From Acidimicrobiales bacterium (GTDB lineage Bacteria > Actinomycetota > Acidimicrobiia > Acidimicrobiales > Aldehydirespiratoraceae), in the NCBI GenBank assembly GCA_029263215.1, contig JAJCXY010000041.1, positions 1 through 64,000 on the forward strand: a stretch of 64,000 nucleotides of DNA, read 5' to 3'. Each line of letters starts with the position of its first letter. Within the stretch, counting starts at the first letter, position 1. Positions 1 to 64,000 of this stretch are shown here, one piece after another. Under the pieces are notes generated by a model, which saw only the letters and a list, made by a program, of their open reading frames with translations, had not been told where the DNA came from and ran no database searches. Both the position numbers and the translations under genes were made by a program.

Positions 1-1
1 G

Positions 2-142
2 GATGGCCTCGTTCTCGCGGTGGAGAGTTACGTGGGCGCGGTGAGGGGAACCGAAGGAGTGAAACTCGAGCAGATGGTGCAGGTCACCACCGACGGGGTG
101 AACCTCCTCTCTCGCCATGCCCTCTGGGATCGACCGAGATGA
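2..142 (+). CDS. C-terminal fragment of an M24-family metallopeptidase (Xaa-Pro dipeptidase/creatinase fold), truncated by window start
   Basis: Frame from nt 2 reads DGLVLAVESYVGAVRGTEGVKLEQMVQVTTDGVNLLSRHALWDRPR*, which resembles the typical M24 C-terminus (VES..G..GGxEGVKLE..V.VT..G). Confidence 0.6.
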   Translation, partial: DGLVLAVESYVGAVRGTEGVKLEQMVQVTTDGVNLLSRHALWDRPR

Positions 143-1043
143 CAGGAACGTGCCATTGATATTGCCGACGGGCCTCGTGGCCCCCAACCTCACTCCCTTC
201 AACCACGACCTCTCGGTGGCCACCGACCTCTACGTCGAACATGGGCGGGCCTTGCTCGACCAGGGCTGTGGCGGGTTGGCCCCCTTCGGCACCACCGGTG
301 AGGCCCTGAGCATCGGACTCGACGAGCGGATCGACACCCTCGATGCCCTCGTCGCCGGCGGGGTGGCACCGGAGTCGTTGATCGTGGGCACCGGCCTCAC
401 CAACCTGGCCGACACGCTTCGCCTCACCAGGCACGCCACCGAACTGGGCGTCGCCGCCACGATGATTCTGCCGCCCTTCTACTTCAAGGACCCCGCCAAC
501 GAAGGCGTTCACCGCTACTTCGAGGCCCTCATCGAAGCAATGGACGGAGGGGTACGCATCGTGCTGTACCACATACCCCAGGTGGCGGGTGTGGGCTTCC
601 CCATCGAGCTGGTGACGAGACTTCGCCGGGACTTTCCGGATCAGGTGCTGGCCATCAAGGACTCCTCGGGCGACTGGGACAACACGGCCCGCCTGTTCGC
701 GATCGACGGACTCACCGTCTATCCGGGGTCCGAACTCCCGATGCTCGAAGCTCTCGCCCTAGGGGGAGAAGGCTTGATCTCGGCCACGGCCAACCTCAAC
801 GCGACGGCCATCGCCGACGTCTTCCGCTGTTGGAACACAGGTGAGCATGCGGACGCCGTGCTTCTGCATGGCAAGGTGGCCGCCACCCGTCACTGTTTCG
901 CGGCGGCCGGACCCATTCCCGCTCAGAAGCGGCTCCTTGCTATGGCCACCGGCGATGACCGTTGGGCCAATGTTCGTCCCCCTCTGTTGGCGATGGATGC
1001 CAACCGGGGTCGCTTGCTGGCCGACGAACTCGCTGCTCTGTAG
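117..1043 (+). CDS. Dihydrodipicolinate synthase / DapA-family lyase (true start may be GTG at 150)
   Basis: GLVAPNLTPF, APFGTTGEALSI, YHIPQVAG and LAIKDSSGD motifs of the DapA TIM-barrel family. Confidence 0.85.
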   Translation: MPSGIDRDDRNVPLILPTGLVAPNLTPFNHDLSVATDLYVEHGRALLDQGCGGLAPFGTTGEALSIGLDERIDTLDALVAGGVAPESLIVGTGLTNLADTLRLTRHATELGVAATMILPPFYFKDPANEGVHRYFEALIEAMDGGVRIVLYHIPQVAGVGFPIELVTRLRRDFPDQVLAIKDSSGDWDNTARLFAIDGLTVYPGSELPMLEALALGGEGLISATANLNATAIADVFRCWNTGEHADAVLLHGKVAATRHCFAAAGPIPAQKRLLAMATGDDRWANVRPPLLAMDANRGRLLADELAAL

Positions 1044-1121
1044 ATCAGCTAGCTGGGTTCGTTCCAATACTGGACGTTCGTTCAGGGTCCTTGTACGCTC
1101 TCCTGACCGATCCTCGAGGAG

Positions 1122-2093
1122 GTGTCCGTGGCCGTCATATCGCGTCGATCCTCCACCGACGGCGCGCCCCCTGTCGGCGTTATCGCCGACCCTCGACTCG
1201 CCACCGCAGGCATCATCGTCGCCTCGATCTCCATGGGACTCGTGCCGGTGTTTGCCCGCACGCTCACCGACGACGGCATCGCCCCAGTGGCGGTGTCGTT
1301 CTATCGAAACCTGCTCGGGGCGATCCTGCTCATCGGGTTCCTCCGGCTCACCGGCACCAAACGAAACGCCACCATCTGGGGCCTCTTCGTCGGCGTTGCG
1401 ATGGGATTCGGATGGACCGCCTACGTCGAAGCGATCACCGTCGTGCCAGTCTCCACCGCTGCTGTCGTCTACATGAGCTATCCCCTTTTCGCCCTCCTGG
1501 TCGTATGGCTGGTGTTCGGCCAGCCGCCGATGGCGCGATCGGTCGCAGGAGGGATCATCGTGGTGGCCGCGGCGGCGATCGCGCTGGGCCCGGAGATCTC
1601 CGGTGAACACCGCAACCAACTACTCATCCTGCTGGCCGCACCGTTGGCGTTCGGGTCGGCGATCGCAGTTCTCACCGAACGACTAGGTCCGCTCACCCCG
1701 CTCGAGCGCGTCGCCTCGGTGGGGGTCGGATCGTCGGTGGGACTGTTGCCGCTGATTGTGACCCTGCCCTCGCACGAGGTGTTGCCCGGCGATGGTCGGG
1801 GATGGTTGCTGGTGGTCGGCATCGGCCTGGTCACTGGCATCGGGCCCCAGTGGCTCTATGTGAAGTGCGCGCCGAGGGTCGGTGCCGCCAAGGCCGCAAT
1901 GTCGGGGGCGATCGAGCTGCCCACGATGTTCGCGGTGGGAGCTCTGGTCTTCGGCGAGTCCTTGACCGTCGCCCAAGGTTTCGCCGGTCTGCTTGTAGTG
2001 GGTGCGATCCTCCTGGTGCCGTCGCGTCCTTCCCCCGCCACCGCCATGGCCCGCCGTCGTCGTCGCCTGATCCCCGGTCGCTTCGATTCCTGA
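1122..2093 (+). CDS. EamA/DMT-family transporter
   Basis: About 10 hydrophobic helices, two EamA-like repeats; GTG start. Confidence 0.85.
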   Translation: MSVAVISRRSSTDGAPPVGVIADPRLATAGIIVASISMGLVPVFARTLTDDGIAPVAVSFYRNLLGAILLIGFLRLTGTKRNATIWGLFVGVAMGFGWTAYVEAITVVPVSTAAVVYMSYPLFALLVVWLVFGQPPMARSVAGGIIVVAAAAIALGPEISGEHRNQLLILLAAPLAFGSAIAVLTERLGPLTPLERVASVGVGSSVGLLPLIVTLPSHEVLPGDGRGWLLVVGIGLVTGIGPQWLYVKCAPRVGAAKAAMSGAIELPTMFAVGALVFGESLTVAQGFAGLLVVGAILLVPSRPSPATAMARRRRRLIPGRFDS

Positions 2094-2148
2094 CGGTGTT
2101 GCCCGATCACGCCCGAGAACGACGCCGTGATGCATCATCGGAGCCGAC

Positions 2149-3288
2149 ATGAACATCGACATCGCAATCATCGGCAGAGGAATGATCGGAGCTGCCGCGG
2201 CCCGACATCTCGCCGAAGCCGGACGATCCGTGGCGCTGATCGGTCCCGACGAGCCTTCGGATCCCCAGACCTACCAGGGTCCCTTTGCCAGCCATCATGA
2301 CGAGGGGCGGATCACCCGCATCGCCGGCCGCGATGAGGTGTGGACCGAACTCGCCGCTCGGTCGATCGCCCGCTACTCCGACATCGCGGCGCGGTCGGGA
2401 GTCGAGTTCCACTTCGCCCGAGGCATGGTGGCCGCCTATCCCGACGCCCCTGATTGGGTGACGCGAGCTGCGATCTGGGGCAGCGAAGCCAAGCTGATCG
2501 AGCCCGACTGGCTGAGAGCCAACACCGGAATCGCGATCGACTACGGAATGCCTCTCATGTACGAACCGGCCCCGGCCGGTCATATCGATCCCCTTGCGCT
2601 GGTGGCGGCCCAGACCACACTCACCGAGATGGCCGGCGGGTCGGTGATCCGCGAGGTAGTCGACTCGGTGCGCCGAACCGCGACCGGGTTCGACGTCGGC
2701 GGAGCATGGGGGACACTCACCGCGTCGCGCATACTGCTGGCCACGGGGGCCTTCGGCGCCGACCTTTTCGGATTCGAACTCGATGTCGAGCGCCGGCCCC
2801 GCACCATTCTCCGCGCCCAACTGGCCGACGACGGCCGAATCCCGAGCCTCATCGCCATGGATCCCCCCGACGGGCGTGTGGAGGAGATCTATTGGGTGCC
2901 GCCGGTGCGCTACCCGGATGGGTCGGTCTGCATCAAGATCGGCGGCAACCTCAAGGAGTTCACCCCGATCGCGTCGTCGGACCTCACCGACTGGTTCCAT
3001 ACCGACGGCGATCCGGTGGAGATCGAGTCGCTCGAGGCCAACCTGCGCGCCCTGCTGCCCGACGCTCCGCTGGGAGCGATCAACACCGCACCATGTGTGA
3101 TCACGGGCACGCCATCAGGCCATCCCCATGTCGGGTGGGCCGACGATGGCGTCGCCGTCGCCCTCGCCGGCAACGGATCAGCGGCCAAGTCGAGCGACGA
3201 GTTGGGCAGGATCGCGGCGGCGTTGTTCAGTGAGGCCGGCTGGGACTCCGATATCGACCAGTCGGTGTTCGCGCCCCAGCTCACGTGA
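2149..3288 (+). CDS. FAD-dependent oxidoreductase (DAO / monomeric sarcosine oxidase-like)
   Basis: N-terminal IIGRGMIGAAAARHLAEAGRSVALIG dinucleotide-binding motif and DAO-like length/architecture. Confidence 0.8.
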   Translation: MNIDIAIIGRGMIGAAAARHLAEAGRSVALIGPDEPSDPQTYQGPFASHHDEGRITRIAGRDEVWTELAARSIARYSDIAARSGVEFHFARGMVAAYPDAPDWVTRAAIWGSEAKLIEPDWLRANTGIAIDYGMPLMYEPAPAGHIDPLALVAAQTTLTEMAGGSVIREVVDSVRRTATGFDVGGAWGTLTASRILLATGAFGADLFGFELDVERRPRTILRAQLADDGRIPSLIAMDPPDGRVEEIYWVPPVRYPDGSVCIKIGGNLKEFTPIASSDLTDWFHTDGDPVEIESLEANLRALLPDAPLGAINTAPCVITGTPSGHPHVGWADDGVAVALAGNGSAAKSSDELGRIAAALFSEAGWDSDIDQSVFAPQLT

Positions 3289-4261
3289 GTTCGGCGGCAA
3301 GCAACTCGTAGCTTCGAATCCGCTCGGCATGGCTCCACACGATCGTGACCACCATGAACTCATCGGCGCCGTAGCGTTCCATCAGCGAGTCCACCCCGGC
3401 GGCCACGGTCTGCGGTGAGCCACAGATCATCGGCTTGCGTTGAGGCTGCACATCGAGGGTGGCCGGAGTATGACTGCGCGTCTCATCCGGTGACGGGATC
3501 GGGCCCGAGAGTCCCCGCTGACGCCACAGTTTCACCGGTTTGGCGAGCTCTTCTGCTTCGGCGTCGGTGGACGCGCAGATGACACTCGCCGCCACGAGCA
3601 CGGTGGGTTCGGGCCAGCGCTCCGATGGTCGGTACTGACGCCGGTAGGCGTCGGCGATGGCGGGTCCGTCCTGCTGGGTGATGAAGTCGGCGAAGGCGAG
3701 CGGGATGCCGAAATGGGCGGCGAGGCCGGCTGAGTCGGGACTCGATCCCAGCAGCCAGATCGGGAGCTGTTCGTCGATCCGGGGCGTCGATTTCACCCGT
3801 CCGGCAAACGGATTCTCGGGCGGGAGCGAGTCGTGCAACCAGCCGTCGAGCTCAGCCACCATGGCCGGATAGCGACTCGATGATGTTGGCTCGTGGCTCG
3901 GTGAGAGAGCAACGGCAGTGATGGGATCAGAACCAGGAGCCCGCCCCAGGCCGACGTCGATCCGGCCCGGGTGAAGGGCCGCCAGCACCTTGAAGGATTC
4001 GGCCACCTTGTACGGCGAATAGTGGGGGAGCATCACGCCACCGGACCCGACCCGGATCGTGGAGGTGGCTTCGGCGATGTGGCCGATGAGAATTTCGGGT
4101 GCGGATCCGGCCAGTCCGAGTGTGTTGTGGTGCTCCGCCACCCAGTAACGGCGGTAGCCGAGCGCTTCGCATCGGCGGGCGAGATCGATCGAGTTGCGTA
4201 GCGCCTGACCGGGCGTTGCTCCACTCGGGATGGGTGATTGGTCGAGAACCGAGATGTGCAC
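3281..4261 (-). CDS. LLM-class flavin-dependent oxidoreductase (luciferase-like)
   Basis: MHISVLDQSPIPSGATPGQALRNSIDLARRCEALGYRRYWVAEHHNTLGLAGSAPEILIGHIA is typical of bacterial luciferase-like proteins. Confidence 0.9.
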   Translation of the reverse strand: MHISVLDQSPIPSGATPGQALRNSIDLARRCEALGYRRYWVAEHHNTLGLAGSAPEILIGHIAEATSTIRVGSGGVMLPHYSPYKVAESFKVLAALHPGRIDVGLGRAPGSDPITAVALSPSHEPTSSSRYPAMVAELDGWLHDSLPPENPFAGRVKSTPRIDEQLPIWLLGSSPDSAGLAAHFGIPLAFADFITQQDGPAIADAYRRQYRPSERWPEPTVLVAASVICASTDAEAEELAKPVKLWRQRGLSGPIPSPDETRSHTPATLDVQPQRKPMICGSPQTVAAGVDSLMERYGADEFMVVTIVWSHAERIRSYELLAAELT

Positions 4262-4353
4262 GACCGACAGTCTGCCTCGCGGTCGACCGATCGAACCCTG
4301 CTATCGACAGTCGTGTCCGAATATGTCAGACCACTTCGGGCATAATCACGTTC

Positions 4354-5787
4354 ATGGTCGTTTCCGCAGTTGCCACCACGGGTATCTACTGTCGGCCCGA
4401 GTGCACCGCTCGGCCGGCCCAGAAGAACGTCTCGCCCTACGCTGCACCGATTGCCGCGGAGGCTGCCGGATACCGGCCCTGCCTGCGCTGTCGGCCCGAC
4501 CGCCACCTGAGGTCGGTTGAAGTCACCAACGCTCCGGCTCCTGTATCTGGTGCCGTCGCTCTGATCTCGTCCGGGTTTCTCGATCGCTTTGACGAAGACG
4601 CACTCGCGGTGAGAGTGGGGTACTCCACTAGGCAGCTGCGCCGGCTCTTCGAGCAGTATGTCGGGGCCACGCCCGACTTCGTGGCTCGCTCGCGCCGAGC
4701 CCATTTCGCTCGTCGTCTGCTCGATGAGACCAACCTGGCGATGCCGGTGGTTGCGGCCGCTTCCGGATTCGGGAGTGTGCGTCAGATGGGCCGGGTGGTT
4801 GAGCAGATCTTCCGGTTCACGCCCAGCGCGTTGAGGGCGAAACGGCGACGCGACGACATCCTGACCACCGACGGGGGCCTGCGCCTGCGCCTGCCGTTTG
4901 CCGGGCCCCTCGACCGTCCCGCCCTCATGAATCATCTCCGCCCCCGCCTCACTCCGGCGGTGGAGACCCTCGACGACGGGCTCTACCGACGCACCCTCGA
5001 AGTGTGCGGTCACCCGGGTGTTGTCGAGATCGACCTCGTCGGCCACCAAGATCACCTCGAACTGGTGGCCCACCTCCCCACCTTCGATTCGGTCATCGAC
5101 GAGATCGCTCGTGTTCGCCACATGTTCGGACTCGATGACGACGTCGTCTCCGCCAACGCCCGATTGGCTCACGACTCCCTCTTGGCGCCCCTCATCGGCG
5201 CCCGGCCCGGCCTTCGAGTTGTGGGTGGCTGGGATCGTTTCGAAACTGCGGTAAGGGTGATCATCGGCCAGCAGGTGAGTGTCGCCGGCGCGACCACCAC
5301 CACCGGCCGTTTGGTGCAACGCCATGGCCGACGGCTCACTGGTCAGGCTCTGGGTCTCACCCACCTGTTCCCCGGCCCTGCCGAGCTGGCTCCGCTGGCC
5401 GCGGGCCGATCCGACGAAGGTATGCCGCGCCGACGGGCGATGACCATCGGCGCCCTCGCCGAGGCGGTGATCGATCGCAGGGTCGACCTCTATTGTGCTG
5501 ATCCCGACGAACTCAGGAACCAGCTCGTGGCGTTGCCGGGAATCGGTCCGTGGACCGCTGATGTGATCACCATGAGAGCCGGGCGCGACCCCGATTCCTT
5601 CCCGGTCGGCGACCTCGGCATCCGCCACGCCTACGCCGACCTCACCGGCGCAACGGAGCTGCCGACCGAGGGCGAGCTCTCTGACCGCTCCTTGGCTTGG
5701 CAACCCCATCGAGCGCTGGCTGCACAACATCTGTGGGCGTCACTGGCGACCCGCGACGAACCCGAACAAACCAAGGACTCACGATGA
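4354..5787 (+). CDS. Ada-type Zn-binding domain + AraC HTH + AlkA DNA-3-methyladenine glycosylase fusion
   Basis: TTGIYCRPEC...RPCLRCRPD (four Zn-ligand Cys), AraC-like HTH, and AlkA HhH region (IIGQQVSVAGA...LPGIGPWTADVITMRAGRDPDSFPVGDLGI). Start set at ATG 4354 because upstream sequence overlaps the LLM gene. Confidence 0.88.
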   Translation: MVVSAVATTGIYCRPECTARPAQKNVSPYAAPIAAEAAGYRPCLRCRPDRHLRSVEVTNAPAPVSGAVALISSGFLDRFDEDALAVRVGYSTRQLRRLFEQYVGATPDFVARSRRAHFARRLLDETNLAMPVVAAASGFGSVRQMGRVVEQIFRFTPSALRAKRRRDDILTTDGGLRLRLPFAGPLDRPALMNHLRPRLTPAVETLDDGLYRRTLEVCGHPGVVEIDLVGHQDHLELVAHLPTFDSVIDEIARVRHMFGLDDDVVSANARLAHDSLLAPLIGARPGLRVVGGWDRFETAVRVIIGQQVSVAGATTTTGRLVQRHGRRLTGQALGLTHLFPGPAELAPLAAGRSDEGMPRRRAMTIGALAEAVIDRRVDLYCADPDELRNQLVALPGIGPWTADVITMRAGRDPDSFPVGDLGIRHAYADLTGATELPTEGELSDRSLAWQPHRALAAQHLWASLATRDEPEQTKDSR

Positions 5788-6275
5788 CCCTCCACCAACG
5801 CCATCTCGACACCCCGATCGGCCAACTCACGCTCGTCGCGTCCGAGGCGGGACTGAACATGATCCTGTTCGAGAGCGAAGATCCGCCGGAGATCGACGCC
5901 GCGATCGATGAATCTGATCCCATCCTCAGCTCTGCAGCCCGTCAACTCAGCGAGTACTTCGCCGGTGAGCGACGAGAGTTCGATCTTCCTCTCGACCTGG
6001 AGGGCACGGAGTTCCAGAAGGACGCGTGGCTGGCTCTCGCCGACGTCCCCTACGGCGAGACCACGAGCTACGGCGAACAGGCCCAAGCCATCGGACGCCC
6101 CGGTGCATTTCGCGCCGTGGGTGCGGCCAACGGCAGGAACCCCGTGCCGATCGTCTTGCCGTGCCATCGGATCGTGGGCGCCGACGGATCGCTCACCGGA
6201 TTCGCGGGCGGCCTCGACGTGAAGGCCCGGCTGCTCGCACTCGAGCAGTCGCAACAGTCTCTTCCCGGGGTCTGA
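5784..6275 (+). CDS. ogt: Methylated-DNA--protein-cysteine methyltransferase
   Basis: VLPCHRIVGADGSLTGFAGG active-site motif; start overlaps the upstream stop (ATGA). Confidence 0.93.
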   Translation: MTLHQRHLDTPIGQLTLVASEAGLNMILFESEDPPEIDAAIDESDPILSSAARQLSEYFAGERREFDLPLDLEGTEFQKDAWLALADVPYGETTSYGEQAQAIGRPGAFRAVGAANGRNPVPIVLPCHRIVGADGSLTGFAGGLDVKARLLALEQSQQSLPGV

Positions 6276-6296
6276 ACCAGGGCCTACCATCGCGTC

Positions 6297-7079
6297 ATGG
6301 CCTTGGATCTCGATCGTTACCCCGAAATCACCTACGACAGCTCCACCCCGGAGTTCGACGACGTGGAGGAGCTCCGTCTTTTCCGTAAGTGGGAGGTGGC
6401 GCTCGGTTATCGAGTGTTCTCCAAGCTGCGTTGGGGCCAGATGGGTGACGGTCACATCACTGCTCGCGACCCGATCCTCACCGATCACTTCTGGGTGTTG
6501 AGCTACGGCGTGCCTTTCTGGGCGGCCACGATCGACAATCTTTCCCTCGTGGCACCTGGGGGTGAGGTGGTCGAGGGGCCCGACTCGAGCAGCGTGAACT
6601 ACGCGGCCTACAACATCCACTGGCCGATCCTCGATGCCCGCCCCGACCTCGTTTCGGCGGCGCACACCCACACCCCTTACGGCACCCCGTGGTCGGCCAA
6701 CCTCGAACTCTTCGAGCCGCTCAGCCAGGAGGCCTGCTCCTTCGTGTTCGACCAGTCGATCTATCGGGGCGAGGACCTCGAGGTGACATCGGTGAAGGGT
6801 GGAGAGGCGATCGCCCGGGCGATGGGCGAGACGAAGCTCTGCATCCTTCGTAACCATGGCCTACTCACGGGTGGTGCCAGTCCGGGTGAGGCGGTGGGAT
6901 GGTTCGTCACCGCCGAGCGCGTCGCCGAGGTTCATGTCAAGGCCCCCAATGGCGTTCCGGTGTCGGAGGGGTCGGCCAAGATCGTCGCCGCTACCCTCTC
7001 CGAGCCGGCGATGGGTTGGCGTGTGTTCCAGTGGCTGGCCCGTGATCTGGTGCCCGACCCCTCGGTTGTGCTCGGCTAA
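6297..7079 (+). CDS. Class II aldolase/adducin family protein
   Basis: Aldolase II fold: GDGHITARDP, AAHTHTPYGTPWSA, LRNHGLLTGG. Confidence 0.88.
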   Translation: MALDLDRYPEITYDSSTPEFDDVEELRLFRKWEVALGYRVFSKLRWGQMGDGHITARDPILTDHFWVLSYGVPFWAATIDNLSLVAPGGEVVEGPDSSSVNYAAYNIHWPILDARPDLVSAAHTHTPYGTPWSANLELFEPLSQEACSFVFDQSIYRGEDLEVTSVKGGEAIARAMGETKLCILRNHGLLTGGASPGEAVGWFVTAERVAEVHVKAPNGVPVSEGSAKIVAATLSEPAMGWRVFQWLARDLVPDPSVVLG

Positions 7080-7137
7080 CCCGTTCTGGTGTAGCGGAAC
7101 CCCGGAAAGCGAACCCGGGCTACACCAGAACGGGGTT
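7078..7137. terminator. Bidirectional hairpin terminator between convergent genes
   Basis: Left arm AACCCGTTCTGGTGTAGC (7078-7095) pairs with GCTACACCAGAACGGGGTT (7119-7137): 16 uninterrupted bp plus extension past one extra G. It lies exactly between the two convergent stop codons. Confidence 0.8.
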
Positions 7138-9302
7138 CAGGCGGTGACGGTGGCCTTCATCGCGCGACGATGGCTGCGCAGGATCTGCTCGGTGTAGCCG
7201 TTCTTCTCGTGGCGGCCCAGCAATACGAGATCGAGGGCGGCCTGGAACGGGATGCTGTGGTCGAAGTCGGGAGCCATCGGTCGGTAGACGGGGTCGTCGG
7301 CGTTCTGAGCATCGACGGCCATCGCCATGCGGGCCATCGTGGCGCGGATCTGGTCTTCGGAGATCAAGCCGTGATGGAGCCAGTTGGCCACGTGTTGGCT
7401 CGAGATCCTCAGGGTGGCGAGGTCCTCCATGAGTCCGACGTCGTGGATATCGGGCACCGTTGAGCAGCCCACGCCCTGCCCAACCCAGCGCACGACGTAG
7501 CCGAGGATGCTCTGTGAGTTGTTGTCGAGCTCACGCTGGATCTCCTTCGCGCTCAGGCTGCGATCGGCGGGGATTGATGGGATCGCGAGCATGTCGCCCA
7601 GGCGCTGGCGGGGCCGGTCGACCAGATCTCGCTGGCGATCAACCACGTCGAGCAGGAAATAGTGGGTGGCATGGAGGGTGGCGGCGGTGGGCGATGGCAC
7701 CCATGCGGTGTTGGCTCCGGCCAGAGGATGCTGGATCTTGGTGTTGACCATGTCGGCCATCTCCTCGGGGGCGGCCCACATTCCCTTGCCGATCTGGGCC
7801 CGGCCCCGCAACCCACAGGCCAAACCGGTGTCGACGTTGGAGTCTTCGTAGGCCTGAAGCCAGGTGGCCCCCTTCATCTCGCCCTTGGGCAGGACGGGCC
7901 CGGCCTCCATGTCGGTGTGGATCTCATCGCCGGTGCGGTCGAGGAAGCCGGTGTTGATGAACACACAACGCTCGCGGGCGTGGGAGATGCAGGCCTTGAG
8001 TCCCATCGAGGTGCGCCTCTCCTCGTCCATGATGCCCATCTTCAAAGTGTTGGGCTCCAGTTCGAGAACCTCCTCCACACGGCTGAACAGTTCGCAGGCG
8101 AGCGCCACTTCGTCGGGCCCATGCAGCTTGGGCTTCACGATGTAGATCGACCCTGTCCGGCTGTTGCGGAATTCGCTGTTGTTCTTCAGGTCGTGGACCG
8201 CGGCGGCGGCGGTGAACAGGGCATCGAGCATGGCTTCGGGTACCGCATCACCGCGGTGGGTGACGAGGTCGGTGGTGAGATGGTGCCCCACGTTGCGAAC
8301 GAGCATCAGGGCACGGCCGTGCTCCACGTGATCACCACCATCCGCCGCGATGTAGACCCGATCCGGATTCATGCTCCTGTCGATCGTCTCGCCCCCCTTC
8401 TGGAAGGTGCGGGTGAGGGTGCCCTTCATGAGGCCCAGCCAGTTGCGGTAGACCACAAGCTTGTCGTCGACATCGAAGGCGGAGACCGAATCTTCGCAGT
8501 CCATGATGGCCGTGACTGCCGACTCGAGTTGGACATCGTGGATGTTGGCGTGGTCGCGGCGGCCGATCGCCTCGTCCTCGCCGAAGCGGAGCTCACAGCC
8601 CAAACCGTTCTTGCGCAGGAGTATCGAGTCGGGGTTGCCAGCATCGCCGGTGTAGGCGACGAACCGCTCGGGCCGCAGGAGAGTGCTGACGGTGCCGTCG
8701 CCACTCACCGCCACGAGATCGCCGCGTTCGATCCTGTAGGCAGTGACCGACCGGTGGCTAGATCGGTTGAGGCTGAAGTGGCGATCGAGGAACTCGCGGA
8801 CAGAGTCGATGACCTTGTCGCCCCGGATGGGGTTGTACTCGCGGCCCTTTGCGCAGCCATCGCCGTCGTCGAGCACGTCGGTGCCGTAGAGCGCGTCGTA
8901 GAAGCTGCCCCAGCGGGCGTTGGCCGCGTTGAGCGCGTAGCGGGAATTGTCGAGCGGAACCACGAGCTGGGGGCCCGCCACCTCGGCGATCTCCCGGTCG
9001 ACGTTTTCGGTGGCCAGGTCGACCTCCTCGGTCATGTAGTTGAGATAGCCGATCTCGCGAAGGAAGGATGCATAGGCGGTGGCATCGTGGCCTTCTCCTC
9101 GGTGGAGGATGTGCCACTCGTCGATCTGGGCCTGTAGTTCATCGCGTCGGGCCAGAAGTTCGCGATTGAGCGGCGCAAGGTCGGCCACGATCCGTTCGAA
9201 GCCGCTCCAGAATGCGTCGGGGCGGATCCCCGTGCCGGGCAGGAGTTCCGACCCCACAAAGTCGGCCAGGGCCTGTTCGATCTCGAGCTCACCGAACTGC
9301 AT
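7137..9302 (-). CDS. glcB: Malate synthase G
   Basis: 721 aa; ALNAANARWGSFYDALYGTD, IMDCEDSVSAFDVDDK, KPKLHGPDEVA, GIMDEERRTSMGLKACI motifs. Confidence 0.95.
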   Translation of the reverse strand: MQFGELEIEQALADFVGSELLPGTGIRPDAFWSGFERIVADLAPLNRELLARRDELQAQIDEWHILHRGEGHDATAYASFLREIGYLNYMTEEVDLATENVDREIAEVAGPQLVVPLDNSRYALNAANARWGSFYDALYGTDVLDDGDGCAKGREYNPIRGDKVIDSVREFLDRHFSLNRSSHRSVTAYRIERGDLVAVSGDGTVSTLLRPERFVAYTGDAGNPDSILLRKNGLGCELRFGEDEAIGRRDHANIHDVQLESAVTAIMDCEDSVSAFDVDDKLVVYRNWLGLMKGTLTRTFQKGGETIDRSMNPDRVYIAADGGDHVEHGRALMLVRNVGHHLTTDLVTHRGDAVPEAMLDALFTAAAAVHDLKNNSEFRNSRTGSIYIVKPKLHGPDEVALACELFSRVEEVLELEPNTLKMGIMDEERRTSMGLKACISHARERCVFINTGFLDRTGDEIHTDMEAGPVLPKGEMKGATWLQAYEDSNVDTGLACGLRGRAQIGKGMWAAPEEMADMVNTKIQHPLAGANTAWVPSPTAATLHATHYFLLDVVDRQRDLVDRPRQRLGDMLAIPSIPADRSLSAKEIQRELDNNSQSILGYVVRWVGQGVGCSTVPDIHDVGLMEDLATLRISSQHVANWLHHGLISEDQIRATMARMAMAVDAQNADDPVYRPMAPDFDHSIPFQAALDLVLLGRHEKNGYTEQILRSHRRAMKATVTA

Positions 9303-9402
9303 GGGGAAACCTCCGGAGACTGGCAGTCCTTCGATCGTACCGACCGCAACCGGCGCGATGTGAGGTCGGGACCGGCGAACTCCGGGCTGATTTTCGCCCC
9401 GT

Positions 9403-10857
9403 TCAGCGCGCTATTCGGACTACGACCATGTCGTCGGCCACCGCCACCCAGAGAGAGTCTGCGCCGACGGACAGCCCGGTAGGTGTCCCTCCGAGCGGTG
9501 TGCGGCTGAGGATCGTGAGGTCGTCGAGGTCGAGCTCCACCAGGTCGCCCGATTCGCTCACCGATACCCACAGGGAGCCGAAGGAGATGGCCAGCTCGAT
9601 CGGGGCGGCTCCGACCTCGACCTCGATCATCTCGCCGGAATCCAAGTCGACGCGTGAAACGGTGCCGGCGGTCTGGCTGGATACGAAGATGATGCCTTCG
9701 CCCCCGGACGCCAACCCCACGGGGCCGTCGCCAACTGAAGTGCGCCCGATCACCGAGAGAACGGAGCGGTCGAGTTCGACCACCTCGGCGGTGTCGAACA
9801 CCGCCGCGAAGATGCGTCCTTCTGCGGTGACGAGGACAGCGGTGGGGCTGCCGCCGACATCGATCCGATCGAGGATGGTGCCATCGGCGGAGTCGACGCG
9901 AGCCACGTAGCCACCACGTGCTGCAGCCACTATGAGAGTTCGGCCGTCCTTCTGGAGACCGTCGGGCCCGTCGATCGGGAACCTCGAGAGCACTTCCGCT
10001 CCCGCGGGGTCGACTCGGAGGAGCTGGTCGCCGCCGAAATCGCCCACCCAGACCGAGGTTCCGGTTCGGAGCACCCGTGCAGCACTGGCTGAGAGCGACT
10101 CGACATCGGTGACTTCATCGGTGTCGGGGTCGATGTTGGCGTAGCTGCCATCACCGCCGACGACGGCGACACCTGCATCACTTGCGCTCAAGAAGCGGAC
10201 ATCGGCGTCCATGGGTATGCGTGAGATCCGTGAACCGGAGATCGCGGGTGGTGGCGCCTTTCGCAACTCACCTTCGAGCACGGCGATCTGACGTTCCAGC
10301 AACTCGATACGGAGGGCATCGGCGGCGGCGATCGTGGGAGTGGTGGCGACTATGGTCGCCTCCGCTCCATCCCCCTCGAACACCGGGTCGACACCAGGAG
10401 GGGCAAGCGAGGATTCAGCCCCAGAGGTGGACGTGTCGTCGCCCAGGGGCCAGAAAAGCCACACCGCTACGGTCGCGCCGATCACCACGATCACGTTGAT
10501 GGCTATGAACAGGGTCTTGCGGTTCGGGCCTCGGCCTGATGACTTGTCCTTCGCCGGGGGCGGGGATTCGCTGGCTCGGGGAGCGCGTTGGGGCCGTGCG
10601 GGTGCCGGCGCGGCGGGTTGTGGGGGTGGCGCGGGTTGTTGTGGGGGTGGCGCGGCGGGTTGTTGAGGTACCGGTTGTGGGGGTGCGGGGGCTGCGGGCT
10701 GTTGAGGTGGCGCGACAGGCTGCTGAGGCTGGGGTGCAGGTGGCGGGGGCGACGGTGGGACCGGAGAAGGTGGCGGCGCGCCGTCTCCGGGGTCGACGTG
10801 GGGGCGCGGCAAGTTCGATCCGGCTTGTTCGCTTGACCCTTCGGGCGGTTGGGTCAC
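9403..10857 (-). CDS. Pro-rich, single-TM protein with C-terminal YVTN/NHL-like beta-propeller
   Basis: N-terminal PQ/PA-rich tract, TM segment LFIAINVIVVIGATVAVWLFW, then repeated ~40-aa blades (VWVGDFGGDQLLRVD, VAAARGGYVARVD, FAAVFDTAEVVELD, IFVSSQTAGTVSRVD, LWVSVSESGDLVELD). ORF extends to 10914; GTG at 10857 looks the better start. Confidence 0.7.
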   Translation of the reverse strand: MTQPPEGSSEQAGSNLPRPHVDPGDGAPPPSPVPPSPPPPAPQPQQPVAPPQQPAAPAPPQPVPQQPAAPPPQQPAPPPQPAAPAPARPQRAPRASESPPPAKDKSSGRGPNRKTLFIAINVIVVIGATVAVWLFWPLGDDTSTSGAESSLAPPGVDPVFEGDGAEATIVATTPTIAAADALRIELLERQIAVLEGELRKAPPPAISGSRISRIPMDADVRFLSASDAGVAVVGGDGSYANIDPDTDEVTDVESLSASAARVLRTGTSVWVGDFGGDQLLRVDPAGAEVLSRFPIDGPDGLQKDGRTLIVAAARGGYVARVDSADGTILDRIDVGGSPTAVLVTAEGRIFAAVFDTAEVVELDRSVLSVIGRTSVGDGPVGLASGGEGIIFVSSQTAGTVSRVDLDSGEMIEVEVGAAPIELAISFGSLWVSVSESGDLVELDLDDLTILSRTPLGGTPTGLSVGADSLWVAVADDMVVVRIAR

Positions 10858-11018
10858 CAGTCGACTCCTCCGTCCATACCTCGGATGCGATGATAACGAG
10901 AGTTCTCCCACCACGCCTCAACCGCAGACCGGGCGACGCTGCTTTCGGTTCCGGCGGCGAGAGTTGTTACTGTCCTGTTTGGGCGAGTGCGACCGAGTTT
11001 CAGGCTCCGCGGGGAGAT

Positions 11019-11990
11019 ATGTCGAGACGACTGAGGGTTTTGCTGATGCTGCTGGTGCTGCTTTTCGCGGCATGCAGCGGCGACGACAGTGATCCGGTCG
11101 CGGCTCCGCTCGACCTCGACAGCGAGACCCATATCCAGATCGCGGTGCACAACTGGTCGAGTCAGAGAGTCAGCGCCGAAGTGATCGGCACCATTCTGCA
11201 AACCGCCGGCTACACCGTCGATCTTGTTCAGGCCGATACGCGTGCGGTCTACCAATCCATGTGCGACGGCGAGATCGACATCGTGCACGAGGTCTGGGAG
11301 GGCCCGTTCGGTCTCGCCTTCGAAGAGCAGGTCGACAAGGGCTGCGTGCTCGATTGGGCCACCCATTCAGCGGTGACCCGCGAGGATTGGTGGTATCCCT
11401 CCTACGTCGGTGAGCTTTGCCCCGGGTTGCCCGACTGGAACGCACTCGATGAGTGTGCGGTGCTGTTCGGTTCGCAGGAGAACCCGAGCAGGGGCCGCTT
11501 CCTGACCGGCCCGCTCAACTGGTTGAAGGGCGACGAGCAGCGTGTAGCGGCGCTGCAGATGAATTTCGATGTGATCCACATGGAATCGGCAGGTGCCCTC
11601 TTCGAGGAACTCGAGTCGGCGGTGGCCAACCGCACACCGATCGTGTTGTTCAACTGGACTCCCAGCTACATCGAGTTCATCCACGATGGATCGTTCGTGG
11701 AGTTCCCATCCTTCGAGGAGGAGTGCCCGATCGATCCGAGCTGGGGCGACAACAGTGCGCTCACCCACGACTGCGGAAATCCGTCGAATGGCTACCTGAA
11801 GATGGCGATCAGTCAGCGCCTGCCGGAGCGCTGGCCCTTGGCCGCGGATCTGATCGCTCGCATCGATCTCACCAACGAGATGTTGGCGAGCATGGCCGCG
11901 CTGGTGGATGTCGGAGGACTCGAACCGGCGGAGGCCGCCGCCACTTGGATGGCAGCGAATCCGGCGATAATCGCCCTCTGGACCGGCTAG
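11019..11990 (+). CDS. Glycine betaine/proline-type ABC transporter substrate-binding lipoprotein (ProX/OpuAC-like)
   Basis: Lipobox LLLFAACSG; HIQIAVHNWSSQRVSAEVIGTILQTAGY, GEIDIVHEVWEG, WTPSYIEF are typical of OpuAC/ProX binding proteins. Confidence 0.85.
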   Translation: MSRRLRVLLMLLVLLFAACSGDDSDPVAAPLDLDSETHIQIAVHNWSSQRVSAEVIGTILQTAGYTVDLVQADTRAVYQSMCDGEIDIVHEVWEGPFGLAFEEQVDKGCVLDWATHSAVTREDWWYPSYVGELCPGLPDWNALDECAVLFGSQENPSRGRFLTGPLNWLKGDEQRVAALQMNFDVIHMESAGALFEELESAVANRTPIVLFNWTPSYIEFIHDGSFVEFPSFEEECPIDPSWGDNSALTHDCGNPSNGYLKMAISQRLPERWPLAADLIARIDLTNEMLASMAALVDVGGLEPAEAAATWMAANPAIIALWTG

Positions 11991-11996
11991 TGGCGA

Positions 11997-12542
11997 TCAG
12001 CCGAACTCGGCCTTGGCGTCGACGAGAGCGTCGAACAGGTACTGACCGAATGAGCGGTCGCAGAGAATCCGGTAGCTCGGTACGTCGTCGATGTCGTGGC
12101 GGATGATGTCGCACCCGACCTTGGCCACCGACGCGCCTACACACGCGCCGCTGGGCATCATTGGATCGGAGAAGTCGATGCTGCACACCTTGGCCATCGC
12201 CTTGGCGGCGGCCAGGCCGGTGATTCTGAACATCAGGCGGCTGTGGGTGATGTCGACGGTGCTGGCGTAGCCGGATAGGTCGAGGCCGCCGAGATGGGCC
12301 GCCACTGCTTGCGACGTGCCGAAAACCATCCACTCGTCGGGGCGGGTGCGGGCGACCAACACGTCACCGCGGGCCTCGGCACAGCCGAACGTGAGGCCGA
12401 GAGCAGAAGCAGCGGGGGTGCCGTCGGCGGCGCGGACGCTGGCCTTCGTGGTTGCCGATTCATCCGTCAGGGTGATCGAACCGGCGCCGGCGGCGCGTCC
12501 GATGGTGACGACGGGACTTTCGAAAGCGGGTGGATCAGCCAC
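11997..12542 (-). CDS. soxG: Sarcosine oxidase subunit gamma
   Basis: SoxG-like GcvT-related fold (RPDEWMVFGT..., STVDITHSRLMFRITG); downstream of soxA with 8-nt overlap. Confidence 0.85.
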   Translation of the reverse strand: MADPPAFESPVVTIGRAAGAGSITLTDESATTKASVRAADGTPAASALGLTFGCAEARGDVLVARTRPDEWMVFGTSQAVAAHLGGLDLSGYASTVDITHSRLMFRITGLAAAKAMAKVCSIDFSDPMMPSGACVGASVAKVGCDIIRHDIDDVPSYRILCDRSFGQYLFDALVDAKAEFG

Positions 12543-15384
12543 GGAGCCGCTCTCCTTCCGGATCGAAGTGGGCGTGGTGTTGCATCACTCGGGCGGTGAT
12601 CTGCTCGCCGTTCACGAGCTGCACCGTGAGGGTGGTGTCGGGCCCGGCGAACTCGGGGGTGACCTGACCGAGACAGACCGCACGGTCGAGCGTGGGCGAG
12701 AACCGTGACGAGGTGATCCTGCCCACGATGTCCTTGGTGCCTTCGCGCAGGATCTGGCAGGCCTCGTCGGGAACGATGCTGGGGTCGGTCGGCTGGATCG
12801 CAACGATCCGGGGATAGTCGCCTTCGAGCGCCCATGCGACCTCGGGCTTGCCTGCCCAGTCGTCCTTGTCGAACTTCAGCAGGCCGATCATTCCGGTGGT
12901 CGGCGCCTTGCTCAGTCCGTCGGTGTCCTGGCCCACGATGAAGTGCCCCTTCTCGAGGCGCATGATGCGCTGGGCTTCGAGGCCGAATGGAGCCACGCCG
13001 AGCGATTCACCCTGTCCCAGGAGCGTCTCCCACACGTGGAGGCCATGACCGGAAGGCACATGGATCTCGAACGACAGCTCCCCGGTGAACCCGATTCGCC
13101 ACACCACACAGTCGGCCACTCCGGCGATGGTGCCGGTGCGCACCTGCATGTATTTGAACGCGTCGGGGTCGAGATCGATGTCGTCGCCGACGAGGCGGCT
13201 CATCAGCTCGCGGCTGTTGGGGCCGGCCACATTGATCGAGGTGAGCCCGGTGGTGACCGGTGTGACGTGGACCTGCCATTCCGGATGTTCGGTCTGGAGC
13301 CAGTTCTCGATCCAATTCCAGACGCCGCCGGCGCCCGAAGAGGTGGTGGTCATCAGGTAATGCTCGTCGCCGAGCCGGCCGGTGACGCCGTCGTCGAGCA
13401 CCACCCCGTCCTCGGCGCACATGATGCCGTAGCGGACCGACCCGATTGCCAGCTGCATCCACTTGTTGGTGTAGAGCTGGCTGAGGAGCTTAGCGACATC
13501 GGGCCCCTGTAGGTCGAGCTTGCCGAGAGGAGTGACGTCGGTGATTCCGACGTTGGCGCGGGTATTGCGCACCTCTTGCTGGGGAGCGCCATAGTGCTCG
13601 GGTCGTACCCACTGGCCGGCGAGGATCGGGGTGGAGCCGTTGGCTTCGTGCCAAGGCTGGATGGATGAGACGCGCACCGGTTCGAAGACGCGGCCGGCGA
13701 GGGCACCCAGTGCGATGGGAGCGTAGGGCGGGCGCCAGACGGTGGTGCCCACCTCAGCGAGGGTCTCGCCTCTCGCCTCGGCCAGCACGGCCACAGTGTT
13801 GACCGTCTCGAGCTTGCCCTGTGATGGCCCCATCGTGGCGGTGGTGAATCGCTTGAGCAGCTCGACCGAATCGAATCCCTCTGCCGCGGCCCCGAAGAGA
13901 TCCTTCGACGAGATGTCCTCCGAGAAGTCGACCATGCCGTGGGAGGTGGAACGGAACAGCTCAGGGTGGGGATCGCGGCCGAGTGGCGACCGGGTGTCGT
14001 CGGGGTAGGCAGGTTCGGGGCCGTCGACCGCGGTGGCTCTCGTGGTGGCCGCCTGTATCCGGTGACGGGCAACCCCAGCGCGAGCAGCAGCAAGTCGACC
14101 GGTGGAGCGACCATGGGATATGAGCTCATCTCGGTTGCCGTCGCCCGCGATGCCACCGGTGGTGAGGACGTTGTCGGGCGGGCTGTCGGCGAAGAAGCGG
14201 GCAGAGGCCGGGTCGTAAACGGGTCGGTCACCGCTCATGTTGAGTAGGGAGGTGGGAGCGGTCCAGCCGGTTGCGGTGACGAGCAGATCTGCATCGACGA
14301 TCGAGCCGTCGCTGCAGGTGACGGCCTTGACCCGGCTCTTGGAGCCGCTGGCCTTGGTGACGGTGGCTCCGGTGCGAGCATCGATGACCTTGACGATCTC
14401 GATTCCGGCTCGTTCGAGTTCGTCGATCGCGGCATCACCCGATTCGTTGGCCGTGAGTACGACGGCTCGGTTCCCGGGCCTGATCGCGTACATGGCGATC
14501 AGGCGCCGGACCGCACCTGAGGTCATGACACCGGGCAGATCGTTGCCGGCAAAGACGTAGGGTCGCTCGATCAGCCCGGGGGCCACGACCAGCACCTTGG
14601 CCCTGGCCTTGATGAGGCGTTCGACCGCGATCGGGTGGTTGCGCTGAGCTATGGCCAGCCAGTTGTCCTCGTAGCGGCCGGTGACGGTCGAGTTGGTGAG
14701 GATCTCCACGCCTGCGGACTCGGCCTCGGCGACAAGCCCGGCGAGAGCATCGGCGTCGTCGTTGGAACCCCAACGAAGATGACCACCGAGATCGTGTTCG
14801 TGCTCCACCAGCATCACCGAAGCACCGGCGCGGGCGGCTTCGACGGCGGCCGCGAGACCCGAAGGGCCGCCGCCCGCGACCACCACGTCGGGGTGGGCGT
14901 AGCGCTTGTCGTGGTAGCCGTGCGGAGTGTCGAGATCGACCTTCCCGCCGGGGGCGAACCGGGCGAGAACACGTTCGTAGGCCGGCCACATCTTGGCCGG
15001 CTTCATGAACGTCTTGTAGTAGAAGCCGGCAGTCAGGAAGCGGCCCACCAGGCCGTTGGCCGCCTTGGCGTCGTACTTCAGGGAGGGCCACACGTTTTGG
15101 GCGGAAACGGCCATGCCGGCAACGAGAGCGCGATGCGACGCTCGCACGTTCGGCTCGTCGCCCACCTGCACCGACGTGTTCGGGTCCCAGAAATCGGCGG
15201 TGAGCACGCCGCGGGGACGGTGGTATTTCATCGAGCGGCTGATGATGTGCTCTCCGTTGGCGAGGATCGCCGACGTGATGGTGTCGCCCTCGAACCCTCG
15301 CATCTTCTTGCCGTTCCAGGTGAAGGCCAGCGGTTTCGAGCGATCGATCACCTCGTTGGGTTGGGCTGGGAGACGGGTGGTCAC
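12535..15384 (-). CDS. soxA: Sarcosine oxidase subunit alpha
   Basis: N-terminal FTWNGKKMRGFEGDTITSAILANG, central VVVAGGGPSGLAAAVEAARAGASVMLVE, C-terminal GcvT-like region (FEPVRVSSIQPWHEANG..., GLEAQRIMRLEKGHFIVGQDTD). GTG start overlaps soxD stop (GTGA). Confidence 0.93.
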   Translation of the reverse strand: MTTRLPAQPNEVIDRSKPLAFTWNGKKMRGFEGDTITSAILANGEHIISRSMKYHRPRGVLTADFWDPNTSVQVGDEPNVRASHRALVAGMAVSAQNVWPSLKYDAKAANGLVGRFLTAGFYYKTFMKPAKMWPAYERVLARFAPGGKVDLDTPHGYHDKRYAHPDVVVAGGGPSGLAAAVEAARAGASVMLVEHEHDLGGHLRWGSNDDADALAGLVAEAESAGVEILTNSTVTGRYEDNWLAIAQRNHPIAVERLIKARAKVLVVAPGLIERPYVFAGNDLPGVMTSGAVRRLIAMYAIRPGNRAVVLTANESGDAAIDELERAGIEIVKVIDARTGATVTKASGSKSRVKAVTCSDGSIVDADLLVTATGWTAPTSLLNMSGDRPVYDPASARFFADSPPDNVLTTGGIAGDGNRDELISHGRSTGRLAAARAGVARHRIQAATTRATAVDGPEPAYPDDTRSPLGRDPHPELFRSTSHGMVDFSEDISSKDLFGAAAEGFDSVELLKRFTTATMGPSQGKLETVNTVAVLAEARGETLAEVGTTVWRPPYAPIALGALAGRVFEPVRVSSIQPWHEANGSTPILAGQWVRPEHYGAPQQEVRNTRANVGITDVTPLGKLDLQGPDVAKLLSQLYTNKWMQLAIGSVRYGIMCAEDGVVLDDGVTGRLGDEHYLMTTTSSGAGGVWNWIENWLQTEHPEWQVHVTPVTTGLTSINVAGPNSRELMSRLVGDDIDLDPDAFKYMQVRTGTIAGVADCVVWRIGFTGELSFEIHVPSGHGLHVWETLLGQGESLGVAPFGLEAQRIMRLEKGHFIVGQDTDGLSKAPTTGMIGLLKFDKDDWAGKPEVAWALEGDYPRIVAIQPTDPSIVPDEACQILREGTKDIVGRITSSRFSPTLDRAVCLGQVTPEFAGPDTTLTVQLVNGEQITARVMQHHAHFDPEGERLRG

Positions 15385-15653
15385 TTGTGGCCTCCGGTCT
15401 TGTTGCCGGGAAGGGGAGGGTTGCGCAACTCGCCGGTGAGGGTGTGGCGTTCGAGTTTGAAATGCTTGCGGCAGCCCGACGAGCAGTACCACTTCTCGGT
15501 GATCCAGCCCGACTCGTTGTCGCGTAGGTAGAGGTAGGTACGCCATTGCTCGGGTGAGGCGGTGTTGGGATCGGGGCGCGAGTGGGGCTCACCGCCGTAC
15601 GACATGTCGGAGGCGTTGCGGGGACCGCAATTGGGGCAAGGGACGAGCAACAT
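15381..15653 (-). CDS. soxD: Sarcosine oxidase subunit delta
   Basis: MLLVPCPNCGPRN...YLYLRDNESGWITEKWYCSSGCRKHFKLERHTLTGEL: zinc-binding SoxD family. Confidence 0.93.
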   Translation of the reverse strand: MLLVPCPNCGPRNASDMSYGGEPHSRPDPNTASPEQWRTYLYLRDNESGWITEKWYCSSGCRKHFKLERHTLTGELRNPPLPGNKTGGHK

Positions 15654-15667
15654 CAGTTCATCAACTC

Positions 15668-16963
15668 CTAGTGGCCCACCGCGGCGGCACCCTTTTCGCC
15701 GACGAGGGTTCCGTCGGTGAATCGGCTGAGCACGAACGGTGCGATCAGGTCGGGCATCGATTCGTGGGCGATGCAGGCGGCCATCTGCTCCCCGGAGACG
15801 GGGCCGGCCTTGAAGCCGTAGGTACCCCATCCGACGTCGACCAGGAAGCCGTCGACCGGCGTGGGCCCCATCACCGGCGAGTAGTCGGGGGTCATGTCGC
15901 AGAGTCCGGCCCACTGGCGCATGAGGCGCATCTTCGACAGACCGGGCATGAGTTCGAGCACGTGTCCGGCGAGCTCTTCGGTGAACTCAAGTGTGCCCTT
16001 CATGTCGTAGTTGGCGACGGGGTCGACGGAGGCGCCGAAGACGAGTTCGCCGCGGTCGGTTTGGCTCACATAGACGTGCAGGGAGCCGGAGACGATCACC
16101 GTGGGGAGGAAAGTCTTCACCGGTTCGGTGACGGCGGCCTGCAGGGGGTGGGTCGTGATCGGCAGGCGTACCCCGGCCATGGAGGCGATGGTGCTGGCCC
16201 AGCCGGCGGTGCAGTTCACCACCACCGGAGCGTGGATGTCGCCTCGGTTGGTGCGCACGCCGGTGACCTTGCCTCCCGCACCCTTGCCGTTGGGCCCGGC
16301 ACCGCCTTCGCAGAGGATGTCGAGCACCTCGGTCTTCTGGTGGAGGTCGACTCCGTAGGCGTCGGCGGCGCGGGCATAGCCCCACACCACTGCGTCGTGT
16401 CGGATCGTGCCTCCGGGCGGATGGTAGAGGGCGCCGAGGATGGGGTATCGGGTGTTGGGGGAGGTGTCGAGACTGGGTGAGAGCTTCTTGATCTCGTCGG
16501 GGGCGATTACCGAGGAGTCGATGCCCTGGAGCTTGTTGACCTCCGCTCGCCAGTTCATCGTTCTCAGAGCCGAGTCGGTGTGGGCGAGGGTCATGTGGCC
16601 GCGTTCGGAGAACATGACGTTGATGTTGAGATCGGTCGACATCGTGTTGTAGAGATCGAGCGAGCGGTCATAAAAGGCCACTCCCTCGGGGGTGAGGTAG
16701 TTGGAACGAACAATCGCCGTGTTGCGCCCTGAGCCTCCTGAGCCGAGATAGGCCTTGTCGACCACGGCAACGTTGGTGATTGCGTGGTTGGACGCGAGGT
16801 AGTAGGCGGTGGCCAAGCCATGGATGCCTCCGCCGATTACGACGACGTCGTAGGCCGACTTCAGTTCGGGCTCTCGCCACACTCGGGGCCACGACTTGTT
16901 GCGCAGGCCTCGCCAGGCGAGTCCGGCCGCGCTGTAGCGGGCGGGTGATTTGTGCTTCCCCAT
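15668..16963 (-). CDS. soxB: Sarcosine oxidase subunit beta
   Basis: YDVVVIGGGIHGLATAYYLA, GSGGSGRNTAIVRSNYLTPEGVAFY, WGTYGFKAGPVSGEQMA; first gene of soxBDAG. Confidence 0.94.
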   Translation of the reverse strand: MGKHKSPARYSAAGLAWRGLRNKSWPRVWREPELKSAYDVVVIGGGIHGLATAYYLASNHAITNVAVVDKAYLGSGGSGRNTAIVRSNYLTPEGVAFYDRSLDLYNTMSTDLNINVMFSERGHMTLAHTDSALRTMNWRAEVNKLQGIDSSVIAPDEIKKLSPSLDTSPNTRYPILGALYHPPGGTIRHDAVVWGYARAADAYGVDLHQKTEVLDILCEGGAGPNGKGAGGKVTGVRTNRGDIHAPVVVNCTAGWASTIASMAGVRLPITTHPLQAAVTEPVKTFLPTVIVSGSLHVYVSQTDRGELVFGASVDPVANYDMKGTLEFTEELAGHVLELMPGLSKMRLMRQWAGLCDMTPDYSPVMGPTPVDGFLVDVGWGTYGFKAGPVSGEQMAACIAHESMPDLIAPFVLSRFTDGTLVGEKGAAAVGH

Positions 16964-17032
16964 GGAGAGAGCCTGCCTTCTCGTTCAATCGGTTGGAAAT
17001 ACATATTCAGGACTGATTGATAGTCTTTGCCT
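16964..17032. promoter_or_regulatory. Divergent soxB / LysR promoter-operator region
   Basis: 69-bp gap between divergent start codons, AT-richer than the surroundings, with interrupted dyad GACTgattgatAGTC (17011-17025) and TCAATC/GATTGA inverted pair (16985-16990 / 17015-17020). Confidence 0.5.
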
Positions 17033-17974
17033 ATGAATACGTCGCCTGGACTCAATCTGAGCCTGCGCAAGCTCGGCTACTTTGTGGCGGTGGCCGAGGA
17101 ACTCCACTTCGGCCGGGCCGCAACCCGGCTCCACATCGCCCAGCCCGCGCTCAGTCAGCAGATCCGTCAACTCGAAGCCGACCTCGACACCCGCCTCTTC
17201 GACCGCACCACCCGACGGGTGTCGATCACCCCTGCCGGAGAGATCCTGCTCGAACAGGCCCGTCGCCTCCTCGTCACCGCCGACGGAGTGGAGAGGGCTG
17301 CTCGCGAGCTGCGCGAGGGGGAGCGGGGCTTGCTCAGGCTGGGATTCGTCGACTCCACCGCCTATGAGCTGGTGCCCCGCTTCCTGCGTGAGTACCGCGC
17401 CTGGCGACCCAACGTCGACTTCGAGCTCCACTCGATGTCCACCGATACGCAGGTCGATGCATTGCGCGAGGGTCGGGTCGATCTAGGAATCGGCCGCACC
17501 GCCGCCGCGGCGGCGGGTCTCGATGTGCGTGTCATCGGCAGTGAGCCCCTCGTCCTGGCCGTAGCCGGCGAACACGAACTTGCCGGAGCTGAACGGATCG
17601 ATCTCTCGAGGCTCGTCGCCGAGACATTCATCGGCTTCGATCGCGAAGTGTCGCCCACCCTGCACACCGAGCTGCGCCTGCTGATGGCAGGGGCGAGCGT
17701 GAGCTACAACCCGGCGATGGAGGCAACCGAATACACGACGATCCTCGGATTGGTGGCCGCCGGGGCCGGTATCGCCCTGGTGCCGAGCAGCGTCCAGACC
17801 TTTCGGCCACCCGGCCTGGAGTTCGTGTCGCTCGCCGATCCTGCCGCGATGGTGCAGCTCGTGGTTCTCGCTCGCCCCCATGAGACGTCGGCCATGATCG
17901 GGGGGGCGGTGAGGATGATCGCTGATCTTGCGGCTGCGGGGGTTGGTGGGGTTGCGGCAATCGCGACCGCCTAG
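17033..17974 (+). CDS. LysR-family transcriptional regulator
   Basis: LSLRKLGYFVAVAEELHFGRAATRLHIAQPALSQQIRQLEADLDTRLFDRTTRRV. Confidence 0.94.
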   Translation: MNTSPGLNLSLRKLGYFVAVAEELHFGRAATRLHIAQPALSQQIRQLEADLDTRLFDRTTRRVSITPAGEILLEQARRLLVTADGVERAARELREGERGLLRLGFVDSTAYELVPRFLREYRAWRPNVDFELHSMSTDTQVDALREGRVDLGIGRTAAAAAGLDVRVIGSEPLVLAVAGEHELAGAERIDLSRLVAETFIGFDREVSPTLHTELRLLMAGASVSYNPAMEATEYTTILGLVAAGAGIALVPSSVQTFRPPGLEFVSLADPAAMVQLVVLARPHETSAMIGGAVRMIADLAAAGVGGVAAIATA

Positions 17975-17980
17975 TCTCCC

Positions 17981-19210
17981 GTGGTGAACACGGGTGAGGT
18001 CTCGGTCTGGACAATCCTGCGCCGCAACATCGCGCCCCTCTATCTGCCCGCGGGGGCGGTGACCCTCGGCGGAGGGATTCTCCTACCCGTGGTACCTCTC
18101 TATCTGGCCGAGGAGGGCATCAGCCTGTCGATGATCGGCGTCATCATCGCGGCAACCGGGATCGGAGCTGCTCTCATCGGGATTCCGGCCAGTGCCTACG
18201 CGGAACGGTTCGGCAACGATCGCCTCATGTTCACCGCCATGGGCGCCGTTGCCGCCAGTGCCCTGTTGTTCGGTTTCACCGACGCCGTGATACTTCTCCT
18301 GCTGTTGCGGATCCTCTGGGGATTTGGTTTCGGCGGGCTCTCACAATCACGCCAGCTCTTCATAGCCCGCACGATCGCGGCCCCGGTTCGGGGCCGGATC
18401 AACTCCTTCATGGGCGGCACCCACCGGTTCGCGTTCGTGATCGGTCCGCTGATGGGTGGGGCCATTGCCGACAGATGGGGATTTCGTGCTGCCTTCACCA
18501 CTTCGGCCGTGGTGATCGTGATGGGCCTCGTTGGGGCGGCTCTACTCGGAGGGCGTGAAGCTCCGGCTGACTCCCAGCGCCATCCGCGGGTACGGGTGGG
18601 ACCGGCTCTTCGGCGTCATCGTCGCCTCTTGTTGAGGGTGGGTCTCGGTCCCATGCTGATCATGGCCGCTCGGCAGGGTCGGTACGTGGTGATACCTCTC
18701 ATCGGCGACCAACTCGAGCTGAGCGCGTCGGCGATAGGCAGCCTCGTTGCGGTCGGCACTGCGGCCGATTTCATCCTCTTCCCAGTGGCGGGATATGTGA
18801 TGGACCGGTTCGGAAGACTCCACGCCATGGTCCCCGCGTTCAGCCTGATGTCGATCGGGTTGGTGCTGCTCGGTTTTGCCGACTCCACCGGTGCGGTCGT
18901 GGTGGCGACGATTGTGATCGGGATGGGTAACGGGTTGTCGGCGGGGACCATTCTCACCCTCGGCACCGACCTCGCGCCCGCAGATGCTCAAGGTCCCTTC
19001 TTGGCCGGTTTCAGCCTGATGGGCAACGCCGGGTTCTTCGTAGGTCCCGCCGTTGTGGGTTGGTCGGCCGGCGCGATCGGGCTCGACGCATCCGCCTTCG
19101 CCCTCGCCGCACTCTTGGCCGTGGGAGTGATGTGGGTGGCCCTCGTCGTCGGAGAGACGGGTGCGGCTGCGGGTCAGGGACGGGGCCGGAAGCGCACCAC
19201 GGCCAGATAG
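17981..19210 (+). CDS. MFS transporter
   Basis: About 12 TM helices; IGVIIAATGIGAALIGIPASAYAERFGNDR. Confidence 0.9.
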   Translation: MVNTGEVSVWTILRRNIAPLYLPAGAVTLGGGILLPVVPLYLAEEGISLSMIGVIIAATGIGAALIGIPASAYAERFGNDRLMFTAMGAVAASALLFGFTDAVILLLLLRILWGFGFGGLSQSRQLFIARTIAAPVRGRINSFMGGTHRFAFVIGPLMGGAIADRWGFRAAFTTSAVVIVMGLVGAALLGGREAPADSQRHPRVRVGPALRRHRRLLLRVGLGPMLIMAARQGRYVVIPLIGDQLELSASAIGSLVAVGTAADFILFPVAGYVMDRFGRLHAMVPAFSLMSIGLVLLGFADSTGAVVVATIVIGMGNGLSAGTILTLGTDLAPADAQGPFLAGFSLMGNAGFFVGPAVVGWSAGAIGLDASAFALAALLAVGVMWVALVVGETGAAAGQGRGRKRTTAR

Positions 19211-20028
19211 CCGTCGGCCACCGTGGGCTCGGCGGACTCCACTCCGGCGGGGACAGTCTGTGCGACGCAGCGGTAACGCTCCGGGCCAATTGCGCGGCAC
19301 ACGGCCATCGGATCTGCCACATCTGTCTCCCACACATGGCCTTCTGCCCGGGCTGCGAGTTCGCGAGGCACTCCGTCGAAGGCAACTCTTCCCTCCTCGA
19401 GCACCAGCACCCGCCGACAGGCGGCGGCGAATTGGTCGGCATGGTGGGTGGCGACGAGCACGGTTGCCTCGGCGGCGAGTTCGACCAGAAGGCGGGTGAT
19501 CTCGCCCCTCTGCTCGGCATCGAGGGAGGTGAGTGGTTCGTCGAGCACAAGCAGATCGGGCCCGCCCAGCAAGGCCTGGGCGATCGACAGGCGACGCTTC
19601 ATGCCTCCGCTCAGAGTACGAATGCGGTCGTCGAGATGATCGGTGAGCGCGACCCGCTCGAGCGTCCAGGCCGTCCAACGCCTGCGCAGCCGGGCCGGAC
19701 CTATCTCTTTCAAGGCGGCGACGTAGTTGCAGTACTCCCTCACCCGCATCCGTCCCGGAAGGCCGTCGTCTTGGGCGACATAGCCGAGCCGGCGCCGAAT
19801 CGCGGTGCGCTCGGCGGGGTCGGAGGGATCGAGTCCGGCGACACGGATCGAACCCGAACTCGGTTCGGTGACCGTGGCCGCGAGCTTGAGGAGGGTGCTC
19901 TTGCCCGAGCCGTTGGGGCCGAGCACTGCGGTGATGCCGCCATCGAGCACGGTGGGGTCGAGAGCAAGGACAGCCTTGGCGCCATAGCGCTGGCCTAGAG
20001 ACTCGAAGGAGACGACGGGGCCTGGCAT
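19174..20028 (-). CDS. ABC transporter ATP-binding protein
   Basis: Walker A GPNGSGKST, signature LSGGMKRRLSIAQALL, Walker B LLVLDEPLTSLD. Confidence 0.92.
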   Translation of the reverse strand: MPGPVVSFESLGQRYGAKAVLALDPTVLDGGITAVLGPNGSGKSTLLKLAATVTEPSSGSIRVAGLDPSDPAERTAIRRRLGYVAQDDGLPGRMRVREYCNYVAALKEIGPARLRRRWTAWTLERVALTDHLDDRIRTLSGGMKRRLSIAQALLGGPDLLVLDEPLTSLDAEQRGEITRLLVELAAEATVLVATHHADQFAAACRRVLVLEEGRVAFDGVPRELAARAEGHVWETDVADPMAVCRAIGPERYRCVAQTVPAGVESAEPTVADGYLAVVRFRPRP

Positions 20029-20032
20029 CAGT

Positions 20033-20812
20033 TCACCGAATCGAAAGGGTGTCGAGGCGCCGCCGGCGGCGGAAGAACACGACCGCCGCCAGGGCAGTGA
20101 GGGCGAAGCTGAGGACCTGCGCCACCGGACCGAACGCGGCCGAGGGGTCGGCAGCCTGGGTCACGATGAGCACGACCAGAAGCCAGGTGGTGGCCACACC
20201 CGCAGCAGCCGCCCGCGGGTCGAAACGCGTTGCCAGGGCCATGGTGGTCCCGGTGGCGGCCAGGGCGGGGAGCAACCAGGCGATGCGGTAGGGGCCACCA
20301 TCGGGCACGAGGGCCGACGCGGCCAGCAGGATCGCCGTGCTGGCGCCCACCACCGTGATCGCCCTTACGAGAAAGAGACGGAAGCCGTCGATCGGCGCGG
20401 CCACCGCCACCTCGTGGGTGGGGTCGACCGCGGGGCCGAAGGCCAGAGCCACCCCGAGCAGGGGAACGAGGGGGGCGAGGGTGAGGAAGGCGACGATCTG
20501 GTCGGCCCCTTCGGTGGCTGTGCTGTTGGCGGCCGCGGTGAGCGCGAACAACACCGCCACGAATACCGAGCCGAGCCACGATCGTCGCAGGGCCGGGGTG
20601 GCGGTGACGAGGGGGATCGTTCGCTCGTCGACTCCGAACCGGGCGAGGAGGCGAGCCAGGCGACCGGGGCGTGGGGCGTCGAGTTCGGCCTCGATCGCGG
20701 CGAGATTGGAGGCGAGCCGGACCGCAATGGGGTCGATCTCGGCCGACGCTAGGAAACGTGGGTGCTCGCCGGCACGGGCAAGTGCGTTTTCGACAGGGTT
20801 GACCGGTGTCAT
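20033..20812 (-). CDS. Polytopic membrane protein (putative ABC permease) with ~85-aa cytosolic N-terminus
   Basis: About 6 hydrophobic segments; sits between ECF sigma (ATGA overlap) and ABC ATPase (4-nt gap). Confidence 0.7.
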   Translation of the reverse strand: MTPVNPVENALARAGEHPRFLASAEIDPIAVRLASNLAAIEAELDAPRPGRLARLLARFGVDERTIPLVTATPALRRSWLGSVFVAVLFALTAAANSTATEGADQIVAFLTLAPLVPLLGVALAFGPAVDPTHEVAVAAPIDGFRLFLVRAITVVGASTAILLAASALVPDGGPYRIAWLLPALAATGTTMALATRFDPRAAAAGVATTWLLVVLIVTQAADPSAAFGPVAQVLSFALTALAAVVFFRRRRRLDTLSIR

Positions 20813-21366
20813 CGGAGAACCTCCTTGAGGATCTGGCGGGCACGGGACAGGCGACTCTTGACCGTGCCCACGGGGATGTCGAGCAGGCTCGCGGCCTCGG
20901 CGTTGGTGAGGCCGTCGAGGGCGGTGGCCGCGAGTACGGCCTGGAGTTCTGGGTCGAGAGCGGCGAACGCGGCACCGAGATCGGTGTGACCCAGAGCCAG
21001 CGGGATCTCGTGGGTGATCACCTCGGCCAATGGCGCCGCGTCGGCGATCGGTTGAGGCGGCCGCCGACGGCGGAGCTGATCGATCAGGCGCCGTACGGCG
21101 ATGGTCCAGAGCCAGGCTCCAACCTCGCCGGACGGTCGGTAGTCGCTCGCTTGCTTCCACACCGCGAGGAAGGTGTCCTGCAGGGCGGTGTCGACGAGTT
21201 CGGGGTCGTGGCTACGGCGACTGAGTCGAACGGTGATCCAGCCGGCGTGACGTTCGTAGAGGGCGGCGAGAGCGTCGCGGTCGCCCGCGCCGACGCGTCG
21301 AACGAGATCGACGTCGTCGTTCGGGCCGGTGCCGGCCGGCGCGGGATCAGCGGTCACCGTCGACAT
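20809..21366 (-). CDS. RNA polymerase ECF-type sigma factor
   Basis: Region 2 (LVRRVGAGDRDALAALYERHAGWI...LQDTFLAVWKQASDYRPSG) and region 4 (DGLTNAEAASLLDIPVGTVKSRLSRARQIL). Confidence 0.93.
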   Translation of the reverse strand: MSTVTADPAPAGTGPNDDVDLVRRVGAGDRDALAALYERHAGWITVRLSRRSHDPELVDTALQDTFLAVWKQASDYRPSGEVGAWLWTIAVRRLIDQLRRRRPPQPIADAAPLAEVITHEIPLALGHTDLGAAFAALDPELQAVLAATALDGLTNAEAASLLDIPVGTVKSRLSRARQILKEVLR

Positions 21367-21367
21367 G

Positions 21368-22363
21368 CTAGAAAACCGACACCCTCCGACGGCGGAAGGG
21401 CACGAATCGGCGTAGCCGACGTATCCGGCGCCGCCACGCCGACGGGAACGGATAGCGCTCCCTGGTTTCGGCGCGAAACGGGTAGAGCAGCTGGCCCGGA
21501 ACGCTTGGCGGGATCGGGTCGTCGTTGCCGTAGATGGCGGGACGACGATCCTTGGGCATGAAGTAGGTGCCCCAGATCATGTCCCAGATCGGGAGGAATA
21601 CCGAGTAGTTGGTGTGGATCGATTCCGGGTAGTTGGCGTGATGCCAGTGGTGGAACTCGGGAGTCATGACGATCCGGTGAAGGGGGCGCAGTCGCCAGCG
21701 GATGTTGGCGTGAGCGACCAGGCCGAGAATCGTCTGGATGATCGCCACCGCACCGACCACTTCCAGCTGGAAGCCGGCGACGATGAGGAACACCGCGGGA
21801 ACCACGATGATGATCCCGTCGAACGGATGTTGACGAATCCCTGAGATCCAGTCCATCTTGGCGCTCGAGTGGTGGATGGAGTGGAAGCGCCAGAAGAAGC
21901 CGACCTCGTGGCCGAGTCGGTGGGCCCAGTAGATGAGCATGTCGGCCAGGAGCACCGCTTCGGTAGCGAGCAACCAGGTCGGCTGCGCCATCACCAACGG
22001 CCGCAGGGCGAGCGCCGGGAGGATCACGGGGAATGCCAGGAGGGCGATGCCGATTCCCATCGCGATCCCGACGACATTGAGTACCGGTGCAACGAGGGCA
22101 TAGGTGAGGTCGGTGCGAAGTCCGGGACGTCGAATGGCTTGGTCGTGGCGACGAAACATCTTCTCGAACGGCACCAGGATGACGAAGAGAGCGACGATCC
22201 CTCCGGCACCTTCGAGACCGAAGTACATGCCGATCGGGATGGCCGCGAGAAGGCCCACGATGTGGATCCAGCGCACGACGCGCCATCGGCGGGGGCGACG
22301 GTCGGGCCGCGGTGGGGGCGGGGGAAGGACCGAGTTCGGTGGTGAAGGGAGTGACGACTGCAT
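21368..22363 (-). CDS. Sterol desaturase / fatty-acid hydroxylase superfamily membrane protein
   Basis: Di-iron His boxes HRLGH, HSIHH, HHWHH with surrounding TM helices. Confidence 0.88.
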   Translation of the reverse strand: MQSSLPSPPNSVLPPPPPRPDRRPRRWRVVRWIHIVGLLAAIPIGMYFGLEGAGGIVALFVILVPFEKMFRRHDQAIRRPGLRTDLTYALVAPVLNVVGIAMGIGIALLAFPVILPALALRPLVMAQPTWLLATEAVLLADMLIYWAHRLGHEVGFFWRFHSIHHSSAKMDWISGIRQHPFDGIIIVVPAVFLIVAGFQLEVVGAVAIIQTILGLVAHANIRWRLRPLHRIVMTPEFHHWHHANYPESIHTNYSVFLPIWDMIWGTYFMPKDRRPAIYGNDDPIPPSVPGQLLYPFRAETRERYPFPSAWRRRIRRLRRFVPFRRRRVSVF

Positions 22364-22449
22364 GGGGGAACCTCCTACTCCACTTATCGAGATGCGACCC
22401 TCGAACGGTTCATTTGACCGTTCGGTGATGTGGGCTCCACGATGGCGTG

Positions 22450-22911
22450 ATGAGCGTTGAACTGAGCGATGACGACCGCAAGGGGCTTCAGGCCGCCATC
22501 GAGGAGGCCCGGGCCGGGCTCGCCGAGGGGGGCATTCCGATCGGCTCCGCCTTGATGATCGACGGTGAAATCGTGGGCCGGGGCCACAACCGGAGGGTGC
22601 AGCAGGGGTCGGTTGTGCTCCATGCCGAGATGGACTGCCTCGAGCAGGCGGGCCGACTTCCCGCCTCGGCCTATCGGCGGGCCACCCTCTACTCGACCCT
22701 CTCACCGTGTGACATGTGCACGGGAGCGGCCCTTCTCTACGGGATACCCCGCGTGGTCATAGGTGAGAACGAGACCTTCCTCGGAGGCGAGAGCCACCTC
22801 GAAGGGCGTGGTGTGGAGCTGGTGCGAGCCGACGACGCGACGTGCAAGCAGATGATGAGGGATTTCATCGCGGCGGAACCCCAGCTGTGGAACGAAGACA
22901 TCGGCGAGTGA
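22450..22911 (+). CDS. Nucleoside/cytosine deaminase (CDA superfamily)
   Basis: VLHAEMDCLEQAG and TLSPCDMCTGAALL zinc motifs. Confidence 0.92.
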   Translation: MSVELSDDDRKGLQAAIEEARAGLAEGGIPIGSALMIDGEIVGRGHNRRVQQGSVVLHAEMDCLEQAGRLPASAYRRATLYSTLSPCDMCTGAALLYGIPRVVIGENETFLGGESHLEGRGVELVRADDATCKQMMRDFIAAEPQLWNEDIGE

Positions 22912-22914
22912 TGT

Positions 22915-23697
22915 TCAGAAATTGATGTCGAGCACCAGCGGAGCATGGTCCGATGGTCGTTCCAGCCCCCGGGCGGCCCGGTCGACGTGGACAGATTCGG
23001 TGGCATCGGCCACCGCCGGCGAGCACAGCGCCAGATCGAGGCGTAGTCCCTGGTCCTTGGCGAATCCGTCGGTGCGATAGTTCCACCAGGTGTAGACCCC
23101 CGCGCCGGGAAGGTGCTCTCGGGTGACGTCACGGAGCCCGAGGTCGATGATGGCGTCGATGGCGGCCCGCTCCGGAGGGCTGGCATGGGTGCGCTTCTTC
23201 CACCGCGAGGGCATGTAGATGTCGAGGTCGGTGGGCGCGACATTGAAATCTCCGGCCACCAACGACCTCTGGCCCACAGCGCCCTTCAGGGCGAGCTCGG
23301 ATCGTAAGCGTTCGAGCCAGACCAGCTTGTAGAGATAGTGAGGGTCGTCGAGTTCTCGACCATTGGGCACATACACCGACCACATCCGGACTCCGCCGCA
23401 GGTGGCGGCCAGGAGCCGAGGCTCGTCGAAGGGCTCCCGCTGGTGGCCGTCGAAGCCTCCAACCGGATTGTCGAGTCCCACCCGGCTGACGATGGCGACG
23501 CCGTTCCAGTGGTTGACGCCGTGGTGGGCGACCTCGTACCCAGCGGCTTCGAACGCTGCGAAGGGGAAGTCGGAATCGCCGCACTTCGTCTCCTGGAGCA
23601 GGAGCACGTCGGCCTGGTTGGCGACCGCCCAGCCAAGCACTTGATCCACTCGGGTGCGGATCGAATTGATGTTCCAGGTGACCACCCGCATCGGCAA
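22915..23697 (-). CDS. xthA: Exodeoxyribonuclease III
   Basis: VVTWNINSIRTRVDQVLGW, LLLQETKCGD, VAGDFNVAPTDLD, DHAPLVLDI. Confidence 0.93.
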   Translation of the reverse strand: MPMRVVTWNINSIRTRVDQVLGWAVANQADVLLLQETKCGDSDFPFAAFEAAGYEVAHHGVNHWNGVAIVSRVGLDNPVGGFDGHQREPFDEPRLLAATCGGVRMWSVYVPNGRELDDPHYLYKLVWLERLRSELALKGAVGQRSLVAGDFNVAPTDLDIYMPSRWKKRTHASPPERAAIDAIIDLGLRDVTREHLPGAGVYTWWNYRTDGFAKDQGLRLDLALCSPAVADATESVHVDRAARGLERPSDHAPLVLDINF

Positions 23698-23729
23698 GGA
23701 CCCTATCGGTAGGGTGGGCTTTCGAAGGG

Positions 23730-24407
23730 GTGAATGTGGACGACTTCAAGAGCGATTTCATCGACTTCATGGTGCGGTCGGAGGTTCTGTCGTTCGGTGA
23801 TTTCACCACCAAGAGCGGGCGCCGCACTCCCTTCTTCATCAATGCGGGTCGCTACCGCACCGGTGAGCAACTAGGTCGTCTCGGCGAGTTCTACGCCGCC
23901 GCGATCGAGCAGACCTGGCCAAGCGATGTCGACGTCTTGTTCGGGCCGGCCTACAAGGGCATCCCCCTTGTGGCCACCACCTCCATCGCGCTCGCCGCTC
24001 TCGGGCGCGATGTCGGATTCTGCTTCAACCGCAAGGAAGCCAAGGATCATGGCGAGGGTGGCTCATTGGTGGGTGCGCCGCTCGCGGCTGGTGATCGGGT
24101 GCTGATTGTCGAAGACGTAACCACCGCGGGCACATCGATACGTGAGACGGTGCCGGTGATGCGCGACGCGGCCGATGTTGTGTTGGCCGGGTTGATCGTG
24201 TCGGTGGATCGCCAGGAACGAGGCACCGGGCCGCGTTCGGCGCTGACCGAAATCGCCGATGAGTACTCGATGCCGACCAGGGCGATCGTCACCCTCGACG
24301 AGGTGGTCGAGCATCTTCGCGGTCGCAAACTTGACGGTCGCGTTGTGCTCGATGATGAGACCGCCGGTCGGATCGCGGCCTACCGCGGCCAATACGGTGC
24401 GTCGTGA
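23730..24407 (+). CDS. pyrE: Orotate phosphoribosyltransferase
   Basis: FTTKSGRRTPFFINAG, PRPP loop VLIVEDVTTAGTSI. Confidence 0.94.
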   Translation: MNVDDFKSDFIDFMVRSEVLSFGDFTTKSGRRTPFFINAGRYRTGEQLGRLGEFYAAAIEQTWPSDVDVLFGPAYKGIPLVATTSIALAALGRDVGFCFNRKEAKDHGEGGSLVGAPLAAGDRVLIVEDVTTAGTSIRETVPVMRDAADVVLAGLIVSVDRQERGTGPRSALTEIADEYSMPTRAIVTLDEVVEHLRGRKLDGRVVLDDETAGRIAAYRGQYGAS

Positions 24408-25486
24408 GCGGCTGGGAAACTGAAACGGTCTCGGTGGAAATCGTCGTGCCCGACGACTGGCACGTCCACTTTCGCGACGACGAGATGCTCGCCGCGGTCG
24501 CGCCGTTCACGGCCCGCGGCTTCCATCGCGCTCTCGTGATGCCGAATCTGGTGCCACCGATCACCAACACGACGACTGCCGCGGCCTATCGCGATCGGAT
24601 TCTCGCCTCTGTCGGTCCCGATGCCCGAGGCGACTTCACGCCGCTCATGGGGCTCTACCTCAACGACGATCTCGATGTCGACGATCTCCTTGCCGGCCAT
24701 CGAGACGGAATCGTCTTCGCGGTGAAGTACTACCCCGCAGGTGCCACCACCAACTCTGAAGCGGGCGGGGCGTCACTGGCCGGCTATCGGTCGGCTCTCG
24801 AGGTGATGGCTGGTGTGGGCATACCCCTTCTTGTCCACGCCGAGTCCACCGATCCCGAAGTCGACATCTTCGACCGCGAGGCGGCGTTTCTGGAGGCCGA
24901 GCTCGCCCCGATTTGTGATGAAGTCCCGGAGCTGAAGGTCACCGTCGAGCACGTCTCCACTCGTGCCGGCCTGGACTTCGTGCGCGGTCACACCGGTGTG
25001 GCCGGCTCGATCACCCCGCACCATCTCACCTGCGATCGGTCTGACCTGCTCGCCAACGGCTTGCGTCCCCACCTTTACTGCAAGCCGGTGATCAACAGTC
25101 GCGAGGAGCGCTTGGCGCTGGTGGCCGCAGCCACATCTGGCGATCCTCGCTTCTTCTTCGGCACCGACTCCGCCCCTCATCCGCTGAGCGACAAGGAGTC
25201 GGTCTCCGCGAAACCGGGGATCTTCAGTGCTCCTCATGCCCTCGAGGTAGTAGCAGAACTGTTCTACCAACGCGGAGCACTCGATCGGCTCGAGGCCTTC
25301 GTTTCCCTCAATGGTGCCGCTCACTACGGTCTCGAGGCGAGCGCCGAAGTCGTGCGCCTCGAGCGGGCTGTCGGAGAGGGGGTCGAGGGGGCCACGACGA
25401 TTCTGAGCGCCGATGGCTCCGAGGTGCGGATCTTCGGTGTCGATGCCGGCCGCAGATGGTCCCGGCTGAGTCGTCGATGCTGCTGA
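24404..25486 (+). CDS. pyrC: Dihydroorotase (PyrC type)
   Basis: DDWHVHFRD metal motif, MPNLVPPITNT, FFGTDSAPH; 4-nt overlap with pyrE. Confidence 0.94.
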   Translation: MSGWETETVSVEIVVPDDWHVHFRDDEMLAAVAPFTARGFHRALVMPNLVPPITNTTTAAAYRDRILASVGPDARGDFTPLMGLYLNDDLDVDDLLAGHRDGIVFAVKYYPAGATTNSEAGGASLAGYRSALEVMAGVGIPLLVHAESTDPEVDIFDREAAFLEAELAPICDEVPELKVTVEHVSTRAGLDFVRGHTGVAGSITPHHLTCDRSDLLANGLRPHLYCKPVINSREERLALVAAATSGDPRFFFGTDSAPHPLSDKESVSAKPGIFSAPHALEVVAELFYQRGALDRLEAFVSLNGAAHYGLEASAEVVRLERAVGEGVEGATTILSADGSEVRIFGVDAGRRWSRLSRRCC

Positions 25487-25505
25487 AGTCTCCACGGGCA
25501 ACAAC

Positions 25506-26345
25506 ATGATCCCACTGAGAGACGAGAACCCCACGCGGCGGCCGGCCGTGCTGACGGTCTTGTTGATCGCCTCCTGCATCGGGGTTTTCGTGTTTGTCCA
25601 GCCCGACGCCACCCACAGTTTCGAGGCGGCCACCCAGGCCGATCTGGTGGAGGAGATCGAGTTCAGTTATCAGTACGCCGCGATCCCGTGTGAGCTAGTT
25701 CAGGGGCGCCCGCTCACCGGGGTCGAGATCACCACCACTCAGGTCGGAGGTGACGCCGATGCCTGTGACCCATCGGCTCGGGGGGTGACCCCGTTCCCGG
25801 ACAAGAACGTGTGGGTGGCGGTGGTCGTGTCGATGTTCCTGCACGGGAGCTGGATCCACCTGATCGGCAACATGGTGTTTCTCTGGGTGTTCGGCAACAA
25901 CATCGAGGATCACATGGGGATCGGCCACTTCGCCGTCTTCTATGTGCTGGCCGGCGTGGTGGCCACCGCCGCTCATGTGGCGGTCCAGGTCGACTCGACG
26001 GTGCCCCTCATCGGGGCGAGCGGCGCAGTGGCGGGGGTGATGGGCACCTATCTCGTGTGGTTCCCGTGGGCGCGGGTGCGAACCTTCGTGCTGCTCGGAA
26101 TCATCCCCCTGTTCCCCCGGATTCCCGCCGCGTTCTTGTTGGGCCTGTGGTTTGTCAGCCAGTTCTTTTTGGGTGATGCCAGTGGCATCGCGTGGATGGC
26201 CCACGTGGCGGGGTTCGCTTTCGGTGTGATCACCGGCCTCGTGGCCCGCTCCGACCCCAGGTTTCGCAATCGTCTGTGGGCCCACCGCTACCGCACCACC
26301 GGGAAGGGCTCCTGGGACAACCGCCGCGGCCCCAGGGTGGACTGA
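25506..26345 (+). CDS. Rhomboid-family intramembrane serine protease
   Basis: HLIGNMVFLWVFGNNIED, catalytic GASGAVAGVMG and HVAGFAFG. Confidence 0.93.
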   Translation: MIPLRDENPTRRPAVLTVLLIASCIGVFVFVQPDATHSFEAATQADLVEEIEFSYQYAAIPCELVQGRPLTGVEITTTQVGGDADACDPSARGVTPFPDKNVWVAVVVSMFLHGSWIHLIGNMVFLWVFGNNIEDHMGIGHFAVFYVLAGVVATAAHVAVQVDSTVPLIGASGAVAGVMGTYLVWFPWARVRTFVLLGIIPLFPRIPAAFLLGLWFVSQFFLGDASGIAWMAHVAGFAFGVITGLVARSDPRFRNRLWAHRYRTTGKGSWDNRRGPRVD

Positions 26346-26385
26346 GCTGGTTGCATAGGTAGTTCAATTCTGAAAAAATATCGGG

Positions 26386-26889
26386 ATGACCGACGTGACC
26401 AAGCATGGCGAAGACACCGACCGCACCGATGAATGGGACGCGCTTCGACGTCGGCATATGAGTTCGGATCGGCCGGCCTCGTCGGCGGGCGGTGTTCATC
26501 ATCTCGCCCTGCTGTGCTCCGACGTGGAGCGAACGATCGCCTTCTACCAAGACATTCTGGAGTTCCCCCTCACCGATCTCTTCGAGAATCGCGACTACCA
26601 GGGCTCGACTCACTTCTTCTTCGACATCGGCAATGGAAACCTGCTTGCCTTCTTCGATTTCCCCGGGCTCGACCTAGGGCCCTACGCGGAGGTGCTCGGC
26701 AGCATGCACCACCTCGCGATCTCGGTCGATCCAGAGAAACACGAATACCTGCGGGGCAAGCTCGAGGCAGCCGGGATCAGAATCACCTTCGACTACAACA
26801 CGTCGATCTACTTCGATGGCCCCGACGGCGAGCGTCTCGAACTGATCGCCGACTCATTGGGCGAGATGTACGGCAGCACCATTCTGTAG
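26386..26889 (+). CDS. VOC-family (glyoxalase/dioxygenase fold) protein
   Basis: GVHHLALLCSDVERTIAFYQDILEFPL..., PDGERLELIA. Confidence 0.9.
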   Translation: MTDVTKHGEDTDRTDEWDALRRRHMSSDRPASSAGGVHHLALLCSDVERTIAFYQDILEFPLTDLFENRDYQGSTHFFFDIGNGNLLAFFDFPGLDLGPYAEVLGSMHHLAISVDPEKHEYLRGKLEAAGIRITFDYNTSIYFDGPDGERLELIADSLGEMYGSTIL

Positions 26890-26952
26890 AACGACTCGCC
26901 GCCTCGACCTTCGCCTTGTCGCTCGGCGGCGGCCCATGACAGGGTTTACAGA

Positions 26953-28110
26953 ATGTACAAGGAGGGTGGCACCGACACAGCCACAGCGGCGGACGATGCG
27001 GCCTCCGACCCGAGTCGGGCTCATCTGGCGCGCGCCGCCCGGCCATTCGTCGGGTTGGCCGTACCCTTCCTGGCTGTCGCGGCTGCCCTGCTCGTCGGTG
27101 CGATCATGTTGCTCGCTCTGGGGGCCAACCCTCTCGACGGCTACAACGCCATGTTCTCTGGCGCGTTCGGCGGATCGGACGAACTCGCCGACACTGCCAT
27201 CAAGGCCATGCCGCTTCTTCTGGTGGGTGTAGGTATCTGCATCGCTTTTCGGGCTGGTGTGATCAATATCGGCGGCGAGGGGCAGATCATTGCCGGCGCG
27301 ATCCTCGCCACCGTCGTCGCTCTTGCCGTGCCCGATCTTCCCGGGATCGTGCTCATCCCCACAGTGATCGTCGCCGGTGCCATCGGCGGGGGAATCTGGG
27401 GAGCGATTCCGGGGGCGCTCAAGGCCTACGCCGGTGTCAACGAGATCCTGAGCACGATCATGATGAACATCATCGCGGCCCAGTTCATGAGCTTCCTCCT
27501 CCAAGATCTGCTTATCGAGGAGGGCGCGATCCGCATCCAGCAGACCGAACGTCTCACCGAGAACGCCGATCTACCCCTACTCCCCGGCGGCACCCGTCTC
27601 CACATCGGTGTTCTCATAGCGCTCCTGGTCGCCGTTCTCGGCTATTTCCTGCTCTTTCGCAGCTCACTTGGCGTGAGGCTTCGCGCGGTGGGCCACAATC
27701 CCAGTGCTTCGCGTTATGCAGGAATGCCGGTGAAGCTCAGCGTCGTGCAAGCCCTCGCCTTCAGCGGTGCCTGCGCGGGGGTGGCTGGCGCGGTGCTCGT
27801 CTTCGGCAGCGAATCACATCGCCTGATAGGTGAAGGAGGCGCGGCGGCTTTCACCCAGAACGCGGGCTTCAACGGCATCGTCGCGGCCCTGTTCGGAGGG
27901 CTCCATCCCCTGGCTACCGTGCCGGCGTCGTTCTTCTTCGGAGGCATGCTCACCGGGGGGCTCGAGATGCAACGCGAGGTGCAGGTGCCGGCGGCCATGA
28001 TTCTCGCGCTCAACGGCGTAGTGGTCGTGTTCGTGGTTGCCAGCCTCAAGCTGCGGGCCAGGCTGAGGCAATGGGTCGACGGTGAGATCGAGCGGGAGGG
28101 ACGGGCATGA
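26953..28110 (+). CDS. ABC transporter permease (BMP/nucleoside type)
   Basis: GVINIGGEGQIIAGAILAT, AYAGVNEILSTIMMNIIA. Confidence 0.92.
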   Translation: MYKEGGTDTATAADDAASDPSRAHLARAARPFVGLAVPFLAVAAALLVGAIMLLALGANPLDGYNAMFSGAFGGSDELADTAIKAMPLLLVGVGICIAFRAGVINIGGEGQIIAGAILATVVALAVPDLPGIVLIPTVIVAGAIGGGIWGAIPGALKAYAGVNEILSTIMMNIIAAQFMSFLLQDLLIEEGAIRIQQTERLTENADLPLLPGGTRLHIGVLIALLVAVLGYFLLFRSSLGVRLRAVGHNPSASRYAGMPVKLSVVQALAFSGACAGVAGAVLVFGSESHRLIGEGGAAAFTQNAGFNGIVAALFGGLHPLATVPASFFFGGMLTGGLEMQREVQVPAAMILALNGVVVVFVVASLKLRARLRQWVDGEIEREGRA

Positions 28111-29039
28111 GCGAGTTCTTCACCGTCTCGGTGATAGTCACCACCCTTGCTTCGGGGATCCGGCTCGCCACACCCTTCCTGTTCGCGGCACTCGGAGAGA
28201 CGGTCGGTCAGCGCTCCGGCGTGCTCAACCTCGGCGTCGAAGGAGTGATGCTGCTCGGTGCATACGCCGCCTATTACACGGCCCTCGAGTCGGGCAGTGC
28301 CACGGCCGGTGTCCTCGCCGCCATCGTGGTCGGCGGTGTGATGGGCCTCATTTATGCGTTCATCACAGTGGTGATGCACGCCGAACAGGGCATCTCCGGA
28401 ATCGGTATCTTCCTCTTCGGCCTCGGTTTCACCGACCTGCTCTTCCAGAAACAGGTTGGTACGCCCATCCCGATCCGGGGCCTCCGCGACTTCGACATCC
28501 CCCTCCTCAGCGACATTCCGCGAGTGGGAGAGGTGTTGTTCCAACACAATCCGCTTGTCTATGTGGCGTTCCTGCTGGTACCCACCTTCTGGTTTGTCAT
28601 CAACCGCACCACCTTCGGTCTCAATATTCGGGCCGTTGGCGAATCGCCGGACGCGGCCGACACCCTCGGTGTGAGCGTCAACCTCACCAGGGTCGCCGCG
28701 ATCGTGATCGCCAACACGATGGCCGGCCTCGGCGGTGCCGCCCTTGCGCTGGAGGTGGGTGTGTTCCAGCAGAACCTCACCTCGGGCCGCGGATTCATCG
28801 CAATCGCGCTCGTCTACTTCGGTGCCTGGCGGGCGGTGGGCGTGATGACCGGCTCGCTCTTGTTCGGAATCGTGTCGGCCACCGTGTTGCAGTGGAAGAC
28901 GCTCGGCATCGTGGAGGGCGGCGCCGCCACCCTCACCTCCATGGCTCCCGCGGTGCTAACCGTTGTCGTACTCGTGGCGGTCAGTAAGCGGATTGGCCAA
29001 CCTTCGGCCCTAACGAGATCGTTCGACCGAACGGCATGA
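28107..29039 (+). CDS. ABC transporter permease (BMP/nucleoside type)
   Basis: FAALGETVGQRSGVLNLGVEGVMLLGAYAAYY; 4-nt overlap with previous gene. Confidence 0.92.
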   Translation: MSEFFTVSVIVTTLASGIRLATPFLFAALGETVGQRSGVLNLGVEGVMLLGAYAAYYTALESGSATAGVLAAIVVGGVMGLIYAFITVVMHAEQGISGIGIFLFGLGFTDLLFQKQVGTPIPIRGLRDFDIPLLSDIPRVGEVLFQHNPLVYVAFLLVPTFWFVINRTTFGLNIRAVGESPDAADTLGVSVNLTRVAAIVIANTMAGLGGAALALEVGVFQQNLTSGRGFIAIALVYFGAWRAVGVMTGSLLFGIVSATVLQWKTLGIVEGGAATLTSMAPAVLTVVVLVAVSKRIGQPSALTRSFDRTA

Positions 29040-29103
29040 TCACCAAGACGCTTTGCCACAAGATCTGGCCCTCTAGTCAGAAACAACCCTAGGAGGGGTT
29101 CAA

Positions 29104-30156
29104 ATGCACAAACCAAAACTGGGATGGCTTCTCGCACTGTTAGCGGTGTTCGCCCTGTTGGCCGCAAGTTGCGGCGACGACTCCGGCGATGACGCCGTGG
29201 CCGACGACGCTGCCGGCGTCGACGACGACGGCGATGGCGCCGTGGCCGACGACGACATGGACGATGCCGAGCACACCCTCAGGGTTGCGATCGTGGCGCC
29301 CAGCGCAAGCAACGACCTCGCATTCACCCAGAGCATGGTCGATGGCGTCAACGCAATGAGTGCTGATGTCGAGGTGGCCATCACCGATGGCACCTTCATC
29401 GTCGATGAAGCGGCAGCGGCCATCCGTGGATATGCCGACGACGGCTTCGATCTGGTCATCGCCCACGGATCCCAGTACGGAGGTCCGCTGGCGGAGATCG
29501 CCCCCGACTTCCCCGACGTCACCTTCGCCTGGGGCACCGCGGCCGACAACTTCGGTCTCGACAATGTATTCGCCTACACGGTCCGGGCCGATGAGGGCGG
29601 ATTCGTCAACGGCACGATTGCCGCGGCCCTCACCGAGTCCGGCGTGATCGGAGTGGTCGGCCCGATCGAGGTCGGCGACGCCAAGCTCTACATCGACGGA
29701 TTCGTTGCCGGAGTCGCATCTGTCGACGACAGCATCGAGGTAAACGTCAACTACATCGAGTCCTTCGGCGATGTGGCGCTCGCGGCCGAAGCCGCCACCG
29801 CTCACTTGGCCAATGGGGCCGATGTCCTCACCGGCACAGCCCAGATGGTGGTCGGCGCCACCGGGGTCGCCCAGGAAGAGGGCGCGGCATGGTTCGGCAC
29901 CCAGTCGAACCAGACTGCACTCGGCGAGGAGATCGTCGTTGCTTCCCAGGTGTACCACTGGGAGGTCCTGCTCGATGAGATCGTCGCTGCCATGGAAGCC
30001 GGAGAGGCCGGATCGGTTCTCATCGCCACCCTCGCCAACGGTGGCCTCGTCATCGAATACAACGATGCCTACGGTCTCGACGCCGGCATCCAGACCGATG
30101 CCGAAGCGACAACAGCGGGCCTCGCTGATGGCTCCATCAGCACAGGCATCGAGTGA
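29104..30156 (+). CDS. BMP-family ABC transporter substrate-binding lipoprotein
   Basis: Lipobox LLAASCGDD, Asp-rich linker, PnrA/BmpA-like domain (GFDLVIAHGSQYGG..., VFAYTVRADEGGFVNGTIAA). Confidence 0.92.
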   Translation: MHKPKLGWLLALLAVFALLAASCGDDSGDDAVADDAAGVDDDGDGAVADDDMDDAEHTLRVAIVAPSASNDLAFTQSMVDGVNAMSADVEVAITDGTFIVDEAAAAIRGYADDGFDLVIAHGSQYGGPLAEIAPDFPDVTFAWGTAADNFGLDNVFAYTVRADEGGFVNGTIAAALTESGVIGVVGPIEVGDAKLYIDGFVAGVASVDDSIEVNVNYIESFGDVALAAEAATAHLANGADVLTGTAQMVVGATGVAQEEGAAWFGTQSNQTALGEEIVVASQVYHWEVLLDEIVAAMEAGEAGSVLIATLANGGLVIEYNDAYGLDAGIQTDAEATTAGLADGSISTGIE

Positions 30157-30174
30157 TCCGGAGGCCTTGATCAG

Positions 30175-31716
30175 ATGACCGACCCGGGAGCGCCGATGCT
30201 CGAGATGCGGGGGATAACCAAACGGTTCCCCGGCGTAGTCGCCAATGAAGGCGTCGATCTCACGGTGCTCCCGGGGCAGGTTCACACCCTGCTCGGCGAG
30301 AACGGTGCCGGGAAAAGCACCCTGATGAAGGTCCTCTACGGTCTGTATCGGCCCGACGAAGGCACCGTCCGACTCCGCGGTGAGGAGGTCACGATCACCT
30401 CGCCGGTCGACGCCATCGACCGCGGCATCGGCATGATCCATCAGCACTTCATGCTGGTGCCCACCCTCACGGTGGCGGAAAATGTCGCATTGGGACTCGG
30501 CGGCCGTAGGGGCCTCTGCGACATGGGGCCCGTGAAGCACCGTCTCGCCGAGGTGTCGGAACGCTATGGCCTCCAAGTCGATCCCGACGCCCTGATCTGG
30601 CAACTGGCAGTGGGTGAGCGGCAACGGGCCGAGATTCTCAAGGCTCTCTACCGCGATGCCCAACTGCTGGTGCTCGACGAGCCGACCGCCGTGCTCACCC
30701 CACCCGAGGTCGACGATCTCTTCGTGACCCTACGCCAGCTCACTGCCGATGGGCGGGGCCTGATCTTCATCAGCCACAAGCTCCATGAGGTCATGGACAT
30801 CTCTGATGAAATCACCGTCTTGCGCGACGGCAGGGTCTCGGGTCACACGACCCCTGCGGAATCCACTCGTGAGTCTCTCGCCCAGCTCATGGTGGGGCGC
30901 CCGGTCGAGTTGAGCCGTTTCGTAGAGCCGATCGACCGTGGCGATGAGAAGCTCGTCGTTCGTGACCTGCGGGTGCAAGGCGACCGCGGTTCGTTGGCTC
31001 TCGATGGAGTATCGGTGGGCGTGAGTGCGGGCGAGATCGTGGGCGTGGCCGGCGTGTCGGGCAACGGCCAGCGTGAACTGGCTGAAGCGATCAGCGGTCT
31101 TCGCGCTGTGGAGTCGGGACAGATCTCGGTCAGTGGTCGACCCATCGACGCCCCAACGCCCAAGGCGGTGCGGGAACTGGGACTCGCCTATGTCCCGGAG
31201 GAACGCATGAAGGACGGGGTGATCGGCGAGTTCACCGTGGCCGAAAACCTGATGCTGGTCGACTACGCCACACCGCCATATACGAAGCGGGGACTGCTCG
31301 ACTTCGGCGCGATCCGGGAGCGTTGTGCCGGCCTCGTCGACCGATATTCGGTGAAGACGCCATCGCTCGACACGCCTACGAGGCACCTCTCGGGTGGCAA
31401 TATCCAGAAGGTCGTGATCGCCCGCGAGTTCAGCGCTGAAGCCGAGGTCCTGGTGGTGGCTCAGCCCACACGAGGAGTTGATATCGGAGCGGCAGAGTAC
31501 ATCCACGAACGCCTCCTCGACCAGAGACGGACCGGCGCCGCCATCCTCTTGATCAGTGAGGATCTCGACGAGGTGATACAGCTTTCCGACCGCGTCATCG
31601 TGCTCTTCGAGGGCAGGGTTATGGGCGATCTCAACCGTGAAGAGGTCACTGTCGAGACGCTCGGCCTGCTCATGACCGGCGTGGAGCGACATCCAATTGG
31701 CAGCGTAGACAGCTAG
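30175..31716 (+). CDS. Tandem ABC ATP-binding protein (BMP/nucleoside type)
   Basis: [18 protein letters not shown]; second domain [16 protein letters not shown] and [15 protein letters not shown]. Confidence 0.93.
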
Positions 31717-31737
31717 CCGATTCTCTAGGATCAGGCG

Positions 31738-32910
31738 ATGGCCACCTCCACCAGCGCACCCTTGTTGTCTCGTCAGGCCCTCAACGCGGAGTCGTCGGCA
31801 ATTCGCGATCTGCTTCGTCACGCTGGGAGGCCCGGAGTTCTCTCCCTCGCCGGCGGGCTTCCCGCCGCCGCGAGATTCCCCGTAGCGGAGATCGCCGACG
31901 CGGCCGCGGCCGTGCTCGGCCGGGGAGAGGGCCTGCAATACGGTCTCACCGAGGGCGACGCCCAACTTCGCGAATGGATAGCGGCCCGCCACACTGACCA
32001 GGGTTCACCCACCACCCCGGCCGACATCGTCGTCACCACCGGCTCCCAACAGGCTCTCGACCTCCTCACCAGGGTGCTGGTGGATCCTGGCGACACCGTG
32101 GTCGTAGGCGACCCGTGTTATGTCGGCGCCCGCCAGGCCCTTGCCTCCGCACAGCCCGAGTTCGTCGGTGTTCGGGTGGACCACCACGGACTCGTGGTCG
32201 ACGAACTCGGCGAGCAACTCTCGGGCGGACTCCGGCCCAAGCTCGTCTATGTCGTGGCCAACTTCGACAATCCGACCGGTGCCGTCCTCAGCGCCGAGCG
32301 TCGTCATCGACTGGTGGAGCTCGCCGAACAGCACGGCTTTCTGATCGTGGAGGACGACCCCTATGGAGCGCTCCGTTACCAGGGTGAAGCCGCGCCGGAG
32401 ATGGGACCAGGGTCGGATCGGGTGGTGAGGCTGCGTACCGTCTCCAAAACCCTGGCCCCCGGACTTCGCGTCGGCTGGATGGTGGGTCCCCCGTGGCTCA
32501 TCGAGGCGGTGACCATCGCCAAACAAGCTGTCGACCTGCACACCTCGACGGTGTCCCAAGCCGTGGTCCGTGAGCTGGTCACCCGGCCCGGTTGGCTCGA
32601 TACCCACATCGAGACCCTCCGACCCTGGTACGGAAATCAGCGCGATGCCTTGGTCGCGGCTCTGAGAGAGACGTTGCCCGAGGCCGAATTCGCCGAACCT
32701 CAGGGCGGGATGTTCCTCTGGTTGCGGATCCCGGGCAGCAACGCCCAGGAAATACTTCCCGTCGCGCTCGAGAGGGGAGTGGCATTCGTGCCCGGCGCCG
32801 CATTCGCGGTCCACCGCGATCTCGCTGACCACGTCCGGCTCAGCTTTGCCACAGTCGACTCCGCCGACCTTCCCGAAGCGGTGCGGCGGCTGGCCCACGT
32901 GGTGCGCTGA
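31738..32910 (+). CDS. PLP-dependent aminotransferase, class I (2-aminoadipate/MocR-like)
   Basis: LSLAGGLPAAARFP, TTGSQQALDL, NFDNPTGAVLS, TVSKTLAPGLRVGWMVGP. Confidence 0.92.
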   Translation: MATSTSAPLLSRQALNAESSAIRDLLRHAGRPGVLSLAGGLPAAARFPVAEIADAAAAVLGRGEGLQYGLTEGDAQLREWIAARHTDQGSPTTPADIVVTTGSQQALDLLTRVLVDPGDTVVVGDPCYVGARQALASAQPEFVGVRVDHHGLVVDELGEQLSGGLRPKLVYVVANFDNPTGAVLSAERRHRLVELAEQHGFLIVEDDPYGALRYQGEAAPEMGPGSDRVVRLRTVSKTLAPGLRVGWMVGPPWLIEAVTIAKQAVDLHTSTVSQAVVRELVTRPGWLDTHIETLRPWYGNQRDALVAALRETLPEAEFAEPQGGMFLWLRIPGSNAQEILPVALERGVAFVPGAAFAVHRDLADHVRLSFATVDSADLPEAVRRLAHVVR

Positions 32911-32968
32911 CGATCCACGGTGCATGATTGCCGTTCGCAATCAGCCGCACCCAGACCGGAGCACCATC

Positions 32969-33763
32969 GTGAATGTCGACCGCCTGCAATCATTGTTCGG
33001 ACTCGAAGGCAAGCGGGCTGTTGTCACCGGCGGATCCCGCGGGATTGGCTACATGATCGCGGATGGGCTGGTCGATGCCGGCTGCGAGGTGGTCATCTCG
33101 GCCCGCAAGGCCGATCAGGTAGCGGCGGCGGCGGAGGCCTTGTCGGCCAAGGGGACCTGTGTCGGGATACCCGCCGACCTCTCCACCGATTCCGGAATCG
33201 AGCACCTCGCCGCGGAGCTGGGTGAGCGCTGGGACGGGCTCGACATCTTGTGCAACAACGCCGGTGCCTCGTGGGGCGAACCCCTCGACAACTTCCCCGC
33301 CGGGGGGTGGGACAAGGTGATGAACGTCAATGTGCGCGGTGTGTTCTTTCTCACCCAGAAGCTCCTGCCCCAGCTCCGAGCCGCGGGCAGCGCAGAATCA
33401 CCGAGCCGGGTCATCAACACAGGTTCGGTCAATGGCCTCACTCCCCCCGAATGGGACACCTTCTCGTACTCGTCGTCGAAGGCGGCGGTGCACATGCTCA
33501 CCCGCCACCTCGCCAAGAGCTTGGCGCCGGACCACATCACCGTCAACGCGATCGCTCCGGGGCCCTTCGATAGCCAGATGATGGCCTTCGCGCTGAGCAA
33601 TCCGGATACCCGCGACGCCCTCGCCAACGATGTGCCGATGGGCCGGATCGGCGTGCCCGACGACATGGCCGGTGTCGCTATCTACCTGGCATCGCAGGCG
33701 GGATCGTTCGTGACGGGAGCGATCGTTCCCGTCTCCGGCGGTCTGTCCACCGTCTACAAGTAG
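32969..33763 (+). CDS. SDR-family oxidoreductase
   Basis: AVVTGGSRGIGYMIA, NNAGASWG, YSSSKAAVHMLTRHLAK; GTG start. Confidence 0.92.
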   Translation: MNVDRLQSLFGLEGKRAVVTGGSRGIGYMIADGLVDAGCEVVISARKADQVAAAAEALSAKGTCVGIPADLSTDSGIEHLAAELGERWDGLDILCNNAGASWGEPLDNFPAGGWDKVMNVNVRGVFFLTQKLLPQLRAAGSAESPSRVINTGSVNGLTPPEWDTFSYSSSKAAVHMLTRHLAKSLAPDHITVNAIAPGPFDSQMMAFALSNPDTRDALANDVPMGRIGVPDDMAGVAIYLASQAGSFVTGAIVPVSGGLSTVYK

Positions 33764-34209
33764 GTCCCCGCCTGCTGGGGGAGCCCCGGCCGTTGGGGTG
33801 CCTGGTCGGGTCGGTTGGCCTGGAGCTGTTGTAGCTGCATCGCAGCAGCGGCATGCTGCTGGGCCATCGACGCCTGGAGTCCTTGAAGCAGGCCTTGGAG
33901 CCAGCCGACGAGCTGGGCTTGAGCAACCCGGATCTCGGCTTCCGAGGGGACGCCATCGTCGCCGCAGCAGGCCGTGAACTCGGTGAGTTCGTCCATCAGA
34001 TCCGATGACAGCACCGTGGCCAGTTCCTCCATCGTCTCATTGTGGATTCGCGCCAACATCCGGCGGCTGTCCTCATCGGTGTCGGCCTGACGGACCTCGG
34101 CCATGAGGGTCTGAACCATGGTGCCGAGCCGGATCAGCTTGGCCGGATCGGACACGCTTGGCTCAGGTTCGGGTTCGGGTTCGGGCTCATCGATAGGTAG
34201 ATCGCTCAT
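33754..34209 (-). CDS. bpa: Bacterial proteasome activator (Bpa/PafE, DUF2587 family)
   Basis: PAKLIRLGTMVQTLMAEVRQADTDEDSRRMLARIHNETMEELATVLSSDLMDEL...VPSEAEIRVAQAQLVGWLQGLLQGLQASMAQQHAAAAMQLQQL; C-terminus ...AGTYL matches the family GQYL-type tail. EP-repeat N-terminus. Confidence 0.88.
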   Translation of the reverse strand: MSDLPIDEPEPEPEPEPSVSDPAKLIRLGTMVQTLMAEVRQADTDEDSRRMLARIHNETMEELATVLSSDLMDELTEFTACCGDDGVPSEAEIRVAQAQLVGWLQGLLQGLQASMAQQHAAAAMQLQQLQANRPDQAPQRPGLPQQAGTYL

Positions 34210-34270
34210 GGTGTAACAGTGTCATAACCGGGGCCTCTTGCGCGCTAGCCGGCCGGGCCCTCCTAGGCGA

Positions 34271-36322
34271 TCAAGGGCTGATCGAGCGCACGACGGGTAG
34301 CAGGATGTTCCGTTCGAGCAGGGGAAGTTCGTCGTCGTAGCCGATCATGGTCACGTTCATGGAATTGTCGTCGCTTCGCTCATAGACGACGAGATCGAGG
34401 CCGGCGGTCGAGAATACGAAGCGACTCCACTCGGACCCCAAACCTGACGGCAGGGCCGACGCCTTGAGATCCCCTGATGCTTCCACGTCGAGATACCAGA
34501 ACAGCTCATCCCGATCGATCGGGCCGGCTCTCAACACCAGGGCGGTGGGGTCGAGTTGGTCGAGGCTGCGCCACCAGACGTCTTCATCCACGTAGGCCTC
34601 GCCCCACCAGTCGGGAAGCTCGACATCGATCAGTTGGGTACCCGGCCCTGGCTTCACGTCGAACGATCCGGAGAAGGTCTCGGCTGTGAGCTCGGGGACG
34701 AGCCCCACCGGACGGTCGTCGACCAGGGGGCCGGTGGCGATCGAGGCGCACCCTGTTGCGAGGGGTCGGCCGGGGTCGTCGATGAACTCCGTCATGATTC
34801 CCGAGGCGCAGAGGCCTTCGTCGGAGTCGTGGCCGAGGTCGGCCGACGCGACGAGGGTCGCAGCGGGCAGCCGGGCGGCCAGGGCGTCAGCCCACCACGG
34901 AGGGGTTATCGGGTCGATCCCGCCCGACATGACGAGGGTGGGCGCGCCCCAGCTGACCGGATCGTTCTCGGCCGGGGCGCTGGGGCCGGTGTCCCAGCTC
35001 GCGCAGATCTCGATCAGGTCCACGCCGATCAGGCCAGGGGCGAGGTTGATTCGCTCGTACGGCGAGGTTGACGCTGCGGCCTCGTCGAGTTGGGCCGGCG
35101 TGGTGAAGGGGACTTCCTCACGGCACTGCACCGCCACGTAGGCGGCAACCTCCCCGATGTCGAAGACGCCGTCGCGGGCGATCCGCTCCAGCCTGGACAC
35201 ATCGCCGTCGAGATAGTCGATGAGGGTGTCGGGTATCATCGCTGCGGTTGCCGCGGTGTAGAGCAGGGAGTGAAAGCCGTTGATCAGGTCGTCGCCGTTG
35301 AACTGCATGTCGTATGTCGAGTCCTGGCTGACGGGAATCTCCACGGGCATCGGCTGGGCATCGAGGATCGCCACCACCTGTTCGAACGCAGCCCACGGGT
35401 CGGGCAGTGCCTCGCCGCAGATCGGGCTGTCGACACAGGCCTGGAAGACATGGTCGAGGGCGGCCTCGTAGGTCTCGGGCACCGAGCCGATCAGGTTCTC
35501 CTCGATCGGATAGACCCCGCTGAGGATCACCGCTCGGATACCTTCGGGGTGATCGCGCATGATCGTCTGGGCCAGGCGGGTGCCGTAGGAGTTGCCGTAG
35601 AGGTTGTACCGGTCGACCCCGAGGGCATACATCAGCTCCACCACGTCGTCGGCGTGTGATTCGCTGTTGTACGAGCCCAGATCGATGCCGTTGTCGTTGC
35701 TCAGCCGTTCACCGCAACCGGCCACCAGATCGGTGTAGTCGGCGGCGATGTCGACATGGGCGGTGGCGCTGGCGAAGAACTCGTCGTCGAGGAGATAGGC
35801 CTCATGGCAGATCGGTAGAGCCGACGACTCGCCCGCGCCTCTCTGATCGAAGAGGATGACGTCGCGGTCGGCTATGAAAGGATCGACCACCGACAGGTAG
35901 AGCCGGTCGGCGTTCGCCAGAACCGAACCCCCTGGTCCTCCGTGCAGATACACGACCGGATCCGGCTCAGGGGCGGCGGTCTTGGCTCGGAAGATCGCGA
36001 AGGCGATGGAGACCGGATCCACCGCGGGATCATGGCGGGGCGGCACCGTGATCGTCCCGCACTCGACCCCGACAGGGACCGCGTCGGTGTCGAACGTACA
36101 GATCGCCTTCTCGACATCTAGAGGGATGGAGAGCGGGTCGGCTCCACCGGGCGTGCTGGAGTCGGTGGGCGGAGGCAGTCTGGTGACTGCGTCCGGGTCG
36201 ATTCGAGAGATGTCGGGAGCGCTGTAGCGGTCGGCCAACTCGTCGGGTGAGATCGAACTGCACGCGGCAGCCACCGAAGCGAGAACCAGTCCGAGGGCGA
36301 GGCCCCGACGACAGACCGGCAT
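34271..36322 (-). CDS. Alpha/beta hydrolase (TAP-like) lipoprotein
   Basis: Lipobox LASVAAACSS; YLHGGPGGSVLANAD, LFDQRGAGESS, nucleophile elbow YGNSYGTRLAQ. Confidence 0.87.
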   Translation of the reverse strand: MPVCRRGLALGLVLASVAAACSSISPDELADRYSAPDISRIDPDAVTRLPPPTDSSTPGGADPLSIPLDVEKAICTFDTDAVPVGVECGTITVPPRHDPAVDPVSIAFAIFRAKTAAPEPDPVVYLHGGPGGSVLANADRLYLSVVDPFIADRDVILFDQRGAGESSALPICHEAYLLDDEFFASATAHVDIAADYTDLVAGCGERLSNDNGIDLGSYNSESHADDVVELMYALGVDRYNLYGNSYGTRLAQTIMRDHPEGIRAVILSGVYPIEENLIGSVPETYEAALDHVFQACVDSPICGEALPDPWAAFEQVVAILDAQPMPVEIPVSQDSTYDMQFNGDDLINGFHSLLYTAATAAMIPDTLIDYLDGDVSRLERIARDGVFDIGEVAAYVAVQCREEVPFTTPAQLDEAAASTSPYERINLAPGLIGVDLIEICASWDTGPSAPAENDPVSWGAPTLVMSGGIDPITPPWWADALAARLPAATLVASADLGHDSDEGLCASGIMTEFIDDPGRPLATGCASIATGPLVDDRPVGLVPELTAETFSGSFDVKPGPGTQLIDVELPDWWGEAYVDEDVWWRSLDQLDPTALVLRAGPIDRDELFWYLDVEASGDLKASALPSGLGSEWSRFVFSTAGLDLVVYERSDDNSMNVTMIGYDDELPLLERNILLPVVRSISP

Positions 36323-36326
36323 CGGC

Positions 36327-37301
36327 TCAGATCTTTACGCGGACGCCGGCACCGGTGGTGATCGCCTTGTCGTAGATCACCTGAGCGGCGGCGATGTCTT
36401 CCACCGCGTGGCCCGTCGACTTGTAGACCGTGAGTTCGTGGTCGCTGGTTCGCGCCCGGGCCCGGCCCGCGAGTACCTCGCCCACCTCCACGACCTTGTC
36501 GACGTCGATTCCCTGAAGTTCGTGGGCACCGGCGGGCGGTGCGTTGCTGGTGGCCCCCCGCCATTCCACCAGAACACGATCGGCGGCTGTCATCGTCGCG
36601 GAGTCGATCTCGGGGCCGCTGGTGCCACCGACCGACGACACGTGGGTGCCGCGGCTCAGCCAGGCGTGGTCGATGACGGGCTCGGGTGCATCGGTGCACA
36701 GGGCCACCACATCGGCACCCCGTACCGCCTCCTCGAAGGTCGACACGGCTCGCGCTCCTGAGGTGACCGCGGCAAGGGCCTGGGCCGATGCCGGGTTGCG
36801 AGACGCGATGCGGATGTCGGTCCAGTCGCGGATCTTGGCGAAGGTGCGAGCGGCCGCATGGCCCTGGACGCCGGCACCGATTATCGCCAGGGTGGTGGCG
36901 TCGGCTCGCGCCGCCAGGTCGGCTCCGAGTGCGGCGGCAGCGCCGGTTCGGATGCCGGTGAGATAGGTGCCGTCCATCAGGGCAAGAGGACGGCCGTTGT
37001 CCTGGTCGAATACAGCAACCAGGGCCTGATGGCTCGGTATCGAGGTTCCGTGGTTGCCCGGGAAGACGCTCACCAGCTTCGCGGCCATGCCCATTTGGTC
37101 GACGTTGCCTGGCATCGCGCCCAACAGGCCGAGCCCGGTTCGGGCGGCTACTCGCGGTGGCACACTGGCGTCGCCATTGGAGAAAGCGAGAAGGGCCTGC
37201 TCCAGCGACTCCCTGAGATCGTTCAGGTCGAGTAGCTCGAAGCACTCTGCCCCCGAAATGATCAGCAGGTCTCGTGCTGACGGAACGAGTGGATCATCCA
37301 T
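36327..37301 (-). CDS. Ornithine cyclodeaminase / mu-crystallin family protein
   Basis: LMDGTYLTGIRTGAAAALGADLAARADATTLAIIGAGVQGHAAARTFA. Confidence 0.92.
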   Translation of the reverse strand: MDDPLVPSARDLLIISGAECFELLDLNDLRESLEQALLAFSNGDASVPPRVAARTGLGLLGAMPGNVDQMGMAAKLVSVFPGNHGTSIPSHQALVAVFDQDNGRPLALMDGTYLTGIRTGAAAALGADLAARADATTLAIIGAGVQGHAAARTFAKIRDWTDIRIASRNPASAQALAAVTSGARAVSTFEEAVRGADVVALCTDAPEPVIDHAWLSRGTHVSSVGGTSGPEIDSATMTAADRVLVEWRGATSNAPPAGAHELQGIDVDKVVEVGEVLAGRARARTSDHELTVYKSTGHAVEDIAAAQVIYDKAITTGAGVRVKI

Positions 37302-37333
37302 CTCAGGTCTCCTGTTCACCCGGTGAGGGTGGG

Positions 37334-38026
37334 TCAGTGCGGTCCGAACGTGTTGATGAGCTTCTCGTAGACGTCGGCCGAGAATCCTTCGGCTTGAGAG
37401 GCCTTGATCAGGGTGGATTCCTGTTCCCTCTGTCGTGCGACCACAGCGGGGATTTCGCGGGCATGTTCGTGGGGGATGACGACCGCGCCGTGCACGTCGG
37501 CATGCACAAGATCGCCAGGGGCGACCCGCATGCCGTGGACGGTGACGGGGATCGCGTATTCGACTTCGTGAACCCAAGCATGTGAAGTGGCCACCGAACC
37601 AGCGAGCGCTTGGAAGCCGTCGGCCCAGTCGTCGAGGTCGCGGATGCTGCCGTTGGTGACCACCCCGATCGACCCCAGCCCCTTGTGAACGTTGGAGTGC
37701 ACTTCGCCCCACCAGGCCCCGAAGCCCACGTGAGCGTCTACATCTTCGATGACGGTGATGGTGGGCTCATCGCCTTCATCTATATGGCGGTAGTAGGCGA
37801 TCCGCGACGCGGCGTCGGCTTCCGTCGTGCGGCCCGATGGTTGTGATGATCGGATGGTGGCGGTGCGGGCGTAGCCAACCATGGCTTGGGCCGTGCGGTC
37901 GATGACGAAGAAGGGGTCGGTGGTGTAGCCCCACCCCCGCCGTTCGGGGGCGACCGCCTCGATCGCGTTGCAGATCGTCGGCGTATCGATGTCGGCCAGT
38001 TCGTCGAGTTCGGTCTGGTTCAACAT
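37334..38026 (-). CDS. RraA-family protein (HMG/CHA aldolase-like)
   Basis: LADIDTPTICNAIEA, GFGAWWGEVHSNVHKGLGSIGVVTNGSIRDLDD, GDLVHADVHGAVVIP. Confidence 0.9.
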   Translation of the reverse strand: MLNQTELDELADIDTPTICNAIEAVAPERRGWGYTTDPFFVIDRTAQAMVGYARTATIRSSQPSGRTTEADAASRIAYYRHIDEGDEPTITVIEDVDAHVGFGAWWGEVHSNVHKGLGSIGVVTNGSIRDLDDWADGFQALAGSVATSHAWVHEVEYAIPVTVHGMRVAPGDLVHADVHGAVVIPHEHAREIPAVVARQREQESTLIKASQAEGFSADVYEKLINTFGPH

Positions 38027-38099
38027 GTGAGCAGCGTAGCCAGAGCACCAGGCCACCGGTCCACGAGGGGACTCCGATGCGCCTCGGTACCCTTCCGCG

Positions 38100-39932
38100 G
38101 TGATCACACGCGACGACCTGCGCAATGTGGCCATGATCGCCCATGTCGATCACGGCAAGACAACCCTCGTCGACGCGCTCCTGCGTCAGGCGGGAGCGTT
38201 CCGCGAGGGTGCCGCGCTCACCGATCGAGTCATGGATTCCATGGACCTCGAGCGTGAAAAGGGGATCACGATCCTCGCCAAGAATGCCGCGATCACTCAC
38301 CGCGGCGTGAAGATCAATATCGTCGACACCCCCGGCCACGCCGACTTTGGCGGCGAGGTGGAGCGGGCCCTCACTATGGTCGACGGGGTTCTCCTGCTCG
38401 TCGATGCTTCCGAGGGACCGCTCCCCCAGACCCGCTTTGTTCTGCGCAAGGCGCTCGAACTGGAACTGCCGGTGGTGCTGGTGATCAACAAGATCGACCG
38501 CCCCGACGCCCGCATCGCCGAAGTGGTCGACGATGTATACGAACTCTTCCTCGACCTCGACGCCGAGGAGCACCACATCGAGTTCCCGATCGTCTACACG
38601 ATCGCGCGAGAGGGAATGGCTACCCTCGATCCCGACGTTCCCGGCACCGACCTCGATCCCCTTTTCGAGGTCCTGCTCGACACCGTGCCGGCACCCACCC
38701 ACGATCCCGATCACCCGATGAGGGCATGGGTCACCAACCTCGATGCGTCGCCCTACGTGGGGCGCATCGCCATCTGTCGCGTTCAGCACGGCACCATCCG
38801 CAAGGGTCAGGCGATCGGATGGTGTCGCGCCGACGGCTCGGTGGCAACGGCTCGGGTCGGCACCCTCACCGTCACCGACGCGCTCGACCAGGTCGAGGTC
38901 GACGAGGCGGGCCCCGGTGAGCTCATCGGTGTGGCCGGCATCGAGGAAGTGACGATCGGCGAAACGCTCGCCGACATCAACGATCCTCGACCCTTCCCGG
39001 CCATCACCGTCGACGAACCCACCCTGTCGATGACCATCGGCGTCAACACTTCTCCGCTCGCAGGCGTCGATGGCAAGAAGCTCACGGCCCGGCTCATCAA
39101 GGCCCGTCTCGACTCCGAACTCGTCGGCAACGTCTCGATCCGTGTTCTCGACACCGAGCGGCCCGACACTTGGGAGGTCCAGGGCCGCGGTGAACTCCAG
39201 CTCGCCATCCTCGTGGAAACCATGCGTCGAGAGGGTTTCGAGCTCACCGTCGGCAAGCCGGCTGTGCTCACCAAAGAGATCGACGAGACTCTGCACGAGC
39301 CCACTGAGCGGCTCACGATCGATGTGCCCGAAGAACATCTCGGCGCCGTCACCCAGCTGCTCGGTACCCGCAAGGCCCGTATGGACGACATGTCCAACCA
39401 CGGCACCGGCTGGGTCCGGCTCGACTATGTGGTGCCGGCCCGTGCCCTCATAGGTTTCCGCACCGAGTTTCTCACCGAGACCCGCGGCACCGGCCTTCTC
39501 CACCACGTTTTTGAAGGGTGGATGCCCTGGGCGGGCGAAATCCGCACCCGTCACACCGGCAGCGTGGTGGCCGATCGCAACGGCGACACCACTGGCTATG
39601 CCATTGCATCGCTGCAGGAACGCTCGGCGCTCTACGTGGCACCAGGAACGAAGGTCTACGAGGGCATGATCGTCGGTGAGAACGCACGCTCCGAGGACAT
39701 GGACGTCAACATCGTCCGCGAAAAGAAGCAGACGAACATCCGCACCCAGTCGTCCGACGACACCATCCGCCTCACGCCCCCGAAACTGCTGTCGCTCGAG
39801 CAGGCTCTCGAAACGATCGCCGACGATGAATGCGTCGAGGTCACCCCTGCCTCGGTGCGGATGCGTAAGTCGGTTCTCGACGCGGGTGATCGGGCCCGGA
39901 TCCTCAAGCGGATCAAGGCGCCTCGCGAGTGA
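38100..39932 (+). CDS. typA: Translational GTPase TypA/BipA
   Basis: [29 protein letters not shown]-like [28 protein letters not shown]-terminal TypA region. Confidence 0.96.
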
Positions 39933-40068
39933 GTGCCTACCTCGCCGCGCAACGAGGGGTTCCCAGCGAGCGTTGAGACGGTGCGAAGATATTCAGCATG
40001 GACGTGCTGGATGAATGAAGAGCGCCCATATCCCGGTCGCCGCGAATATCGGGTGCCGGATTGTGTCG

Positions 40069-41322
40069 CTATCGAGTGCCGTCTGGAGATGTAGTCGGCT
40101 CGAGCTTGTCCCAATACGAGTGGGTGGTGGCCGTCCACGCCGCGCCGAAGACGATCGCGACGATCCCGAGTCCGATGAACAGGGGGCGGATGGGGAACGA
40201 CTGGGCGAGTGCTCCGAGGATGAGGGAAGACACTGCGATCGCGAGCGTGTTGATGCCGAAGTCGAGAGCGAAGACCCGGCCACGTACACCGTCGGGAATC
40301 AGTTCTTGCAGCCCGTACGTGGAGAACGTGAACTGGGTACCGCCGCCCATGTGTGCAATGCACACTGCGATTGCGGCCAGGAACAGCGACGGTGCCATGC
40401 CCACCAATACATAGCCGACGCCCCACAGCATCATCATCCAACCGATCGATCCCAGCATTCGCGCGGGCGATCTGCGGAGGATCGCGAGGACAAGTAACGG
40501 TCCGACCATGTTGCCGAGTCCTCGCGCCCCAAACAGCGCACCGGTGCCGCTGTCGCCAGCTTCGAACAGCGTGATCGACATCAACGCGAACAGAGACACC
40601 GCGCCTCCCGACGTGAGCGAATGAACACCCTTGGAACTCAGAAGCGCCCTGGCGTGCCGATTGCTGAAGATGAATCGGTAGGCGTCAGCGTTCGGCCGTA
40701 GGTCGTCGACCGACGACCCAGCCTGGTCCTGGAGGCTCGTCACCACCCTGGAAATCAGAATCGCAGACAGGAGAAATGATGCAGCGTTCACGATGAACGC
40801 TGCATCGCGCGACACGAGTGTGGCGAACACGCCTCCTGCCGCCGAGCCAAGCGCGGCCATTGTTCCCCACGCGGACGACATCAACGCATTCGCCGCTGGC
40901 AACTCCTCATCCGTCACCAGATGCGGCAACGCCGCAGTCGAAGCCGGGTAGAAAAACGCCGCACCCGAGCCCTCAAGAAACACCAACAGCAGCGGATACC
41001 ACACCATCCCGACCGCGTCCGTCAGGAGGAGACCGAGCGCAAGCACCACCCTGATGAGATCGGAAGCCACGAGGACTGTCTTGCGATCAACGCGATCGGA
41101 CACCATCCCAGTCAGCGGAGCCAACAGCGCAGCCGGGAGCGCATGCGCAGCTAGCACCGCAGATGCGGCGAGCGCCGAATCTGTCTGCTCGAACACGAGT
41201 CCCAGCAGAGGAACGACGAGGAACCAGTCGCCAGCGAACGACACCAGCCTCGCGACATACAAGCGGCGGAACTCGGGATTGAATCGAAGGAGCGCCCAGT
41301 ACGTCCCGAAGTCGCTCATCAA
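40069..41322 (-). CDS. MFS transporter (enterobactin exporter-like subfamily)
   Basis: FRRLYVARLVSFAGDWFLVVPLLGLVFEQTDSALAAS..., GMVSDRVDRKTVLVASDLIR. Confidence 0.9.
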   Translation of the reverse strand: MMSDFGTYWALLRFNPEFRRLYVARLVSFAGDWFLVVPLLGLVFEQTDSALAASAVLAAHALPAALLAPLTGMVSDRVDRKTVLVASDLIRVVLALGLLLTDAVGMVWYPLLLVFLEGSGAAFFYPASTAALPHLVTDEELPAANALMSSAWGTMAALGSAAGGVFATLVSRDAAFIVNAASFLLSAILISRVVTSLQDQAGSSVDDLRPNADAYRFIFSNRHARALLSSKGVHSLTSGGAVSLFALMSITLFEAGDSGTGALFGARGLGNMVGPLLVLAILRRSPARMLGSIGWMMMLWGVGYVLVGMAPSLFLAAIAVCIAHMGGGTQFTFSTYGLQELIPDGVRGRVFALDFGINTLAIAVSSLILGALAQSFPIRPLFIGLGIVAIVFGAAWTATTHSYWDKLEPTTSPDGTR

Positions 41323-41720
41323 CCCACGCTAGTGGTGTGTTCACAGCGCACTGCTAGCGCCCATCCGGCGAGGTGAGCGCCCATGGAACGACCGTTGCGT
41401 CGCGCGGTGTAGGGGATGCTGGTGGCAACTCTTCGAAGCAGACCGTCTCCAGGCAGCTCGGCAACCGGCGACATGTAGGTGATGCAGCTGCTGAGGCTGC
41501 CGAGCACCCGCACCGCTCCCACGACCAACGACCACCCCTGCCCCCGCCTGATGCCTGGCCCGACCCAGCACGCGTCCGAATCGCCGAATCAATCCGGTGC
41601 GATGGCCCCATCAACGAGTACCGAAATGCTGCTTGACCAGGCACGACGCAATAATCGGCGACACAAGCTAGCGTCGGCACGACAAGGTGACACCCACGAC
41701 CGCAACTCAGGAGAGATACC

Positions 41721-42509
41721 ATGGCCGAGTACTCCTCACACGCCCCCGGAACACCATCCTGGGTCGACATGATGTCGCCCGATATCGACGCTTCCACCAA
41801 GTTCTACACGACACTGTTCGACTGGGACGCGGCCGACCAGTTCGACGACGACGGCAACCGCATCTACGTCATGTTCACGGTCGAGGGAAGGTCCGTAGCC
41901 GGCCTCGGCGGGCAGCCTCCCGGCCTGGAGGGCATGCCGGCGATCTGGAACACCTACATAACCACCGCTGACGTGAACGCGACGGCCGCGGCGGTCGAGG
42001 CCGCCGGCGGGTCGATAATGATGCCGCCGATGCAGGTCATGACCGCCGGTCACATGGCAATCTTCTCCGACCCGACAGGTGCCGCCTTCTCTGTGTGGCA
42101 GCCAGGTGAGCACATCGGTGTGCAGCTCGGCAACGTGCCCAACACGATGAGCTGGAACGAGCTGATGACCCGCGATGTCGACACGGCTTTGAAGTTCTAT
42201 TCGGACGTGTTCGCGTGGAGCTACATGTCGATGGAGATGGAGGTAGGTAGCTACAACGTCATCGAGGGCGGTACGGACAACCAGGGCAGGGGCGGGATCA
42301 TGGCCATGCCCGAAGGGATTCCCGACGAAGTCCCCAACCACTGGGGCGTCTACTTCGCCGTCAGTGACATCGAATCCACCGTGGAAGCGGCAAAGGCCAA
42401 CGGCGCCACCATCGTCCAGGAACCCTTCCCGATCCCGGACATCGGTACCGCCGCGGTGATCCATGATCCGCAAAGCGGGCACTTCAACCTGATGCAGCCG
42501 CAGGGCTGA
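41721..42509 (+). CDS. Two-domain VOC-family protein
   Basis: Repeated motif PSWVDMMSPDIDASTKFYTTLFDW / MSWNELMTRDVDTALKFYSDVFAW and DPTGAAFSVWQP / DPQSGHFNLMQP. Confidence 0.93.
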   Translation: MAEYSSHAPGTPSWVDMMSPDIDASTKFYTTLFDWDAADQFDDDGNRIYVMFTVEGRSVAGLGGQPPGLEGMPAIWNTYITTADVNATAAAVEAAGGSIMMPPMQVMTAGHMAIFSDPTGAAFSVWQPGEHIGVQLGNVPNTMSWNELMTRDVDTALKFYSDVFAWSYMSMEMEVGSYNVIEGGTDNQGRGGIMAMPEGIPDEVPNHWGVYFAVSDIESTVEAAKANGATIVQEPFPIPDIGTAAVIHDPQSGHFNLMQPQG

Positions 42510-42724
42510 GCCAGGCTGTCCGGCCGACACCATCACGTCAAACGCCTGGTCACGGCCGTTAAAGGCGCTGCCGATCGAGGTCGGCCACGCCGAGTTGGCG
42601 AGATGCTCTCGAGCGTGGGAAACGCGCGAGGGCTGGTCAACCCCTGTAGCCCACAATCGCCTTGACCAAATGAAGCGGAACTAGGTTCTGCTCGACCGCC
42701 ATGAGGACGTCGGAGGGAGGAGTC

Positions 42725-43083
42725 ATGGAGAAGGTGCTTGGTATTGGAGGGCTGTTCTTCCGCGCCGATGATCCAGAGGCACTGGCCCAGTGGTATTTGG
42801 AACAGCTCGGTGTTTCGCTCGTACCTCAGGAAGCGAACGACGCGCCATGGGTCAACGCAGAAGGGGTCACGGTCTTCGCTCCGTTCGCCAATGACACAGA
42901 CTACTTCGGTGCTGAACATCAGTTCATGGTCAACTTCAGAGTTCGTGATCTGGACGCGATGCTCGCTCAACTCGCCGATGCCGGTCACGAGGCCAGTCAT
43001 CATCACACCATGGACGGTGTTGGACGCTTCGCCCGAGTGACGACCCGGAGGGCAACCCGGTCGAGCTATGGCAACCCGCCTAG
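42725..43083 (+). pseudogene. VOC-family gene with an apparent 1-nt deletion near 43037-43039
   Basis: Frame 2 reads GIGGLFFRADDPEALAQWYLEQLGV...MDGVGRFARV; from 43039 another frame reads DDPEGNPVELWQPA*, the canonical VOC C-terminus, ending at TAG 43081-43083. Confidence 0.8.
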
Positions 43084-43259
43084 TTGCTACGCATCACCGG
43101 ACCTGTCCCCCATTCGTGCAGCCGCACACGGCCACGCCCACCCGATAACCGCTGACCGAACTGAGAGCCCGGTGCTCGATATCCGGCGGAACCCGAGCAG
43201 TCGATCCACCCGATATCACCCGCCCGATTCCGTCACAGAGCCCGGAGCACTATCGGACG

Positions 43260-43306
43260 CTCGGGTTTGGCCGTTCCCGAGTTCTTTCTCGGCCGCTCAG
43301 CCCGAG
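43260..43306. terminator. Alternating CTCGG/CCGAG hairpins between convergent transcription units
   Basis: CTCGGG (43260-43265), CCCGAG (43276-43281), CTCGG (43288-43292), CCGAG (43302-43306) can form two tandem or alternative stem-loops. Confidence 0.4.
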
Positions 43307-43404
43307 TTCCTTGGAGGCCGGCGTGGTTGTGCGGTGTCGATATCGAGGAGGTCGATGAGGTTCCGCCCACCGTGAGCAGTGGCGCGAAGCGTTGCCCGGC
43401 CCCG

Positions 43405-43923
43405 TCAGAGCGGTGGGGATTCGCTCGTGGTGCGGAGGTTGCCGTGTCGGGCCCAGAGCCCTGCGGCCGCGAGGACCAGCAAAGCGGCGGTGAGGAGCGC
43501 GGGGCTGCTGGCCGGGTCGGCTCGGTCGACAGCAATGACGATGAGCCAGGTGAGTGTGCTTGGGGCCGTGACCGTCACGAATCGTCTGGTCCAGCGGCGG
43601 GTCATCGCCGGTGTCCATGGAGTGGCGGGCGGGGCGATGCTGGCAGCGGCGGTCGCGGAGTGGACCAGAGCGAGTGAGGCTGCTGTTGTGATCGACCAGG
43701 GTGTCGTAGCGGCATCGACGGTCGCTAGCCAGTGAAAGCCGACCAGCAGGATGACCAGGAGGCCGAGGTGGTGGTCGGGTCGTAGGGCGGTGATCAGTGC
43801 CATTACGACAACGAGCAGTTCGATGGCAAGGGTCGTTTCGCTGCTGGCGGCCCTGGTGGATGCGAGTGCGAGTATTGCCCCGACGAGGACGAGTGTCCCG
43901 GCGACGGGGAATCGGCCGCTCAT
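43405..43923 (-). CDS. Hydrophobic membrane protein of MoxR/DUF58 operon
   Basis: Multiple TM helices; ATGA overlap with upstream DUF58 gene. Confidence 0.65.
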   Translation of the reverse strand: MSGRFPVAGTLVLVGAILALASTRAASSETTLAIELLVVVMALITALRPDHHLGLLVILLVGFHWLATVDAATTPWSITTAASLALVHSATAAASIAPPATPWTPAMTRRWTRRFVTVTAPSTLTWLIVIAVDRADPASSPALLTAALLVLAAAGLWARHGNLRTTSESPPL

Positions 43924-45218
43924 CGTTGACCCGATCGCACGGTGGAGTGGTGGTGTAGTCCTCGCAGCGCGAGATCGAGACTGCCGGGGCCGTGCCAGGC
44001 GACGACCGCGATGCCGTGGCCGCGGATCTGGCGGAGATGGGGTTCGCGCTTGAGGCGTTCGATCCGCCATGCGGCACCGACGTAGGGGTCGTCATCGTCG
44101 GCAATGTGGGTCGGGAGGCAGTCGATGGCCAAGACTCGGTAGCCGTGATCAGACAGGATGGCGAGACGCCTTCGGGCGGCGGACGACAGCAGCGGTGACA
44201 ACATGATGACCAGGGCGCCGGGGCGGATGCCACGGGGTAGCCGCCCGTCGTCGAAGAGTGCATTCGCGGGATGAACCTGGGCCATGACCTCGAGCAGTCG
44301 GCGAAGATGGCGATGACCCGACGCCGGTGGGAGCCGCCGCACACCACTGCCGCTCATAGCCACGAGTGCGACACGGTCGCCGGAGTCGATGTAGTGCTCG
44401 GCGATGGCGGCAGCTGCTCGCAGGGCTATGTCGAGGCTTGACGATCGGCCGTCGATACCGCCTGATTGGCCAGCATCGTCGAAGGCATCGACGAGGATGA
44501 CGACGTGGCGGTCGTGATCGGCCGAGGTTGTGGTGACATGCAGGTCTCCGGTGCGGAGCGATACCGGCCAGTGGATGCGTCGCAGCCGGTCGCCCGGCTG
44601 GAACGGGCGGATCGTCGCGAACTCGGACCCGGCGCCGTAGCGAGGCGACCGGTTGGCGCCCACCAGACCCGGGACGGGGACCGGGGGCGCAGCGGCGTCG
44701 AACCGAGCTGGCTCGGGAAAGGTCAACAAGGCCTGCCTGTTGGTCGGCCAACGCCGCGACACGAACCGGAACGCGTTCCAACCGCTCGAAGCAACCACCA
44801 GGGCTGGGTTGACATTGTGCACACCCCACCGCGTCGGCCGGATCGTGACGGCGAGCGCCTCGTCGCCGTCGTCCGGAAGGCTGACCGCAACGCGGCCGCG
44901 GGCGGGCTGCTGATCGATCCAGCCCGACGAATCGAACGCGACGGCGACGTCTTCGACGCGGGAGTCCGGGTCGGCGAGACGGACCCGCCAGGTCGTTGCT
45001 TGCCCCTCCCGTAGCGTCGGGTGAGCGAGGGCCTGGTGTATCGAGGGCGTGCTGGTCGGCCGGAGAAGAACTCCCCAGACGGCAGACGCGGCCAGCGGTG
45101 TCGCCACCACAAGCAGGTCGGCGCGGCGAGCCAGAACCGCCGTGACGGCAAGGACCATCGTCCCCAGCACCGCTCGTACATGCGCCGGAGTTGGCTGCCA
45201 GCGGTCGGCGTGGTTCAC
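43920..45218 (-). CDS. DUF58-domain (vWA-like) protein
   Basis: GANRSPRYGAGSEFATIRPFQPGDRLRRIHWPVSLRTGDLHVTT...VVILVDAFDD. Confidence 0.88.
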   Translation of the reverse strand: MNHADRWQPTPAHVRAVLGTMVLAVTAVLARRADLLVVATPLAASAVWGVLLRPTSTPSIHQALAHPTLREGQATTWRVRLADPDSRVEDVAVAFDSSGWIDQQPARGRVAVSLPDDGDEALAVTIRPTRWGVHNVNPALVVASSGWNAFRFVSRRWPTNRQALLTFPEPARFDAAAPPVPVPGLVGANRSPRYGAGSEFATIRPFQPGDRLRRIHWPVSLRTGDLHVTTTSADHDRHVVILVDAFDDAGQSGGIDGRSSSLDIALRAAAAIAEHYIDSGDRVALVAMSGSGVRRLPPASGHRHLRRLLEVMAQVHPANALFDDGRLPRGIRPGALVIMLSPLLSSAARRRLAILSDHGYRVLAIDCLPTHIADDDDPYVGAAWRIERLKREPHLRQIRGHGIAVVAWHGPGSLDLALRGLHHHSTVRSGQR

Positions 45219-46207
45219 CTCGACCCGCGCTCCTCGGCGGTTGGTGTCGGTACCGACGCGAGGATCTCTTGGACCACGGCGTCACACGACGCCGCACTCA
45301 ACCACAGCTCGGGTTTCACCGTGATCCGATGGGCAAGCACCGACGGTGCGACCGCCTTGACGTCCTCGGGGATGACGAAGTCGCGACCGGAAACCACCGC
45401 AAACGCCCGAGCGCACAGCGACAGCGCCAGCGTCCCACGCGGCGACACACCGAGCTGCAGCTGGCGGTGGCTCCGGGTCGCTCCGGCGAGCTCGATGCAA
45501 TAGCGCGCGACGCCCTCATCGATGACTACGGTCTCGACCGCTGCCTGCATCGCCAGCAGCGTCGCAGGGTCCACGACAGGATTCAGTTGCTGCGACTCCG
45601 AGCGCCGCTCCATCCGTCGACTGAGCACCTCCCATTCCTCATCCGGGGTCGGGTACCCGAACCCGATCCGAAGCAAGAACCGGTCGAGCTGGGCCTCGGG
45701 CAGACGGTAGGTGCCTTCGTATTCGACCGGATTGGCGGTGGCCAGCACGTGAAACGGCGCATCCAACACGAACGTCTCGCCCTCGACAGTCACCTGGCGT
45801 TCCTGCATCGCCTCCAGCAACGCGGCCTGGGTCTTCGGTGGCGTGCGGTTGATCTCATCAGCCAGCAGCAGCCCGGTGAACAGCGGACCCCGGCGAAACA
45901 CGAACTCCGCGCTTCGTTGATCGAACACGAACGACCCTGTCAGGTCCGCCGGCAACAGATCCGGCGTGAACTGGGCACGGCGGAACTCCAATCCAAGGGT
46001 CTGGGCAAAGCTGCGGGCCGCGAGGGTCTTGCCCAATCCCGGCAGATCCTCGAGCAACACATGCCCGCCCGCGAGCACGCCGCACAACATGAGAGCGAGC
46101 TCAGACCGCTTGCCGACCACCGCCTGCTCCACTTCGTCGAGGATTTCCCCCGCCAGTCGCGACGCCGCGACAACATCGATTACGCCTGCTGGTTTCGTTT
46201 GGCTCAC
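45215..46207 (-). CDS. MoxR-family AAA+ ATPase
   Basis: GGHVLLEDLPGLGKTLAARSFA, LLADEINRTPPKTQAALLEAMQERQVTVEG, VLATANPVEYEGTYRLPEAQLDRF. Confidence 0.95.
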   Translation of the reverse strand: MSQTKPAGVIDVVAASRLAGEILDEVEQAVVGKRSELALMLCGVLAGGHVLLEDLPGLGKTLAARSFAQTLGLEFRRAQFTPDLLPADLTGSFVFDQRSAEFVFRRGPLFTGLLLADEINRTPPKTQAALLEAMQERQVTVEGETFVLDAPFHVLATANPVEYEGTYRLPEAQLDRFLLRIGFGYPTPDEEWEVLSRRMERRSESQQLNPVVDPATLLAMQAAVETVVIDEGVARYCIELAGATRSHRQLQLGVSPRGTLALSLCARAFAVVSGRDFVIPEDVKAVAPSVLAHRITVKPELWLSAASCDAVVQEILASVPTPTAEERGSR

Positions 46208-46671
46208 AATCCCTCGATCTCGTCCAGAATCCGATGCAACTCACGAGCAGACCCAACCCGACCCCGCCTGCCTTCTATGAGTTTGCGCAGCGCAGGCGTC
46301 GGGACCATCGAGCCTGCCTCGGGGGCTTCACCACCGTCGATGCCGTGGCTGGCACGAAGCCGGTCTTCGACCAACTCCACCAGAGTGCCGTGAAGCTGGT
46401 CCGACTCGAGCCGCGCATTGGCTTGGGCATGGCGTCTCAACGTGGCGACTCTTCGGTCGTCCACGCGTTGACCCAGATGCCACGAGCGTTGTTTGGGCCA
46501 CATGACCATCACTACCGCCCTTGCCAGATCGAACCCGACCACAGCCACGGCCGCGAAAGCGGCGACTATCCCGCCGAGGACGACAACCGCTGGCTCCGAG
46601 TCACTCGCCATCAACAGGCCCGAAAGAACCAGCCATGCCGCCGCAGTCCTCACCAACCGGCGCCCGCTCAC
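46204..46671 (-). CDS. Small membrane protein of MoxR operon
   Basis: Two N-terminal TM segments, charged C-terminus; 4-nt overlaps on both sides. Confidence 0.6.
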   Translation of the reverse strand: MSGRRLVRTAAAWLVLSGLLMASDSEPAVVVLGGIVAAFAAVAVVGFDLARAVVMVMWPKQRSWHLGQRVDDRRVATLRRHAQANARLESDQLHGTLVELVEDRLRASHGIDGGEAPEAGSMVPTPALRKLIEGRRGRVGSARELHRILDEIEGL

Positions 46672-47375
46672 GACACCACCGAGCGCTGATCGAGAGCGAC
46701 GACCACTCCACCCAGTACCTCCGCGGCCCGCGCCCGGTGGGCATCGGTCAACTCATGACGCGAGAACCGGGCCTCGCGATAGAGCCCAGCCAGCTCAGTG
46801 ATCGGACCGGAACTGATCGACGACGCGACCACCACTCGCTCGACGTACTCTGAGGACGTCTCCGCCTCAAAGCGGGCCAGCCCAGCGGCGGCCGCGTCGC
46901 GTTCGAGCTGCATCCAACACGCGACGATCGCGTTGCGGGGGCTTCCGGACGAAAGCACTGCACGCGCCGTGTCGATATCCACCGCCATCCGCAACTGGGA
47001 CCCGTCATCTAGCACCTCGAAGATCTTCTCGCGACGACGCCGGAGACGAAGAGGGCCACCCGTCCACAACCCCGGACCCAACTCACGCAGCGCGAATGCC
47101 CCGGCCGCGACCGCCAGCACCGCGATCACCACGCCGGCCATGACATCGAACAGAAGACCATAAGACGCGACATACCCGCCGTCATCGTCACTCTGCACCG
47201 CCGGCGGCGCCGTCTCAAGCGGATCGACATCAACAACTGGTCGCTCAGCGCCACCAGAAGGAGCCGCCCAAAGCCGAACCGACCCCGACGATGCTGCGAG
47301 CACCATCACCACCATGACTACAACCGCCGTCAACCAGACTCTCGCCGCCTCGCTGATACCACCACCAAACCGCAC
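46668..47375 (-). CDS. DUF4129-like membrane protein, first gene of MoxR operon
   Basis: TM helices flanking a linker, then AIVACWMQLERDAAAAGLARFEAETSSEYVERV...LAGLYREARFSRHELTDAHRARAAEVL, the DUF4129 pattern. Confidence 0.78.
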   Translation of the reverse strand: MRFGGGISEAARVWLTAVVVMVVMVLAASSGSVRLWAAPSGGAERPVVDVDPLETAPPAVQSDDDGGYVASYGLLFDVMAGVVIAVLAVAAGAFALRELGPGLWTGGPLRLRRRREKIFEVLDDGSQLRMAVDIDTARAVLSSGSPRNAIVACWMQLERDAAAAGLARFEAETSSEYVERVVVASSISSGPITELAGLYREARFSRHELTDAHRARAAEVLGGVVVALDQRSVVS

Positions 47376-47700
47376 CGGACGATGATCCCACGCCCAACGC
47401 CGGTCGCCACATCAGCGATGGATCTCAGCTCGGGACGACACCGGAAGCCGCTGAATGGTGCCGGGGCCATCAAGTCAGAATCTCGAATCAACCAAGATGG
47501 TGCTGGTCTGGGATGTCGGCGAAGTCCGGCCGTAAGCGCCCAAGGCCGGTGCCGGTCCGGGCTCGCGCGATCGAGGGGCACACATTCGTGCGAAACCTAG
47601 GTGTAGGGAACAAGAATCGAAGGCGGTCCGGAGCGCGGTCGTACAGCCGGGTCCACAAACGGAACAAGGCCCCCGCGACCAGTTGTCTTGAGGCTGTCGG

Positions 47701-48321
47701 TTAGGGCGAGACTCGCATCCAGATGCTCTGGTCGAAGTGACCGGGAATGAACAGTCCCTCGCTGCGCTTGAACAGATCGAGATACTCCTCGGATGCCTCG
47801 AGTTCGGCGGTGTTGGCCTCCAACTCGGCGAGGTCGGCGCCGTGGCCAGCCCACAGGAGGCGGGTGCGATCCCCTGTGACAGCAGTGGCGACCCCCACCG
47901 TCGAACCGGTGATGCTGCCGATGGTGGCGGCCGCCTCGGCTGCAAAGGTCACTGCCTCGCCCACTCGTGGGAGGTTCACGTTAACGCTGGTGATCGTTGT
48001 GATCGCCTGAGGTTCGCCCGCGGGGATGCGCACATTCCAAATGGTGTCCTGTAGATCGGCGAACAGGTGGCTTCCCAACTGCACCACCGACTGGAACTCC
48101 GTGTCGGCCTGCAAGGCCATCGCCAGCTTCTGGTAGTCGGCCAGCGTTTCGTAGCGGCCGTTGATGCCGATCACGCTCGGGTCGCCGCCGATCATGGTGG
48201 CTGCGCCGAGCTCGGCTCCATGGGTGGAGTTGATGTGGTTGATGATGAAGTTGATCAAGCCCACTGCCTGTGGCATATCGGCCGCAGATGTGGTTGTGAG
48301 CATACGTGAAGTCACGTACAT
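47701..48321 (-). CDS. Hypothetical protein, possibly two-domain dimeric alpha-beta barrel (NIPSNAP-like)
   Basis: Single long ORF with coherent amphipathic sequence and two similar-length halves; no family firmly recognised. Confidence 0.5.
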   Translation of the reverse strand: MYVTSRMLTTTSAADMPQAVGLINFIINHINSTHGAELGAATMIGGDPSVIGINGRYETLADYQKLAMALQADTEFQSVVQLGSHLFADLQDTIWNVRIPAGEPQAITTITSVNVNLPRVGEAVTFAAEAAATIGSITGSTVGVATAVTGDRTRLLWAGHGADLAELEANTAELEASEEYLDLFKRSEGLFIPGHFDQSIWMRVSP

Positions 48322-48474
48322 GTGAATTTGCCTTCCCCTCGATTACTTACCCTCGCGAATTGCGAATACGGCGAAGGGAAAACACCCCGTTCCCACCTAT
48401 CGCCGCTGGAGTGACCCTATGTGTGAGACAGATCCCTGGCAAGAGGTTGGATGGGGAACAAACGGTGAGTCGGT

Positions 48475-48852
48475 TCAGCCCACTCCACGGAGGTCGACCA
48501 CGAAGACGAGGGTTTCGTTGGGGGCGATCACCCCGCCAGCTCCGGCCTGTCCATAGCCCATCTCGGGCGGGATGGTGAGACGGCGACGACCACCCACCTT
48601 CATTCCCTGTACGCCGGTGTCCCATCCGGCGATGACCTCACCGCGGCCGAGGCCGAAGGCGAAGGTGTCGTTGCGGTTCCAGGAAGCGTCGAATTCCTGC
48701 CCGGTAGACCAAGACACGCCCACATAGTCGACAGTGGCGACCATGCCTGCGGCGGCCTCCGCGCCGTCCCCTTCGACCAGGTCCTTGATGGTGAGGTCGG
48801 ACGGCGGATCGCCATCGGGGATGGTGACGGCTGGTTTCTCATTGATGTTCAT
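48475..48852 (-). CDS. FKBP-type peptidyl-prolyl cis-trans isomerase
   Basis: VDYVGVSWSTGQEFDASWNRNDTFAFGLGRGEVIAGWDTGVQGMKVGGRRRLTIPPEMGYGQAG. Confidence 0.94.
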   Translation of the reverse strand: MNINEKPAVTIPDGDPPSDLTIKDLVEGDGAEAAAGMVATVDYVGVSWSTGQEFDASWNRNDTFAFGLGRGEVIAGWDTGVQGMKVGGRRRLTIPPEMGYGQAGAGGVIAPNETLVFVVDLRGVG

Positions 48853-48948
48853 GGCTCCGCAACCTATCCGTGGGAAACCCCGGTGAAACCGCTACCTTCA
48901 ACAGTCGGCCACAGTAGGTGGCGAGAGCTCGTCAAGGAGGCTGAAGCC

Positions 48949-49221
48949 ATGGCAACAGGTCGATCCAGCTTCGCGAAACGTCAGCGCGACATGGCAAAGA
49001 AGGCGAAGGCCGCAGCCAAGCGCGAACGTAAGCACGACCGCGAAGACGATGAAGATATTGAAGACGAAGAAGAGATCGTCGACGACGGACCCAAGATGTC
49101 CAACGATCAGATCATGCAGCGCATGGCAGATCTACAGGGTCGCTACGACGACGGTCAGATGGACCTCGACACCTTCGATGAGGAGCGCAGTTCGCTCATG
49201 GCCCAGATGGTGATCGACTGA
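48949..49221 (+). CDS. Small charged protein with SHOCT-like C-terminus
   Basis: Lys/Arg-rich N-terminus, Asp/Glu block, then MSNDQIMQRMADLQGRYDDGQMDLDTFDEERSSLMAQM; RBS-like aaggagg upstream. Confidence 0.6.
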   Translation: MATGRSSFAKRQRDMAKKAKAAAKRERKHDREDDEDIEDEEEIVDDGPKMSNDQIMQRMADLQGRYDDGQMDLDTFDEERSSLMAQMVID

Positions 49222-49233
49222 TCCAGCGGCCGC

Positions 49234-50115
49234 TCAGATCACCTCGAGCGCCTCGCCATCGAAAATCGGTGTGATTCCCTGTTCGACGCGGTCGGCTTCG
49301 AGAAGAGCGGCGGGTGGCATCTCACCATCGTGATTCGATGCCGCGTCGAGGATCGGCCCTAGAAGACGGGCATCGCTCGACGTGTTCAGAAACACCCGAG
49401 GATCGGCCAGCACGAACTCGACGCACCGCCGGAGCGCATCAGCATCGCCCACCGGTTCGTACCATGAGAAGTGGGGTTGCTGAGGATGGTCCCAACGCCG
49501 CCGGGCCACCGATTTGATGGTCTGGCGCGCCACACCGTTTACATCACACAATTCGTGGAGCATCGCTACGTCAGCTGCGTAGGGCTGGATCTTCGCGAGG
49601 CTGTGACTCCAAGGAAAGAGAACAGATGCAAACGGTGCCTCGGCGAGTGATCGCAGGTGCATCATGGCGATTCTCAGCCCGTGGCCGGTGATTCCGACAT
49701 GGCGGCACAGGCCTTCATCTCGAGCCTTGAACAAGGCCTCGACCGCGCCACCGGGGGAGAAGGCGGTGCGCCACTCGTCTTCCTCGACGAGGTTGTGAAG
49801 CTGGATCAGATCCACATGGCGTACCGCCATCCGCTCGAGGCTGCGCTCGAGCTCGGCCCGGGCATCGGACCCGGCGCGTTCGCCGGTCTTGGTGGCGAGG
49901 AAGTAGTCGCGGCGGTGCTCGCCGAGGAAATCGGCGAGGCGCAGCTCGGCCTCGCCGTAGGAGGCGGCCGTATCGATGTGGTTGATCTCGGATTCGTGGA
50001 CCGTTGCCAGGGTGCGATCGGCAGCCCCCTGGCTCATGGCACCGAGGGCGGCCGCACCGAAGATGATCCTGCTGCTCGAGTGTCCGGTGCTGCCGAACGG
50101 CATGGTTTCGATCAT
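49234..50115 (-). CDS. Aldo/keto reductase family protein
   Basis: MPFGSTGHSSSRIIFGAAALGAMSQ, HIDTAASYGEAELRLADFL, FLATKTGERA, VDLIQLHNL. Confidence 0.9.
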   Translation of the reverse strand: MIETMPFGSTGHSSSRIIFGAAALGAMSQGAADRTLATVHESEINHIDTAASYGEAELRLADFLGEHRRDYFLATKTGERAGSDARAELERSLERMAVRHVDLIQLHNLVEEDEWRTAFSPGGAVEALFKARDEGLCRHVGITGHGLRIAMMHLRSLAEAPFASVLFPWSHSLAKIQPYAADVAMLHELCDVNGVARQTIKSVARRRWDHPQQPHFSWYEPVGDADALRRCVEFVLADPRVFLNTSSDARLLGPILDAASNHDGEMPPAALLEADRVEQGITPIFDGEALEVI

Positions 50116-50723
50116 GAGTTTCCTAGCTTCGGGTTGCCGAGTAGGTCGAGAATATGCACCCGCAGCTCGGGAATGCCCGTCCCCTTGTCGGCGCTCACCC
50201 ACGCCACATCGGAGCGGGCGACATTGAGCCGGCTGATGAGTTCGTTACGACGTTTCTTGCTCTTGGATGGCCTGACCTTGTCGGCCTTGGTGGCCACGTA
50301 GCAGATTGGGCGTCCGAGCGAGGAGAGCCATTCGACGGTCTGGAGATCGAGTGCGGTGGGGCCCACCGCGCCGTCGATCAACAGGATTATCGAAACCAGG
50401 TTCTCGCGCTCCTCGATGTAGCCGTTGAGCATCGTGGCCCAGCGCCTCTGCTCGGCCTTGGGCACCTTGGCGAAGCCATAACCCGGCAGGTCCATGACCC
50501 AACGCCCTGAGCCTTCGGGCGCGAGCTCAAAGGCATTGAGTAGCTGGGTTGCCCCCGGGGTCTTTGAGGTGCGGGCGAGATTCTTGCGGCGGGCCAAGGC
50601 ATTGATGAGCGATGACTTGCCGACATTGGACCGCCCTACGAGGGCCACCTCCGCGTTGACATGAGGGAGGTCGTCGACATCGACGTAGGACCTTACGAAG
50701 GCGAGGGGAAGAGGGCCGGCCAC
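50112..50723 (-). CDS. engB: Ribosome biogenesis GTPase YihA/YsxC/EngB
   Basis: VALVGRSNVGKSSLINALARRKNLARTSKTPGATQLLNAF, WVMDLPGYGFAKV. Confidence 0.95.
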   Translation of the reverse strand: MAGPLPLAFVRSYVDVDDLPHVNAEVALVGRSNVGKSSLINALARRKNLARTSKTPGATQLLNAFELAPEGSGRWVMDLPGYGFAKVPKAEQRRWATMLNGYIEERENLVSIILLIDGAVGPTALDLQTVEWLSSLGRPICYVATKADKVRPSKSKKRRNELISRLNVARSDVAWVSADKGTGIPELRVHILDLLGNPKLGNS

Positions 50724-50760
50724 CCGTCGAGCGTAGGTCGGTGCGGTTGAAGTCTGGCGC

Positions 50761-51513
50761 TCAGAGCGCAGACCACCCGCCGTCGAAGTTCACCACCTGG
50801 CCGGTCATGAACGCACTGGTGCCGTCGAGGAACACCTTGGCCAAGGAGGCGAGCTCGTCGAGTTGGCCCATGCGGCCCATCGGAACCTGGGCTTCGAGCG
50901 TGCGGCGGGTATCGGCATCCTCGCCTCCCACCGCGTCCCAGTACTGGGGGAAGTCCATGTAGTTGGTGCCCGCGATGTTGAGCTGGACGCCGTAGGGCGC
51001 GAGCTCAGCGGCGATGTTGCGGATCATGTGGTTGGCCCCGGCGCGTAGCCCGGAGTACATCGGGGCACCGGGAGTGACCTTCGCTCCGCTGCTGCTGGTG
51101 AAGATAAGGATCTGCCCCGATTCCTGTTCGACCATCGGTTCACTGACTGCCTTGAGGAATTCGAAGGGTGCGTTCAGCAGACCCTTGGCCAGGGAGTCGA
51201 GGTGTTCGGACGTGGCCCGGCGCAGGAAGGAGCCGCGAATGATCGCTCCCGAGAACATCGAAGCCGCGTCGATGCGGCCGAACCGCTCCATCGCGGCATC
51301 AACCAGGGCGGCGTAGGTGGCGGGATCGTGTTCGGCGCCCAGACCCTCGACGGCCACCACAGTTGAGCCGAGCGCCTCGAGTTCGGTGACGAGGTCGGGT
51401 CGAGACCAGCCGAGTACCAGGTCGTGTTGGTCGGCCGCGAGAACGCGGGCGAGGTCGGGGCCGACGTAGCCGCCGGCCGGGGTGATCAGGGCCACGCGGC
51501 GGGGGTGGGTCAT
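50761..51513 (-). CDS. SDR-family oxidoreductase
   Basis: VALITPAGGYVGPDLARVLA, YSGLRAGANHMIRNIAAELAPYGVQLN; C-terminal VVNFDGGWSAL. Confidence 0.85.
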   Translation of the reverse strand: MTHPRRVALITPAGGYVGPDLARVLAADQHDLVLGWSRPDLVTELEALGSTVVAVEGLGAEHDPATYAALVDAAMERFGRIDAASMFSGAIIRGSFLRRATSEHLDSLAKGLLNAPFEFLKAVSEPMVEQESGQILIFTSSSGAKVTPGAPMYSGLRAGANHMIRNIAAELAPYGVQLNIAGTNYMDFPQYWDAVGGEDADTRRTLEAQVPMGRMGQLDELASLAKVFLDGTSAFMTGQVVNFDGGWSAL

Positions 51514-52214
51514 CCGTTGAGCTCCGTGAGTAGGTCGTCGAGACGTCGGGTCTGCTCGGCCAACGCCACCTCGAGCTGCTCGATTCGTGCTTCGAGGCCC
51601 GGCGCAGGGGCCGGCAGGGGGTTGGTGGCAGTGGGAGAGGTCGGTGCCGGCGGAGGCGGCGACGCTTCGGCCGCGAGCGGCGGCGATTCGGCCTGGGCAC
51701 CGCCGCGTGTGGGAGACCACAGCTGATCGATGCGAGGTTCGCGCTCGCCGGGCTGGCGCTCGAGGCGAACCACGAGGGGCTCGGACCGCGCCGCCAGAGC
51801 GTCGATGGCTTCGCTGACCCGCTCCGGGTCGCCCTCGGGTCCGCCGGCGTAGCGCTCTGTTCGAGTGGTGATTTCGTTGAGCGTCTGGGGGCCCCTCAAC
51901 AACAGCACCGCGATCACTGCAAGTTCGGAGCCATCGAGGCCGATCGCCTCATCGACTACATGGCGGTGCTTGGGCACGCGATGCCCGGCGCCGCTGAGGG
52001 TGCGGGCCAGGCCCCTTTGGCGCAGCTCGAGCATCTGGGCATCCACTTCGCGCTCACCGAGATCGAGCACAGGATCGCGGCTGGTGGCCTGATTGCAGGC
52101 TGCCATCAGGGCGTTGGTGCTCAAGGGATAGTTGTCGGGGGTGGTGGCACCCTTTTCGATCAGGGAGCCGATCACTCGAGCTTCCGCGGTGTTCAGCTGG
52201 TCTGCGATATCCAC
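51510..52214 (-). CDS. YceH/DUF480-family protein with C-terminal coiled-coil
   Basis: LNTAEARVIGSLIEKGATTPDNYPLSTNALMAACNQATSRDPV; SDR gene downstream overlaps by 4 nt. Confidence 0.9.
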   Translation of the reverse strand: MDIADQLNTAEARVIGSLIEKGATTPDNYPLSTNALMAACNQATSRDPVLDLGEREVDAQMLELRQRGLARTLSGAGHRVPKHRHVVDEAIGLDGSELAVIAVLLLRGPQTLNEITTRTERYAGGPEGDPERVSEAIDALAARSEPLVVRLERQPGEREPRIDQLWSPTRGGAQAESPPLAAEASPPPPAPTSPTATNPLPAPAPGLEARIEQLEVALAEQTRRLDDLLTELNG

Positions 52215-52272
52215 ACCGAGATCGTAGGCGGTGACGTGGTGACGGGGTGCATGTCGGGCAGAGTGGTGCCGC

Positions 52273-53574
52273 ATGTCGCGTAATCAGATCCTGCTCGTCG
52301 TCTCCCTCCTGATCGTCGCTTCGGTCGTGACCCTCGTGTTCACGTCGGGGTCCGGCGAAGACGCAGCATCAGGCGACGACCCCACCACCATCACAGCCAC
52401 GACCAGCACCACCGCGTCGACCACCAGCACAACCATCACGAGTACCACCAGCACCACTACGACGACCACCACCACGACCCTCCCGCCCGGCCGGGCCGAG
52501 ATGGATGCCCTGCTCTCCCAGATGTCGTTGGTCGACAAGGCCCGACAGCTGGTTGTGAGTGGCGCCTCGGGAGCCGACCCCGGCGTCACGATCGAGGACG
52601 CGGTCGGAACCCTTTGTGTGGGCGGAGTGTTCGTGAGCAAGAACGTCGAGAACTGGTCCCCGGCAGCCGACCTTGCAGCGGCAACGGCGGCGATAGCAAT
52701 CATCAGCGAACGCGCCGAGAGCTGTGTGATCCGGCCCTTCATCACCACTGATGCAGAGGCGGGCACGCTGGTGCTGAAAGTGCCGGTGAGTCCTCTTCCC
52801 AGCCCGTCGACGCTGGAGGCCAACCATGTCGCTGATCCCGGCACGACCAGCGAGGGGTTGGCGGAGGCCGCGGTTGCGTTCGCGACCGAGCTTGCGGGCG
52901 CCGGTGTGCACGTCAACCTCGGGGTGATCGCCGACGTCGATCTCGGCGACAACTACTACATGGCCCGTCAGGGCCGCTCCTTCGGCGGCGACCCGGCCAC
53001 GGTTGCCGCGATCACCGACGCGATCGTGGAGGGGCACTGTCGATCCGGGGTCGCGGCCACCCTGAAGCACTTCCCCAACCAGGGCAGCACGGTCGAAGAT
53101 CCTCACCGGCTCGACTCGGTCTCGGTGAACGACGCCGACGCGTGGGCCGGGGCGGGTCGGGTGCCCTACGTCGACACCCGTTCACCCCTGGTGATGACCG
53201 GCCACATCCGCTACGCCGAGGTCGATGAGGGCCTACCCGCCAGCATCTCTCACGAGATCACCAGCGGCTGGCTACGCGACGGGCTGGGTTATGAGGGTGT
53301 GGTGATCACCGACGACCTGCACGGGATGAGGGGGATCACCGAGGAATTGGGGTCCACCGCTCGCGGTGCCGCGGCGATCGCGGCTGGTGCCGACCTGGCG
53401 CTCTACGTGAGTGCTGTCGATCTGGCCGGGGTGATCGACGCGATCGTGGCCCGCGCGGAAACAGAGCCCGCCTTCGCGGCCCAGGTGGATGCGAGCGTGG
53501 AACGCGTCGTGCGGCTCAAAGCTGCTCTCGGTCTGGTGGACGGCCTCGACCCGGCCTGGTTCAGCCTCTGCTGA
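52273..53574 (+). CDS. Glycoside hydrolase family 3 (NagZ-like) secreted/anchored protein
   Basis: N-terminal TM, Thr/Ser linker, then LKHFPNQGSTVEDPHRLDSVSV and YEGVVITDDLHGMRGI (GH3 nucleophile region). Confidence 0.85.
   Translation: MSRNQILLVVSLLIVASVVTLVFTSGSGEDAASGDDPTTITATTSTTASTTSTTITSTTSTTTTTTTTTLPPGRAEMDALLSQMSLVDKARQLVVSGASGADPGVTIEDAVGTLCVGGVFVSKNVENWSPAADLAAATAAIAIISERAESCVIRPFITTDAEAGTLVLKVPVSPLPSPSTLEANHVADPGTTSEGLAEAAVAFATELAGAGVHVNLGVIADVDLGDNYYMARQGRSFGGDPATVAAITDAIVEGHCRSGVAATLKHFPNQGSTVEDPHRLDSVSVNDADAWAGAGRVPYVDTRSPLVMTGHIRYAEVDEGLPASISHEITSGWLRDGLGYEGVVITDDLHGMRGITEELGSTARGAAAIAAGADLALYVSAVDLAGVIDAIVARAETEPAFAAQVDASVERVVRLKAALGLVDGLDPAWFSLC
52380..52485 (+). repeat. Low-complexity ACC/ACG (Thr) codon tract within GH3 gene
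   Basis: Encodes TTITATTSTTASTTSTTITSTTSTTTTTTTTT. Confidence 0.9.
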
Positions 53575-53592
53575 GGCGGCCGGTGACGGCGT

Positions 53593-55611
53593 TCAGTCCC
53601 ACAGAGCGCTGAGAGCGAGGTCGACCTCGTCGGCTACTCCGACCGATCCGACCAGCGTGAGGTCGGGATCGAGCTGGGGTTCGATCCCAGCGGATGGCTC
53701 GTGGAACAACTCCCGCACGGGCTCGATGAAACGACTGATCTGGGCATAGACATGCTTGTCGTCGGTGGCATATCGATTGACGTGGTAGCGCAAGGGGAAG
53801 TTGACGGTGAGCTCATCCTTGGCCCTGGTGAGTGCCACATACATCAGCCTCAGCTCCTCGGCGAGGCCGGCATCGTCGCCCAGAGCCATCTCCGAGGGCA
53901 GGTTGCCGTCGGCTGCGTGGAGGAGATGCACCGATCGCCATTCGAGCCCCTTGGCCGAGTGGATCGTGGAAAGGGTGAGCCAGTCGTCGTCGAGATGAGG
54001 GGGACCGGCCTGGTCGCTGGTGCGGCTGGGAGGATCGAGGGTGAGTTCGGTGAGGAACCGGCTGCGACTCCAATAGGCGGCCGCGCCCGCCGCGAGCTGG
54101 TCGATGTCGGCCAGGCGAGCGGCTGCATTGTCGTAGCGGCCGGGAAACACGAGAGCACAGAACTGCTTGAGCCGATCGACCTGTTGGGCGGGCAATACCT
54201 GAGCATCGAGACAGTGACCGAGGGCGGCCCTCAGTTCGGAGGCCTGGGTTTCGGCCGCAGTTGGCATCTTGCCCGCACCGTCGATGAACCGGGCGAGCGA
54301 ATCGTCGGCCTGTCGATCGATACCGAGCTCATCGGAGAGACGGCGCACCGTTGCCGGACCCACGCCTTCGAGGGTGGCAAGGATTCGATGCCATGCGAGC
54401 TGATCGGCAGGATTGTCGAGCAGGCGAAGGAGAGCCAGGAGGTCCTTCACATGCCCCGACTCGAGGTACTTGAGCCCGCCGTATTTCACATAAGGGATAT
54501 CTCGGCGGGTGAGCTCGAGCTCGAGACCATCGGCGTGGTGCCCGGCGCGGAAGAGAACGGCCTGATCGCGCAGATCGAGGCCCCGCTCGCGGGCATCGAG
54601 AATCGACTCACAGACCGAGCGGCTCTGAGCACCCTCGTCGTGATGGGTACGAAGGATGGGGGTGAGGCCATCGGCACGGTCGGACCAGAGTTGCTTGTCG
54701 AAATGGTCGGCGGACTGGCCGAGCACAGCATTGGCCACCGCCAGGATCGGCATCGTGGAGCGGTAGTTCTGTTGGAGGGTGATGCGGGTGGCGCCCGGAA
54801 AGTGGTCGCTGAAGTTCCACATGTTGGCCACGGTGGCCGCGCGGAACGCGTAGATCGCCTGGGCATCGTCGCCCACCGCGCACAGGTCGGTGTCGGGACG
54901 ACACATCCCCCGCACGATGTCGGCCTGGACCGGATTGGTGTCTTGGTATTCGTCGATAAGGACATGATCGAAGAGGTCGCGTAGGGCCCCTCCCACTGTG
55001 CTCGCCGTGAGACCGCGCCAGAACAACAACATGTCGTCGTAGTCGAGAACATTGTTGGCCCGCTTACGCGAGGTGTAGGCGGTGAAGATCGTGCGGAGGT
55101 CGTCGCCGTGGTCGGCACACCAGGGGTAGTCGGTCTCCAGTACGTCGGCGAGCTTGGCCTGACTGCTCACCATGCGGGAGTAGATCCCTGCCACGGTCTC
55201 CTTGCGAGGGAACCGCCTACCGCGCTCGCCGAATCCTTCTTCGGTGCGCACCATCCCCATGAGGTCGGTGGCATCGCCCTGGTCGAGCACGGTGAAGCCC
55301 GGCGACAGCCCGGCGTTTTGGCCGAAGTTTCGCAGGATCCGATTTGCAGTGGAATGGAAGGTGCCACCCCAGACCTGACTCGCCGACCGATCCGATCCCA
55401 CCGCGGCCACCCGCCCGAGCATCTCGGCGGCAGCTCTACGCGTGAACGTGAGCAGCAAGACCCGGTTTGGGTCGGCACCGTCGTCGAGGATGCGCGCTAC
55501 CCGCGCCGCCAGGGTCTTGGTCTTGCCGGTACCTGCGCCGGCGACGATGAGCAGGGGCGAACCGGAGTGGTCGACGGCCGCGGCTTGTTGGTGGTTGAGC
55601 GAATCGAACAT
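53593..55611 (-). CDS. UvrD/PcrA-type superfamily I DNA helicase
   Basis: LNHQQAAAVDHSGSPLLIVAGAGTGKTKTLAARVARIL, LIDEYQDTNPVQADIVRGM, VGDDAQAIYAFRAA, LSTIHSAKGLEWRSVHL. Confidence 0.94.
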   Translation of the reverse strand: MFDSLNHQQAAAVDHSGSPLLIVAGAGTGKTKTLAARVARILDDGADPNRVLLLTFTRRAAAEMLGRVAAVGSDRSASQVWGGTFHSTANRILRNFGQNAGLSPGFTVLDQGDATDLMGMVRTEEGFGERGRRFPRKETVAGIYSRMVSSQAKLADVLETDYPWCADHGDDLRTIFTAYTSRKRANNVLDYDDMLLFWRGLTASTVGGALRDLFDHVLIDEYQDTNPVQADIVRGMCRPDTDLCAVGDDAQAIYAFRAATVANMWNFSDHFPGATRITLQQNYRSTMPILAVANAVLGQSADHFDKQLWSDRADGLTPILRTHHDEGAQSRSVCESILDARERGLDLRDQAVLFRAGHHADGLELELTRRDIPYVKYGGLKYLESGHVKDLLALLRLLDNPADQLAWHRILATLEGVGPATVRRLSDELGIDRQADDSLARFIDGAGKMPTAAETQASELRAALGHCLDAQVLPAQQVDRLKQFCALVFPGRYDNAAARLADIDQLAAGAAAYWSRSRFLTELTLDPPSRTSDQAGPPHLDDDWLTLSTIHSAKGLEWRSVHLLHAADGNLPSEMALGDDAGLAEELRLMYVALTRAKDELTVNFPLRYHVNRYATDDKHVYAQISRFIEPVRELFHEPSAGIEPQLDPDLTLVGSVGVADEVDLALSALWD

Positions 55612-55671
55612 GTGTTCGAGAGTGTAGAACGCCTGTTCGGTCGAGTCACGGTGTTGTGCGATGATCCTCCG

Positions 55672-56127
55672 ATGGCCGTCATCGAAACATTCCGATCCCT
55701 GCTCGCCTCCGACACCGGACTGGCAACGGTCACCACCCTGAGAGCCGACGGCGGACCCCTCTCATCGGTGATCAACACCGGCGTGATCTCCCACCCTGCA
55801 TCGGGCGAGACGGTGGTGGCGTTCGTCGCACGCGGCGATGCAGCCCGGCTCGGTCATCTCCGGCGCGATCCCCGCATCAACGTCCTCGTCCGCCGCGAAT
55901 GGCAGTGGGCAGCGATCGAGGGCATCGCCCACCTCTTCGGACCCGACGACGCCGACCCGGCCCTCGAAGCCGGTGGCGGCTATCAGGCTCTCGCCCGCGA
56001 AATATTTCGTGCCGCCGGAGGGCACCACGACAACTGGGACGAATACGACCGGGTGATGCTCGACGAGCGCCGATGCTGTGTCCTCATCGACATCCATCGG
56101 GCCTATTCCAACCCTGGTTCCGCCTAG
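55672..56127 (+). CDS. PPOX-class (pyridoxamine-phosphate-oxidase-like) F420/flavin oxidoreductase
   Basis: LATVTTLRADGGPLSSVINTGVI, VAFVARGDAARLGHLRRDPRINVLV. Confidence 0.88.
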   Translation: MAVIETFRSLLASDTGLATVTTLRADGGPLSSVINTGVISHPASGETVVAFVARGDAARLGHLRRDPRINVLVRREWQWAAIEGIAHLFGPDDADPALEAGGGYQALAREIFRAAGGHHDNWDEYDRVMLDERRCCVLIDIHRAYSNPGSA

Positions 56128-56160
56128 CCCCGTAGGAAGAAGGTTCCGGGTCGTGGCACG

Positions 56161-57879
56161 ATGGGAGGCATGGATACCGAACGGCTCATCAGCTACATCC
56201 GTGATTCGGTGATCGGGAGCGACGATGTGGTCGAGGGCCCCTTCGGCCCCAAGCCGGTGATCTACGCCGACTACACCGCTTCGGGTCGTTCTCTGGGGTT
56301 CATCGAAGACTTCATCCGAGGTGTCGTCGTTCCCCTCTACGCCAACACCCACACCGAATCATCCGGCACCGGCCTTCAAACCACCCGGTTCCGCGAGGAG
56401 GCCCGCCAGCTGGTGGCCGACTGTGTCGGTGCCGGCGACGAGCACGCGGTCGTGTTCTGCGGTAGCGGAGCGACTTACGCGATCGACAAGTTGATCGGTG
56501 TGCTGGGACTACGGATCCCGTCGGCCCTCGAGGATCGTCACCATCTGAGCGAGCACATTCCCGCTGAAGATCGCCCCGTGGTGTTCATCGGACCCTACGA
56601 GCATCACTCCAACGAGATCCCCTGGAGGGAGTCAGTGGCCGATGTGGTCACGATCCATGAGGATTCCGACGGCCACATATGCCTCGAGCACCTGGAGCGG
56701 GAACTCGTCGCCCATGCCGACCGAACGATGCTGATCGGCTCGTTCTCCGCGGCCTCCAACGTGACCGGCATCCTCACCGACACCACAGCCGTCTCTTCGT
56801 TGCTGCACGCCCACGGCGCCCTCTCGTTCTGGGACTTCGCCGCGGCTGCCCCATATGTCACGATCGAGATGGGATCGGCCGACGATGGAAATCTCGCCTA
56901 CAAGGACGCGATCTTCATCTCCCCGCACAAGCTGATCGGTGGTCCGGGCACGCCCGGCGTTCTCGCGGCACGGCGCGAACTCTTCGCCAACCGGGTGCCG
57001 GCGACGCCCGGTGGAGGCACCGTGAGGTTCGTCAACCCCACCGAACACGACTACCTCGACGGGATCGAACACCGTGAGGAGGGCGGCACACCGGCGATAA
57101 TCGAGTCGATCCGGGCGGGTCTGGTCTTCCAACTGAAAGAGCAGGTGGGCATCCCCGAGATCGAACGTCGTGAGCACGATTTCGTGGCCCGCGCAATCGA
57201 GTCGTGGGACGCCAACGCCGGCATCGACATCCTCGGCAGCCACGACGCCGACCGCTTGTCGATCGTGTCGTTTGTGATCCGTCACGGTGAGGGCCATCTA
57301 CACCACAACTTCGTGGTGGCCGTGCTCAACGATGTGTTCGGGATCCAGTCGCGAGGTGGGTGTTCGTGCGCAGGACCCTATGGCCACCGCCTCCTAGGCA
57401 TCGACCTCGAGCAGTCGCATGAGTTCGAGCGGGAGATCACCCGCGGTTGTGAGGGGATCAAGCCCGGCTGGGTGAGGCTGAGCTTCAACTACTTCATCGA
57501 TGAGGCCACCTTCGAGTATCTGCTGGAGGCCGTACATCTCGTGGCCACCGAGGGCTACAAACTGCTGCCCTTCTATCGTTTCGAGCCTTCCACGGGCTTG
57601 TGGCGTCATCATCAGAAACGGGCTGCCCCGCCGATGAGCCTGTTCGACATCTCCTATGAGTCGGGCGAGATGGAGTACGAGATACGCCGCCAGAGTGGCT
57701 CACGCGCTGGCCTGCGCCGATATCTCGATGAGGCTCGCTGGCTCTGCACCGACGCCGAATTGAATCCGCCCGACCCGCTAGGGCTTCCCGAGACCACCGG
57801 CGACTTCGAACATTTGCGCTGGTTCCCGTACCCCGACGAGGTGCAGGCCGCGATCAAGAAGACCGCAGCCGGGGCCTGA
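56161..57879 (+). CDS. Class-V aminotransferase-fold PLP enzyme (cysteine desulfurase-like) with C-terminal extension
   Basis: YADYTASGRSLGFIE, FCGSGATYAIDKLIG, PLP-Lys motif ISPHKLIGGPGTPGVL, RGGCSCAGPYGHRLL. Confidence 0.88.
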   Translation: MGGMDTERLISYIRDSVIGSDDVVEGPFGPKPVIYADYTASGRSLGFIEDFIRGVVVPLYANTHTESSGTGLQTTRFREEARQLVADCVGAGDEHAVVFCGSGATYAIDKLIGVLGLRIPSALEDRHHLSEHIPAEDRPVVFIGPYEHHSNEIPWRESVADVVTIHEDSDGHICLEHLERELVAHADRTMLIGSFSAASNVTGILTDTTAVSSLLHAHGALSFWDFAAAAPYVTIEMGSADDGNLAYKDAIFISPHKLIGGPGTPGVLAARRELFANRVPATPGGGTVRFVNPTEHDYLDGIEHREEGGTPAIIESIRAGLVFQLKEQVGIPEIERREHDFVARAIESWDANAGIDILGSHDADRLSIVSFVIRHGEGHLHHNFVVAVLNDVFGIQSRGGCSCAGPYGHRLLGIDLEQSHEFEREITRGCEGIKPGWVRLSFNYFIDEATFEYLLEAVHLVATEGYKLLPFYRFEPSTGLWRHHQKRAAPPMSLFDISYESGEMEYEIRRQSGSRAGLRRYLDEARWLCTDAELNPPDPLGLPETTGDFEHLRWFPYPDEVQAAIKKTAAGA

Positions 57880-57948
57880 ATCAGCCGGTATCGGGAGTCG
57901 GCGGAGGGGCTCGGGAATAGAGCCCGCGTGGGCCTTGTTGAATCCGCC

Positions 57949-58344
57949 ATGTCCACTATTCCTGAAACCCATGCCGACCTACTCAACAAGCTCGTCTTCT
58001 GGCACATCGCCTCGAACGGCCCGAGTGGCGAGCCCCAGTCATCCCCTGTCTGGGGCGACTGGGACGGCGAGTACTTCAAGTTCTCCCTCACCAAGGGACG
58101 CCAGAAGTTTCGGAACCTCGAAGCCAGCCCCGAAATCGCCCTTTCCGGTATCGATCCCGACAACTCCTACCGCTACCTCGAGTTGAGGGGCAGGGTGGAG
58201 CGCGTCGACCCCGACCCCACCAACGCCTTCATCGACTCCATGGCCAAGAAGTATCTCGATGTCGACGCCTACCCCTTCCACCAACCCGGCGACGAGCGAG
58301 TCGTGATCGTGGTGAGGCCGGAGCACGCCACGTCGATGGGCTGA
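57949..58344 (+). CDS. PPOX-class F420/flavin-dependent oxidoreductase
   Basis: LLNKLVFWHIASNGPSGEPQSSPVWGDWDGEYFKFSLTKGRQKFRNLEASPEIALS. Confidence 0.9.
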   Translation: MSTIPETHADLLNKLVFWHIASNGPSGEPQSSPVWGDWDGEYFKFSLTKGRQKFRNLEASPEIALSGIDPDNSYRYLELRGRVERVDPDPTNAFIDSMAKKYLDVDAYPFHQPGDERVVIVVRPEHATSMG

Positions 58345-58358
58345 GCCTGTGCCTCTCG

Positions 58359-58785
58359 TCAGCCGACGGCCGGTGTTTGGGGGCCGCACTCGTGGATCGT
58401 GAGCGAGCCGGTGATCGCGGTGGAGTTGGATCGAGCGTCGGTGGCTGTGACCGTGATCGCCACGGTGACTTCGCCTCCCGGGGGCGCGGTTCCGGCGTCC
58501 GGGGCAACGACACCGGAGGTCCGCTCTCGTCGTCGACGCGAACCGTGCCTTTGGCGACATCGACGATGAATCCCGGGTCGCCGGTTATCGCCGCGCTCCA
58601 GGAGATCGACCGGTTGGTACATCGTTCGACGGAAAGACCGCCGGCCAGGCCACGACGCCGGCGGTGGTGACCACCGTGAGCACCACCGAAGCGGCCACTG
58701 TGGCCACCGCTGAGCCTGCGATGCTGCTCCTGGGCGAGGCTGTGGCGGCTGACGAACCGACCGCGGCACTTCACCTCATCGGAAA
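58359..58785 (-). pseudogene. Frame-disrupted membrane/exported protein gene
   Basis: Minus-strand coding-like sequence is spread over three frames: AAVGSSAATASPRSSIAGSAVATVAASVVLTVVTTAGVVAWPAVFPSN (TM-like), then RCTNRSISWSAAITGDPGFIVDVAKGTVRVDDESG, then SGVVAPDAGTAPPGGEVTVAITVTATDARSNSTAITGSLTIHECGPQTPAVG*. Confidence 0.5.
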
Positions 58786-58880
58786 TCTGGTCTTGTCCCC
58801 GAGGGCTCCGTGGACAACACTCCCTGGATGTTCTGACCCCGATCCGGGCGAGAACAACCAGACCGAGAGCTGCCAGGACC

Positions 58881-61514
58881 ATGATCGCGACACCCGCTGG
58901 GATAGTGACCTTCCTCTTCACCGATGTGGAGGGGTCGACCCGACTCTGGGCTGCCGACGCCGAAGCCACAGCACCCTCGCTCGAGCTGCACGATCAGATC
59001 ATCAAGGGCGCGATCGAGGACCGGGGCGGATTGGTGTTCGGCTGGGCCGGCGATCATTTCCGGGGGGCTTTCCAAGACCCTCGTGCCGCGGTCGGGGCCG
59101 CCATGGCAGCCCAGCGATCGCTGGCTGAGGCCGATTGGGGACGGGGCCCCGCTCTTCGAGTGCGAATGGGGTTACACCGCGGCAGGGCCACCCAACGAGA
59201 GGGCGACTACTTCGGGCCGGTGCCCAACATCGCGGCTCGGATCGAAGCGCTTGCGCGTGGTGGCCAGATCCTCATGAGCGAATCGGTAGGGGGAGAGGTC
59301 GACATCGAGAGCTTGTCGCTGGGTGAGCACCGGCTGAGCGATGTGCCCGAGCCGATCGGTATCTTCCAGGTCGGCATCGAATCGCACCGCCCGTTGCGCA
59401 CCGTCGACTTGACCTTGTCGACCCTGCCGAATCCGGGATCGGGCATCATCGGTCGTAGCGACGAGATAGCGGAGATGCGTGGACTGCTGGAGACGGCACC
59501 TCTCGTGACCCTCACCGGCATCGGGGGCTGCGGCAAGACACGCCTGGCGGTGGAGGTCGCCTACCAGGAACTCCCGAGTCGCCCGGGTGGCTGCTATTTC
59601 GCCGACCTTTCCGCGGTCTCTGACGGATCGGAGCTCCCTGCCGCACTCGCTTCAGCGGTTCGGCTCGAACCGAGTGGACCCGACGATCCGATCGATCAGG
59701 TTGTCGACCATCTCGCCACCCGCGATGCCCTTCTGGTTCTCGACAACTGCGAGCACATCATCGACGAATGTGCCGGGTTCGCCGAGTCGCTTCTCGCTCG
59801 CTCGTCGGCCACCGCCATCCTCGCCACCACCCGCCAACGTCTCGGAGTGGCAGGGGAGCGGGTAGTGGCCGTGCCATCGCTCGAGTACCGGATGACCGAC
59901 TCGCCCGCGGTGGAGCTCTTCGTGCAGCGCGCCCGCGCCGTGAACCCAGGGTTCCGACCCGACAGCGACGATCTGTTCGCCATCGGTGAGATCTGCATGC
60001 ATCTCGATGGGATGCCCCTCGCCATCGAGTTGGCTGCTGCTCGCCTGGGGGTGCTCACCCCCCGTGAGATCCTGGAGCGGATGGCCGACCGGTTCCGCCT
60101 CCTTTCGGGCGGGCGGGGACGCCATCGCCGCCGCGCCCTCCAAGCCACCCTCGACTGGAGCTACGACCTGCTCGACCATGACGAGCAGGCGTTCTTTCGC
60201 AGGCTCGGATTGTTCGTCGGTTCCTTCGATCTTCCTGCCGCAGTCGATGTGTCGTCGTTCGACGAATACGAGGCAATCGATCTCCTCCAGTCGCTCGTGG
60301 CCAAGAGTCTCGTGGCGACCGATGAGACCCCAGGCTCGCCCACCACTCGATATCGGCTCCTGGAGACCGTTCGCATCTACGCCGGCGACCAGTTGGCTCG
60401 GGCCGGAGACGCAGCTGATGCCCACGAAGCCCACGTGGTTCACTACCAGAACCTCGTGGCGACCGACCACTGGCTCACGGCTGCCGATCTCGACCGGGCG
60501 ATCGGGTTGCGTTGGGATTGGCCGAATATCGCCAGCACGCTCGAATACCTGACTTCTGAAGGGGAGTGGGAAGCCGCCGCCAGAGTCGTTTTCGGTTGTC
60601 AGGGCATGTGGGAGACACAGGTCCCCGCCATCGAGGGCCGACGGTGGGCCCAGTTGATCCAGCCCCGCCTGGCCCCGGGAGAGTTGAGCGATTGGACCAG
60701 CTACGTGCTGGCCACCGCCTCGCTGCAGATCGACGATTTCGAGTTGGTGCACGAGGTGCTCTCGCGCTTGTCGGCCGATGCTGCCCCCAAGCCCCGCACC
60801 ATGGCGGCGGGTATGTTCGCGTTCCTCAACTGTCGCCAGTTCCCCGAGCGTGCGGTGGAGCTCGCCGACCTCGCCCTGAGGATTGCCGATGAGCACCAGC
60901 TCGGCCCCGAGTACCGCTGCCCTCCCACCTGGTCGCGAGGGGCTCTGGCGCTCTACGGAGCCGAGTTCACCGAGGCCCGGAATCTGTTCGGGGCGGCGTA
61001 TGAACTGTCGAGCTCAGTGCACCACCAGACCAACCACCACGTGTTGTCGGGTCTGGCCCTTGCTGCCACCCAAGTGCTCGACGGCGAGCCTGAATCGGCC
61101 CTGGCCACCCTCGGGGTCGGCGACTGGTCGCGGTCGATCTGGGACTCGGCGCCGATCGTGAGGGCAGTCGCCCTCATCGACCTGGATCGCACCAGCGAGG
61201 CTGCGGACCTGGTGATCAGCTACGGGTACGACGCCCTGCGCGGGCGACTGGCTCGGATGGCCAACGACGCACTGGTGGGCCTCGCTGCTCTCGCCCTCAA
61301 CCGGAGAGAAGTCGAGCACGGGTGGAAGCTGCTCCAGCAGGCGGCGACGCCGCGAACGCCGTTCACCATCGGCCTGGCCGAGGGCCTCGCTGATCGAATC
61401 GGTCACGGTCCTGCCCTGCGACACATGCACCGCTCTCGCGAGGTCCCTCTGTCTGAACTCGATGGATCAGAAGCTCTCGATGCCGAGCTCGATCGGATCC
61501 GAGCCCTTCGCTGA
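58881..61514 (+). CDS. Class III adenylate/guanylate cyclase domain fused to STAND (NB-ARC-like) ATPase, SARP/AfsR-type architecture
   Basis: IVTFLFTDVEGSTRLW...AGDHFRGAF...VRMGLHRGRA...NIAARIEALARGGQILMS; then LVTLTGIGGCGKTRLAVEVA, ALLVLDNCEHI, LPLAIELAAARLGVLTPREILERM. Confidence 0.92.
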   Translation: MIATPAGIVTFLFTDVEGSTRLWAADAEATAPSLELHDQIIKGAIEDRGGLVFGWAGDHFRGAFQDPRAAVGAAMAAQRSLAEADWGRGPALRVRMGLHRGRATQREGDYFGPVPNIAARIEALARGGQILMSESVGGEVDIESLSLGEHRLSDVPEPIGIFQVGIESHRPLRTVDLTLSTLPNPGSGIIGRSDEIAEMRGLLETAPLVTLTGIGGCGKTRLAVEVAYQELPSRPGGCYFADLSAVSDGSELPAALASAVRLEPSGPDDPIDQVVDHLATRDALLVLDNCEHIIDECAGFAESLLARSSATAILATTRQRLGVAGERVVAVPSLEYRMTDSPAVELFVQRARAVNPGFRPDSDDLFAIGEICMHLDGMPLAIELAAARLGVLTPREILERMADRFRLLSGGRGRHRRRALQATLDWSYDLLDHDEQAFFRRLGLFVGSFDLPAAVDVSSFDEYEAIDLLQSLVAKSLVATDETPGSPTTRYRLLETVRIYAGDQLARAGDAADAHEAHVVHYQNLVATDHWLTAADLDRAIGLRWDWPNIASTLEYLTSEGEWEAAARVVFGCQGMWETQVPAIEGRRWAQLIQPRLAPGELSDWTSYVLATASLQIDDFELVHEVLSRLSADAAPKPRTMAAGMFAFLNCRQFPERAVELADLALRIADEHQLGPEYRCPPTWSRGALALYGAEFTEARNLFGAAYELSSSVHHQTNHHVLSGLALAATQVLDGEPESALATLGVGDWSRSIWDSAPIVRAVALIDLDRTSEAADLVISYGYDALRGRLARMANDALVGLAALALNRREVEHGWKLLQQAATPRTPFTIGLAEGLADRIGHGPALRHMHRSREVPLSELDGSEALDAELDRIRALR

Positions 61515-61526
61515 CGCGAGGGGAGG

Positions 61527-62552
61527 TCAGCCCGCTTTGAGGGCTTCCATCACGGGGCGCCACTGGGCGATATCGCCCTGGCCGGGGGCGTAGAAGCTGA
61601 TGCGGTCGACCACATCGCCGTAGCGGCGTTGAAGTTCGGGCGCGACCCGGTCTGGTTCGTCCACCACCGCGAAGGTGTTGAGGATCTCGTCGTCGATGAG
61701 GCGACCCATCTCCACCCATTCGCCCTTCTTCGACAAGGCATTGAGTTCGGGCTGGAGTCCATCCCAGCCGTGGAGTTCGAGCACCCTGCTGTAGGCGGGG
61801 GTCGATCCGTAGAACGCGATCTGTTGGCGGGTGGCATTGGCAGCTGCGGCCATTTCCTCCTCGGTGTGTCCGCTCACCACGAAGAGGGGAGCAGAGACGA
61901 GGAAACCCTCCATCGTGAGGCCCGCCTTCTCGCGCCCCTTGACGACATTGGGGATCGTCACCTCGCGGAGGTACCTCTCGGTGGTGAATCCGTGACAGAT
62001 GATGCCGTCGCAGACTTCTCCGGCTGCCTGGGCCATCAGATCGCCCACCGCGGCGAGCCAGATCTTCGGTGGTCCGAACTCGGCGATGTCGGCCTTGTCG
62101 GGAGTGAAGAACGGGGTCATCAGGGTGTGCCGGTAGAACTCGCCGCGAAACTGCAGCGGTTCGTCGTTGAGCCAGGTATCCCATATCGCTCGGGTGGCGG
62201 AGATCATCTCCTTCATGCGGGCCGCGGGCCGCGACCACTCCATGGAGAATCGTTTGGTGATGTGGGGTCTGATCTGGGTGCCCAGCCCCAGATTGAATCG
62301 GCCCTTGGTGAGCGCCTGTAGGTCCCAGCCGATGTTGGCCAGCAGCATCGGGTTGCGAGCGAAGCCGACGGCGATTGCCGTGCCCAGTTCGAGAGAGTGG
62401 GTGGCTCCGGCGGCGATCGCGATCGGCAGGAAGGGATCGTGGCTCGTCTCCGCGGTCCAGATTCCGTCGTACCCGGCGGCCTCCTGGGCTTGCGCGTCGC
62501 TGGTGATCTGCTCGATGTCGGGATCGAGCCTGAGTGCTCCGTCAACCTTCAT
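61527..62552 (-). CDS. LLM-class F420-dependent oxidoreductase
   Basis: AQEAAGYDGIWTAETSHDPFLPIAIAAGATHSLELGTAIAVGFARNPMLLANIGWDLQALTKGRFNLGLGTQIRPHITKRF. Confidence 0.93.
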   Translation of the reverse strand: MKVDGALRLDPDIEQITSDAQAQEAAGYDGIWTAETSHDPFLPIAIAAGATHSLELGTAIAVGFARNPMLLANIGWDLQALTKGRFNLGLGTQIRPHITKRFSMEWSRPAARMKEMISATRAIWDTWLNDEPLQFRGEFYRHTLMTPFFTPDKADIAEFGPPKIWLAAVGDLMAQAAGEVCDGIICHGFTTERYLREVTIPNVVKGREKAGLTMEGFLVSAPLFVVSGHTEEEMAAAANATRQQIAFYGSTPAYSRVLELHGWDGLQPELNALSKKGEWVEMGRLIDDEILNTFAVVDEPDRVAPELQRRYGDVVDRISFYAPGQGDIAQWRPVMEALKAG

Positions 62553-62578
62553 GACGCGTGTTCTAGCACCACATGGGC

Positions 62579-63250
62579 TCAGGACAAAAAGCCCTGCTCC
62601 CCGATGAGGGGTACGAATCGAACGGCACCGTGCCGGCGTTGAACGGTTTGGTCGCCGTGTCGGGTGTGCACCACCAGGCTCTGGGCCCCATCTCGCTTGC
62701 CGATCGGCATGACCAGGCATCCCCCGTCGGTGAGCTGGGTGAGCAGGGGCGGTGGCACCCTGGGGCCTGCGGCGGTGACGATGATCGCGTCGTACGGGGC
62801 GTTCTCGAGATGGCCGAGTGTGCCGTCGCCGACAACTACCTCGACCCCGTCGTAGCCCAGGCGGGAAAGAGTCGAGGCGGCGGAGGCCGCGATGTCGGCG
62901 TGGCGTTCGATGCTGGTGACCTGGGCGGACAGTTCGCTCAGGACCGCCGCTCCGTAGCCCGACCCGGTTCCGATCTCGAGTGCCCTGTTGGATTCCCGGG
63001 GCCGGGCCGAGAGCCCCGAGAGGTCGACCATCGATGCAACGATGTAGGGCTGGGAGATTGTCTGGCCGTGTCCGATCGGCAATGGGCGGTCGTCGTGGGC
63101 CTCGCCGAGGTACGCGATCGGAACGAATTCCTCACGGGGCACCCGGCGCATGGCTTCGAGTACCGCAGGTTCGTGCACATCGCGTCCCGCGATATCGGTG
63201 GCAACCATGCGCTCCCGGGCCCGGACTGGATCGGGAGGGCGTGAAGCCAA
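62579..63250 (-). CDS. pcm: Protein-L-isoaspartate O-methyltransferase
   Basis: VPREEFVP, LPIGHGQTISQPYIVA, ALEIGTGSGYGAAVLSEL. Confidence 0.94.
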   Translation of the reverse strand: MASRPPDPVRARERMVATDIAGRDVHEPAVLEAMRRVPREEFVPIAYLGEAHDDRPLPIGHGQTISQPYIVASMVDLSGLSARPRESNRALEIGTGSGYGAAVLSELSAQVTSIERHADIAASAASTLSRLGYDGVEVVVGDGTLGHLENAPYDAIIVTAAGPRVPPPLLTQLTDGGCLVMPIGKRDGAQSLVVHTRHGDQTVQRRHGAVRFVPLIGEQGFLS

Positions 63251-63253
63251 GGA

Positions 63254-63637
63254 TCAGAGGGTCATCCCGGCGAGGGCGGTGCGGAGTTCGGAGGGGTCGG
63301 GGGCTCCGAGCACGACCCGTGAGCCGGTGGCCACGTAGATGAGGTCGATGTTGACTCCCGCGGCCGAGACCTTGCTTGCGATCGTGGCCAACTCGCCGGG
63401 GCGATCCTGGGCTTGTACGACCATGACCTCACGCTCGTGGGTAATTGCGGTGTTGGTGATTGCCAGCGCCCGTCGCACCGGCTCGCTGTGGGGGACCAGG
63501 ATGTGCAACTCGGTGGTGCTTCCATGCCCGAGGCAGGTGGCGGCGGCAAGGTTGACGCCCGCATCGCTGATAGCGGTGGCCACCGTGGCAAGCGCTCCTG
63601 GCTCATTTTGGAGCTCGATGACGATGTCGGTGGCCAT
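63254..63637 (-). CDS. Tandem ACT-domain protein
   Basis: ELQNEPGALATVATAISDAGVNLAAATCLG and AQDRPGELATIASKVSAAGVNIDLIYVA: two ACT repeats. Confidence 0.85.
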   Translation of the reverse strand: MATDIVIELQNEPGALATVATAISDAGVNLAAATCLGHGSTTELHILVPHSEPVRRALAITNTAITHEREVMVVQAQDRPGELATIASKVSAAGVNIDLIYVATGSRVVLGAPDPSELRTALAGMTL

Positions 63638-63809
63638 GGTGGGCCCGTTGGCGCTCACAGCGCGACTGTAGGCGTAATGCGGCCTGCTTGTGAAGTGACG
63701 ATGGTTCTCGGCACTCGTCTGCCGTTCGATGATGTCTGGTTGACGCGCCGATGACGGTGATCAATTTGAGTGTGGCGAGCGGCACGGCGTCGCGGCTGAG
63801 GAGAAGACC

Positions 63810-64000
63810 ATGACCATCGATCGAGTTTCGCGGCGGCGGCAATCGGCTCTCCTGCTCGCGCTGGTGCTGTTCGGAGCAGCGTGCGGCGGAGGTACGAGCA
63901 CCACGGCCGATGAAGGCTCCGGCGAGTCAGCCGACACATCGGGCGACGGTGATGACGGGGCGGGGGCAGATGAGGGTACTGAAGACCCGCCCGCCGACAC
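63810..64000 (+). CDS. N-terminus of a lipoprotein, truncated by window end
   Basis: Signal peptide with lipobox LVLFGAACGGG followed by Asp/Glu/Gly-rich linker; open to window end. Confidence 0.65.
   Translation, partial: MTIDRVSRRRQSALLLALVLFGAACGGGTSTTADEGSGESADTSGDGDDGAGADEGTEDPPAD

Follow-up and report, generated by a model that had tools for sequence, protein, structure and literature searches.

The window that we analysed, a stretch of 64,000 nucleotides from an Acidimicrobiales genome, encodes a divergent second Bpa/PafE protein, whose sequence indicates that it most likely acts as a second ATP-independent activator of the 20S proteasome with a changed substrate choice. This protein, for which we coined the clade label Bpa2, is the real point of interest of the locus, and an earlier reading of the DNA letters and open reading frames (the sequence-only reading) had missed that it is the second, divergent Bpa of its genome. 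The assignment of the ORF to the Bpa family made in that reading was upheld on several counts. The ORF, which starts with ATG and ends in ...QQAGTYL*, matches the Pfam BPA HMM (PF10759) with 132.8 bits (E 1.1e-38; curated cut-off 29.5), and the M. tuberculosis Bpa chains in the PDB match it at E ~2e-28, residues 17-132 aligning without a gap. A first AF2 model based on 41 sequences had no significant PDB match; a deeper alignment (124 sequences) was then used, and the resulting monomer model, of modest confidence (pTM 0.55), matches PDB 5LFJ (E 1.8e-6) and also 5IET, these M. tuberculosis Bpa structures being its sole significant PDB matches, at TM scores of only 0.41-0.57. Chance similarity between coiled coils is ruled out by the BPA match at E 1e-38 together with the M. 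tuberculosis sequence matches, and the window ORF is a genuine Bpa/PafE protein. The EP-repeat N-terminus pointed out in the sequence-only reading is indeed present in the window gene but is not conserved; being peculiar to the window gene of the host genome, it was discarded as a meaningful feature.

Table 1. Features of the Bpa2 locus (window positions) and the ordinary Bpa gene of the same genome.
Feature	Position	Strand	Evidence or remark
SDR-family oxidoreductase, convergent neighbour, 264 aa	32969..33763	+	Pfam adh_short_C2, E 4e-53
10-nt convergent overlap, both stop regions	33754..33763	.	Same 10 nt only in G007 and G020
Bpa2, second, divergent bacterial proteasome activator, 151 aa	33754..34209	-	Pfam, PDB, AF2 fold, dN/dS
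C-terminal GTYL motif, HbYX type, predicted docking in PrcA alpha-ring pockets	33757..33768	-	Sequence, Tyr conservation
Codons of helix 4 (residues 90-131), ring-lining; Q105 and replacements at M. tuberculosis positions 131, 138 and 145	33817..33942	-	Alignments, model helix limits
Codons of C81-C82, invariant Cys pair, helix 3 end / H3-H4 linker	33964..33969	-	Alignments, model secondary structure
Alpha/beta hydrolase, TAP-like C-terminal domain	34271..36322	-	Pfam Abhydrolase_1, E 2e-20
Ordinary Bpa (Bpa1)	contig C38:34096-34482		Stronger PF10759 match of the host's two

In descriptions so far, Bpa is one homooligomeric activator found alongside the proteasome, and HspR is its one well-studied regulatory substrate. 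The host genome (G000) holds two Bpas, an ordinary one (Bpa1, 183 bits to PF10759) and the window protein (133 bits). A Bpa was found in every one of 61 relatives' genomes, and a second copy, of the window type, was detected in four genera of the host's family (g1, g8, g9 and g10), in a single g3 genome and in a genome of another family (G052); window-type genes are also present in Acidimicrobiia/Acidimicrobiales MAGs (L076 and L077) and in other Acidimicrobiales MAGs, and in one assembly (G015, 82% complete) the window type is the only Bpa found. Outside Acidimicrobiales, no Bpa2 was recognised by match score in a 297-genome sample of the phylum, nor among the best 80 loci of a genome-contig scan. 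In a maximum-likelihood phylogeny all window-type proteins form one clade (support 100/100) on a long stem of 1.7 changes per site, which attaches near other long branches, so that its sister group is uncertain. The Bpa2 core shows dN/dS values of about 0.02-0.09, like Bpa1, indicating strong purifying selection, and prcA accompanies Bpa2 in 21 of 22 genomes, missing only from an 81% complete assembly. None of the papers that we searched describes a paralogue of Bpa, and the word 'paralog' is absent from the Bpa papers that were checked for it.

The residues that distinguish the clade were identified by comparing 23 Bpa2-type proteins with 66 ordinary Bpas in M. tuberculosis numbering, which revealed ten positions where a residue nearly fixed in Bpa2 is rare or absent in the ordinary proteins. 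Positions 55, 127 and 103 are among these ten. Position 55 is K or R in all 66 ordinary Bpas and Q in 22 of the 23 Bpa2 sequences; position 127 is likewise always E or D in the former and always Q in the latter. Two further, ring-lining positions differ as well: F138, found in 53/66 ordinary proteins, is never matched by an aromatic residue in Bpa2 (A, T, V, I or M instead); and position 145, R, Q or H in 64/66 ordinary proteins, is mostly A, M, L or T in Bpa2. In M. tuberculosis Bpa, H131, F138 and R145 bind HspR, and K55, the sole lysine inside the ring, crosslinks to it (PMC11953334). At these HspR-recruiting positions (131, 138, 145 and 55) the window protein has Q, A, A and Q, respectively. 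Only part of this set separates Bpa2 from Bpa1, since position 145 is Q in many ordinary Bpas, host Bpa1 included, and both host copies have Q at 131, which is hence not discriminating. All 23 Bpa2-type cores moreover contain exactly two cysteines, arranged as CC in 18 and as CxDC in five, with P103 of M. tuberculosis replaced by C in every one, whereas core cysteines are absent from the 66 ordinary Bpas.

Bpa2 shares with M. tuberculosis Bpa (Rv3780; PDB 5LFJ, 5IET and 6BGL) the four-helix Bpa domain, ~115 residues of which align gap-free, a disordered N-terminus and linker, a HbYX-type tail ending in YL, the presence of prcA and prcB in the genome and a gene distant from the proteasome locus. 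It differs in having GTYL instead of GQYL, in the replacement of K55, E127, F138 and R145, in the vicinal Cys pair that takes the place of Pro-Phe in the LPF segment, and in having another Bpa encoded in the same genome. That other protein, Bpa1, is of the same family and carries the same GTYL tail, but retains K55, E127, F138 and LPF, has a core without cysteine and, according to our ORF reading, adjoins a DNA polymerase III alpha-like gene, whereas Bpa2 adjoins the SDR gene. The CxDC Bpas of other Acidimicrobiales (L081, L084, L099, L104 and L166) belong to the Bpa2 clade and have its WLQGL helix, Q55, two cysteines and GTYL; they are distinguished by the CxDC spacing, by Met or Leu at positions 138/145, and by being the sole Bpa found in their genome. 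Such is the case in G416 and four MAGs (G062-G065), all with prcA, which suggests that Bpa2 can serve as the only Bpa of a cell and makes a stand-alone function probable in these lineages.

The host has the machinery on which a Bpa would act. Its prcB and prcA were found, and the full Pup-proteasome set is located on a separate contig (C56), where pup (64 residues, ending in KGGQ), dop and pafA, identified by sequence and position, adjoin prcB/prcA; an Mpa/ARC (765 bits, C-terminus TGQYL) is also encoded. The absence of a proteasome from the host is thereby ruled out. The sequence-only reading had correctly remarked that proteasome genes are not nearby, none occurring in the examined part of the window, an arrangement that is normal for Bpa genes (PMC4254994); it had also named a missing proteasome core and a lack of Bpa homology as fatal to its proposal, and we looked for both and found neither. 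In M. tuberculosis, R26 and K52 of PrcA make contact with the tail residues Tyr and Leu of Bpa (PMC11953334); the host PrcA retains both pocket residues, as read off an ungapped alignment, and the tail Tyr is invariant across 124 aligned Bpa/Bpa2 proteins. GTYL had been presented as a variant of the mycobacterial tail: its docking function is supported by these data, but it is nothing unusual, being the commonest tail of both Bpa copies across the order. Mpa/ARC docks on the 20S with the same kind of tail, although it and Cpa are ATPases without sequence similarity to Bpa, and Mpa/ARC takes pupylated substrates.

We consider it probable that Bpa2 forms a ring, docks by GTYL, opens the gate and delivers substrates unlike those of Bpa1, without ATP or Pup. 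Bpa2 subunits would assemble into the ring, and their GTYL tails would enter the pockets in the alpha-ring of the host proteasome; docking and gate opening are predicted because both tail and PrcA pocket are conserved, the activator role resting on homology and conservation. The docked ring would then pass a substrate set distinct from that of Bpa1, a proposal made because the ring interior differs and based on changes that are fixed at positions of mapped function. As a conserved paralogue that combines the docking tail of Bpa1 with another interior and two cysteines, Bpa2 provides a natural experiment on how the interior determines selectivity, and it would mean that ATP-independent degradation by the proteasome has diversified among bacteria.

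The fate of HspR is relevant to this proposed change of substrates. One strong HspR per genome was detected in nine of ten genomes checked, which dismisses the idea that Bpa2 is paired with a second HspR. A clear HspR is present in four of the five genomes with only a Cys-type Bpa (G416, G062, G063 and G065); in the fifth (G064) neither HspR nor GrpE was found, and its assembly is possibly incomplete. Since HspR is retained alongside a sole Cys-type Bpa, its loss cannot explain the altered interior, and Bpa2 may still handle HspR. The HspR C-terminal tail promotes Bpa-dependent degradation in M. tuberculosis; this tail differs between the copies of the host and G416, in both of which hspR (L217 3486-3863, minus strand, and L218 5449-5775, plus strand) follows grpE and dnaJ.

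The Cys pair could add redox or metal control to the activity of Bpa2. In the model it lies directly after helix 3, within the H3-H4 linker. As the N-terminus and helix-4 extension of Bpa point toward the 20S (PMC11953334), the helix order would place this linker on the opposite face of the ring. The pair might be a redox or metal switch, or a covalent joint between neighbouring subunits, all of which we offer as suggestions. Tentatively, Bpa2 might be a gated ATP-independent activator in which CC or CxDC, repeated around the 20S-distal side of the ring, would sense oxidation or bind a metal and so switch substrate capture; the proteasome of Bpa2-bearing bacteria would then gain a chemically regulated 11S-like cap beside a constitutive Bpa1. 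Bpa2 is in this respect a testable candidate for regulated gating.

Bpa2 might instead be a partner subunit that enters hetero-oligomeric rings with Bpa1 and alters the number or nature of the lumen sites. Both proteins are encoded together in nearly all Bpa2-bearing genomes of family f1, both keep the tail, and seven of 12 tails are enough for docking of M. tuberculosis Bpa (PMC11953334), so that mixed rings could work. However, the five genomes with the CxDC type alone argue against an obligate heteromer in that subclade, and the occurrence of Gln at both 55 and 127 in the Bpa2 clade perhaps favours like-with-like assembly, so that we regard mixed rings as unlikely. A tail-bearing inhibitor or placeholder that occupies the 20S pockets in competition with Bpa1 and Mpa, without delivering substrates, is more doubtful. 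It would agree with the retention of the tail alongside the change to small residues at ring-lining positions that contact HspR in M. tuberculosis, and with the competition for the 20S known between M. tuberculosis Bpa and Mpa (PMC4254994), but one lineage has no Bpa besides the CxDC type, and the core, ring-lining helix included, is under strong purifying selection and not drifting. Similarly improbable, and slightly more so, is that the window gene encodes an ordinary Bpa that drifted neutrally after duplication, its Cys pair being a mere hydrophobic swap for Pro-Phe: the family match is clear overall and the two host copies share Q131, but the presence of two cysteines in every Bpa2-type core and in none of the ordinary ones, the low dN/dS and the clade-wide changes at ten positions all speak against it.

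The sequence-only reading had placed its emphasis on the overlap of Bpa2 with the convergent SDR gene, which starts with GTG and ends in ...GLSTVYK*. The overlap of 10 nt is confirmed: the shared sequence, CTACAAGTAG, contains Tyr-Lys-stop of the SDR plus one base and, on the other strand, Tyr-Leu-stop of Bpa2. Short convergent overlaps are common in prokaryotes, with 58 in E. coli (PMC2174442), and the overlap is by itself unsurprising. The overlap is not conserved, and the mutual constraint on the two C-termini proposed in that reading does not account in general for the conserved tail. SDR and Bpa2 are convergent in ten genomes (G000, G007, G014, G016, G018, G020, G022, G026, G028 and G032), but the overlap exists only in G000, G007 and G020, that is, at 3 of 16 family loci; in the remaining SDR-adjacent genomes gaps of 4-81 nt separate the genes, with the SDR ending in ST[VI]xK* and the TYL ending unchanged. 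In two genomes of genus g8 (G026 and G014), the two stop regions are kept apart by a 14-nt spacer that repeats the overlapped sequence directly but imperfectly (ACAAGTAGGTCGTT / ACAAGTACGT). This repeat is located at L037 about 5974-6000 and at the matching place in L046; with it there is a gap, without it an overlap, and deleting or duplicating the 14 nt could thus create or undo the overlap with both proteins unaltered. The only visible trace of the overlap is the codon of the overlapped Leu, TTG, a codon used for 8% of the leucines in twelve window genes that were sampled, this Leu being encoded by CTC or CTG where there is no overlap, G026 excepted. That the overlap is the key feature, locking the docking tail to the SDR C-terminus, is extremely improbable despite its reality and the TTG codon, given its rarity, the identical tails without it and a spacer showing that it comes and goes. 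It cannot be the cause of tail conservation: GTYL, the norm in the order, occurs whether or not the genes overlap, so the overlap is incidental and has no role, and the tail is conserved through docking.

On the other side of Bpa2, the alpha/beta hydrolase gene lies 61 nt upstream on the same strand and is a possible operon partner; it is a conserved upstream neighbour of Bpa2 in genus g8 and is found nearby in g9. Other Bpa-like duplicates were observed along the way. Genome G049 encodes a second Bpa-like protein (L051 5806-6387, plus strand; 64 bits to PF10759) that ends in ...TNAAGG without a YL tail and is a separate divergent Bpa paralogue devoid of the docking motif. Outside the host's class, six genomes (G578, G595, G612, G524, G625 and G703) have two Bpa-type matches each, often one of them very divergent, and Bpa may have been duplicated independently in more lineages.
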